Below, piece after piece: positions 1 through 37,984 of a stretch of 37,984 nt of DNA. A model generated the notes under the pieces. The model ran no database searches and was not told where the DNA came from. It was given only the letters and a program-made list of their open reading frames with translations. Origin of the DNA: an uncultured Prochlorococcus sp. (GTDB taxonomy: Bacteria; Cyanobacteriota; Cyanobacteriia; PCC-6307; Cyanobiaceae); NCBI GenBank assembly GCA_902634515.1, contig CACPKH010000013.1, positions 1-37,984 of the forward strand. The letters are read 5' to 3'. Position numbers and translations under genes: made by a program. Positions within the stretch are counted from its first letter, which is position 1; each line of letters opens with the position of its first letter.

Positions 1-909
1 GGTTTCATAGGCCAAGAACTAGTCCCAAAATTAATTTCAGAAGGACATGAATTAACCATAGTGAGTCGACGCAAAGGTATTGATTCTAGGGAAAATATTT
101 ATATCCAACTAGATCCATCATCTCCTTCAAGTTGGGAAAACAAAGATCTTTTGTTATCACTAAGAAATTCAGAAGGAATAATCAATCTAGTAGGTGAACC
201 AATTGCTGAGAAGCGATGGAGTAATAGGCATTGTGATGAAATCAAGAATAGTCGAATAAATACAACTCGATACTTAATCACAGCAATAAATCAGCTAAAA
301 CTTCCACCCGAGTTTCTTCTAAATGCATCAGCTATTGGTTTTTATGGAACTAGTCAAGACAATCAATTCGATGAATCTAATCAGGCAGGTGATGATTTTT
401 TAGCAGAGGTTTGTTATGAGTGGGAAAAAGCAGCATCACAAAAGCCTAAATCTACAAGGCTAGTGACATTACGAATAGGAATTGTTCTCGAAAAAGAAGG
501 AGGGGCTTTAAGGAAAATGCTTCCAATATTTCGCGCAGGACTAGGGGGTCCTATCGGAACTGGCATGCAATGGATGAGCTGGATACATCGAACAGATCTA
601 TGTGAAATTATTGCTCAAGCAATAGTAAAAAAAGCTTGGTCAGGGACTTTTAATGCGGTTGCCCCCAATCCTGTTTCGATGAGAGAATTTTCACAAGCAT
701 TAGGTCAAGCCCTGAATCGTCCTACCCTATTTCAAGTCCCTGGAACAATACTTAAAGTTTTACTTGGTGATGGAGCAAAAGTTGTTTTAGAAGGACAAAA
801 AGTAATTTCTAATCGTCTAAAGACAGTCGGTTTCAAATTTCTTTATCCAGAAATATCAGTTGCTATGAAGAAACTGTCAAGAAAATCTTTTAATGAATTT
901 TTGAGCTAA
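1..909 (+). CDS. TIGR01777-family SDR epimerase (YfcH/SulA-like), 5' partial
   Basis: NAD(P)-binding epimerase-like protein of the extended short-chain dehydrogenase family (TIGR01777, YfcH type); the substrate is unknown. The reading frame is open from base 1 and begins inside the Rossmann motif (GFIGQEL), so only a short N-terminal piece is missing; 302 residues are visible. Family hallmarks are NLVGEPIAEKRW around visible residues 62-73, the active-site-like ASAIGFYG around 109-116, and GTGMQWMSWIHRTDL around 186-200, followed by the DUF1731-type C-terminal part. The GTG at base 61 lies inside the protein and is not a start. The TAA stop overlaps the stop of the convergent TPR gene by 4 bases. 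The family call is firm; the biochemical role is not known. Confidence 0.88.
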   Translation, partial: GFIGQELVPKLISEGHELTIVSRRKGIDSRENIYIQLDPSSPSSWENKDLLLSLRNSEGIINLVGEPIAEKRWSNRHCDEIKNSRINTTRYLITAINQLKLPPEFLLNASAIGFYGTSQDNQFDESNQAGDDFLAEVCYEWEKAASQKPKSTRLVTLRIGIVLEKEGGALRKMLPIFRAGLGGPIGTGMQWMSWIHRTDLCEIIAQAIVKKAWSGTFNAVAPNPVSMREFSQALGQALNRPTLFQVPGTILKVLLGDGAKVVLEGQKVISNRLKTVGFKFLYPEISVAMKKLSRKSFNEFLS

Positions 910-1325
910 CCAAACAACCAGGTTTGAATCTTTTTTAAAGCAGACCATTCAGGCTTTCTGCTTAAACCATCTTCAATAGAATTTTTTAATTCTTTTTCCA
1001 AATCAGGAACTACAAATAAAGCTCTTTTAACAAATTCAATATGATCTCTCACACCAGTAGCATTAGTCTCCAACAATGCCAAGCTCAAATTAATTCTTGA
1101 TTGCGGATCCTGAGCATTTAACTTGACAGCTGTTCGAGCTGATCGCAATGCATCATCATTCCTATTACATAACAATTGCAACCATGCCAAGCACGTCCAG
1201 CCTGCTGAATGATTTGGCGTGGAAGCTGTAATGGTTTCAAAGTCCTTGATAAGTTCACTAGCATCTTCTCCAGCTTGATATCTAGACATTGCACTTTCAA
1301 AAAGATTCTCTTGGTTAGATGTCAT
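906..1325 (-). CDS. Small TPR-like protein, function unknown
   Basis: A 139-residue soluble protein starting at an ATG (1323-1325). The middle part (about residues 40-75, AGWTCLAWLQLLCNRNDDAL then ARTAVKLNAQDP) has the spacing of one tetratricopeptide repeat, and a second degenerate helical pair follows (INLSLALLETN). TPRs normally mediate protein-protein contact; no partner can be named. It ends with a 4-base overlap against the convergent SDR gene, and it lies 36 bases downstream of the IscA-like gene on the same strand, so the two could be cotranscribed. I see no signal peptide or membrane segment. The repeat call is inferred from the pattern. Confidence 0.72.
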   Translation of the reverse strand: MTSNQENLFESAMSRYQAGEDASELIKDFETITASTPNHSAGWTCLAWLQLLCNRNDDALRSARTAVKLNAQDPQSRINLSLALLETNATGVRDHIEFVKRALFVVPDLEKELKNSIEDGLSRKPEWSALKKIQTWLFG

Positions 1326-1361
1326 AGAATTAAATTAAAAAAGAGCTAAAGAAACCTAAAC

Positions 1362-1754
1362 CTAGACTGCAAAAGAACTTCCGCACCCGCATGTTTGAGT
1401 AGCATTAGGATTCGTAAAATTAAAACCCCCACCTATTAATTCCGTACTGAAATCTAATTGCATTCCATAAATATATAAAAGGCTTTTTGGATCACAAACC
1501 ACTTTGAACAACGATCCATTATCTGGAATGTATTCATAAACCTCATCTGAGTCTTGAACATCATTCGAAGAAATAAAATCCATGGTGTAGCTCATTCCAC
1601 TACAGCCTCCAGAACGTACACCAACTCTCAAGAATTTTTCTTCTCCCTGCTGCTGACAAAGTTGGCCTAATTGCGTCATAGCAGTATCTGTAATTAAAAT
1701 TCCTTTGCCATCTTTGGCTAAGTGAGTTGGAATTTTTGATTGATCACTCATCAT
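1362..1754 (-). CDS. iscA: A-type Fe-S cluster carrier (IscA/SufA/HesB family)
   Basis: Carrier or scaffold that passes Fe-S clusters to target proteins, here presumably including photosynthetic and nitrogen/sulfur enzymes. The HesB domain covers roughly residues 17-130 of 130. The three invariant cysteines are present: Cys51 in SGGCSGMSY and Cys122/Cys124 in TCGCGSSF at the C-terminus, the expected C-x(n)-CGC arrangement. Two consecutive ATG codons (1754 and 1751) can start it. It is transcribed away from crtQ across a spacer of about 92 bases, so both promoters should lie there. Whether it is the iscA or the sufA ortholog cannot be settled from sequence alone. Confidence 0.9.
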   Translation of the reverse strand: MMSDQSKIPTHLAKDGKGILITDTAMTQLGQLCQQQGEEKFLRVGVRSGGCSGMSYTMDFISSNDVQDSDEVYEYIPDNGSLFKVVCDPKSLLYIYGMQLDFSTELIGGGFNFTNPNATQTCGCGSSFAV

Positions 1755-1846
1755 GCAATGAATTCTATAGCCTAGGTTCAGTCTATTCAGAAATTTAGTA
1801 TTTTATCTTTCCCAAAATTTGTCCAATTGTACATAGAGTAATTAAG

Positions 1847-3325
1847 TTGTTTATAAAAAAACAGGTGAAGATAGCGATTATAGGAGCTGGACTTGCTGGG
1901 CTTTCAGCCGCTGTTGATCTTGTTGATGAAGGCCATTCAGTAGAACTGTATGAGTCAAGGCCTTTTATTGGAGGTAAAGTGGGAAGTTGGGAAGATGAAG
2001 ATGGCAATCATATAGAAATGGGTTTACATGTATTTTTCTTTAACTATGCAAATCTTTTTGCGCTCATGAAAAAGGTTGGTGCCCTTGACAATCTCTTAGC
2101 AAAAGAACATACCCATTTATTTGTAAATAGAGGTGGAAAAGTTAAATCTCTAGATTTTCGATTTGCATTAGGAGCACCTTTTAATGGATTAAAAGCATTC
2201 TTCACTACATCTCAATTAAATGTATTAGATAAGCTACGTAATGCATTAGCACTGGGTACCAGTCCAATTGTAAGAGGACTGATTGATTATGAAGGTGCAA
2301 TGAAAACAATACGCGAACTTGACTCAATTAGTTTTCAAAAATGGTTCGTAGATCACGGAGGTAGTCTAAACAGTATCAAAAGAATGTGGGATCCTATTGC
2401 ATATGCATTGGGCTTCATTGATTGTCAATCAATATCAGCGAGATGCATGCTTACTATCTTTATGATGTTTGCAGCCAAAACAGAGGCTTCTAAGTTAAAT
2501 CTACTTAAAGGGTCACCACATAAATGGCTTACAAAACCAATGCAAGAATATATTGAGGCAAAAGGAGGTAAGTTTTTTCTTAGACATAGAGTAAAAGAAA
2601 TATTTTTTGAAGATAATAATCAAATCAAGATTAGTGGTATTCAATTAAATACACCAGAAGGGGAAAAGACAATTAACGCTGATGTATATCTTGCTGCATG
2701 TGATGTTCCAGGTATTCAGAAGATAATTCCACAAGATTGGTATAGATTTCCTCTTTTTGAGGGAATAACTAAACTCAAGACTGTTCCAGTAGCTACTGTT
2801 CAACTTCGATATAATGGATGGGTAACTGAATTAAATAACAATAAGAAAATGAATAATATAACGTCACCATCTGGACTTAATAATCTTTTGTACACTGCTG
2901 ATGCGGACTTCAGTTGTTTCGCAGACCTTGCTCTTGCAAGTCCTGAAGATTATAGAATAGAAGGATCAGGATCTCTACTGCAATGCGTTCTAACTCCTGG
3001 AGATCCTTGGATATCTAAATCAAACGAAAATATTATTAAACATACTGATTCACAAGTTCGTGATCTTTTCCCTTCTTCAAAAAATCTAAAGTTAACTTGG
3101 GGGAATGTTGTCAAGCTTACACAATCACTATATAAAGAATCTCCAGGGATGGAGCCTTATAGGCCAGACCAGAAAACACCTATCAGCAATTTCTTCTTGG
3201 CTGGTAGTTATACGAAGCAAGATTATATTGACTCCATGGAAGGTGCTACTATGAGTGGAAATTTAGCTGCATCAGCAATATTGAATAAGCCGATAAAATT
3301 AGAAAAAAACTCATCTGTATCCTAA
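1847..3325 (+). CDS. crtQ: Zeta-carotene desaturase
   Basis: FAD enzyme that converts 9,9'-di-cis-zeta-carotene to lycopene in the plant-type carotenoid pathway of cyanobacteria, acting at the membrane. The N-terminal dinucleotide fold is [18 protein letters not shown] (about residues 8-25), followed by the family block [20 protein letters not shown] and [14 protein letters not shown]. The C-terminal FAD block is [20 protein letters not shown] (about 446-465). Length (492) is normal for CrtQ/ZDS. No ATG is available at the N-terminus: the frame opens with TTG (1847), and GTG at 1865 would start directly at VKIAIIGAG; either may be used. The SRPBCC gene follows after 2 bases, so the two form an operon. 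Confidence 0.95.
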
Positions 3326-3327
3326 AA

Positions 3328-3780
3328 ATGGGACGCTGGCTTGAACATCAAGTAATTAGCAAAATCAATGCTTCTGTAGAAGAAGTATGGACTGTTTGGA
3401 GTGACTTAGACTCCATGCCTCTATGGATGACATGGATTGAATCAGTCAAAACAATTGATGATGAAACAAATGTTTTACCAGATTTAACTGAATGGACACT
3501 GGCAGCAAATGGTTTCCGTTTTAAATGGAAAGCACAAATTAATGAAAGAGTTGATAATGAAAGACTGAAATGGCAATCTATTGGTGGTTTACCTACCAAA
3601 GGATCTGTGGATTTCTCGCAAGAAGAGAACAATATGACTTTAGTAAAATTAAGGATTTCCTATGAATTACCAAAAATAGTTGCAAGAATCATGGAAAAGA
3701 ATATTTTAGGAAATTTAGTCACTAATGAACTGCAAACAAATTTAAATAATTTTAAAAATCTTGTTGAGAGTAAGTATTAA
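3328..3780 (+). CDS. SRPBCC/START-like (polyketide cyclase-dehydrase) family protein
   Basis: A 150-residue protein with the helix-grip fold pattern of the SRPBCC superfamily: it opens with a strand (WLEHQVISKINASVEEVW), then the helix SDLDSMPLWMTWIESVK, and ends with a long amphipathic helix (NILGNLVTNELQTNLNNF). Such proteins bind hydrophobic ligands or act as small lyases or cyclases. Its ATG lies 2 bases after the crtQ stop, so it is very probably translated from the crtQ message; a carotenoid-binding or desaturase-helper role is an inference from this neighbourhood only. It ends 2 bases before the convergent hemD stop. No catalytic residues can be named. Confidence 0.82.
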   Translation: MGRWLEHQVISKINASVEEVWTVWSDLDSMPLWMTWIESVKTIDDETNVLPDLTEWTLAANGFRFKWKAQINERVDNERLKWQSIGGLPTKGSVDFSQEENNMTLVKLRISYELPKIVARIMEKNILGNLVTNELQTNLNNFKNLVESKY

Positions 3781-3782
3781 TT

Positions 3783-4586
3783 TTATATTGATACCGATTT
3801 AATGCATGCCAAAATTAAACCATCTAAATCATGAGGGCTAGCCTCTTGATCGACTCTTGAAAAAAATCTTTTACAGCTAATACTTGTTTGAGGGCCTATG
3901 GAAACTATTTTTACATCTTCTAATATGTAATTTAATTTATTTTTAAAATATCCTTTCATTAACTCTGATGTATATTGTACTGTCTTTCCACTTGTAAAAG
4001 CAATTATATCAACTTCTTTTTTTGCTAAAGCATTAGCTGTAATTTCAGGGAAATCAATTGGACATCTTGATTCATACGCAGGAACTTCAACAACCTCAGC
4101 TCCTAATTTTGAAAAAGCTTGTGTCAAAATAGTTCTCCCACCACTTTGAACTCTAGGAATTAATATTTTCAAACCAGAGCAAGCAATAGGGAAGTTCTCA
4201 ATTAAACTATCAGCTACAAAATTAGGCGGAACAAAATCTACTTTAACTCCTAGCTTCTCAAGATATCCAGCTGTTTTTTTACCAACAGCTGCAATCTTTA
4301 AGGTATTAGGTATAGAAGATAATGATATATGTTGTATATCCAATCTTTCCTTAATAGCATTTACTCCATTGATACTTGAAAAAATTAACCAATTAAAATT
4401 ATCTATGTTTCTCAAAGCTTTATCAAGAGCAGAAAAATCATCTGGCGGCCCAATTTCTAATGCAGGAAGGTCTAATACTTTAGCTCCTGCAGCCTCAAAA
4501 CATTTACGAGTTTCAGTTTGCTGATTCTTTGCTCTTGTAATAATAATAGTTCTTCCACTTAAAGCAAAGTTTGAATTAAAAAGCAT
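3783..4586 (-). CDS. hemD: Uroporphyrinogen-III synthase
   Basis: Closes and inverts ring D of hydroxymethylbilane to give uroporphyrinogen III, the branch point to chlorophyll, heme and siroheme. At 267 residues it has the usual length. Sequence features typical of the family are the N-terminal GRTIIITRAKNQ, the lobe-one segment LIFSSINGVNAI, the linker IAAVGKKTAGYLEKLG and the second-lobe block IIAFTSGKTVQYTSEL with KIVSIGPQTSISCK. HemD is poorly conserved overall, so the assignment rests on these blocks. It is the last gene of the minus-strand group ycf33/DUF751-rbfA-nagZ-hemD, 14 bases after the hydrolase gene. Confidence 0.9.
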   Translation of the reverse strand: MLFNSNFALSGRTIIITRAKNQQTETRKCFEAAGAKVLDLPALEIGPPDDFSALDKALRNIDNFNWLIFSSINGVNAIKERLDIQHISLSSIPNTLKIAAVGKKTAGYLEKLGVKVDFVPPNFVADSLIENFPIACSGLKILIPRVQSGGRTILTQAFSKLGAEVVEVPAYESRCPIDFPEITANALAKKEVDIIAFTSGKTVQYTSELMKGYFKNKLNYILEDVKIVSIGPQTSISCKRFFSRVDQEASPHDLDGLILACIKSVSI

Positions 4587-4600
4587 AATCTTAATTATGA

Positions 4601-6235
4601 TTAGTTTGTAAACTCAATTTGAGATTTAATACTAGGTTTAACTTGTTTATTTAAAGATTTAGAACTAAAGACTATATCCATTATCTTTTGCTGAGCTAAA
4701 GGCATTTGCCCAGGACTATAAAAAGATGGTATAGATGATTCTAGAATGTTAGTTAAATTTTTCCAAGAATAAAAACATCCATAAATTAATAATGCCAAGA
4801 GGGAATTATTGCGCTGTAATTGCTTAACAACTGATATCCATAAATCTTCAGAATATATATCTCCTACAAAAGGATTTCCCCTTATAAATAACTGAAGAAT
4901 AAATTTACGTTTACCAAAAATTCTAAGATTTAAAGGGTCCTCCTTATTATTCTGAAGAATTGGAAATCCCATAGAATGAGTTACTATATTTTCAAAACCA
5001 AGTGACTCAGGTATCTTAAGAGCAGGAGAAAGTTCATTCAAAAATGGGTTAGATATTAATTGATCTACTCTGACCAAGTTAATGCCATTATTAATATCTT
5101 TAATGGAAGAGTAATTTCTAGATTCTATAGATAAACTGACTAGCTTATTTGCCAAAGAATTAGTGTTTTGATCTTCTAAATAGTTCAAATTAAAAGAAGA
5201 ATTAACACCTTTCAATTTTAGTAATTGTTTCTTACGCCTATTCAATGAATTATTTAATCTTTCCATAGAAATCCTCCCATTAATTAATGCATTTACAATT
5301 GCATCAATAGCTTCATCAGCATTTTCTGGCATAATTATTAAATCTACTCCTGCCTCCATCGCCATAAGAGCAGCATCTCCAGAAGAATATTTATTAGTAA
5401 TAGCTTTCATCACCAAGGCATCAGTCACAATTAATCCTTCATATCTCATCTTTTCACGTAGAATATGAGATATAACCTTAGAAGATAAAGTAGCAGGAAA
5501 TTTTGAATCTATCTTCTTTAAGAGTAAATGAGCAGTCATAATACTGCTTACATTATCCTTAATTAAAGCTTTAAAAGGAACAAATTCTTTCTCTTCTAAT
5601 CTGAATAAATCATGCTCTAAAACTGGTAATGAAAGATGTGAATCATTTTGTGTATCCCCGTGACCTGGAAAATGCTTTGCACAACTCAAAACACCTTGAG
5701 AAATTAAGCCTTTATTAAAAGCACATACAAGTCGTGCAACTGAAACAGGATCTTCTCCCCAAGCCCTCATGTTAATTACTGGATTTAAAGGATTAGTATT
5801 TACATCACAAACTGGCGCTAAAACCCAATTAATTCCACAATTAAGAGCTTGTTGACCTAAAGATCTGCCATATTCTTTAGCTAAAATAATTGCCTCTTCT
5901 GGCTTTGTTTCATATATACGGCCTAAGGCCATTGGTGGCACAAACCAAGTGCCTCCTTTAAATCGCTGACCTACTCCTTCCTCAACATCAGCACATAGAA
6001 GGATCTTCTTATTAGACCAACTTTGCAATTGCTTACTTCGATTTTTTACGTCTTGAATTGATCCACCATGCAAAATAACCCCGCCAACCCCTTGCTCTAA
6101 CAATCTTTTTAAATCTTTATTAGTTAATTCCCATTGTGGATATTTTCGTAATTCATCCAAACCAAAGCTGCTAGCCCGTATAACAAAAAGCTCTGCAACT
6201 TTATTCCTAAGATCTTTAAGATTATTTATATTCAA
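4601..6235 (-). CDS. nagZ: Glycoside hydrolase family 3, NagZ-like beta-N-acetylglucosaminidase
   Basis: Probable hydrolase of beta-linked N-acetylglucosamine, as in peptidoglycan turnover. The GH3 barrel occupies about residues 10-340. It carries the NagZ signature KHFPGHGDT (187-195) with Asp198 and His200 of the Asp-His general acid/base loop, and the nucleophile region [11 protein letters not shown] with Asp272. At 544 residues it is about 200 longer than typical NagZ; the extra C-terminal part (roughly 345-544) has no motif I recognise. The start is TTG, overlapping the rbfA stop as TTGA, so translation is probably coupled. No signal peptide is visible, which suggests a cytoplasmic enzyme. 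A general beta-glucosidase is a less likely alternative because the KHFPGHGDT...DSH loop is diagnostic. Confidence 0.88.
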
Positions 6236-6630
6236 AGTTTTTCTTCCAATGAATTTGGGAGTTGATCTTTTGATTTTCTTTCCTGTTCTAATCTTCCTAA
6301 AAGGTTAAGTACTGAAGTTCCTTTTTCCATTCCTTTATCTAACTTAAACACAAATTCTGGTGTTCTTCTCATTTGCAATCTTCTCGCTAATTCACCTTTC
6401 AAAAAACCACTTGCTGATTCCAGCGCTTTTAATACTCTATCTTTTTGAATTTGTTGGCCAAACACACTGACAAAAACCTTACAATGTTGCAAATCTCCTG
6501 AAAGCTCGACTTCAGTAATGGTAATCATTGCCTCTTGAAGACGTTGATCACGAATACCAGTCATTAAAAGTTCACTCATTTCCTTACGAATAAGTGCAGC
6601 AACTTTTTCAACACGTCGGCTTTGTGCCAT
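6232..6630 (-). CDS. rbfA: Ribosome-binding factor A
   Basis: Small KH-fold protein needed for maturation of the 30S subunit and 16S rRNA 5' processing. At 132 residues it matches the family. Hallmarks are [17 protein letters not shown] at the N-terminus, [18 protein letters not shown] in the middle and [18 protein letters not shown] near residues 94-111. It sits between ycf33/DUF751 (2-base gap upstream) and the NagZ-like gene, whose TTG start shares four bases with the rbfA stop. The rbfA-glycosidase pairing looks like tight operon packing rather than a functional link. Confidence 0.94.
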
Positions 6631-6632
6631 TG

Positions 6633-6839
6633 TTAACTAAAAGATGATGGGAGAACCATTGCCTTGACTACAAAATAAAACGTAATCAGTCCACTAACCA
6701 AAGCGCAAACTAGTGATACAGCAGTCACTGGATTTTTACTTCTTTGAATTAATGGCTGAAGCGATGCTGTAAATACCCCAAGTATTATCGTGATGAGATA
6801 CTTAGGATATCTGGAAACATTTGAAAAAAACTCGCCCAT
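6633..6839 (-). CDS. ycf33: DUF751 / Ycf33-like small membrane protein
   Basis: A 68-residue protein of the DUF751 family, named Ycf33 in plastids; its function is unknown. The N-terminal [19 protein letters not shown] is the characteristic opening. There are two hydrophobic stretches, about residues 14-30 and 38-60, predicted as membrane helices. It starts at an ATG (6837-6839) and heads the minus-strand operon with rbfA 2 bases downstream. The promoter must lie in the roughly 58-base gap shared with the divergent GST-like gene. Confidence 0.8.
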
Positions 6840-6897
6840 TAAATTGACTATTCCATACCTTTAATAGCTACTCTGCAGTTCTTTGCGAAAAAAATTA

Positions 6898-7623
6898 ATG
6901 TTGGAGCTATATCAATTTCCCCATTCAGCATTCTGTCTCAAAGTCAGAATGGCTTTAAAGGTTAAGAATCTTAGCTACCGAATCATTAATGTCACACCGG
7001 GAATTGGACAAATCAAGACCTTTCGCTTATCAGGACAAAGACAAGTACCTATTCTAGTTGATGGAAGCAATATCATTTTTGATTCAACTGAAATTGTTGA
7101 ATATCTAGACCAGAACTTTCAAGGGCCCAAGCTAATCCCTGAGCAAGCAAAGCATGCAGCGCAAGCTCATCTCATAGAAGACTGGGCTGACACAACACTT
7201 GCACAAGCTAGTAGAGCAGAACTGATTAAAGCAGCATCAATAGATAAAGACCTACTTATAGCCTTACTGCCAAATGAAATTCAAAATAAACTTAGAAAAG
7301 TAGCAAGTCACTTATCATTGGACGTCATCAAGGGATTAACTAACTTAGTTAATCAAGAAAAGATTTCAAATTTATTAACCCATCTTGAATACATATCTAA
7401 CCTAGTAAAGACAAATAGATGGATAGTTGGAGAGTCAATATCTATTGCAGATATCGCAATAGCAGCTCAACTATCACTAATTAAATTTCCTTCATCATCA
7501 GGAAATCTCCTTGCTGGAAAAGGAAGCAAAGGTTTCAGTGATAATCCCAAGTTAATTTCTCTTTTTGAATGGCGCGATCAACTTGATATTGAGCTAATGC
7601 AAAATGATCCAGCTGTTGTATAA
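6898..7623 (+). CDS. Glutathione S-transferase family protein
   Basis: Thioredoxin-fold N-terminal domain followed by an all-helical domain, 241 residues from the chosen start. The opening LELYQFPHSAFCLKVRMAL puts Cys13 at the usual active-site position, QVPILVDG (about 49-56) holds the cis-proline, and DSTEIVEYL (62-70) is the glutathione gamma-glutamyl binding block. ESISIADIAIAAQLSL in the C-terminal half is the typical helix-capping motif. I chose ATG 6898 because the fold begins there; an in-frame TTG at 6883 would only add five basic residues. Substrate unknown. CRR7 follows 16 bases downstream. Confidence 0.88.
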   Translation: MLELYQFPHSAFCLKVRMALKVKNLSYRIINVTPGIGQIKTFRLSGQRQVPILVDGSNIIFDSTEIVEYLDQNFQGPKLIPEQAKHAAQAHLIEDWADTTLAQASRAELIKAASIDKDLLIALLPNEIQNKLRKVASHLSLDVIKGLTNLVNQEKISNLLTHLEYISNLVKTNRWIVGESISIADIAIAAQLSLIKFPSSSGNLLAGKGSKGFSDNPKLISLFEWRDQLDIELMQNDPAVV

Positions 7624-7639
7624 CCTCAACAAAAAAATT

Positions 7640-7903
7640 ATGTCAAACCCTTTAATTCATGCTTGTGATGATTACTTAGTTATGGAGCCTGGGAAAAAAG
7701 AAAGATTTTTAAACTCTGATGAAACTCTGCAATGGCTTGAAAAATTGCTCGAAAAATTCGAAGAACTACCTCAAGACCTTAAAAATGAAACTTCTATAAA
7801 AGCTGCTGCAAAAAGATTACTTGATACTTCATGTGATCTCGAAATTAAACCGGGTTTTAAAGTTCAATGGTTTGCTATACGTTTAGATCCCCCTGCTTTT
7901 TAA
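7640..7903 (+). CDS. crr7: CRR7-like protein (chlororespiratory reduction 7)
   Basis: An 87-residue soluble protein resembling CRR7, which in plants is needed for accumulation of the NDH-1 (chlororespiratory) complex; cyanobacteria carry a short homolog. Recognised from the C-terminal block AKRLLDTSCDLEIKPG followed by VQWFAIRLD and from the N-terminal DDYLVMEPG. I start it at ATG 7640, not 7604: the extra 12 residues would lie inside the end of the GST-like gene. Its 3' end overlaps that of the convergent aroK gene by 29 bases. The assignment comes from recalled family sequences and is moderately certain; a direct role with NDH-1 in this organism is inferred. Confidence 0.75.
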   Translation: MSNPLIHACDDYLVMEPGKKERFLNSDETLQWLEKLLEKFEELPQDLKNETSIKAAAKRLLDTSCDLEIKPGFKVQWFAIRLDPPAF

Positions 7904-8453
7904 GTAAACAATTCAATTGATCGAGAATTAATAAAGAAACTTCTTGAGGTGATTGATCTTCAACATTCACATGCAGATCAGATTGCAAATAAATAGGATT
8001 TCTATCCTTTAACAAAGCATCAAAAGTATCAATGAAATTAGCTTTTTGTAATAAAGGTCTAATCTTTTGATCCGATTGAATTCTATGTAATAAACGATCT
8101 CTACCTGGATCAAGCCAAATAACAACTCCTTGATGCAAAATCCCCCAATTCCTTGGTGTAGTAACTAATCCACCACCTGTTGCCACCACTAAAGAATGTC
8201 TTGTACCAATTTCCTTAAGAAATTGAGACTCTAATTGCCGAAAACAAGATTCACCATCCTCTGCAAAAATTCTTGGAATTGTTTTTTTTGCAGCCTTTTC
8301 TATGACTTCATCAATATCAACAAAAGCATATCCAAGCTTTTTAGCAAGATGAGGACCTGTTTGACTCTTACCACATCCCATCATGCCAACAAGATAAAGA
8401 TTGCTGCCACCTAAGGTCTGCTTTACAGAAATAAGACAAGTTAAATCATTCAT
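7875..8453 (-). CDS. aroK: Shikimate kinase
   Basis: Phosphorylates shikimate at O3 in the chorismate pathway. The P-loop GMMGCGKS binds ATP; FVDIDEVIEK holds the Mg/shikimate-binding Asp pair; IFAEDGESCFRQLES and VVATGGGLV are the shikimate-binding blocks; and IRPLLQ holds the LID arginine. From ATG 8453 the protein has 192 residues, a normal length, with about 15 residues before the conserved GGSNLYLVG block. An ATG at 8492 would add 13 residues and leave only 3 bases to the start of the divergent PTPS gene; an open frame continues further to 8579 but runs into that gene. The 3' end overlaps the crr7 gene by 29 bases. Confidence 0.93.
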   Translation of the reverse strand: MNDLTCLISVKQTLGGSNLYLVGMMGCGKSQTGPHLAKKLGYAFVDIDEVIEKAAKKTIPRIFAEDGESCFRQLESQFLKEIGTRHSLVVATGGGLVTTPRNWGILHQGVVIWLDPGRDRLLHRIQSDQKIRPLLQKANFIDTFDALLKDRNPIYLQSDLHVNVEDQSPQEVSLLILDQLNCLLKKQGDLNV

Positions 8454-8495
8454 AAATGCATAAAGCTCATTAGGATTACTTTGATTGAGCATTTC

Positions 8496-9425
8496 ATGAC
8501 AAAGACCAAATCTCAACCCAAACATGGTCAAGGTAGAAACTGTGTGATAACTAGACGTGCATGTTTCAGTGCAAGTCATAGATATTGGTTGCCAGAGTTA
8601 TCTTCCGAAGAAAATGATAAATGCTTTGGCAAGTGTGCACTAGCTCCTGGGCATGGACATAACTATGAGTTGATTGTCTCAATGAAAGGGAGACTCAATC
8701 AAGATGGAATGGTTCTAAATCTTTCTGAAGTTAAACATGCTATTAGTCAAGAAGTAACTAACCAACTAGATTTTCAATTCTTAAATACAACATGGTCTGA
8801 ATTCGATGTTTCCAAATCCCAAGGGTGCTTACCAACAACAGAAGCTTTAGTTCGCATTATTTGGAAAAAGTTAAAGCCACATATTCCAATCGTGTCTATA
8901 AGACTTTATGAACAAGAACGTCTCTGGGCAGACTATTGTGGGAATGCTATGGAAGCTTACCTAACTATTCGCAAACACTTCTCAGCAGCTCACCGTCTTG
9001 CAAGAGAAGAACTCTCTAAAAAAGAAAATGACATGATCTATGGCAAATGTGCCAGAACTCATGGTCATGGTCACAATTATTTTCTAGATGTCACAGTTAA
9101 AGGTTCTATTGATCCAAGAACTGGAATGATCTGTGACCTCACAGCCTTACAAGAATTAGTAGAAGAATTGGTAATAGAGCCTTTTGATCATAGTTTTCTT
9201 AATAAAGATATTCCTTATTTTGAAGATTGCGTTCCTACGGCAGAAAATATTGCACTTCACATTTCTGATCGGATTAAAAATCCAATTAAGGAAATTGGAG
9301 CAACCTTACACAAGATTAGGCTGCAGGAAAGTCCGAATAATGCTGCAGAAGTATATATAGAAAATAATTCATTTAACTCTAAGCAAAATTCCTCAATTGA
9401 AGAAATAGAAAAAGTAAATCTTTGA
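8496..9425 (+). CDS. Tandem two-domain 6-pyruvoyl/6-carboxy-tetrahydropterin synthase
   Basis: Two PTPS/QueD domains in one 309-residue chain, acting on dihydroneopterin triphosphate (pterin or queuosine precursor route). Domain 1 (about 20-150) has FSASH (His28) and GHGHNY (His53, His55) as zinc ligands and Cys47 in FGKCA. Domain 2 (about 155-290) has FSAAH (His166), HGHGHNY (His191, His193), Cys185 in YGKCA, DHSFLN (231-236) and RLQES with the C-terminal Glu. In domain 1 the DHxxLN block reads DFQFLN, so the active-site His is Phe93, while domain 2 keeps it. The ATG at 8496 is preferred over TTG 8481. The next gene, a RibD-type reductase, starts inside this gene's stop (TTGA), pointing to a pterin/flavin operon fed by GTP-derived precursors. 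Confidence 0.88.
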   Translation: MTKTKSQPKHGQGRNCVITRRACFSASHRYWLPELSSEENDKCFGKCALAPGHGHNYELIVSMKGRLNQDGMVLNLSEVKHAISQEVTNQLDFQFLNTTWSEFDVSKSQGCLPTTEALVRIIWKKLKPHIPIVSIRLYEQERLWADYCGNAMEAYLTIRKHFSAAHRLAREELSKKENDMIYGKCARTHGHGHNYFLDVTVKGSIDPRTGMICDLTALQELVEELVIEPFDHSFLNKDIPYFEDCVPTAENIALHISDRIKNPIKEIGATLHKIRLQESPNNAAEVYIENNSFNSKQNSSIEEIEKVNL

Positions 9426-10105
9426 ATTCTTCATGGGTAAAGCTAGTAATAGCAATTAGCCTTGACGGCAGAATCGCCTTTACACCTTCTAACAAAAGTA
9501 ATCTTGGAGGCAAAGGCGATAGAAAAGTTTTAGAAGAAGCACTTGCATGGTCAGATGCGAGCTTAATGGGAGCAGAAACTTTACGAATCCACAAAAGCAC
9601 TTGCCTTATTCAAAACCAAAAATTAATTAAAAAGAGAAAAGCTAAAGGGACTAAGCTTCAGCCAACTTGTTTAGTTGTAGCTAGTAAAATAGACTTTAAT
9701 GAAAAATGGCCTTTCTTTAATCAACCAATTAATCGCTGGTTAATCACTAATAAACAAAATCAAAATAGAGAATTAAAAATCAAAGGTTTTGATAAAAAAA
9801 TAATAATTCAAAGCAATTGGTCTCAAACTTTAGACAAATTAAATGAAAACGGATTAAGAAAAATAGTTCTTTTAGGGGGAGCGAGGTTAATTAACTCTTT
9901 ATTAGAAGAAGATAAGGTAGATGAATTACAATTAACCGTAGTTCCAAAGATATTAGGAGGAGAAAACTCTTGGACAACATATAAATCTAAAAATTTACCT
10001 ATGAAAATGTTTGATACAACTTCTTGGATTCTAATGGAAAACAAAAGATTAAGCGAGAATGAAATCATGCTTAGATATTATAGAAATCGTAAAATACTTA
10101 ATTAA
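9422..10105 (+). CDS. RibD C-terminal-type pyrimidine reductase
   Basis: Stand-alone reductase domain of the RibD_C/dihydrofolate-reductase-like fold, 227 residues, probably reducing a ribosylaminopyrimidine in riboflavin synthesis or a related pterin. Motifs are VIAISLDGRIAF (N-terminal strand and substrate loop), ASLMGAETLR (about 47-56), KIVLLGGARLINSLLEE (NADPH-binding glycine loop) and ELQLTVVPKILGGEN near the end. There is no deaminase domain, unlike full RibD. It starts with TTG, whose last two bases are part of the TGA stop of the PTPS gene. The fold is clear; the exact substrate is not, and it may be a second reductase beside a full RibD elsewhere. Confidence 0.83.
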   Translation: MNSSWVKLVIAISLDGRIAFTPSNKSNLGGKGDRKVLEEALAWSDASLMGAETLRIHKSTCLIQNQKLIKKRKAKGTKLQPTCLVVASKIDFNEKWPFFNQPINRWLITNKQNQNRELKIKGFDKKIIIQSNWSQTLDKLNENGLRKIVLLGGARLINSLLEEDKVDELQLTVVPKILGGENSWTTYKSKNLPMKMFDTTSWILMENKRLSENEIMLRYYRNRKILN

Positions 10106-10130
10106 TCTGCATAGGCTTAGATCATTTGAC

Positions 10131-10136
10131 TATAAT
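10131..10136 (+). promoter_or_regulatory. Candidate -10 box upstream of the DUF482 gene
   Basis: A perfect TATAAT hexamer sits 29 bases before the ATG of the next gene in the 60-base spacer after the RibD-type gene. No good -35 hexamer is visible at 16-18 bases upstream. It suggests that the downstream genes can be transcribed separately from the PTPS-RibD pair. In AT-rich DNA such a hexamer can arise by chance. Confidence 0.35.
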
Positions 10137-10165
10137 AAATACTAAAAATTTAGATATATAGTTCC

Positions 10166-11338
10166 ATGGTAAAGTTTATTGCAAAGTGGCATACATCTCT
10201 TAAGGAAATATCTGAAGAGAACTGGAATGCTTTACTGCCAAGTGAGGAAATACCTTTTTACAAATGGAATTGGTTATCAAAACTTGAAGGTTCTCAAAGT
10301 ATCTGCAATATTACAGGATGGCAACCGTTTCATTTATCTCTTTGGAAAGAAGGTTCTCCAATAGCAGTAGCACCTTTATATCTTAAGAATCATAGTTATG
10401 GAGAGTTTATATTTGATCATACTTTTATCAGTCTATCAGAAGAGCTGGGCTTGAGTTATTATCCTAAGCTGATAGGCATGAGTCCTATCAGCCCTATTGA
10501 AGGCTATAAATTTTTCATATCTCCAAACGAAAATGAAGAGGAAATAACATTAATGATGATGAAAATTATTGAAGAATTTGCTTTAAAAAATGGTATTCTA
10601 AGCTGCAATTTCTTATATGTAGATAAAAAGTGGAGTTCTTATTCTATCAAAGCAAAATACCAATCATGGATAAATAGTCAAAGCCTTTGGGAATCTTCAG
10701 GTGAAAAAGATTTCTCTGACTACTTAGGAAAATTTAATGCAAACCAGAGGCGCAATATCAAAAAAGAAAGAAAGTATCTCCAAGAGTCGGGTTTAATAAT
10801 TACGCCCCTTCAAGGAGAAAGTATCAATACAAGTATTATGGAGAACATGCACAATTTTTATGAGCGACATTGTGCAAGATGGGGAGAGTGGGGTAGCAAA
10901 TATCTAACAAAAGAATTCTTTATAGAACTAGGAAATTCAAATCAAAAAAATGAAATTGTAATTTTCAATGCTCATAAGGGTGACGTGAGCAACCCAATAG
11001 CAATGTCATTATGCATGACAAATATGAAAACACTATGGGGGCGTTATTGGGGTGCCAATCAAAATATCGATTTCTTACACTTCGAAGTTTGCTACTACTC
11101 TCCAATAGAATGGGCGATTGAGAAAGGTATTGAAAAGTTTGATCCCGGAGCTGGAGGGAGTCATAAAAGCAGAAGAGGTTTCTTCGCGAAACCGCAAATT
11201 AGTCTTCACAAATGGTATGACAAAAGAATGGAATCTATAATGGAAGTTTGGCTGCCTAAGTTAAATAAACTAATGAACGACAAGATCAATACATCAAACA
11301 ATGAAGCTCCGATAAAATCTTCTTATAAGGAATTATAA
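10166..11338 (+). CDS. DUF482/COG3146 GNAT-like acyltransferase (FemAB-like)
   Basis: A 390-residue soluble protein of the DUF482 family, predicted N-acyltransferases related to the GNAT/FemAB fold; the substrate is unknown. Signature blocks are FNANQRRNIKKERKYL (about 190-205), MHNFYERHCARWGEW, LWGRYWGANQ and the strongly conserved FDPGAGGSHKSRRGF (about 327-341), followed by SLHKWYD. The start is an ATG at 10166. A 73-residue membrane protein and a DUF4346 gene follow at 26 and 27 bases, so the three are likely cotranscribed. I see no signal peptide. The family call is based on the PGAxGxHK..RGF block. Confidence 0.8.
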   Translation: MVKFIAKWHTSLKEISEENWNALLPSEEIPFYKWNWLSKLEGSQSICNITGWQPFHLSLWKEGSPIAVAPLYLKNHSYGEFIFDHTFISLSEELGLSYYPKLIGMSPISPIEGYKFFISPNENEEEITLMMMKIIEEFALKNGILSCNFLYVDKKWSSYSIKAKYQSWINSQSLWESSGEKDFSDYLGKFNANQRRNIKKERKYLQESGLIITPLQGESINTSIMENMHNFYERHCARWGEWGSKYLTKEFFIELGNSNQKNEIVIFNAHKGDVSNPIAMSLCMTNMKTLWGRYWGANQNIDFLHFEVCYYSPIEWAIEKGIEKFDPGAGGSHKSRRGFFAKPQISLHKWYDKRMESIMEVWLPKLNKLMNDKINTSNNEAPIKSSYKEL

Positions 11339-11364
11339 TTAATAAGTTTTTCATTTAAATTCTT

Positions 11365-11586
11365 ATGGAAGACCAACAGTCTAAGAACGAATCTGAGATT
11401 GTAGAAGAAGAAAAAGAAAAAGGAATTCTTAGTTATGACAATGATGAACAACAATCATTGTTCAATATATTTGGTTTTGAGATGACTGCTCCAAAAGGTC
11501 TAAAAAATCCAAGGATTGTTTATATTTCTTTTATTGTTGTTAACTTAATAATTTTACTTGTTCTAAAAAACTTACTATCAAACTAA
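11365..11586 (+). CDS. Small acidic single-pass membrane protein, unknown
   Basis: A 73-residue protein that I do not recognise. The first 25 residues are strongly charged with many Glu and Lys, a middle part (FNIFGFEMTAPKGL) follows, and one hydrophobic helix at about residues 51-69 (IVYISFIVVNLIILLVL) ends in a short basic tail. This predicts a tail-anchored-like topology with the acidic part on the cytoplasmic side. It has none of the ExxNxR chlorophyll-binding residues of Hli proteins. It lies between the DUF482 and DUF4346 genes with gaps of 26 and 27 bases and the same codon usage as its neighbours. Confidence 0.72.
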   Translation: MEDQQSKNESEIVEEEKEKGILSYDNDEQQSLFNIFGFEMTAPKGLKNPRIVYISFIVVNLIILLVLKNLLSN

Positions 11587-11613
11587 ATCTAAACTATCTA
11601 AAAAAGATCACGA

Positions 11614-12003
11614 ATGGACTTTAAAGTTATATCTGAAAAAATTGCTAATATAGATGAGGCTTACTCAAATAGATTTATATCGCTAGATCCAAGTGGTTAT
11701 TTTCTAATTAAGTTAAGCAGAAATTCACTAGAGCTAATTGTTGAGCATTACAGCAACCAAATTGATAAAAATGGTATCGCAATAGATCCAGAAACTGGTA
11801 ACCCAATATCTTGTAAAGAAAGCAAAGAACGATTACCTATAAAAATCTACTCAGGGAAAACCGCTAAAGAACTTGGTATTCAACTAACTGAAGGGGATGA
11901 GCCTCATCCTATAAGTCGCCTAGACCATGCTTTATATATTGGCAGAGAATTGCAAAAAGCAGAGTACTGCCTGATTAATGAATTACCTTATATTCAAGAT
12001 TAA
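11614..12003 (+). CDS. DUF4346-domain protein
   Basis: A 129-residue soluble protein of the DUF4346 family, which also occurs at the end of some dihydropteroate-synthase-related proteins; its function is unknown. Recognisable blocks are SLDPSGYFLIKL (about 23-34), IAIDPETGNPISCK, KIYSGKTAKELGIQL and the C-terminal SRLDHALYIGRELQKAEYCL with YIQD at the end. The start is ATG 11614, and no membrane segment is visible. It is followed by a short spacer and petL. A folate-related role is suggested by the family's domain partner but is not shown here. Confidence 0.75.
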   Translation: MDFKVISEKIANIDEAYSNRFISLDPSGYFLIKLSRNSLELIVEHYSNQIDKNGIAIDPETGNPISCKESKERLPIKIYSGKTAKELGIQLTEGDEPHPISRLDHALYIGRELQKAEYCLINELPYIQD

Positions 12004-12078
12004 ATCTAAAAAAGCTCATCAAAAACACTAAAAAGTTTCATCTATCTGTTGTAATAGTAGTTGGTTAGTTATTTTCTG

Positions 12079-12171
12079 ATGGGAATTATTTTTTATTTAG
12101 CGATTCTTGGTCTTGGCCTTGGATCAGCAATTGCAATTAATAAAGTACTAAAGGCAATTAAATTGATTTAG
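12079..12171 (+). CDS. petL: Cytochrome b6f complex subunit PetL (subunit VI)
   Basis: A 30-residue, single-helix membrane protein, below the usual length cutoff for gene calling. It reads MGIIFYLAILG at the start and KVLKAIKLI at the end. It aligns without gaps to the small b6f subunit PetL as I recall it from cyanobacteria: a Gly followed by an FY pair near the N-terminus, a glycine-rich helix of about 20 residues, and the C-terminal (K/R)-x-IKLI. PetL packs at the periphery of the b6f complex and stabilises the dimer. ATG 12079 is the only start that gives this frame, and the ribosome binding site is weak. Its stop is 6 bases from the convergent rimO stop. Confidence 0.78.
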   Translation: MGIIFYLAILGLGLGSAIAINKVLKAIKLI

Positions 12172-12177
12172 TCAGAG

Positions 12178-13536
12178 CTAGAGCGTCCCCCCTACTAACT
12201 CACCAGTCAGGTCATATAAGTCTGCACCAGTAATTAATGCTGGAACAAGCATTCCTGGATGAACTGAAAGATCACCTATATCAGGTTGCAATCTGACTTC
12301 ACCATCAACTTCAGGAGCAAATCTAAAACAACGGCCAACAAATTCTCCAGTCTCACTATCTTGGCGTTCGATTAAAACATCAAGCTTTTTACCTATAAAA
12401 GAACTGTTTTTAGCTTCTGAGATTGGTTGCTGAATAGAGATGATTTTATCTTTTCTAGCCTGTGCAATTTCAAAAGGAACTTTATCAGTCAAGCTAGCAG
12501 CTTTAGTCCCTTCTTCTGGAGAAAAGGTAAATACTCCAACGTGATCAAATTGATGCTTGTTGATAAATGAACAAAGGTGCTCAAATTGATCTTCTGTTTC
12601 ACCAGGAAAACCAACAATGAATGTTGTTCTCAAGACTGCATCAGGCAATTGACTTTTAATTTGATCCATCAATTCTTCATTTATATTTGTTTGCCATGGT
12701 CTATTCATCGCTTTTAAAACATCTGGATGGCTATGTTGCAAAGGCAAATCCAAATAAGGTAAAACATTCTGCACTTCCCTGTAAGCTTTTAAAACATCTG
12801 GAGTCAATCCCGTTGGATATGCATAATGAATACGAATCCAAGGGATTTCTACTGAAGCAAGTGCTCGTAAAAGCTCTGCAAGATATGGTTTGCCATACAG
12901 GTCTATTCCATAATTAGTTGTTATTTGACTAATCAAAATCAACTCCTTAACACCCTCCTTTGCTAATTGATTTGCTTCTGAAACGATCGATTCAATTGAG
13001 CGACTCCTCTGATCACCTCTAAGTTTAGGAATAATGCAAAAAGCACATCTATAGTTGCATCCTTCCGCAACCTTTAAAAAAGCAACTGAATTTCTAGTAG
13101 TTCGCAAACGAGGAAGATTTTCATCTCCAACAAAAATTGGCTTATCACTAACTTCATGAACTATTTCTCCTTTTCGAACTCTTTGGAGAACATTCACAAT
13201 ATTTTGATAATCACCAGTTCCGACTATGGCCTTGGCTTCAGGTATTGACTGAAGCAATTGTTCTCGAAAATGTTGAGCTAAACATCCTGCAATAATAATT
13301 TCCTTTCCTTTGTCAGCAAGTTCAACTAAGACACGTACTGACTCTTCTCGAGCATCTTCAATAAAACTGCAAGTATTAACAATTACTATCTGCGCCTCTT
13401 CGGTATTCTCTCTCAATGCATAACCCTTATTACTCAACAATCCCATCATATGTTCAGTATCTACTAAATTTTTTTCACATCCAAGGTGAACAAATGCCAC
13501 TGTGGAACTTGAATCTTTCATAGACGTAGAAGTCAT
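12178..13536 (-). CDS. rimO: Ribosomal protein S12 methylthiotransferase RimO
   Basis: Radical SAM Fe-S enzyme that adds a methylthio group to an Asp of ribosomal protein S12. It has 452 residues. The N-terminal MTTase domain holds Cys20 (HLGCEKN), Cys56 (NTCSF) and Cys85 (AGCLAQ) for the auxiliary cluster. The radical SAM triad is Cys160, Cys164 and Cys167 in [12 protein letters not shown]. The C-terminal TRAM domain follows from about residue 385. [14 protein letters not shown] is the RimO rather than the MiaB form. It starts at ATG 13536, with a further ATG five codons in. A 129-base spacer separates it from the divergent VKOR gene. Confidence 0.93.
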
Positions 13537-13665
13537 ATTCTCTTATTTCCTTGAATTATCTTGACTTATTATCTCCATTAAATTCAAACTGGTTATTAGC
13601 TTACTTATTCTAAATACAACACCGTTTAGAAAAAACTGCAAGAATACAAAAACCTACTTAGAGAT

Positions 13666-14604
13666 ATGGGTAATTCTCGTCTGAAAACTCGCCGCCGCCA
13701 AGATCAAGGTTCCAAATGGGGGAGAATACTGATTGCAATATTAGCAACAGTTGGAGTTATTGATACCGGTTCAATCACATTACATAGACTAGGGATTTTA
13801 GGCGTTCTTACATGTCCTGGCGGTGGCCAAGGTTGTGACAAAGTACTCAGTAGTGCATGGGGTTCTGTTGGAATAGGGAATTTATCAATTCCATTATCAT
13901 CCGTTGGCTTAATTAGTTATTCGATAGTACTAATTTTAGCAATCATTCCTTTTTTACCAGGTTTATCTGAAAAGAAGCATAATCTAGCTAGGCCAACGTG
14001 GTTAGGTTTATTTTTTATTTCAACTTGCATGTTCATGTTCAGTGGATTGTTAATGGCAATAATGATTTATAAAATCAAAGCATTTTGTTTATTTTGTGTT
14101 ATTTCAGCCTTATTATCAACATTAATTCTGATATTAACTATCACTAAAGGAGGGTGGGATGACCCAAGAGATTTAATATTTAGAGGACTTATTTTATCAA
14201 TTATTGTATTATTATCAGGTTTAGTTTGGTCATCATTAGCTGATCCAAGTAGAGCAAATTTGCCAATCAATAGAGAAGGTTTAGCACCACCAATTCAGTC
14301 AGTAAGCAGTGAATCATCAATTGAACTCGCAAAGCATCTAAAAGAAAAGAATATTATTCTTTACAATGCTTATTGGTGCCCGCACTGTCATGACCAAAAA
14401 GAGTTATTTGGGAAAGAGGCTTCATCAAATCTTTTATTAGTCGAATGTGCTCCTGATGGGCAAAATAGTCAAACAGAACTATGCCAGCAAAAAGAAATTA
14501 CTGGTTTTCCATCATGGGAAATAAATGGAAAAATAGATTCTGGTGTTAAGAGCCTTGAAGAGCTTGCAAATATTAGTGGGTATAAAGGAAATAGAGATTT
14601 CTAA
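13666..14604 (+). CDS. VKOR-thioredoxin fusion, disulfide-forming membrane protein
   Basis: Membrane oxidoreductase that passes electrons from a fused thioredoxin-like domain to quinone, supplying disulfide bonds to lumenal and periplasmic proteins; the cyanobacterial counterpart of DsbA/DsbB. The VKOR part (about 20-195) has several helices, the loop cysteines Cys50 and Cys57 (TCPGGGQGCDKV) and the quinone-site CLFC at 141-144. The thioredoxin-like domain (about 215-310) has YWCPHC with the CxxC at 238-241, the extra pair Cys261/Cys273 and a cis-proline near 282 (GFPSW). Start ATG 13666 follows a TTAGAG-like ribosome site. It ends 4 bases from the convergent nadB stop. Confidence 0.93.
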   Translation: MGNSRLKTRRRQDQGSKWGRILIAILATVGVIDTGSITLHRLGILGVLTCPGGGQGCDKVLSSAWGSVGIGNLSIPLSSVGLISYSIVLILAIIPFLPGLSEKKHNLARPTWLGLFFISTCMFMFSGLLMAIMIYKIKAFCLFCVISALLSTLILILTITKGGWDDPRDLIFRGLILSIIVLLSGLVWSSLADPSRANLPINREGLAPPIQSVSSESSIELAKHLKEKNIILYNAYWCPHCHDQKELFGKEASSNLLLVECAPDGQNSQTELCQQKEITGFPSWEINGKIDSGVKSLEELANISGYKGNRDF

Positions 14605-14608
14605 AACA

Positions 14609-16279
14609 TTAAATCCTGACTGGTCTTGTAGAAATATCTTTACCCTTAACTTGTCTAGAATGACATTGCCAAAAAGGCATTTCCATAGGCATATCCTTTC
14701 TAAAGTGACCTCCTCTACTTTCTTTCCTAAACAAACAAGCTTTTAATAATAAAATAGTAGTCAATTGTCTATGTGATAAATCAACTAACAAATTTAAATT
14801 CTTCCTATTAATTTCATCAAAACTATAAGTATCATATATCTCTTGTTTATTCAAATAAGCTAGCAAAGGTTGATTATTAATTGCTCTAAAGCTGTTCATT
14901 ATCTTCGAGAGTGCATTCCTCATACCTTTATCATTACGATCAACTCCAGCTTCGCTCCAACACAATATTCGCAATTCTTCAATTTTAGCTTTTAAAAGGT
15001 CTGTATTTAAAGTACTAGAAAGTTCAATAGAGGGATCCATAAAGTGTCTCTTTCTATTAATAGGTTTGATTCCTTTTAAATCAAGCAACTGAATAGAAGA
15101 AAATTGTCGCGCAAATACTAAGCATTCTAATAATGAATTACTAGCTAATCTATTTGCTCCATGTACACCTGTGCATGCAACCTCTCCTACTGCATATAAT
15201 CCATTTAAGGTTGATGCAGCATGCAAATTAGTTGCAACTCCACCCATCCAATAATGAGCTGCAGGAGCAACTGGAATTAAATCCTTAAAAGGTTCTAATC
15301 CTAATTCTCTACATCTTTGAATAATAGAGGGAAAGCGTTCTTCTAACTTCTTCTTCGCAATAGGTTTTAAATCTAATCCAATATTATTAACTCCTTGAGA
15401 TCGCATTGATGTAACTAGAGCCCTACTAACTTGATCCCTTGAAGCAAGATCCTTTCCATTTAAATGAGAAACAGGACTATTGCCAAATTGATCTAATAAA
15501 AGTGCCCCTTCTCCTCTTAGAACCTCAGAGAGTAAGAAACATGGTTGCCCCTCCATTTTTAATGCTGTTGGATGAAACTGAACAAATTCCAGATCATCAA
15601 TAGCTGCTCCAGCCTTCCAAGCCAAAGCCAATCCTTCTCCACATGCTTGCGTTGGATTAGTTGTATTCGCAAATAAATGGCCTCCTCCTCCAGAAGCTAA
15701 AACAACTGCCCTAGAAGAAATCCAATAGAGAGAATTTCCATCAAGTACTTGGACACCCTTACAATGCTGATTTTCAACCAATAACTGAGTCACTCGAACG
15801 CCTCGTCGATGCAAGATATTCGAACGACTTTCTACTTGGTCCCGAAGAACCTCTACTAATGCTCTTCCTGTTCGATCCTTAACATGCAAAACACGTCTAA
15901 AACTATGAGCAGCTTCTAAAGTTGTCGAAAGTCCATTCAAATCTCTATCAAATTCCATTCCTAAAGTCTGCAACCTTTCTACTGAACTGGGAGCTTCTTT
16001 CACTAACATCTCTACTGCATCTAGATCACATAAGCCTGCTCCTGCTCTGACAGTATCCTCTATATGACTTTGTAAACTATCTTCTTTTTTTATCACAGCA
16101 GCTATACCTCCCTGAGCCCAACGACTAGAAGATCTGCTACTTGTATTACGGTTTAACAGTAATATTCTCAAGTGAGCTGGTAACTCTAAACAAGTCATTA
16201 AGCCAGCGGCACCTGCCCCTATTACAACAACATCCCAAATATCTGGATTCATAGCAGTTGAAGTATTCTTACTATCCAT
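14609..16279 (-). CDS. nadB: L-aspartate oxidase
   Basis: FAD enzyme that oxidises aspartate to iminoaspartate, the first step of NAD synthesis. The FAD fold is VVVIGAGAAGLMT near the N-terminus; SSRWAQGGIAA, GRALVEVLRDQV, VLASGGGGHLF, HPTALKMEG and GLYAVGEVACTGVHGANRL are the active-site and FAD blocks of the fumarate reductase/NadB family. ARAL-type helices complete the C-terminal region. With 556 residues it is of normal length. I start at ATG 16279; the codon before it is an in-frame TTG (16282). It follows the DUF3120 gene by 19 bases, likely the same transcript. Confidence 0.94.
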   Translation of the reverse strand: MDSKNTSTAMNPDIWDVVVIGAGAAGLMTCLELPAHLRILLLNRNTSSRSSSRWAQGGIAAVIKKEDSLQSHIEDTVRAGAGLCDLDAVEMLVKEAPSSVERLQTLGMEFDRDLNGLSTTLEAAHSFRRVLHVKDRTGRALVEVLRDQVESRSNILHRRGVRVTQLLVENQHCKGVQVLDGNSLYWISSRAVVLASGGGGHLFANTTNPTQACGEGLALAWKAGAAIDDLEFVQFHPTALKMEGQPCFLLSEVLRGEGALLLDQFGNSPVSHLNGKDLASRDQVSRALVTSMRSQGVNNIGLDLKPIAKKKLEERFPSIIQRCRELGLEPFKDLIPVAPAAHYWMGGVATNLHAASTLNGLYAVGEVACTGVHGANRLASNSLLECLVFARQFSSIQLLDLKGIKPINRKRHFMDPSIELSSTLNTDLLKAKIEELRILCWSEAGVDRNDKGMRNALSKIMNSFRAINNQPLLAYLNKQEIYDTYSFDEINRKNLNLLVDLSHRQLTTILLLKACLFRKESRGGHFRKDMPMEMPFWQCHSRQVKGKDISTRPVRI

Positions 16280-16298
16280 CAATGCTGAAAAAAGTGCA

Positions 16299-16979
16299 TT
16301 AAATTAGTCCACTTAAGGTTGGTTGTAAAAGAGTAGTTAAGAAAAATAATCCATCAACCCAAAGAGTTGTTGATAATGCAGCGCTTGCAACTAACCATGC
16401 TCCTCCTTGAAGGGAATAAGGGATAGAACCCCTTTTTCTCATTTGATCAGATAAGAAAAGTATGAACAATGCAGTCAAAATCATTAAACTTATTGAAAAA
16501 ACGTTTAACAAATTCGAAGCAGTTGCATTCAACAAGTCTGATGCATCTTGAATAGAAGCATTAACTATTAAAGGCCATTGGTGCATTACTCCTGTAAAAA
16601 CCATTATGAGGTCAGTAAAAGCGGTACCAATTAAGCAAGAAAGATAAAATGCGGAACCAATTCGCCATTTTGTATTTAGCCCTATAAATGCACAAGGTAA
16701 AGCAACTGCTTCAACAGGAAGATGAAGGGCTGGATGTGTACGAAGCCACCCCCAAAATAAACAACCTCCTAACCAACTCCCACTTACTCCTACTAAAAGA
16801 GAGCCAACACGTGAAAATCTCCTGTCAAAAGATTGAACAAATATATAACCAACACCTAAAAGGACAAAAGTAAATAAAAGCGCAGACAAAGGGAAAAAGT
16901 GAACCCAAGGTGCTTGTAAAAAAACAGGGAGCACTACGAGAGCACTTGTCCAGAATTGTAAGGTTCTTGGTTTGCTCAA
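16299..16979 (-). CDS. DUF3120-like multi-pass membrane protein
   Basis: A 226-residue integral membrane protein with about six hydrophobic segments, matching the cyanobacterial DUF3120 type; the function is unknown. Characteristic parts are FLQAPWVHFFPLSALLFTF near the start, GCLFWGWLRTHPALHLPVEA (about 71-90) and WLVASAALSTTLWVDGLFFL near the end. The start is a TTG (16977-16979) with no alternative nearby ATG. Its GAGG ribosome site lies 5 bases upstream inside a perfect 10-bp hairpin (see the separate entry), so its translation may be controlled. nadB follows after 19 bases. Confidence 0.72.
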   Translation of the reverse strand: MSKPRTLQFWTSALVVLPVFLQAPWVHFFPLSALLFTFVLLGVGYIFVQSFDRRFSRVGSLLVGVSGSWLGGCLFWGWLRTHPALHLPVEAVALPCAFIGLNTKWRIGSAFYLSCLIGTAFTDLIMVFTGVMHQWPLIVNASIQDASDLLNATASNLLNVFSISLMILTALFILFLSDQMRKRGSIPYSLQGGAWLVASAALSTTLWVDGLFFLTTLLQPTLSGLI

Positions 16980-16981
16980 AT

Positions 16982-17005
16982 AAACCTCTGAAAAATCAGA
17001 GGTTT
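16982..17005 (-). promoter_or_regulatory. Hairpin that buries the ribosome binding site of the DUF3120 gene
   Basis: Two perfect 10-base arms (AAACCTCTGA and TCAGAGGTTT) enclose a 4-base loop. On the minus-strand RNA the downstream arm contains GAGG exactly 5 bases before the TTG start of the DUF3120 gene, so a closed stem would hide the ribosome site. No U-run follows in either direction, and no upstream gene on either strand ends here, so a terminator is unlikely. It could equally be a DNA operator for a dimeric repressor. Confidence 0.6.
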
Positions 17006-17237
17006 CATTAGTGGAGAAAAGGTTAATCAGAATGTGATGAACTTAAGTTTAGTGATGGCTAAGAAAGTAATTTCTCAAAAGCTCCTACTAAATTAATTCA
17101 TAGAAATAACTCAAAAAGGCTGGTCAAGCAAAGATTGACATTCATTGAGCTAATTAATTGGTATTAAGATATTTTGATTTATCTGTCTGGCAGAATGATT
17201 CAGCATTCTCTAGAAAAGGGAAAAGGACTATTTAATT
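17006..17237. other. Divergent intergenic region, no gene seen
   Basis: AT-rich spacer between the DUF3120 hairpin and the GTG start of the TIGR03279 gene. It must hold the promoters of both directions. I see no open frame of convincing coding character, no tRNA fold and no clear repeat in it. Confidence 0.6.
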
Positions 17238-18650
17238 GTGTGGAATGAACCTTCCCAGAGTATTGCAAAATCCTCAACTATTAAAAGTTCTTCTATCGAG
17301 CCTAGTCCAGCAATAGTTGAGTCTGTTGAACCTGGTTCCATAGGAGATGAATTAGGCTTTGAAGCTGGAGATAAACTAATAAGTATTAATGGAATTAAAC
17401 CACGAGACTTAATTGATTACAGATATCTAATAGTCGATGAAGAACTTAAACTTGAAGTAGTTGATAAGAATGGTAAAAATCTCTCAATTGATCTTGAAAA
17501 AGATCTTGACCAAGGTCTAGGAATAATTTTCACAGAAGCTTTATTTGACGGACTAAAGCAATGCAACAATCAATGCCCGTTCTGTTTTATAGACCAACAA
17601 CCTCCTGGAAAGCGCAAAACCCTTTATATAAAAGATGATGACTTTAGAATGAGCTTTCTCTATGGCTCATATTTAACACTGACAAACCTTAAACAAAGTG
17701 ATTGGAAACGTATTAAAGAACAGCGACTTTCTCCTCTCTTTGTTTCCATTCACTCAACAGATCCAATTCTGAGAGCTGAGTTATTAAAAAATCAAAAGGC
17801 AGGTCTCATAATGGAACAAATAAAATGGTTCTCAAAGAACAATTTGCAATTTCATGCTCAAGTAGTGGTTTGTCCAGGGATTAATGATGGCATCTCACTA
17901 GAAAAAACTCTTAATGATCTCTTTGAATACGGCCAAGGTGAATGGCCAACAGTACTTTCCGCAGCTGTAGTTCCAGTGGGACTGACACATTTTCGTCCCA
18001 AAAATGATGGTCTAATACCAATAAATCAAAGATGTGCCGAAAAAACTATTGATCGAATTGAAAAGTTGCAAAAAAATTACAGAAAAACTAACGGTTCTAA
18101 TTTTGCATGGTTATCAGACGAATGGTATTTACTAGCAGAAAAAACACTTCCAAAGCGCGAATCATACGAAAGTCTCCCACAAGAAGAAAATGGTGTTGGT
18201 AGCATTAGATCATTTCTAGAAGAAATGGATCAGGCAACCATTAATCTTCCAAAAAGAATTTCTGAACCTAAAACATGCAGTTGGATAGTAGGAAAACTCG
18301 TAGAAGGAGCACTACAAGAAACATGCAATCGACTGAACAAAATTGATGGTTTATCTCTACAACTATTAGGTCTTCCAAGTATTTACTGGGGTCAAGATAA
18401 AGTAGTAACTGGATTACTTACAGGGCATGATCTAATTCAAGGTCTTAAAGGGAAAAAACTTGGCGATCATCTTTTAATTCCTTCTATAATGCTAAAACAT
18501 GAAGAAGAAGTTTTTCTCGACGATATGGAACTCGTAGAAGTCAGCAGAAGGCTTGATATAAAGATAAAAGTTGTTTATAGCGCTACTGACTTCATCGCAA
18601 AAGCAATAGGGGAGAAACCATTATCAACTAGAATTAATTTATTCAAATAA
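17238..18650 (+). CDS. TIGR03279-family radical SAM protein with PDZ domain
   Basis: Cyanobacterial conserved protein (TIGR03279/DUF512) with an N-terminal PDZ-like domain (about 25-85: SVEPGSIGDELGFEAGDKL) and a radical-SAM-like core. The cluster cysteines are Cys109, Cys113 and Cys116 in CNNQCPFCFIDQ, with QQPPGKRKTLYIKDDDFRMS following. The product is unknown; the family is nearly universal in cyanobacteria. It has 470 residues. It starts at GTG 17238; no ATG exists near the N-terminus. The tolC start codon overlaps its stop (TAATG), so the outer-membrane protein is likely translated from the same message. Confidence 0.88.
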   Translation: MWNEPSQSIAKSSTIKSSSIEPSPAIVESVEPGSIGDELGFEAGDKLISINGIKPRDLIDYRYLIVDEELKLEVVDKNGKNLSIDLEKDLDQGLGIIFTEALFDGLKQCNNQCPFCFIDQQPPGKRKTLYIKDDDFRMSFLYGSYLTLTNLKQSDWKRIKEQRLSPLFVSIHSTDPILRAELLKNQKAGLIMEQIKWFSKNNLQFHAQVVVCPGINDGISLEKTLNDLFEYGQGEWPTVLSAAVVPVGLTHFRPKNDGLIPINQRCAEKTIDRIEKLQKNYRKTNGSNFAWLSDEWYLLAEKTLPKRESYESLPQEENGVGSIRSFLEEMDQATINLPKRISEPKTCSWIVGKLVEGALQETCNRLNKIDGLSLQLLGLPSIYWGQDKVVTGLLTGHDLIQGLKGKKLGDHLLIPSIMLKHEEEVFLDDMELVEVSRRLDIKIKVVYSATDFIAKAIGEKPLSTRINLFK

Positions 18651-20143
18651 TGACTGTGAGGAAAATTCGGGCCAATCTAATTATTTATTCTTTAATAATA
18701 AGTGCTGGCATCAATCCTGCTTCTTCTTTCGAAACTAAGCCAACTAGATTATTCAAAAATCAAGACCTTTCGTTACCAAGCGAAATTAAAAGCGTAAAAA
18801 TCAAAAGAAGGCAAGTAATAAACATAAATCAATTAAAATATTTAATCAAAGAAAATAATCAAGAACTAGTAATAATGAATTCCAAAATTGAGCAGAAGAA
18901 ATACATTTTAAAAAGCAAGCTATCAGCATGGTATCCAAACTTAAATTTATCAAGTAATGGATTACCTCAATACCTTGATGGAAGCATAGAAAATGAACTT
19001 TCCTCGAATTCTTCTAGTCGTCAATGGAAGTCTAGTTTAAATGCAACCATTCAATGGGATATTATTAACCCATCAAGGATACCAGATATTAATGAAGCTA
19101 AGGACCAACTTGAAAATGCAAAGTTAGCTTATCTTATACAATATAGAAGCACCTACCTAGAAGCATTAAGTAATTTTTTTATGCTGCAAAAATCAAATGA
19201 ATATGTTCGTATTGCGAAAGATTCAATTAAAACCTCTGAAACATCACTTAAAGAAGCAGAGATTAGACTAGAGTCAGGGATAGGTACAAAATTTGAAGTT
19301 CTAGAGGCAAAGTCGCAATTAGCAAAAGATAATCAGTTCTTAATTAAGAAAATTGGAGAAAAAAAGATCAACCAAAGAAAATTAGCAAAAATCCTAAATC
19401 TCAAAGAAACAACAAATCCTGTAGTAATCTCCAAAGCGAGAAGAATTGGGAGTTGGGAAACATCATTAGAGCAAAGTATTATTTCTGCTTATTCATATAG
19501 AGAAGAATTTGATCAGTTAAGAATGGAAGTTTCAATCAACAATAATCAAGCAAAATCAACATTGGCATCTAGCAAGCCAACAATCAGTTTATATAATACA
19601 TATAGTACATCATGGGCCCAAGGAGAATCTAATGTCATTAACCCAAATGATGAAAATAATATTTATAGTAGGAATAATACAGTTGGTATAAGGTTTGACT
19701 GGAAAATATTTAATGGAGGCTATGCTAAAGCAAATTATAATTCTAAGAAGGAAAAAAATAAGGAACTTATGGCTAATTTAGAACTAAAAAGAAGCGAAAT
19801 TCGTAAAGAAATTGAAGAAAGCTATTTTAACCTTGAAATAGCAGAAAAAAACATAAGTAATACTATGCAAGAAGTTGAGTCAGCTAAAGAGTCCTTAAGA
19901 TTAGCTCTTATCAGATTAAAAGCAGGTATTACCACACAAAGAGAAGTTGTTAGCAATCAAAGGGATCTTACACAAGCCGAAGTTAACTATATAGAAGCAA
20001 TTACTGATTATAATTTAAACTTAGTTAACTTACGTCAGCAAACTGGTATTGGGACAATCAATCAATGCATAATTAAGAAAGAAAACAAGAAAAAAACTGA
20101 ATCTATACAACCTGCCATAGAAAAATGCCTAACAGATTTATGA
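18650..20143 (+). CDS. tolC: TolC-family outer membrane efflux protein
   Basis: Outer-membrane channel of type I secretion and efflux systems, 497 residues. An N-terminal signal sequence is visible (positively charged start, hydrophobic 9-20, small residues before about residue 27). Two OEP repeats follow, each with long amphipathic helices: EAEIRLESGIGTKFEVLEAK in the first half and RLALIRLKAGITTQREVVSN in the second half are the paired repeat motifs, and FDWKIFNGGYAKANYNSKK marks a beta-strand-helix junction. The C-terminal tail carries a cysteine pair and many Lys residues. The start ATG overlaps the previous stop, and the next gene overlaps by ATGA. Confidence 0.9.
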   Translation: MTVRKIRANLIIYSLIISAGINPASSFETKPTRLFKNQDLSLPSEIKSVKIKRRQVININQLKYLIKENNQELVIMNSKIEQKKYILKSKLSAWYPNLNLSSNGLPQYLDGSIENELSSNSSSRQWKSSLNATIQWDIINPSRIPDINEAKDQLENAKLAYLIQYRSTYLEALSNFFMLQKSNEYVRIAKDSIKTSETSLKEAEIRLESGIGTKFEVLEAKSQLAKDNQFLIKKIGEKKINQRKLAKILNLKETTNPVVISKARRIGSWETSLEQSIISAYSYREEFDQLRMEVSINNNQAKSTLASSKPTISLYNTYSTSWAQGESNVINPNDENNIYSRNNTVGIRFDWKIFNGGYAKANYNSKKEKNKELMANLELKRSEIRKEIEESYFNLEIAEKNISNTMQEVESAKESLRLALIRLKAGITTQREVVSNQRDLTQAEVNYIEAITDYNLNLVNLRQQTGIGTINQCIIKKENKKKTESIQPAIEKCLTDL

Positions 20144-20955
20144 ATCAGCATAAAAAATATACAATCAATAAGCTTCAAATCAATAGCATAAATGAGCTAA
20201 TTGATCAAGTGGCAAAAAAACAGTTAATAGACTTTGGAAATATAAATACCGAATTAAAGCATGACGGCACATTAATCACAAAATGTGATAGATGGAGTGA
20301 TGCATATATTGTTAATGGATTATCGAAAATTACTTCTTATAAAGAAGGGATTCTTAGTGAAGAAGGATCCAAAAAAGTTCCTTCCTCAAGTGCATATTGG
20401 GTTGTTGACCCTCTAGATGGAACCACTAATTTTGCAGCAGGTATTCCACATTGGGCAATTTCTATAGCTCGTTTTATTGACAACAAACCTGATATTGCAT
20501 TTTTAGATATCCCTGCATTAAAGCAAAGAGTAATTGCTATTAGAGGGGAAGGCGTCTGGATTAATAATGAACCAATCAAAATAGAAAAAAAATTACAATC
20601 TAATTCTCAATGTGTTTCACTCTGTAGCAGGTCTATAAATATCTTAAGGAAAAAACCTCAACAATCTTTTCCTGGAAAAATCAGGCTATTAGGAGTATCT
20701 AGCTTGAATATGATGAGTGTTGCAATAGGGCAAACTTTTGGGGCTATAGAAGCAACACCAAAGATATGGGATATAGCAGCAGCTTGGCTTATTTTAACTG
20801 AGTTAGGTTGTGAAATTGAATGGTTAGGCATAAACCCTACTTCGCTAGAATCTGGCGCAGATTTAACTTCTACTAACTTTCCTTTAATAACAGCTATCTC
20901 AAAAAATCACTTAGAGAAACTAGCTCCATGGGGAGAATTATTAATGATGAAATAG
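20140..20955 (+). CDS. Inositol-monophosphatase-family phosphatase
   Basis: Mg-dependent, Li-sensitive type phosphatase of 271 residues. Metal ligands are in ILSEEGS (about 71-77), DPLDGTTNF (90-98) and IWDIAAAWLI near residue 207. GIPHWAISIA is the usual block after the first metal motif. The substrate may be inositol phosphate, histidinol phosphate or PAP; the sequence alone does not decide. I start at ATG 20140, which overlaps the tolC stop as ATGA; an ATG at 20125 would add five residues. Coupled translation to tolC and TIGR03279 is likely. Confidence 0.88.
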   Translation: MNQHKKYTINKLQINSINELIDQVAKKQLIDFGNINTELKHDGTLITKCDRWSDAYIVNGLSKITSYKEGILSEEGSKKVPSSSAYWVVDPLDGTTNFAAGIPHWAISIARFIDNKPDIAFLDIPALKQRVIAIRGEGVWINNEPIKIEKKLQSNSQCVSLCSRSINILRKKPQQSFPGKIRLLGVSSLNMMSVAIGQTFGAIEATPKIWDIAAAWLILTELGCEIEWLGINPTSLESGADLTSTNFPLITAISKNHLEKLAPWGELLMMK

Positions 20956-21071
20956 ACTTAAAAAGAGTTAAATTTATAACTAAATACTCAAGAAATTTTA
21001 AACTAAGAACTAATTTATAACGATACACTCTGCACCAGTTAGAATTATGGGGAATATTTTATAAGCTTAGA

Positions 21072-22019
21072 GTGGTAAGTCGCTGGAAACGCCAATTAAA
21101 CTGGTTTATTAGAAGTATCTGGCAGGCGTCTAAAAAATGGAGTCGCTGTGATTGTGTAGATCTTAGTGCAGCTTTTGCTTATTACGCTCTTCAGTCTTTC
21201 TTTCCTATCTTATTAATTTCACTTTCTGTAGCATCATGGTTTCTAGGCAAACAGCAAGGTTTAGATGAACAAATTATTGATTTAGCAGCTCAAGTTTTAC
21301 CATCATCTGTAGTCGACTTAGTAAAAACAACTTTAGAGCAACTTGTAAGGCAAAGATTTGGCGCAGGTTTATTAGGAGCAACATTCTTACTAATTACTGC
21401 AGGTAATGCATACTTAACTTTACAAAGAGGTTCAGATCGGCTTTGGGAGGATGCATTGCCCTCTAAAAATTCCGAAACGCCTTTTCGACTCCACGCATTT
21501 AGATTTATTAGAAATCGAATTGAAGCATTTTTAGTAGTTTTACTAGTTGGTTTCGTAATGGTTCTAGATGAAATTAGTGCTTACATTCAAATGATTCCAG
21601 GAGCAGTTTGGCAAGATCTAAAAAATAGTAGTCCCGAAATTGCAAGAGCATTGTCCAGAATTGAAGTACCAAGTATTGAAGTAGGACAAATAGTAATACC
21701 TCTAATTGGTTTTACAGCAATGGCATTATTATTACAAAGTTTAGTTCCTAGAAGAAGAGTCCCTATAAAACCGCTAATTCCAGGTTCAATAATGATTGGA
21801 ATATTACTAACAATATTAAACTCAGCTGTAAGTAGAACAATTCTTTCACTAGGTTCTCGCTTTCAAGCTTATGGAATTATTAGCAGTGTTCTTGTCTTAA
21901 CATTATGGATATGGATAGTTGGTTTAATAATTTATTTTGGACAATGCTGGAGTGTCGTAATAGCAAGTGGTCAGTTAAATAGACATACAAGAACCAAAAC
22001 AATCAAAATAAATATATAA
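21072..22019 (+). CDS. YihY/BrkB-family inner membrane protein
   Basis: Integral membrane protein of 315 residues with about six helices. The family blocks are DLSAAFAYYALQSFFPILL (about 29-47), FLLITAGNAYLTLQRGSDRLW in the middle, PLIGFTAMALLLQSLVP and RFQAYGIISSVLVLTLWIWI near the C-terminus. Members are called YihY or BrkB; transport or envelope functions have been proposed but none is established. It starts at GTG 21072 after a 116-base spacer behind the phosphatase gene, so it may have its own promoter. A small zinc-ribbon gene follows after 3 bases. Confidence 0.9.
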   Translation: MVSRWKRQLNWFIRSIWQASKKWSRCDCVDLSAAFAYYALQSFFPILLISLSVASWFLGKQQGLDEQIIDLAAQVLPSSVVDLVKTTLEQLVRQRFGAGLLGATFLLITAGNAYLTLQRGSDRLWEDALPSKNSETPFRLHAFRFIRNRIEAFLVVLLVGFVMVLDEISAYIQMIPGAVWQDLKNSSPEIARALSRIEVPSIEVGQIVIPLIGFTAMALLLQSLVPRRRVPIKPLIPGSIMIGILLTILNSAVSRTILSLGSRFQAYGIISSVLVLTLWIWIVGLIIYFGQCWSVVIASGQLNRHTRTKTIKINI

Positions 22020-22022
22020 AGT

Positions 22023-22358
22023 ATGTCTAAAAGTTCGATTACATTTTATATAGCTATAATTCTAATTATAGTATTACCAAATACATTTGGCAGATTTATT
22101 TTTAACTTAGCAGGTAGTTTACTTATATTAAGTATAATTATTCCTCTTGTCTTAGTATCTCTTGGATGGATCACTTGGAAAGTCCTTCAATCAAAAGCCA
22201 GTCAATGCTCTGTATGTGGAGCAACTATCTTCTCAAATACAATAGAATGCCCATTATGCGGCTCTAGAAGTATACAAAAACAATCAAAAGATAAGGGGTT
22301 AGATATTGCTGCTAGTGATGCAACAATTGATATTGTTGTAGAAAAAAAGATAGATTAA
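22023..22358 (+). CDS. Two-helix membrane protein with a zinc ribbon
   Basis: A 111-residue protein that I do not recognise as a named family. It has two hydrophobic segments (about 6-20 and 28-52), then a cytoplasmic-type zinc ribbon with Cys62/Cys65 (CSVCG) and Cys76/Cys79 (CPLCG), and a charged tail. The arrangement suggests a membrane-anchored metal-binding or protein-binding module. It starts 3 bases after the BrkB gene, hence the same operon, and stops 3 bases from the convergent xseB stop. Confidence 0.75.
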   Translation: MSKSSITFYIAIILIIVLPNTFGRFIFNLAGSLLILSIIIPLVLVSLGWITWKVLQSKASQCSVCGATIFSNTIECPLCGSRSIQKQSKDKGLDIAASDATIDIVVEKKID

Positions 22359-22361
22359 GCA

Positions 22362-22664
22362 CTACGTTAAATCATTCTCATTTATTTCAATAACTTCTTG
22401 CTCTGCTTTATCTAGTAGGCTCTCACAATGTTTAATATATAAACTGCCCTGAAGAAAAGATTCTTGTAAATCCTCTACTAAAAGACTTTCATCTTTTAAC
22501 TTCGCCAATAAAATATCTAACTGATTTAATGAGTCTTCATAAGATAATTGAGAGATTTCGACTCGAAGACTCTCTGCAAATTCATCTTTCTTAGATTTTT
22601 GATCTTTTTTAGAAGTTCTTGTTAAAGATTTGATAGTGTTCTTAGAAGTGGAATTCTTTTCCAT
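22362..22664 (-). CDS. xseB: Exodeoxyribonuclease VII small subunit
   Basis: Small subunit of the nuclease that degrades single-stranded DNA in both directions; several copies bind one XseA. The conserved helical core is SYEDSLNQLDILLAKLKDES followed by VEDLQESFLQGSLYIKHCES, typical of XseB. At 100 residues it is longer than usual because of a Lys/Ser-rich N-terminal extension of about 30 residues. ATG 22664 overlaps the xseA stop by one base (TAATG), so the subunits are translated together. Confidence 0.92.
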   Translation of the reverse strand: MEKNSTSKNTIKSLTRTSKKDQKSKKDEFAESLRVEISQLSYEDSLNQLDILLAKLKDESLLVEDLQESFLQGSLYIKHCESLLDKAEQEVIEINENDLT

Positions 22665-23833
22665 TAATTTTTCTCCTTTAAAGTAATATCTTGAACCTTA
22701 GATTTAATATAACCATCTATTAATTGAATATTGAGTATTTCCTTAAGCTTAACATCTTTAGAACTTCTAATAGGCTTGCCAGAGATATCACCTACTATGC
22801 AAAAGCCTCTCATTAATAAACTTTCAGGGGATAAGGTTTCTAATAATTGCTTTTTATAAGCTAATTTATCTCTATAGATTTTGAAATATTCCAAAGGAGT
22901 ATTTTCCCTCCATCTACTAATCTTATCTATAAGTAATTGTCTTTGCTTATGAATAATCCATTTTGAATAATCCTTGAGTCTTTGTCGACATTGCAAACAA
23001 TGCTCTTGAGCCATTTCTCTACTCGGCAATAAATCTACAATTGCAGCTGTTGGCGTTGCAGATCTATGGTCTGCAACCAGATCAGCAACAGTGAGATCAT
23101 CTTCATGCCCCAGTCCAGTAACAACAGGGATTGGAAACTTAGCCAACTCTCTACAAACCTCTTCATTATCAAAAACCATCAGATCTTCTCTACTCCCTCC
23201 ACCTCTGGCTAAGACTATGGCATTAATTCCTAATCTAGTCACAGAATTAGCTAAGCTCCTCAAAGTCTGCTGAATCTTATTAGCAACCTCTCCTTGAACA
23301 GGTATAGGTAAAACTATTAATTTTGTAAGAGGCCATCTCTCCTTTGCTGTTCGCAAAATATCCGCCAAAGCTGAGCTAGGCACGCTCGTCAGAATGGCTA
23401 TTGAAGTTGGATATTTAGGTAAAGCTCTTCGTCTATCTTCAGAAATCAAGCCATCTTTTAATAACAACTCTCTAACAAGCTCAAACTTCCTTAAAATGGT
23501 TGAAATACTGGGCTTTATATTTAAAACCTGTACCACTAAATTTGCTCTAGCTTCCCAAAAATTTAATTTTCCTACTATCTCAACACCATCTTGCTCAGTA
23601 GGTCTAAAAGCAAATTTACTAAGAGTGGAAGACCAAATAACAGAACTAATACTAGATTTCCCATCTGTCAAAGTAAGCCACAAATGGCCATTCTTTAATT
23701 GAGCCTTAGAAATCGTTGCATGCAAAATAAATCGTGGAGCAAATCCTCTAGACAGTAATTTATTAATAGCGTGATTTAATTCATTAACTGAATAAATTGG
23801 AATAGATCCATCAGTTAAACCCAAAGAAGACAA
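22664..23833 (-). CDS. xseA: Exodeoxyribonuclease VII large subunit
   Basis: Catalytic subunit of exonuclease VII. An N-terminal OB-fold (about 10-100: HLWLTLTDGKSSISSVIWSS) is followed by the nuclease core with IAILTSVPSSALADIL, PIPVQGEVA, IVLARGGGSREDLMVFDNEE and VVTGLGHEDDLTVADLVAD, then HRSATPTAAIVDLLP. It has 389 residues, slightly shorter than many bacterial homologs because the C-terminal coiled coil is short. The start is TTG 23833 with a GAGA ribosome site just upstream; no ATG is available before the OB-fold. It lies 28 bases downstream of hli. Confidence 0.93.
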   Translation of the reverse strand: MSSLGLTDGSIPIYSVNELNHAINKLLSRGFAPRFILHATISKAQLKNGHLWLTLTDGKSSISSVIWSSTLSKFAFRPTEQDGVEIVGKLNFWEARANLVVQVLNIKPSISTILRKFELVRELLLKDGLISEDRRRALPKYPTSIAILTSVPSSALADILRTAKERWPLTKLIVLPIPVQGEVANKIQQTLRSLANSVTRLGINAIVLARGGGSREDLMVFDNEEVCRELAKFPIPVVTGLGHEDDLTVADLVADHRSATPTAAIVDLLPSREMAQEHCLQCRQRLKDYSKWIIHKQRQLLIDKISRWRENTPLEYFKIYRDKLAYKKQLLETLSPESLLMRGFCIVGDISGKPIRSSKDVKLKEILNIQLIDGYIKSKVQDITLKEKN

Positions 23834-23861
23834 GATCTCAAAAAATAAATCTCACAAAAAA

Positions 23862-24008
23862 TTAGCCAAAACCTATTTGTCCAAGTATTCCTTGGCCAGT
23901 CAAAAGTTCTGTACTAAGAGCAACTACAATTCCTAGCATTGCTAATCGCCCATTCCAAATCTCCGCATAATTCACAAATCCATATCTTGGCGGAATATCT
24001 TTAGACAT
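23862..24008 (-). CDS. hli: High-light-inducible protein (Hlip/SCP)
   Basis: A 48-residue one-helix protein of the chlorophyll a/b-binding superfamily. It reads MSKDIPPRYGFVNYAEIWN at the start and contains the diagnostic ExxNGRLAMLGIVVAL block, in which the Glu and Asn/Arg bind chlorophyll. The remainder (TELLTGQGILGQIGFG) is the standard tail. Hlips bind chlorophyll and carotenoid and protect or help assemble photosystem II under stress. It starts at ATG 24008, is too short for default gene callers, and lies on the same strand as xseA-xseB. Confidence 0.95.
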   Translation of the reverse strand: MSKDIPPRYGFVNYAEIWNGRLAMLGIVVALSTELLTGQGILGQIGFG

Positions 24009-24088
24009 AATTTTTTAACTTGATTAGAAATTGATTCTAGCTCTAAATAATCAAAAAAGAGAGTGATACTAAAACATAGTTTAATGAC

Positions 24089-24472
24089 CTACCTAACATG
24101 TCTTGAACCATCCACAGGATGATAATCATCTCCTGTTAGTTCTTCATAAATAATTGCAGGCAGTCCTGTTTCAAACATTGTTTGCAAGGCCTCTTTTAGG
24201 AACGGATTCCAGCCACCAGTACTTACTTTCCCATGTCGAACTGTCCAATCCCAAGTTCCTTGCAAATCTCTAGGCATTCTTCCTTCTCTATCACGCCTAG
24301 CAACCAAATCTAGAGACTCAACCAATCCAACTTGCACAGGATCTTTACCATATGCAGGTGTAAGGCTTAATTCGAGGCGAACCGGGTCCTCTTTTAATAG
24401 CCGAACTCTAAATCTTGGAGGCAATTTCAAAGTCTTTAAGACCGAAACAACTATGCGTGTTCTTTGATCCAC
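24089..24472 (-). CDS. Conserved-type cyanobacterial protein, unknown
   Basis: A 127-residue soluble protein of unknown function. The N-terminal half is basic (VLKTLKLPPRFRVRLLKED), the middle has LVARRDREGRMPRDLQGTW, and the C-terminal half is rich in aromatic and acidic residues (LTGDDYHPVDGSRHV). No motif I can name. The start is GTG 24472. It lies between the DUF2973-like gene and hli on the same strand, with spacers of 51 and 80 bases. Its well-composed sequence and codon use fit a real, conserved gene. Confidence 0.72.
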   Translation of the reverse strand: MDQRTRIVVSVLKTLKLPPRFRVRLLKEDPVRLELSLTPAYGKDPVQVGLVESLDLVARRDREGRMPRDLQGTWDWTVRHGKVSTGGWNPFLKEALQTMFETGLPAIIYEELTGDDYHPVDGSRHVR

Positions 24473-24523
24473 CTTTTAACTCCGTTGCAAAAATTTCATT
24501 AAAGTTTTAATCCTTGAAGATTC

Positions 24524-24790
24524 TCATAGCACTTCTTCATTAGATGAGGCTGGGGGGTCTAACTCATTTGAAAAACGTACTGTAAGAAGATCTTCATCTG
24601 TAATTTGACCTTCTTGGGTCAACAACTCAGGGTGAACTGTTAACAAGCCTGTTCGATCAATTCTATCCTTTTCTTTCTTTCTATCAATATGATCAATAGA
24701 CAGTAGACCCTTAGTCATTACTCTAAATGCCTGCCATAAAAGGAGTATGACAACTGAAAAATATAAAAGTGACACAAGATAATTGTTCAT
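24524..24790 (-). CDS. DUF2973-like small membrane-anchored protein
   Basis: An 88-residue protein with one N-terminal membrane helix (about residues 4-22) and a charged cytoplasmic tail. The block TGLLTVHPELLTQEGQITDE followed by DLLTVRFSN is, as I recall it, the DUF2973 signature of cyanobacteria (HPELLD..G....E.LL.vR). Function unknown. It starts at ATG 24790 and is the first gene of the minus-strand series leading to hli and xseAB. Confidence 0.68.
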   Translation of the reverse strand: MNNYLVSLLYFSVVILLLWQAFRVMTKGLLSIDHIDRKKEKDRIDRTGLLTVHPELLTQEGQITDEDLLTVRFSNELDPPASSNEEVL

Positions 24791-25054
24791 TTATTCACAT
24801 CCAATTGATTGGCTTAGTGCTTAATGAGCAGAGGCCCACAAAAAAGAGCAAAATAAGAATCGCATATTCATACTAAATCCGAAAAGGCAATCATGGGAGA
24901 AATCGCTAGAAATAAAGAACTTTTGGTTTTCTATGCAACAAAGTCTATGAATTCAAGAAAATGAAATATTACCTTTATTCAAAAGGAATTCTCGAATACT
25001 CTTTGCTCATCTAAGAAATCAATAGAAATGGACCTTATCAATAAAAGAAATCAG
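24791..25054. other. Intergenic, nothing recognised
   Basis: AT-rich stretch upstream of the DUF2973-like gene and in front of the decayed protease. Only very short open frames are present (for example 24 codons from 24893). I see no tRNA or repeat. It may contain the promoter of the DUF2973-like gene and remnants of the upstream part of the protease locus. Confidence 0.5.
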
Positions 25055-25539
25055 ATGCTCAAAAGTTTCCTTTTTGCCTTTCCTAATTTGAGGTTATTGT
25101 TTAGGCATAAGTTCTTGGAAAAAAGTTGACGCAAATGAATTATTAAAACGTGAATCTCAGCAAATTTCTAAAAAATCATTTATATCTATTGCCCTTGAAA
25201 GAAGTACGCCTGCAATAGTAACTATTGAGACAAAAAGAAAGATATTTTTAAGGAAAATCAATGTCTTTCACCGAAATTTATTTATTGAGCCCTATCTTCA
25301 AGGTTTCATTGGAATTCCAAATGGTCAATCATCCAATAATAGGTGTAAATTTAATCAGTTATAAAGAAGATTCTTTAAATTCTGGAGCCAAAATAGTATC
25401 TATTATTCCAGGAAGTCCAGCTCATAAAAAAGGGCTTAAGGTCAATGATGTTAAAATTTAGATAAACTCAGTTCCTTTTAATAGTCCTGAAGATATCGTG
25501 AAAAAAGTTAAATTTTCCTCTAAGAGTAATAGATATTAA
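25055..25539 (+). pseudogene. htrA: Decayed HtrA/DegP-type serine protease (catalytic core lost)
   Basis: Remains of a periplasmic HtrA-type protease in different frames. Frame A (about 25092-25320) reads KKSFISIALERSTPAIVTIE followed by NLFIEPYLQGFIGIP, matching the N-terminal segment before the protease domain (SFV..A.ERtgPAVV.I.TE). Frame B (from about 25321) reads VNHPIIGVNLISYKE and AKIVSIIPGSPAHKKGLKVN, the start of the PDZ domain, then a TAG at 25459-25461 interrupts DVKI/INSVPFNSPEDIVKKV, which continues to TAA 25537-25539. The roughly 200-residue trypsin-like domain with the His, Asp and Ser residues is missing at the frame change. A possible signal-like start (MLKSFLFAFPN) at 25055 is in a third frame. 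I infer an internal deletion plus point decay. Confidence 0.8.
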
Positions 25540-25574
25540 TAAAATTCTATTCTTACAGGAAAGAAATATTTAAT

Positions 25575-27278
25575 TTATCTCTTTTTGTTTTTTCTCTTTT
25601 TATTAGCTAAACGTTTTTCTTCTTTCTTTGCTAATTCAATTTCTTCTTCCCTTAAAACCTTTTCTTGTAACTTCTTTTCCTGGTAATAAGAATAATCTCC
25701 TCTATAAAGATAAAGTTGTCCATCTCTTATCTCAACGATTCGATTGGCAACTTTTGAAATAAAATACCTATCATGAGAAACAAATACTAAAGAACCATTA
25801 TATTCTCTAATCGCATTTTCTAACATTTCTTTTGCTGGTATGTCCAAATGATTAGTAGGTTCATCAAGTAAAAGTAAATTAGATGGCTTAACAATTATTA
25901 AGGCTAAGGCTAGTCGGGCCTTCTCTCCCCCACTTAAATTATCAACATCTTTAAAAACATCATCATTAGAAAAGCCTAATCCTCCAAGTAGTGAGCGAAC
26001 TTTTGTTTGAGTCCAATCAGGTACTACTTCAAATAAAGTATCTATAACTGTTCTTCCTAAATCAAGAGCTTCAGACTGATTTTGTTCAAAATAGCTAGGA
26101 ATAATATTATAGTTACCTAACCGAACTTTTCCTTCCTCAGGCTGCTCTAATCCCATTAAAAGGCGTAATAAAGTTGATTTACCTGTACCATTAGCTCCTA
26201 ATAGAGCTATATGATCTCCTTTTTCAATTTCAAGATTTGCATCTAAAAATACAATCTTATCTCCATAAGTTAAAGACATTTGATTGATAGTTGCAATTTC
26301 CTTACCTGATCTAGGTGCTTCAGGAAAAGAGAATTTAGGTCTCTTAATAGCACTATCTGGCGATTCAAGGATATCAATCTTATTAATAAGTTTTTCACGA
26401 CTTTTAGCTTGTGTACTTCTAGTAGCACTGGCCCGGAATCTATCAATATAAGATTTCTGAGATATTAAATGTTTTTGCTGACGATCAAACGCTGATTGAG
26501 CAGATTCTTCATCAATAGCTCTTTGCTCAAGATAAGAAGAGTAGTTACCAATATAAGTATGTGAGCATCCTCTCTCTATATTTACAATATTAGTACATAA
26601 TCTATCTAGGAATCTTCTATCATGGCTAATAATAACCATGGCAGATTTCTGCTTTAAAAGATAAGATTCAAGCCATTCAATTGTTGCAATATCCAGATGA
26701 TTTGTAGGTTCATCTAATAATAACAAGTCTGGTTCTTTAAGAATTATTTTTCCTAATGCAATTCGCATTTGCCAGCCTCCAGAGAACGAACCTAATATTT
26801 GATCTCCTAGATTTTCATCAATACCAATTTTAGGAAGAAACTTTTCTACCTTTGCTTCTAATTCGTAACCATTTAATCCTTCAAATCGACTTTGCAAGAT
26901 TCCTAGTTCCTTTATCAAGCTATCTAAATAATTAGCATCTTCTAGAGCTTTCTTCGAGCTCATTAACTTCTCAACATTTAACTTCTGATTAAGGACTGAT
27001 GCCGCTTCAGAAAATGACTGAAAAAGCTCTTCTTTGACTGTATGTTTTAAATCAAAATCAAATTCTTGATGAAGATAGCCAATAGAAGGTGAACCTTCAC
27101 GAATAATCTCTCCATCAGTGATTTCTTCCAAACCAGCAATTATTTTTAATTGTGTTGATTTACCGGAACCATTTACTCCTACTAAACCAATTCGTTGGCC
27201 AATTTTTATTTCCCATGTAACATCCTTTAAAACCTCACAAGTGGGATAAATCTTACTAATTCGCTCAAGTCTTAGCAC
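25575..27278 (-). CDS. ABC-F family ATPase (two ATP-binding domains)
   Basis: A soluble protein with two ABC domains and no membrane segment, 567 residues, of the ABC-F family that acts on ribosomes. Domain 1 has Walker A GVNGSGKST (about 34-42), signature LGSFSGGWQMRIALG and Walker B LLLLDEPTNHLD. Domain 2 has GANGTGKST, LSGGEKARLALAL and LLLLDEPTNHLD. A long charged linker (about 235-310, rich in Arg/Lys/Gln) lies between them, and a Lys-rich tail ends the protein. The exact subfamily (Uup-, EttA- or other) cannot be fixed by eye. The start is GTG 27278. Confidence 0.92.
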   Translation of the reverse strand: MLRLERISKIYPTCEVLKDVTWEIKIGQRIGLVGVNGSGKSTQLKIIAGLEEITDGEIIREGSPSIGYLHQEFDFDLKHTVKEELFQSFSEAASVLNQKLNVEKLMSSKKALEDANYLDSLIKELGILQSRFEGLNGYELEAKVEKFLPKIGIDENLGDQILGSFSGGWQMRIALGKIILKEPDLLLLDEPTNHLDIATIEWLESYLLKQKSAMVIISHDRRFLDRLCTNIVNIERGCSHTYIGNYSSYLEQRAIDEESAQSAFDRQQKHLISQKSYIDRFRASATRSTQAKSREKLINKIDILESPDSAIKRPKFSFPEAPRSGKEIATINQMSLTYGDKIVFLDANLEIEKGDHIALLGANGTGKSTLLRLLMGLEQPEEGKVRLGNYNIIPSYFEQNQSEALDLGRTVIDTLFEVVPDWTQTKVRSLLGGLGFSNDDVFKDVDNLSGGEKARLALALIIVKPSNLLLLDEPTNHLDIPAKEMLENAIREYNGSLVFVSHDRYFISKVANRIVEIRDGQLYLYRGDYSYYQEKKLQEKVLREEEIELAKKEEKRLANKKRKNKKR

Positions 27279-27357
27279 TAAAATGACACCTCATATGTAA
27301 AGTTTAAGAATTGCCTGGGTTCAGACTTGCAAAATTATTCATGCAAAATTCTAAGAG

Positions 27358-27522
27358 ATGCCAAGACTAGAACAAATTACCGCACTAATTTTGGCTGGTG
27401 CATTAGCCATTCCAAGTTATTGGTTTTTTTGGACTTTAGCTGGAGGAGGAGGCTATGAGAGAAGGGAAAAAAATAACATTGAACTTATACAAGATAAAAA
27501 TCAGAATGAATTATCTAAATAA
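27358..27522 (+). CDS. Small single-pass membrane protein, unknown
   Basis: A 54-residue protein too short for the usual cutoff. It begins MPRLEQITALILAGALAIPS, continues with YWFFWTLAGGGG, and ends in a charged tail with many Asn, Lys and Glu. One membrane helix (about 7-28) is evident. A GAG ribosome-like sequence (AAGAG) lies directly upstream of ATG 27358. It stops 1 base from the convergent Nif11-like gene stop, so the two genes fit exactly. Such short proteins in cyanobacteria are often photosystem or NDH subunits, but I cannot match it to one. Confidence 0.65.
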   Translation: MPRLEQITALILAGALAIPSYWFFWTLAGGGGYERREKNNIELIQDKNQNELSK

Positions 27523-27523
27523 T

Positions 27524-27754
27524 TTACAAACCACCTCTCGCTTTAATAAGCCATTGTTTAGTTTCTAAGTCATCCAATGTAGATAAATAACTTTTGACTT
27601 CTTCCTTTGTTACAGGCAGCCCAACTTCTAGGCCAATATCGCAAATTGTTTTTAATGCTCCTTGAGGATCTTGTAATGCCTGTCTAAAAAGTAACTTCGT
27701 ATAGGAAGGGTTAGACTCTATTTTCTGATAAAGCTTTGCAGCATTGCTGGTCAT
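27524..27754 (-). CDS. Nif11-like small protein without a core peptide
   Basis: A 76-residue helical protein. The pattern AKLYQKIESNPSYTKLLFRQ, then GALKTICDIGLEVGLPVTKE and EVKSYLSTLDDLE resembles the Nif11 domain (short helix, I.....G...t.eEl...l), which also serves as leader of prochlorosin-type peptides. Here it ends in KARGGL with no Cys/Ser/Thr-rich core after the GG, so it is not a lanthipeptide precursor as it stands. The function is unknown. ATG 27754. The similarity is weak, and a distinct small picocyanobacterial family is an equal possibility. Confidence 0.6.
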   Translation of the reverse strand: MTSNAAKLYQKIESNPSYTKLLFRQALQDPQGALKTICDIGLEVGLPVTKEEVKSYLSTLDDLETKQWLIKARGGL

Positions 27755-27786
27755 AAGAATTGCTCTATTTCATTCACCATATTCAA

Positions 27787-28140
27787 TTAAGCAGCTTTTG
27801 ACTCAAAATTTGAATCATTCAACTTATCAAGATCGCTATCTTTTAATCCTAAAGCTGATGCATCTTGCATGCTTCTAGCATCCATACATAAAACCTTTCT
27901 CAATTGCGCAAAATTTGCAGCTTGGTTATTTCTACCTTCTTGAATCGCTCCATATTCAGCTTTTTGTAAAACATGATGTAAATGAGTCAAAAGATATGAA
28001 CTCACAACTGCTGAAATTAATACGTCACTATTCTCACCAGGGCGAGCAGTAATTTTCCTTTTAACTTTTGAGCCAATTTTATTTTCCATAGAACGAGATG
28101 CATTTGCTCTAGGTGACTTAGGAAGAATTGGTTTAGTCAT
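27787..28140 (-). CDS. Hypothetical protein, basic N-terminus
   Basis: A 117-residue protein that I do not recognise. The first 35 residues are basic and disordered-looking (PKSPRANASRSMENKIGSKV). A helical middle follows (LISAVVSSYLLTHLHHVLQK, then GAIQEGRNNQAANFAQLRKV), and the tail is acidic. A basic start plus a helical body would suit a nucleic-acid-associated protein, but this is speculation. ATG 28140. It is transcribed away from the ribbon-helix-helix gene across a 195-base spacer full of palindromes. Confidence 0.68.
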   Translation of the reverse strand: MTKPILPKSPRANASRSMENKIGSKVKRKITARPGENSDVLISAVVSSYLLTHLHHVLQKAEYGAIQEGRNNQAANFAQLRKVLCMDARSMQDASALGLKDSDLDKLNDSNFESKAA

Positions 28141-28183
28141 TGAATGCTCCTTTTAACTAACTTGAAGGTGTAAGAAAAGGAAT

Positions 28184-28320
28184 GAACTCAGCATTGAGTT
28201 CTACCATTAGCAAAGATCAATCCTGAAGGATGCTTTCTAAAAAGCAAATCAGATAGATCTAGAATTAGCATAGTAATGGATACTATCCTTGACTACCAGT
28301 GTACACTATTTATTACCCGT
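28184..28320. promoter_or_regulatory. Palindrome-rich divergent control region
   Basis: Several perfect dyads occur close together: GAACTCA-GCAT-TGAGTTC (28184-28201), ATCCT-GA-AGGAT (28220-28231), TGCTTT-CTAA-AAAGCA (28231-28246), TAGATCTA (28254-28261), ATAGTA-ATGGA-TACTAT (28270-28286) and AGTGTACACT (28298-28307). A promoter for the downstream gene fits here: TTGACT at 28289-28294 and TATTAC at 28311-28316, 16 bases apart, with the last dyad in the spacer. Binding by the adjacent ribbon-helix-helix protein is an inference. Confidence 0.55.
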
Positions 28321-28335
28321 TACTAAAAGTGGGTC

Positions 28336-28638
28336 ATGGCTACCCGACAACATTCATCTAGTGGCAAGCCCAAATCACCAAGAGTGCAAGTTGTGCTCCC
28401 AGAAGAACTTTGCAGCCAATTAAATTGCTTAGCCGAAAAAGAATCTCGTACTATCAGTAATATGGCAAAAGTCCTTATTCAAGAAGGGGTTTTAAAACGT
28501 CTAGAGAATGAAAAAGAATGTGAGAAGTTGTCAGTTAATTCTTTATCAGATACTCACAAAATGATCTCCTCACTTGAAGCACAACAAACTCGAAGATTAA
28601 GAGGAGCGCCTCGAAAACTCAAACTTCGAAGACAATAA
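28336..28638 (+). CDS. Ribbon-helix-helix (CopG/Arc-type) regulator
   Basis: A 100-residue protein. Residues about 14-52 have the ribbon-helix-helix pattern: the strand SPRVQVVLPEELCSQLNCLA, then KESRTISNMAKVLIQEGV. This fold binds DNA as a dimer through the paired strands. The C-terminal part is basic (RRLRGAPRKLKLRRQ) and may add nonspecific DNA contact. ATG 28336 has a GUGGG-like site. The upstream region contains a promoter with palindromes between -35 and -10, so self-regulation is plausible. No toxin gene accompanies it. It is convergent with anmK. Confidence 0.8.
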   Translation: MATRQHSSSGKPKSPRVQVVLPEELCSQLNCLAEKESRTISNMAKVLIQEGVLKRLENEKECEKLSVNSLSDTHKMISSLEAQQTRRLRGAPRKLKLRRQ

Positions 28639-28649
28639 CACGAACTTTT

Positions 28650-29789
28650 CTAATAAGGATTTGTTTCAATGCCAAGAATTGCAGGCCTTGAAATACCTGT
28701 AGTGGCATTACAAGAAGCTGGTATTTTCAAACGATTCCACCAAGCCAAAAGAGCAAAAGCAATTGCCTCTCTTGCCTTGGCTGGTATTCCTTGTTCCTGA
28801 ATACTGGACACCTTTATACCGCGACACTGATTCATAATTGCTTTAAAGAGAGTTGTGTTATGAACACCACCTCCTGCGACAAATAATTCAATAGGTTTAA
28901 TAGATTGCTTTTGATATAACTGATCGAAATCCTGAGCAATTACTGCAGCTGAAAAAATAGTCAAAGTAGACACTAAATCATTTGAAGAGCAATGCGACAA
29001 ATCATCTAGTCTATGCTCCAAATCTATCAAGCCAAATTGATCTCTCCCAGTGGATTTTGGAGGAGAAGTTTGAAAAAAAGGCTCTTTCAGCCATGAAGCT
29101 ATAACATTTAAATCAGGCTTTCCTTTTGCAGCAATATAACCATTCTTATCAAAATTAGATTCTCTATTGGTAATTCTCTGAACTGCTAAGTCAATCAGTG
29201 AGTTAGCTGGACCACAGTCCCAGCCTAGAATATTAGATTTTCGATCTGGTCCAGATTTTGGAGGGATCAGTGAAACATTGGCAATTCCTCCTAAATTAAG
29301 CACTCCTCGCCATCCCATACCCCTACCGAGCAATGCATCATCAGCTAATGGAACCAAAGGTGCGCCTTGCCCACCTAATGCAAGATCTTTAGATCTAAAA
29401 TCATAAATTACAGGTCTATTGAGAAGAGTTGCCAACAATGGAGCCTGTAGGAGTTGCCAACTAGCTCCTCGTTTGGATCCACTGGGAGGCCTATGCCAAA
29501 GAGTTTGCCCATGACAACCAACAATTGAAGCTATACCATTCTGATCACAACTCTTTGCAGTATCTGCATGAAACTCTGTAATTACTTCTGCCAGTTCAAG
29601 TAAGTCTTGACTATTTAATTTTGAGCCTTGTCCAACATCGATAATCTGTTTACTCAAAGCCGAAGAATATTGGCGAGAAATGTAATTCAGCAATCTCCAT
29701 CTTGGTTTATTCGGATTACCACTAAATCGAACTAAAGCCGCATCTACACCATCTGAACTGGTACCACTCATAAGCCCCAGTACATTCAT
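28650..29789 (-). CDS. anmK: Anhydro-N-acetylmuramic acid kinase
   Basis: Converts anhydro-N-acetylmuramic acid and ATP to MurNAc-6-phosphate in peptidoglycan recycling. It has 379 residues. Blocks include [18 protein letters not shown] (phosphate-binding start), [58 protein letters not shown], and [13 protein letters not shown] near the end. The start is ATG 29789, 4 bases downstream of the ktrA stop, so it is probably cotranscribed with the potassium genes. NagZ-like is the other recycling-type enzyme in the window. Confidence 0.94.
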
Positions 29790-29793
29790 AACA

Positions 29794-30498
29794 TTAATTT
29801 TGCGGCAATTTCTGTAAATCTTCCATTAATCCCATCACCACCAAAACATGGTCTTCTTCTAAAAGATATTTGGCTGGAGGATTGACAGTTAGCCTCTTTG
29901 CAGGGCCAGCTGCTAAAACATTGACGTAGTAATTTTTACGAAGGTTAAGATCACGCAAAGAACGACCAACAAAAGCTTCAGGCACTTTTATCTCATCAAT
30001 ACCAGTTTGATCATCTAATTCCAATCTCTCTATCAAGTTTGGACGAACTAATTCAAGACCCAATCTTTCACCTTGCATCCTTGATGGGAAAACGACCCTA
30101 TCAGCACCAACTCTCTTAAGCATCTTTTCATGCAAATCACTAGTTGCCCTAGCAATAACCTGCTGAACTTTGCTGCCTTCAGTATCTTTAGCAATCAACG
30201 TAGTAGTAATACTTGCTTCTATAGGCTCGCTTATCCCAACCACAACAGTACCCATTTCTAAAACCCCTGCCTCTCTCATTGATTCTTCATCAGTTGAATC
30301 CACAACTCTTGCTTCTACTGAAGGTTCCTCTTGGCGAAGTTCTTCTATAGCTCTCTCAGATGAATCCACAGCAAGAACATCAACACCATTGCGAATCAGT
30401 TCTTTACAAACAGCACTGCCAAAACGACCAATCCCAACAACAGCAAACCCAAGAGGGTCGCCATCTCTTTTAGCCAACCACTGCCACCAGTCACTCAT
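29794..30498 (-). CDS. ktrA: KtrA/TrkA-type regulatory subunit of K+ uptake
   Basis: Cytoplasmic gating subunit of the Ktr potassium system. An N-terminal RCK_N Rossmann domain (about 15-140) has the nucleotide loop [11 protein letters not shown] (Gly22 to Gly27) and the ribose-binding Asp45 in LAVDSS. A C-terminal RCK_C domain (about 150-230) contains [15 protein letters not shown] and EDHVLVVMG. With 234 residues it has one RCK unit, the KtrA rather than the double TrkA form. It lies 24 bases after ktrB on the same strand. Confidence 0.93.
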
Positions 30499-30522
30499 TG
30501 GTTTACCTCATTGAAGAAGAAT

Positions 30523-31926
30523 TCAAACATAAAGATCCTCTCGTGGATAGCCAATACGATTCTGAGACTGAAGTCTGCCTCTATTGACCGCTTGCCAAAT
30601 GGCGCTTAACAACAAAAGAATACCTAATCTGCCAACAAACATTCCAACAACAAGAATAAATTGTCCAAAATGACTCAATTGTTGGGTAACACCGATATCA
30701 AATCCCACTGTCGCAAAAGCAGAAATGCAGGTAAAGAGGATTTCAAGAAAAGAAAAATGCTCTTTACCTCCCCAAGTACTGGACATACTTATCAATAAAG
30801 CCATCATCAAAACAAAAAGTAAAGAGGCAACCGTAATTCCGACTGCTTTCAAAACAACTTTGTCAGAAATTTGTCGATGTCGAATAACAACATCATCTTG
30901 ACCTCTCAATGTCGATCTAGTCGCAGCCATTAAAGCCGCAATAGTTGTAGTTTTAATTCCCCCACCAGTTCCACCAGGACTGGCACCGATAAACATCAAT
31001 GTCATCAACAGTAAAAGGCCTGAATCAGAAATAGTGTCTAACGAAATAGGCATATTGGTAAATCCAGCTGTTCTAGAACTTATTGATTCAAACAAAAAAC
31101 TCATTAATCGTTCATTCAAACTCATATTTGAAAAGAAATTTCCATGCTCCAATGACTCAGTTAGAAGTAATCCAAATGTTCCTAGACAAACTAAAAAGAC
31201 TGATGTTCGGATCACTAAACGTGTATGAAGACTAAGGCTCCTAATATTTAAATTTTTTCTGTTAACCCATAAATCACTTGTCACTCTCCACCCTAATCCA
31301 CCTAAAAAGACAAGAGAGATAATTACTAAATTAACAACCCAATTAGTTCTATAACGCTGCATGCTGTCTGACCAAAGGCCAAAACCAGCATTGTTATAAG
31401 CAGAAATACTATGAAAAAGTGATGCCCAAAACCTCTCACCTAAATTTGATATATCATCAAACCCAATACAGAAAAGGACTAAAGCTCCTAGACATATTAA
31501 AACAGTTGCTGTAATAGCAATACCTAAAAACGTTCTACCTACACCTCCTACACCAAATTCATCAAGAGTTTTCCCGCGATCTAAACGACAACGCAACTCA
31601 GTACCACTCACAACAAATCCTTGTAAAAAAGTAGTTATAGCCATTAAGCCTAAACCACCAATTAAAAGCATAAATGACAAAATAATTTGTCCGAAAATTG
31701 ATAAATCTTGGCCAACATCAATGATCGTTAAGCCCGTAACAGTTACAGCAGATGTAGCTGTAAAAAACGATTCCCAAAGTCCAACTTGCTGAGTCGAGCA
31801 AAGAGGGCTGGCAAGAACTATGGTCCCTAGAAAAACCAGTAATAATCCAGTTAGAACTGTAAATTGAGGCACACTAAGCCTTCTATACCAAGGATATTTT
31901 CGATTAATAGACTTTGACTGTGACAC
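30523..31926 (-). CDS. ktrB: KtrB/TrkH-type K+ translocating subunit
   Basis: Membrane pore of the Ktr potassium uptake system, 467 residues. It has the four M1-P-M2 repeats of the SKT superfamily, with the four selectivity-filter glycines in SAVTVTGL (Gly65), YNNAGFGL (Gly181), SSRTAGFT (Gly288) and FATVGFDIG (Gly408). The intramembrane gating loop between repeats 3 and 4 is GASPGGTGGGIKTTTI (about 314-329). The start is GTG 31926. It is followed by ktrA, and preceded 45 bases upstream by the SLC13 gene. Confidence 0.94.
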   Translation of the reverse strand: MSQSKSINRKYPWYRRLSVPQFTVLTGLLLVFLGTIVLASPLCSTQQVGLWESFFTATSAVTVTGLTIIDVGQDLSIFGQIILSFMLLIGGLGLMAITTFLQGFVVSGTELRCRLDRGKTLDEFGVGGVGRTFLGIAITATVLICLGALVLFCIGFDDISNLGERFWASLFHSISAYNNAGFGLWSDSMQRYRTNWVVNLVIISLVFLGGLGWRVTSDLWVNRKNLNIRSLSLHTRLVIRTSVFLVCLGTFGLLLTESLEHGNFFSNMSLNERLMSFLFESISSRTAGFTNMPISLDTISDSGLLLLMTLMFIGASPGGTGGGIKTTTIAALMAATRSTLRGQDDVVIRHRQISDKVVLKAVGITVASLLFVLMMALLISMSSTWGGKEHFSFLEILFTCISAFATVGFDIGVTQQLSHFGQFILVVGMFVGRLGILLLLSAIWQAVNRGRLQSQNRIGYPREDLYV

Positions 31927-31971
31927 AATTCAATTTCTAACTAAAAAACTATCCCTATGTGAGGTTCTAAT

Positions 31972-33795
31972 TCAATTACCACTGTATTGCCAAAGAATTA
32001 ATAAAGGAACCACGAAAGTCATTAATGCTGTTAATCCAGCTCCATATCTCGTTACATCTAAAAATCTATATCGTCCAGGACCAAAAACCATCAAATTAGT
32101 TTGATAGCCCATTGGAGTTAGAAAAGATTGGCTCGCACCAAATAACACTGTCATTAAAAGAGCAGATTCAGGCAAATTCAAACTTGTTGCAAGTTGCACT
32201 GCTACAGGAACCAACAATGCAACAGAAGCTGCATTACTAATAAATTGAGTAAGGATAGTTGTTGAAAGAAATATAACTAACAACGAAAGATATGTTGGCA
32301 AGCCTTGCAGCCAAAGTTCAAGACAGCTTGCAAAGGCATCTGCAAGACCAGTTACTTGCATCGCAACACTAAAACTTGAAAGAGAGCCTAATAAAAGAAT
32401 TACATCCAGTCTTATGGATCTTTGAACTTCAGCAGGCCTTAAACAGCCACCCACTACCATTGCTATGACAGCAAGCAAAACTGATGCAACCAAAGGCAAT
32501 GAAGTTAATGCAGGAAGAAGAACCATCGCAAAAGCAATAGCTATAGCGACAGGTTTACGTTTTACAGTTGGCAAATCATTCTCAAATTGATCAAGAACGA
32601 GTAAATCATTACTTGCTTGTAAACCTCGAATAGAATCCATAGGGGCCTGTAAAAGTAAAACATCCCCTTCACGCAGAATTGCTTGTCCAAGACGTTCTTG
32701 AACAGTTTGCCTACCTCTTCTTAAAGCTAATACGGTTGAATTGTGGCGTTGTCTAAACCTTAACTCTCGAAGACTAGCACCAGCCAAAGTAGAACCAGCC
32801 GGCAAAAGAACTTCTACTGTTTTTTGACCTTCACTAGGAAACGACTCAAGAGATTGTGTTTTCGCATTGGAAAGATTTGGTTTAGCAAGCTGAATAGTAT
32901 GTTCCTGTTGCAAACGCAACAAATCCAAACGAGTCACACGAATTAATAATCTATCGCCAGGTTCAAATGTCCTGTCTGCAAGAGGCGGTAAAAGCCTTTG
33001 TTGCCCTCTTTGCAGTTCAAGAACATCCACATCAAATCGACGCTGCAATCTGCTGTTATGAAGAGATTGTCCTACTAATTCAGAATCAGAAGGAATTGTT
33101 ACTTCAGTAAAATATCCAGTCTGATCAGAATTGGCATCAAATTCATTATTCTTTCTGCCTCTATCTGGCAAAAGTGATTGAGGGGCTAATAATAAATAAG
33201 CAGTTCCAATCAACCAAATAGGAATACCTATAGAGGTAAAACTAAATAATTCTAAAGAGCCATAACCAAGTTGATCACTAATATCGCTAACTAAAAGATT
33301 TACTGAGCTTCCCAAAAGAGTAAGCGTTCCACCGAGAACAGTTGCAAAAGAAAGCGGCAATAAGACTCTAGAAGGGGAAAGATTACGTTTTATGCACCAA
33401 GCTTCAATAACAGGAAGAAGAGATGCAACTACAGGTGTATTAGGAATAATTCCTGAAATAGGAGCTACTACAAAACCTAAAAATGCAATTAATCTACGAG
33501 GAGTTCTAATACTTTCAAATGCAATTAATTCTCTTAATCTGTCTAAAGCGCCACTTTTAAATAAAGCTGCAGAAACAGCAAATAAACCCATTAAAGTTAT
33601 CAATGCAGGGCTGCCAAAACCAGACAGGGCTTTTTGAGGGGTTAAGACACCTGTAGCCATTAACAACGCAACACTCAAAAGGCCTGTTAATTCAGGAGCA
33701 AGAAACCCGCTAACAAAAAGTACTACTGCTAATAACAAAACCCCCAAAGTGATAAGAGCTGATGGGTTTGCTAGCACCTGAGTTAATTCATTCAT
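31972..33795 (-). CDS. SLC13/DASS-family anion transporter with two RCK_C domains
   Basis: Membrane transporter of 607 residues related to Na+/sulfate or dicarboxylate symporters. The N-terminal transmembrane half (about 15-205) has PISGIIPNTPVVASLLPVI, holding a conserved anion/Na+ motif. Two cytoplasmic RCK_C-like domains follow (about 215-300: VTIPSDSELVGQSLHNSRLQ; and about 310-395: VEVLLPAGSTLAGASLRELR). The C-terminal half (about 410-605) has FISNAASVALLVPVAVQLA, the second symporter motif. The substrate cannot be told from the sequence; sulfate is one common choice. It is followed by ktrB after 45 bases, so anion and potassium transport may be coregulated. Confidence 0.9.
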   Translation of the reverse strand: MNELTQVLANPSALITLGVLLLAVVLFVSGFLAPELTGLLSVALLMATGVLTPQKALSGFGSPALITLMGLFAVSAALFKSGALDRLRELIAFESIRTPRRLIAFLGFVVAPISGIIPNTPVVASLLPVIEAWCIKRNLSPSRVLLPLSFATVLGGTLTLLGSSVNLLVSDISDQLGYGSLELFSFTSIGIPIWLIGTAYLLLAPQSLLPDRGRKNNEFDANSDQTGYFTEVTIPSDSELVGQSLHNSRLQRRFDVDVLELQRGQQRLLPPLADRTFEPGDRLLIRVTRLDLLRLQQEHTIQLAKPNLSNAKTQSLESFPSEGQKTVEVLLPAGSTLAGASLRELRFRQRHNSTVLALRRGRQTVQERLGQAILREGDVLLLQAPMDSIRGLQASNDLLVLDQFENDLPTVKRKPVAIAIAFAMVLLPALTSLPLVASVLLAVIAMVVGGCLRPAEVQRSIRLDVILLLGSLSSFSVAMQVTGLADAFASCLELWLQGLPTYLSLLVIFLSTTILTQFISNAASVALLVPVAVQLATSLNLPESALLMTVLFGASQSFLTPMGYQTNLMVFGPGRYRFLDVTRYGAGLTALMTFVVPLLILWQYSGN

Positions 33796-33879
33796 ATTAT
33801 TTTCTCTAAATTTTCATTAGTCATTTAATAAAAAACACTGAGGTTGCCACTATTAAATCTAAGCCTACTAAATATTCTC

Positions 33880-35049
33880 TCAATTAATGAAATGCTTTCC
33901 ATGGTCAATTAACCAAGCACCTGCAGAACGAATGCCAATAGAAAGGCTTGGCATCCTAGACAAATAAATTAGTCTTCTTAACTGAAAAGCAATTGGCCCA
34001 GCTAGTGTTAAACCTGATGCAGTAATTGTTGCTTCCCCAATACCCAAGCTCAACATTTCTCCTCGATCTATAAATCTAAAATTCTGAAGAGGCTCAGACT
34101 TCCTGATAGCAATTAAATTTTTACATAAAAGTTCTGCTTGTTGCATTGCTACTTGAGCAGTTCCGCCGATTGGATTATTTATATCAACTGCGACATCACC
34201 TATCGCAAAAACATTCTTCATACCAATTACTTCAAAGTGAGAATTAATAGCAATGCTATTTTTATGGAAAATATTCTTTGGCAAACCTGCAGGGCAAGAG
34301 GACTTAGATCCAGCAGTCCAAATCAAACGTTTATAAGGTAAAAAACTTGTCTCTGAATTATGTTCCAACTCCAAAATATCTGGGGTTACTTTCAATAACT
34401 TAGTTTCTAACTGAAGATTAATTTTTCTTTTCTTTAATGCACTCATAGCTTGTTCTTGATTAAAAGACTTGCCATTAGGCAAAACCCTTTCACCCATTTC
34501 AATTAAATGAATTTGGGTTTGACTATGTAACAGATCAGCAATTTTACAAGCAAGTTCTATTCCAGATGGTCCTGCTCCAGCAATTACTATTGCTTCATCT
34601 GAACCATTAGAAATGTTGAATTGATCAATTAATGCTTTTAAATTAGCCACATCTTCTAATCGGGAAAACTGGAAAGCATTCTCAGCAACTCCTGGAATGC
34701 CATATGTATTAGGTTTTGCTCCTGAACAAATCACTAATTGGTCATATTGAATTGCTTCGCCAGCACTTGTAAGCACAGACTTATTAGAAAAATCAATGTT
34801 TACTGCCAAATCTTGTACAAAAGATATGCCTTTCCCTACAAGTAAGCTTCTATAAGTAGGTGCCACTTCCCAAAGTTGAAGCTCATCACTTAAAAGTTCA
34901 TACAATAGAGGTGAAAAAACAAATCTTGAACGTGGATCAATAAGAATAATCTTAGGACTAGGCTTAGAGCTACTTAGAAACAACGCTGTCATCAAGCCTG
35001 CGAAGCCACCACCAATTACAACAACAACTCCACAGACATTAGCCTTCAT
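33880..35049 (-). CDS. Type II NAD(P)H dehydrogenase (NdbB-like)
   Basis: Single-subunit FAD enzyme of 389 residues that oxidises NAD(P)H and reduces quinone without pumping protons. The FAD fold is VVVIGGGFAGLMTALFLS (about 8-25); the NADH-binding fold is IVIAGAGPSGIELACKIADL around 153-172; and the second FAD block is NVFAIGDVAV. The C-terminal end is amphipathic (LRRLIYLSRMPSLSIGIRS) and can sit on the membrane. Homologs in cyanobacteria include NdbB, for which a role in phylloquinone synthesis has also been reported. Start ATG 35049, with 74 bases to the divergent cysH. Confidence 0.88.
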   Translation of the reverse strand: MKANVCGVVVVIGGGFAGLMTALFLSSSKPSPKIILIDPRSRFVFSPLLYELLSDELQLWEVAPTYRSLLVGKGISFVQDLAVNIDFSNKSVLTSAGEAIQYDQLVICSGAKPNTYGIPGVAENAFQFSRLEDVANLKALIDQFNISNGSDEAIVIAGAGPSGIELACKIADLLHSQTQIHLIEMGERVLPNGKSFNQEQAMSALKKRKINLQLETKLLKVTPDILELEHNSETSFLPYKRLIWTAGSKSSCPAGLPKNIFHKNSIAINSHFEVIGMKNVFAIGDVAVDINNPIGGTAQVAMQQAELLCKNLIAIRKSEPLQNFRFIDRGEMLSLGIGEATITASGLTLAGPIAFQLRRLIYLSRMPSLSIGIRSAGAWLIDHGKHFIN

Positions 35050-35123
35050 AAGATTAAGAGCTGCGATAATTAATAAACACCAACTAAACCCTAACGAAAA
35101 GGGAAAATGAATGATATAAAAAC

Positions 35124-35879
35124 ATGACGAATAAAATCATGGCAAAGAATCCGAAGTTAAAAATCCCTTTCAAAGAAGTCAATCATAGGCTTGAAAAGCT
35201 TTCTGCTGAGAATCGTCTGGAATGGGCTTTTAAAGAATTTGATTCGAAATTCGCATTAACTACTAGTTTTGGTATTCAATCCTCAGTCTTGCTTCATATG
35301 ATCCATTTAATTGATAGAGAAAAAGCTGCAAAGATAATCTGGATAGATACTGGTTACTTACCTACTGAGACCTACCAATATGCAGAAAAACTAATTAATC
35401 AACTGAAGATCGATATTAATGTTGTACAAAGTGTAGTTTCACCGGCGAGAATGGAAGCATTATATGGAAAGCTTTGGGAAACTAATTCAGTTAAAGACGT
35501 TGAAAAGTATAATTCTATGCGCAAAGTTCAACCCCTAGAAAAAGCTTTTAATGATTTAGAGATTGAATGCTGGGCGAGTGGCGTCAGGCGAAAGCAAACT
35601 ACTCATAGGCAATCTATGGATTTCATAGAACCATTTAAAAGTCGATTAACGCTAAGACCTCTTCTTGATTGGAATAACAAAGATATTTTCTATTACATGG
35701 AACAAAATAAGCTTCCTCAACACCCCTTATTTGAAAAAGGGTATTCAACTATTGGAGATTGGCATTCTAGTGGGCCAGATAATAACCAAACACAAGGAAG
35801 GCAAACAAGGTTTGGAGGATTAAAAGAAGAATGTGGTATTCATCTTCCTGAAAGAATTAATAATGGAGAAACTAATTGA
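35124..35879 (+). CDS. cysH: Phosphoadenosine-phosphosulfate reductase
   Basis: Reduces PAPS to sulfite in assimilatory sulfate reduction. It has 251 residues. The phosphate-binding motif is LTTSFGIQSSVLLHM (about 45-59), the PP-loop follow-up is WIDTGYLPTETYQYAE, the adenosine site ASGVRRKQTTHR, and the catalytic C-terminal Cys is in KEECGIHLPE (Cys237). There is no CC...CxxC cluster as in APS reductases, so PAPS is the likely substrate. I use ATG 35124; ATG 35139 is an alternative. The coaX start overlaps its stop (TTGA), so the two are coupled. Confidence 0.94.
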   Translation: MTNKIMAKNPKLKIPFKEVNHRLEKLSAENRLEWAFKEFDSKFALTTSFGIQSSVLLHMIHLIDREKAAKIIWIDTGYLPTETYQYAEKLINQLKIDINVVQSVVSPARMEALYGKLWETNSVKDVEKYNSMRKVQPLEKAFNDLEIECWASGVRRKQTTHRQSMDFIEPFKSRLTLRPLLDWNNKDIFYYMEQNKLPQHPLFEKGYSTIGDWHSSGPDNNQTQGRQTRFGGLKEECGIHLPERINNGETN

Positions 35880-36559
35880 ATGAAGCTAAATGTTGCCTTT
35901 TCATAGGTAATTCGCGATGGCACTGGGCAATTAAAACGCAAAGTAAGTGGGATTTTATTCATACTATTTCTCATGCAAAAGAAAATACTGCACTAAAAAA
36001 AGGATTATGTAAATGGGCAGCCGTTGGTCCAATACCAAATGATTTGGAATTAGATCCAAGAAAGCAAATTCGACTCAAAGATATTCCCCTTCTAAAAGTA
36101 CCTGAATGGTTAGGCATTGACAGAGCCTTAGGGGGATGGGGAGCATTTCAACAAGCAAAAGCAAAAGGAATACATTCCAAAGGGCTTTTAGTTGCAGATG
36201 CAGGAACTGTATTAAGTCTGACTCGAATTACATCTAATGGAGAGTTCGCAGGAGGTCAACTGGTAGCTGGATTAAAGCTTCAGAGGTTAGCCATGGCTCA
36301 AAATACACAAAATCTAAAATATCCAGAAGCAAATTATCTCCCCACTAAAATATTTCCATTTTCTACAGATGAGGCAATCTTAAGAGGTAGTTTTCAATCT
36401 TTAGCAGGCACACTGGTAGAAGCACAGAAAGTAGATCAATTACCTATTTGGTTATGTGGAGGCGATTCAGAAACACTTTTTCAAAATCTAAAAAAAGAAC
36501 TTAATATCGTTCATTCTCCAAATATTGTCCTTGAGGCATTGATCAAGATAAATTCTTAA
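35876..36559 (+). CDS. coaX: Type III pantothenate kinase
   Basis: First step of coenzyme A synthesis, 227 residues, ASKHA fold. Recognised from LFIGNSRWHWAI at the start, LGIDRALGGWGAF (about 79-91) with the catalytic Asp82, LLVADAGTVLSL (about 104-115) and GEFAGGQLVAGL. In most type III enzymes the first block is DxGN(S/T); here the Asp position is Phe9 in FIGNS, which is unusual for the family overall, although it may be a picocyanobacterial trait. The start is TTG, sharing TTGA with the cysH stop; no in-frame ATG is near. It is convergent with the peroxiredoxin gene, 3 bases apart. Confidence 0.85.
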   Translation: MNEAKCCLFIGNSRWHWAIKTQSKWDFIHTISHAKENTALKKGLCKWAAVGPIPNDLELDPRKQIRLKDIPLLKVPEWLGIDRALGGWGAFQQAKAKGIHSKGLLVADAGTVLSLTRITSNGEFAGGQLVAGLKLQRLAMAQNTQNLKYPEANYLPTKIFPFSTDEAILRGSFQSLAGTLVEAQKVDQLPIWLCGGDSETLFQNLKKELNIVHSPNIVLEALIKINS

Positions 36560-36562
36560 CTA

Positions 36563-37030
36563 TTAATTTAAAGAAAGATCTTCAATAATCTGAATAGCCA
36601 TTTTATCGGCCTTGACCTTTAAATAAATTAATTCTAATTTTCCTTTCTTATCAAGAACAAAAGTGTGCCTCATCATTCCCATATATTCACGTCCCATAAA
36701 TTTCTTTAATCCATAAGATCCATAAGACTCTGCGATAGGACAAGGTTCGGGATCCGTTAGTAAAACAAAAGGCAAGTTATACTTATCAATAAACTTAGCG
36801 TGTGACTTTGCTGGATCTTTACTAATTCCCAAAACTTTGATATTTGTATCTTGAAAGACTTTCCAATAATCTCTAAAATTACATGCCTCCTTTGTACATC
36901 CTGGTGTGTCATCTTTTGGATAAAAGTAAATAACGACCCTCTGTCCTATAAAAGATGAAAGTTGTACAAGGTTTCCATTTTGATCTGGGAGTGTGAAATC
37001 AGGTGCCTGATCACCAATTTGAAGAGTCAT
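36563..37030 (-). CDS. bcp: Peroxiredoxin of the PrxQ/Bcp type
   Basis: Thiol peroxidase of 155 residues that reduces hydrogen peroxide and alkyl hydroperoxides with thioredoxin. The peroxidatic Cys45 and resolving Cys50 lie in KDDTPGCTKEACNFRD, the five-residue spacing of PrxQ/Bcp. It starts at ATG 37030; a TTG four codons upstream (37042) is possible. Other blocks are GDQAPDFTLPDQNG and SYGLKKFMGREYMGMMRHTF with VLDKKGKL. Its 5' end overlaps the 5' end of the divergent phosphopantetheinyl transferase frame by 28 bases if that gene starts at GTG 37003. Confidence 0.93.
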   Translation of the reverse strand: MTLQIGDQAPDFTLPDQNGNLVQLSSFIGQRVVIYFYPKDDTPGCTKEACNFRDYWKVFQDTNIKVLGISKDPAKSHAKFIDKYNLPFVLLTDPEPCPIAESYGSYGLKKFMGREYMGMMRHTFVLDKKGKLELIYLKVKADKMAIQIIEDLSLN

Positions 37031-37698
37031 TAATTGCTTCAAAGCTTACTAATTCTAGATTAGTTGCTCTTTGGTCATTTCCTATGGATTTGTCTCCAAA
37101 AATAATTAGCAACCAAGAGGAAGAATGGAGTAGAAAATTACCAGAAAAAAAAGCTCAAGAATATAAATACACAAGAGGCTTGGCTAGATATGCATTATCA
37201 AATCTTTTCAATATTGAGCCTAAAAATATACCCCTAAAAGCTTTACCAGGCGAAGCACCTATTTTACAAAAAGGCTGGGGTTACATAAGTATGAGTCATT
37301 GCAATGATTTGCTTTTAATAGGATGGTCTCCAAAAAAAATAGGTATAGATATTGAAAGAAGTGACCGATCTTTTCCTTCGAAAAAAATAGTAAAGAGATA
37401 CTTTTCTGATAACGAAAAACAATCACTAAAGAATTCAAATCAATCTGACATCAATACACTAATACTTAGTCATTGGGCAGCAAAAGAAGCTTCCATTAAA
37501 TGGCATCAAGGGAGATTATTTCAGGATTTACTTTTTTGGGAATGGGATATAAGCAAGAATTTAGCTAATCACAAGATCCTAGGATATAAAACAAACATAG
37601 AAATTATTTCTTATCAAAAGTGGATCATTGCTATTGCTTCGGATCTAATTCAAGATCCTCAAAGTATCTTTATTTGTTCACATGAAAAAAATATATAA
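37003..37698 (+). CDS. 4'-phosphopantetheinyl transferase (Sfp/HetI-like)
   Basis: Transfers phosphopantetheine from CoA to carrier proteins such as acyl carrier protein. It has 231 residues from GTG 37003. The active-site blocks are YISMSHCNDLLLIGW (about 94-108), KKIGIDIERSDRS with Mg ligands Asp116 and Glu118, and LSHWAAKEASIKW with Glu162, as in the Sfp class. The next in-frame start, ATG 37084, would cut the first 27 residues and remove a strand (RLVALWSF) expected in the family. It may be the only such enzyme in a small genome, acting on fatty acid synthesis. CoaX, which feeds CoA, is nearby. Confidence 0.85.
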   Translation: MPDHQFEESLIASKLTNSRLVALWSFPMDLSPKIISNQEEEWSRKLPEKKAQEYKYTRGLARYALSNLFNIEPKNIPLKALPGEAPILQKGWGYISMSHCNDLLLIGWSPKKIGIDIERSDRSFPSKKIVKRYFSDNEKQSLKNSNQSDINTLILSHWAAKEASIKWHQGRLFQDLLFWEWDISKNLANHKILGYKTNIEIISYQKWIIAIASDLIQDPQSIFICSHEKNI

Positions 37699-37715
37699 AA
37701 TTAAAAGTTTTCTGA

Positions 37716-37984
37716 TTAGTTTTCTTGATTAATTATCTTCAGTTGTGACTGCTTTCTTTGAGAAAAAAGGTGCTTCCTTTTTCCTTCCCAACCATTTTTA
37801 CCAGGTTCCCAAAACACTTCCTCAATTAATTCTTCAGGTAAATAATTTTGAGGAACCCAATTTGCAGGAAAATTATGTGGATACTTATATCCAATGCCAT
37901 CTCCGGTTTCTTTTTTATCTCTATTGGAATCTTTGAGATGAATAGGTACATCTTGTTTAGAAGATGTTTTCACACAGTTCTTTG
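37716..37984 (-). CDS. rarA: RarA/MgsA-family AAA ATPase, C-terminal end, 5' partial
   Basis: The last 89 or so residues of a protein whose start lies beyond the window; the frame is open to base 37984. The sequence VPIHLKDSNRD, then GIGYKYPHNFPANWVPQNYL and PEELIEEVFWEPGKNGWEGK is the conserved C-terminal helical end of RarA (MgsA), a recombination factor at stalled replication forks. The AAA+ part (Walker A and B, sensor motifs) is not in the window. The GTG at 37973 is an internal codon, not a start. Confidence 0.85.
   Translation of the reverse strand, partial: KNCVKTSSKQDVPIHLKDSNRDKKETGDGIGYKYPHNFPANWVPQNYLPEELIEEVFWEPGKNGWEGKRKHLFSQRKQSQLKIINQEN

Follow-up and report, generated by a model that had tools for sequence, protein, structure and literature searches.

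The window analysed here is the whole 37,984-nucleotide stretch of contig CACPKH010000013.1 from an uncultured Prochlorococcus sp. (assembly GCA_902634515.1), and the locus of interest is the slot of 784 bases between its DUF2973 gene and its ABC-F ATPase gene. This slot holds no ordinary open gene, its sole open reading frame comprising 66 aa, but it contains the remains of an HtrA gene, spread over positions 25055-25546. The genes flanking these remains on either side are open and conserved, the ABC-F gene being 75% identical between the window and its sister genome AG-363-M21. The features are the following:

24524..24790, minus strand: DUF2973 gene, 88 aa, conserved neighbour (Pfam PF11189, E 6.4e-18; same neighbour in the relatives' loci)
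25055..25129, plus strand: probable original start and signal-peptide region, translated as MLKSFLFAFPNLRLLFRHKFLEKS followed by a stop, at the position of the N-terminal leader in relatives
25089..25091, plus strand: TGA at the upstream edge of the frame of piece A (translation)
25104..25322, plus strand: piece A, the HtrA region preceding the protease domain (tblastn E about 2e-9 for L022 and 6e-9 for the sister locus L029, at the same-slot htrA; shuffle test)
25323..25332, plus strand: deletion junction with ambiguous breakpoint, GGTCAATC being like relatives on both sides
25327..25509, plus strand: piece B, the PDZ domain, in a frame different from that of piece A (PF13180 E 1.3e-6; tblastn E 9e-14 against L006 and L029)
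25459..25461, plus strand: in-frame TAG within the PDZ domain (translation; the PF13180 match spans the stop)
25508..25546, plus strand: LNFPLRVIDINKI, possibly left over from the HtrA C-terminus (translation compared by eye with the C-termini of relatives)
25575..27278, minus strand: conserved neighbouring gene for an ABC-F ATPase, transcribed convergently to the fossil (NCBIfam NF000355 above cut-off)

Beyond the DUF2973 gene, positions 24089-24472 of the window encode a 127-aa protein with 83-92% identity across the group and no match in Pfam or NCBIfam. In the region of the fossil, Rfam yielded no matches.

The first-pass annotation of this DNA had described two fragments in different frames that match the two ends of an HtrA protein, and both are indeed present. 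Piece A translates in a single frame as GISSWKKVDANELLKRESQQISKKSFISIALERSTPAIVTIETKRKIFLRKINVFHRNLFIEPYLQGFIGIPN (25104-25322), which contains GISSWKK, ALERSTPAIVTIETK and IEPYLQGFIGIPN, and piece B reads NHPIIGVNLISYKEDSLNSGAKIVSIIPGSPAHKKGLKVNDVKI, then TAG, then INSVPFNSPEDIVKKV (25327-25509). When 300 dinucleotide shuffles per piece were scored against the HtrA of the sister, the maxima were 49 for piece A and 44 for piece B, far below the best local scores of 146 and 107 obtained with the real pieces. A tblastn search with both frames, as the annotation had proposed, found matches at the same-slot htrA of L022, L029 and L006, the best matches of the pieces being HtrA genes. In addition, a whole-genome search with the Pfam PDZ_2 model (PF13180) placed the locus above the curated cut-off (E = 1.3e-6) with one TAG within the match, so that a PDZ domain homologous to that of Deg proteases is present with a stop inside it.

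What has been lost from this gene? As the annotation had noticed, the trypsin-like core is missing between the two fragments. Compared with relatives, about 185 codons are gone (551 bp relative to the sister genome), and with them the catalytic His, Asp and Ser, i.e., the entire trypsin-like core; a trypsin-like domain with the His-Asp-Ser triad is absent from the locus and the genome's single Trypsin_2 match sits on contig C7. The breakpoint can be placed only to within about ten bases, as GGTCAATC at the junction resembles relatives to the left (IPN-x-QS) as well as to the right (GGTCAA), and a precise microhomology could only be proved with the pre-deletion sequence of the window's own lineage. 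No uninterrupted frame with a start codon runs through the locus, the remains being distributed over three frames, and the TAG that the annotation had seen breaking the PDZ domain is confirmed at 25459-25461. No ATG, GTG or TTG was found in the open stretch of piece A, between the TGA at 25089-25091 and the TAA at 25362. The only candidate for the original start is the ATG at 25055 (MLKSFLFAFPNL...), which lies in a third frame ending at the TGA at 25127-25129; this region is probably the original start and signal-peptide region, now out of frame with piece A. The final approximately 30 residues of relatives are absent from the frame of piece B, leaving a shortened C-terminus. In another frame LNFPLRVIDINKI resembles the terminal IKPVDI ("PVDI") motif, a short match made by eye that tentatively identifies a C-terminal remnant, and such a remnant in a shifted frame would mean a second, smaller deletion. 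Altogether, the disabling changes number at least four, comprising the core deletion, the frame changes, the break in the start region, the TAG in the PDZ domain and the C-terminal deletion, and therefore no one sequencing error, which the annotation had named as a possible refutation, and no one amplification error explains the locus.

The loci of relatives were obtained through the neighbouring ABC-F protein or by DNA. An HtrA gene sits in the same slot, flanked by the DUF2973 and ABC-F genes, in 11 of 12 Prochlorococcus-group loci retrieved with ABC-F, the twelfth (L021) ending just past ABC-F and thus too early to show the slot. In the loci of relatives both pieces match the strand opposite ABC-F, at places that lie between this gene and the DUF2973 gene, and wherever the slot is complete the htrA frames run without interruption for about 380-412 codons, the sister being the exception. 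In aligned relatives, the positions that match the last residue of piece A and the first of piece B lie 185-186 residues apart, and this stretch contains the His motif TNAH, the Ser motif GNSGG and the Asp motif LTD (ITD in L024 and L026). The idea of a decayed HtrA protease is hence borne out by relatives: almost all marine picocyanobacteria related to the window carry at the same chromosomal place, in exactly this slot, an intact ortholog with complete catalytic residues. The annotation had also asked whether close relatives might hold an intact reading frame devoid of a protease domain; none was found among the relatives with an occupied slot.

Elsewhere in the family, at least two HtrA matches were found in all but one of 34 single-contig genomes. 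The exception is G074 (one contig, 99% complete), in which 723 bases (L078, 5389-6111) separate the DUF2973 gene from the ABC-F gene, with no htrA match in this interval, and the single HtrA of the whole genome is of the other, paralogous type. This interval represents a separate, clean loss of htrA. Five other genomes in which only the paralog was found (G044, G056, G066, G076 and G103) were rejected as further losses, since the anchor gene is missing as well and the apparent losses are due to assembly gaps. In G002, the third member of the genus, the assembly contains neither anchor gene nor a close ABC-F, and the locus is probably unassembled.

The closest comparison is provided by AG-363-M21 (genome G001, locus L029 on its contig C9), which has a full-length htrA with all catalytic motifs. 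The sister gene carries one additional T in a run of seven T (ATTTATTTTTTTCCAATAAAGG) at about 8510-8530 of L029 on the minus strand, just before the protease core, which breaks the frame after GSGFIFF; the other 286 codons are open and conserved. This frameshift may be a genuine mutation of recent date, an error of assembly or a slippage site. It probably arose separately from the lesions of the window, as the sister gene is otherwise well preserved, and it would not be visible in the window since the corresponding stretch is deleted there. It could be imagined that, within one small Prochlorococcus genus, this htrA copy is being lost more than once and each time independently, through a deletion in the lineage of the window and through the T7-run frameshift in the sister, with the sister gene perhaps keeping a low level of expression through transcriptional slippage, albeit we consider this scenario rather unlikely. 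A literature search on the name of the sister strain returned no matching paper.

Several observations bear on the age of the decay. In the ABC-F tree the window and L029 are sisters with a support of 0.996 and L018 is next, and the window also groups with L029 in the HtrA trees (support 0.795, and 0.946 with paralogs included). The HtrA branch in the full alignment is longer for the window than for the sister (0.56 vs 0.38), whereas the ABC-F branch is slightly shorter (0.16 vs 0.19). Among 20 columns within the pieces that are invariant in 11 intact orthologs, the window retains 17 and the sister 19, which makes the decay look recent compared with the divergence of the two lineages. Private changes at codon positions 1, 2 and 3 amount to 8, 8 and 4 in the window and to 6, 5 and 13 in the sister; the share of positions 1 and 2 is thus 16/20 vs 11/24 (Fisher p = 0.03, with small counts), while at positions 1 and 2 alone private changes are not significantly more frequent in the window than in the sister (16/125 vs 11/120, p = 0.42). 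Taken together, branch lengths, invariant columns and codon-position shift suggest, with modest statistical support, that selection maintained the gene through most of the period after the split and that its decay came late. The hope expressed in the annotation that relatives would disclose whether deletion or stop came first was disappointed: the order is not readable from those examined, since both lesions are missing from the sister and the G002 assembly lacks the locus.

A search for other htrA copies, also proposed in the annotation, revealed an intact trypsin-PDZ HtrA of 370 aa elsewhere in the genome (C7:52046-53047), which belongs to a paralog clade kept by all nine family genomes examined. 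As the assembly is 66% complete in 41 contigs, a further HtrA copy may be unassembled. Redundancy with the C7 copy is likely the reason why the loss was tolerated. Two relatives, G047 and G005 (L095 and L096), have a third HtrA-like match, in frames of 471 and 450 aa, that covers query residues of about 116-279, i.e., the protease part with no PDZ aligned, and may correspond to the Deg type without PDZ that a review of these proteases names (PMC4877387).

How is this locus best explained? We are highly confident that positions 25055-25546 are a unitary pseudogene, derived from the ABC-F-linked single-PDZ Deg/HtrA serine protease and inactivated after the split from AG-363-M21. Chimeras are known from amplified single-cell genomes, the genome of the window is incomplete and fragmented, and the sister is itself an assembly from an uncultured cell, so that a chimeric join or an assembly collapse might have produced the deletion together with the frame change. 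Such an artefact is very improbable, however, as the break in the start region, the TAG and the C-terminal deletion are all separate from the core deletion, both flanking genes are open and conserved, and the private changes of the window are shifted toward codon positions 1 and 2. Slightly less probable still is a living small gene, either a PDZ-like peptide of 66 aa (25261-25461) or a fusion achieved through recoding. This reading frame spans half of the PDZ domain and PDZ scores are still detectable, but the TAG halves the domain, the first part of the frame is out-of-frame sequence, such a frame replaces the full htrA in no relative, and the plus strand offers no promoter-like site, promoter-like matches being fewer than in shuffles. 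Some cyanobacterial Deg proteins lack a domain or have an inactive one (PMC4877387), which could bring to mind an ancestral HtrA relative that never was a full protease. This is refuted by the sister and the other relatives with an occupied slot, all of which carry the protease core there, and its probability is negligible.

According to the pseudogene explanation, the common ancestor of the genus would still have had an intact htrA, which would have been inactivated in the lineage of the window after its split from that of AG-363-M21. About 550 bp inside the gene would have been deleted, and with them the trypsin-like core and its three catalytic residues, accompanied by the frame changes, the break in the start region, the PDZ stop and the C-terminal deletion. 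We infer that the locus encodes no working protease; the role in periplasmic quality control would presumably fall to the other HtrA gene, that on contig C7.

The intact orthologs in the same slot are single-PDZ Deg proteases like the cyanobacterial HhoA/HhoB/HtrA family (NF041521; PF13365 and PF13180), and the nearest solved structures are those of Synechocystis HhoA (5t63, 5t69, 5b6l). The orthologs match the NCBIfam models HhoA/HhoB/HtrA (NF041521) and TIGR02037 below the curated cut-offs, the intact ortholog of L027 reaching 355.7 bits against the 450-bit cut-off of NF041521, and no subtype is assigned; the HtrA tree contains no Synechocystis sequences and does not place the ABC-F-linked copy in the classes of the review. 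Unlike members of this family, the window copy is interrupted and devoid of the protease core. Literature searches for HtrA pseudogenes in Prochlorococcus returned no relevant paper. The review counts three to five Deg genes in most cyanobacteria and only two in several Prochlorococcus strains; moreover, it reports that the HhoB/HtrA-type gene was lost in SS120 and NATL1A and the PDZ domain in high-light strains (PMC4877387). The decay in the window is an event of the kind already described for this group; it adds a new case to the known trend of Deg loss and is as such a clear but unexceptional example of ordinary reductive evolution. The interval between the DUF2973 and ABC-F genes allows intact, frameshifted, fragmentary and absent states to be compared at one place. 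Whereas the review lists absences and shortened genes (PMC4877387), the window presents a copy visibly in mid-decay of one of the two Deg genes usual in complete Prochlorococcus-group genomes, so that a single step in the loss of Deg proteases can be seen with its scar preserved.
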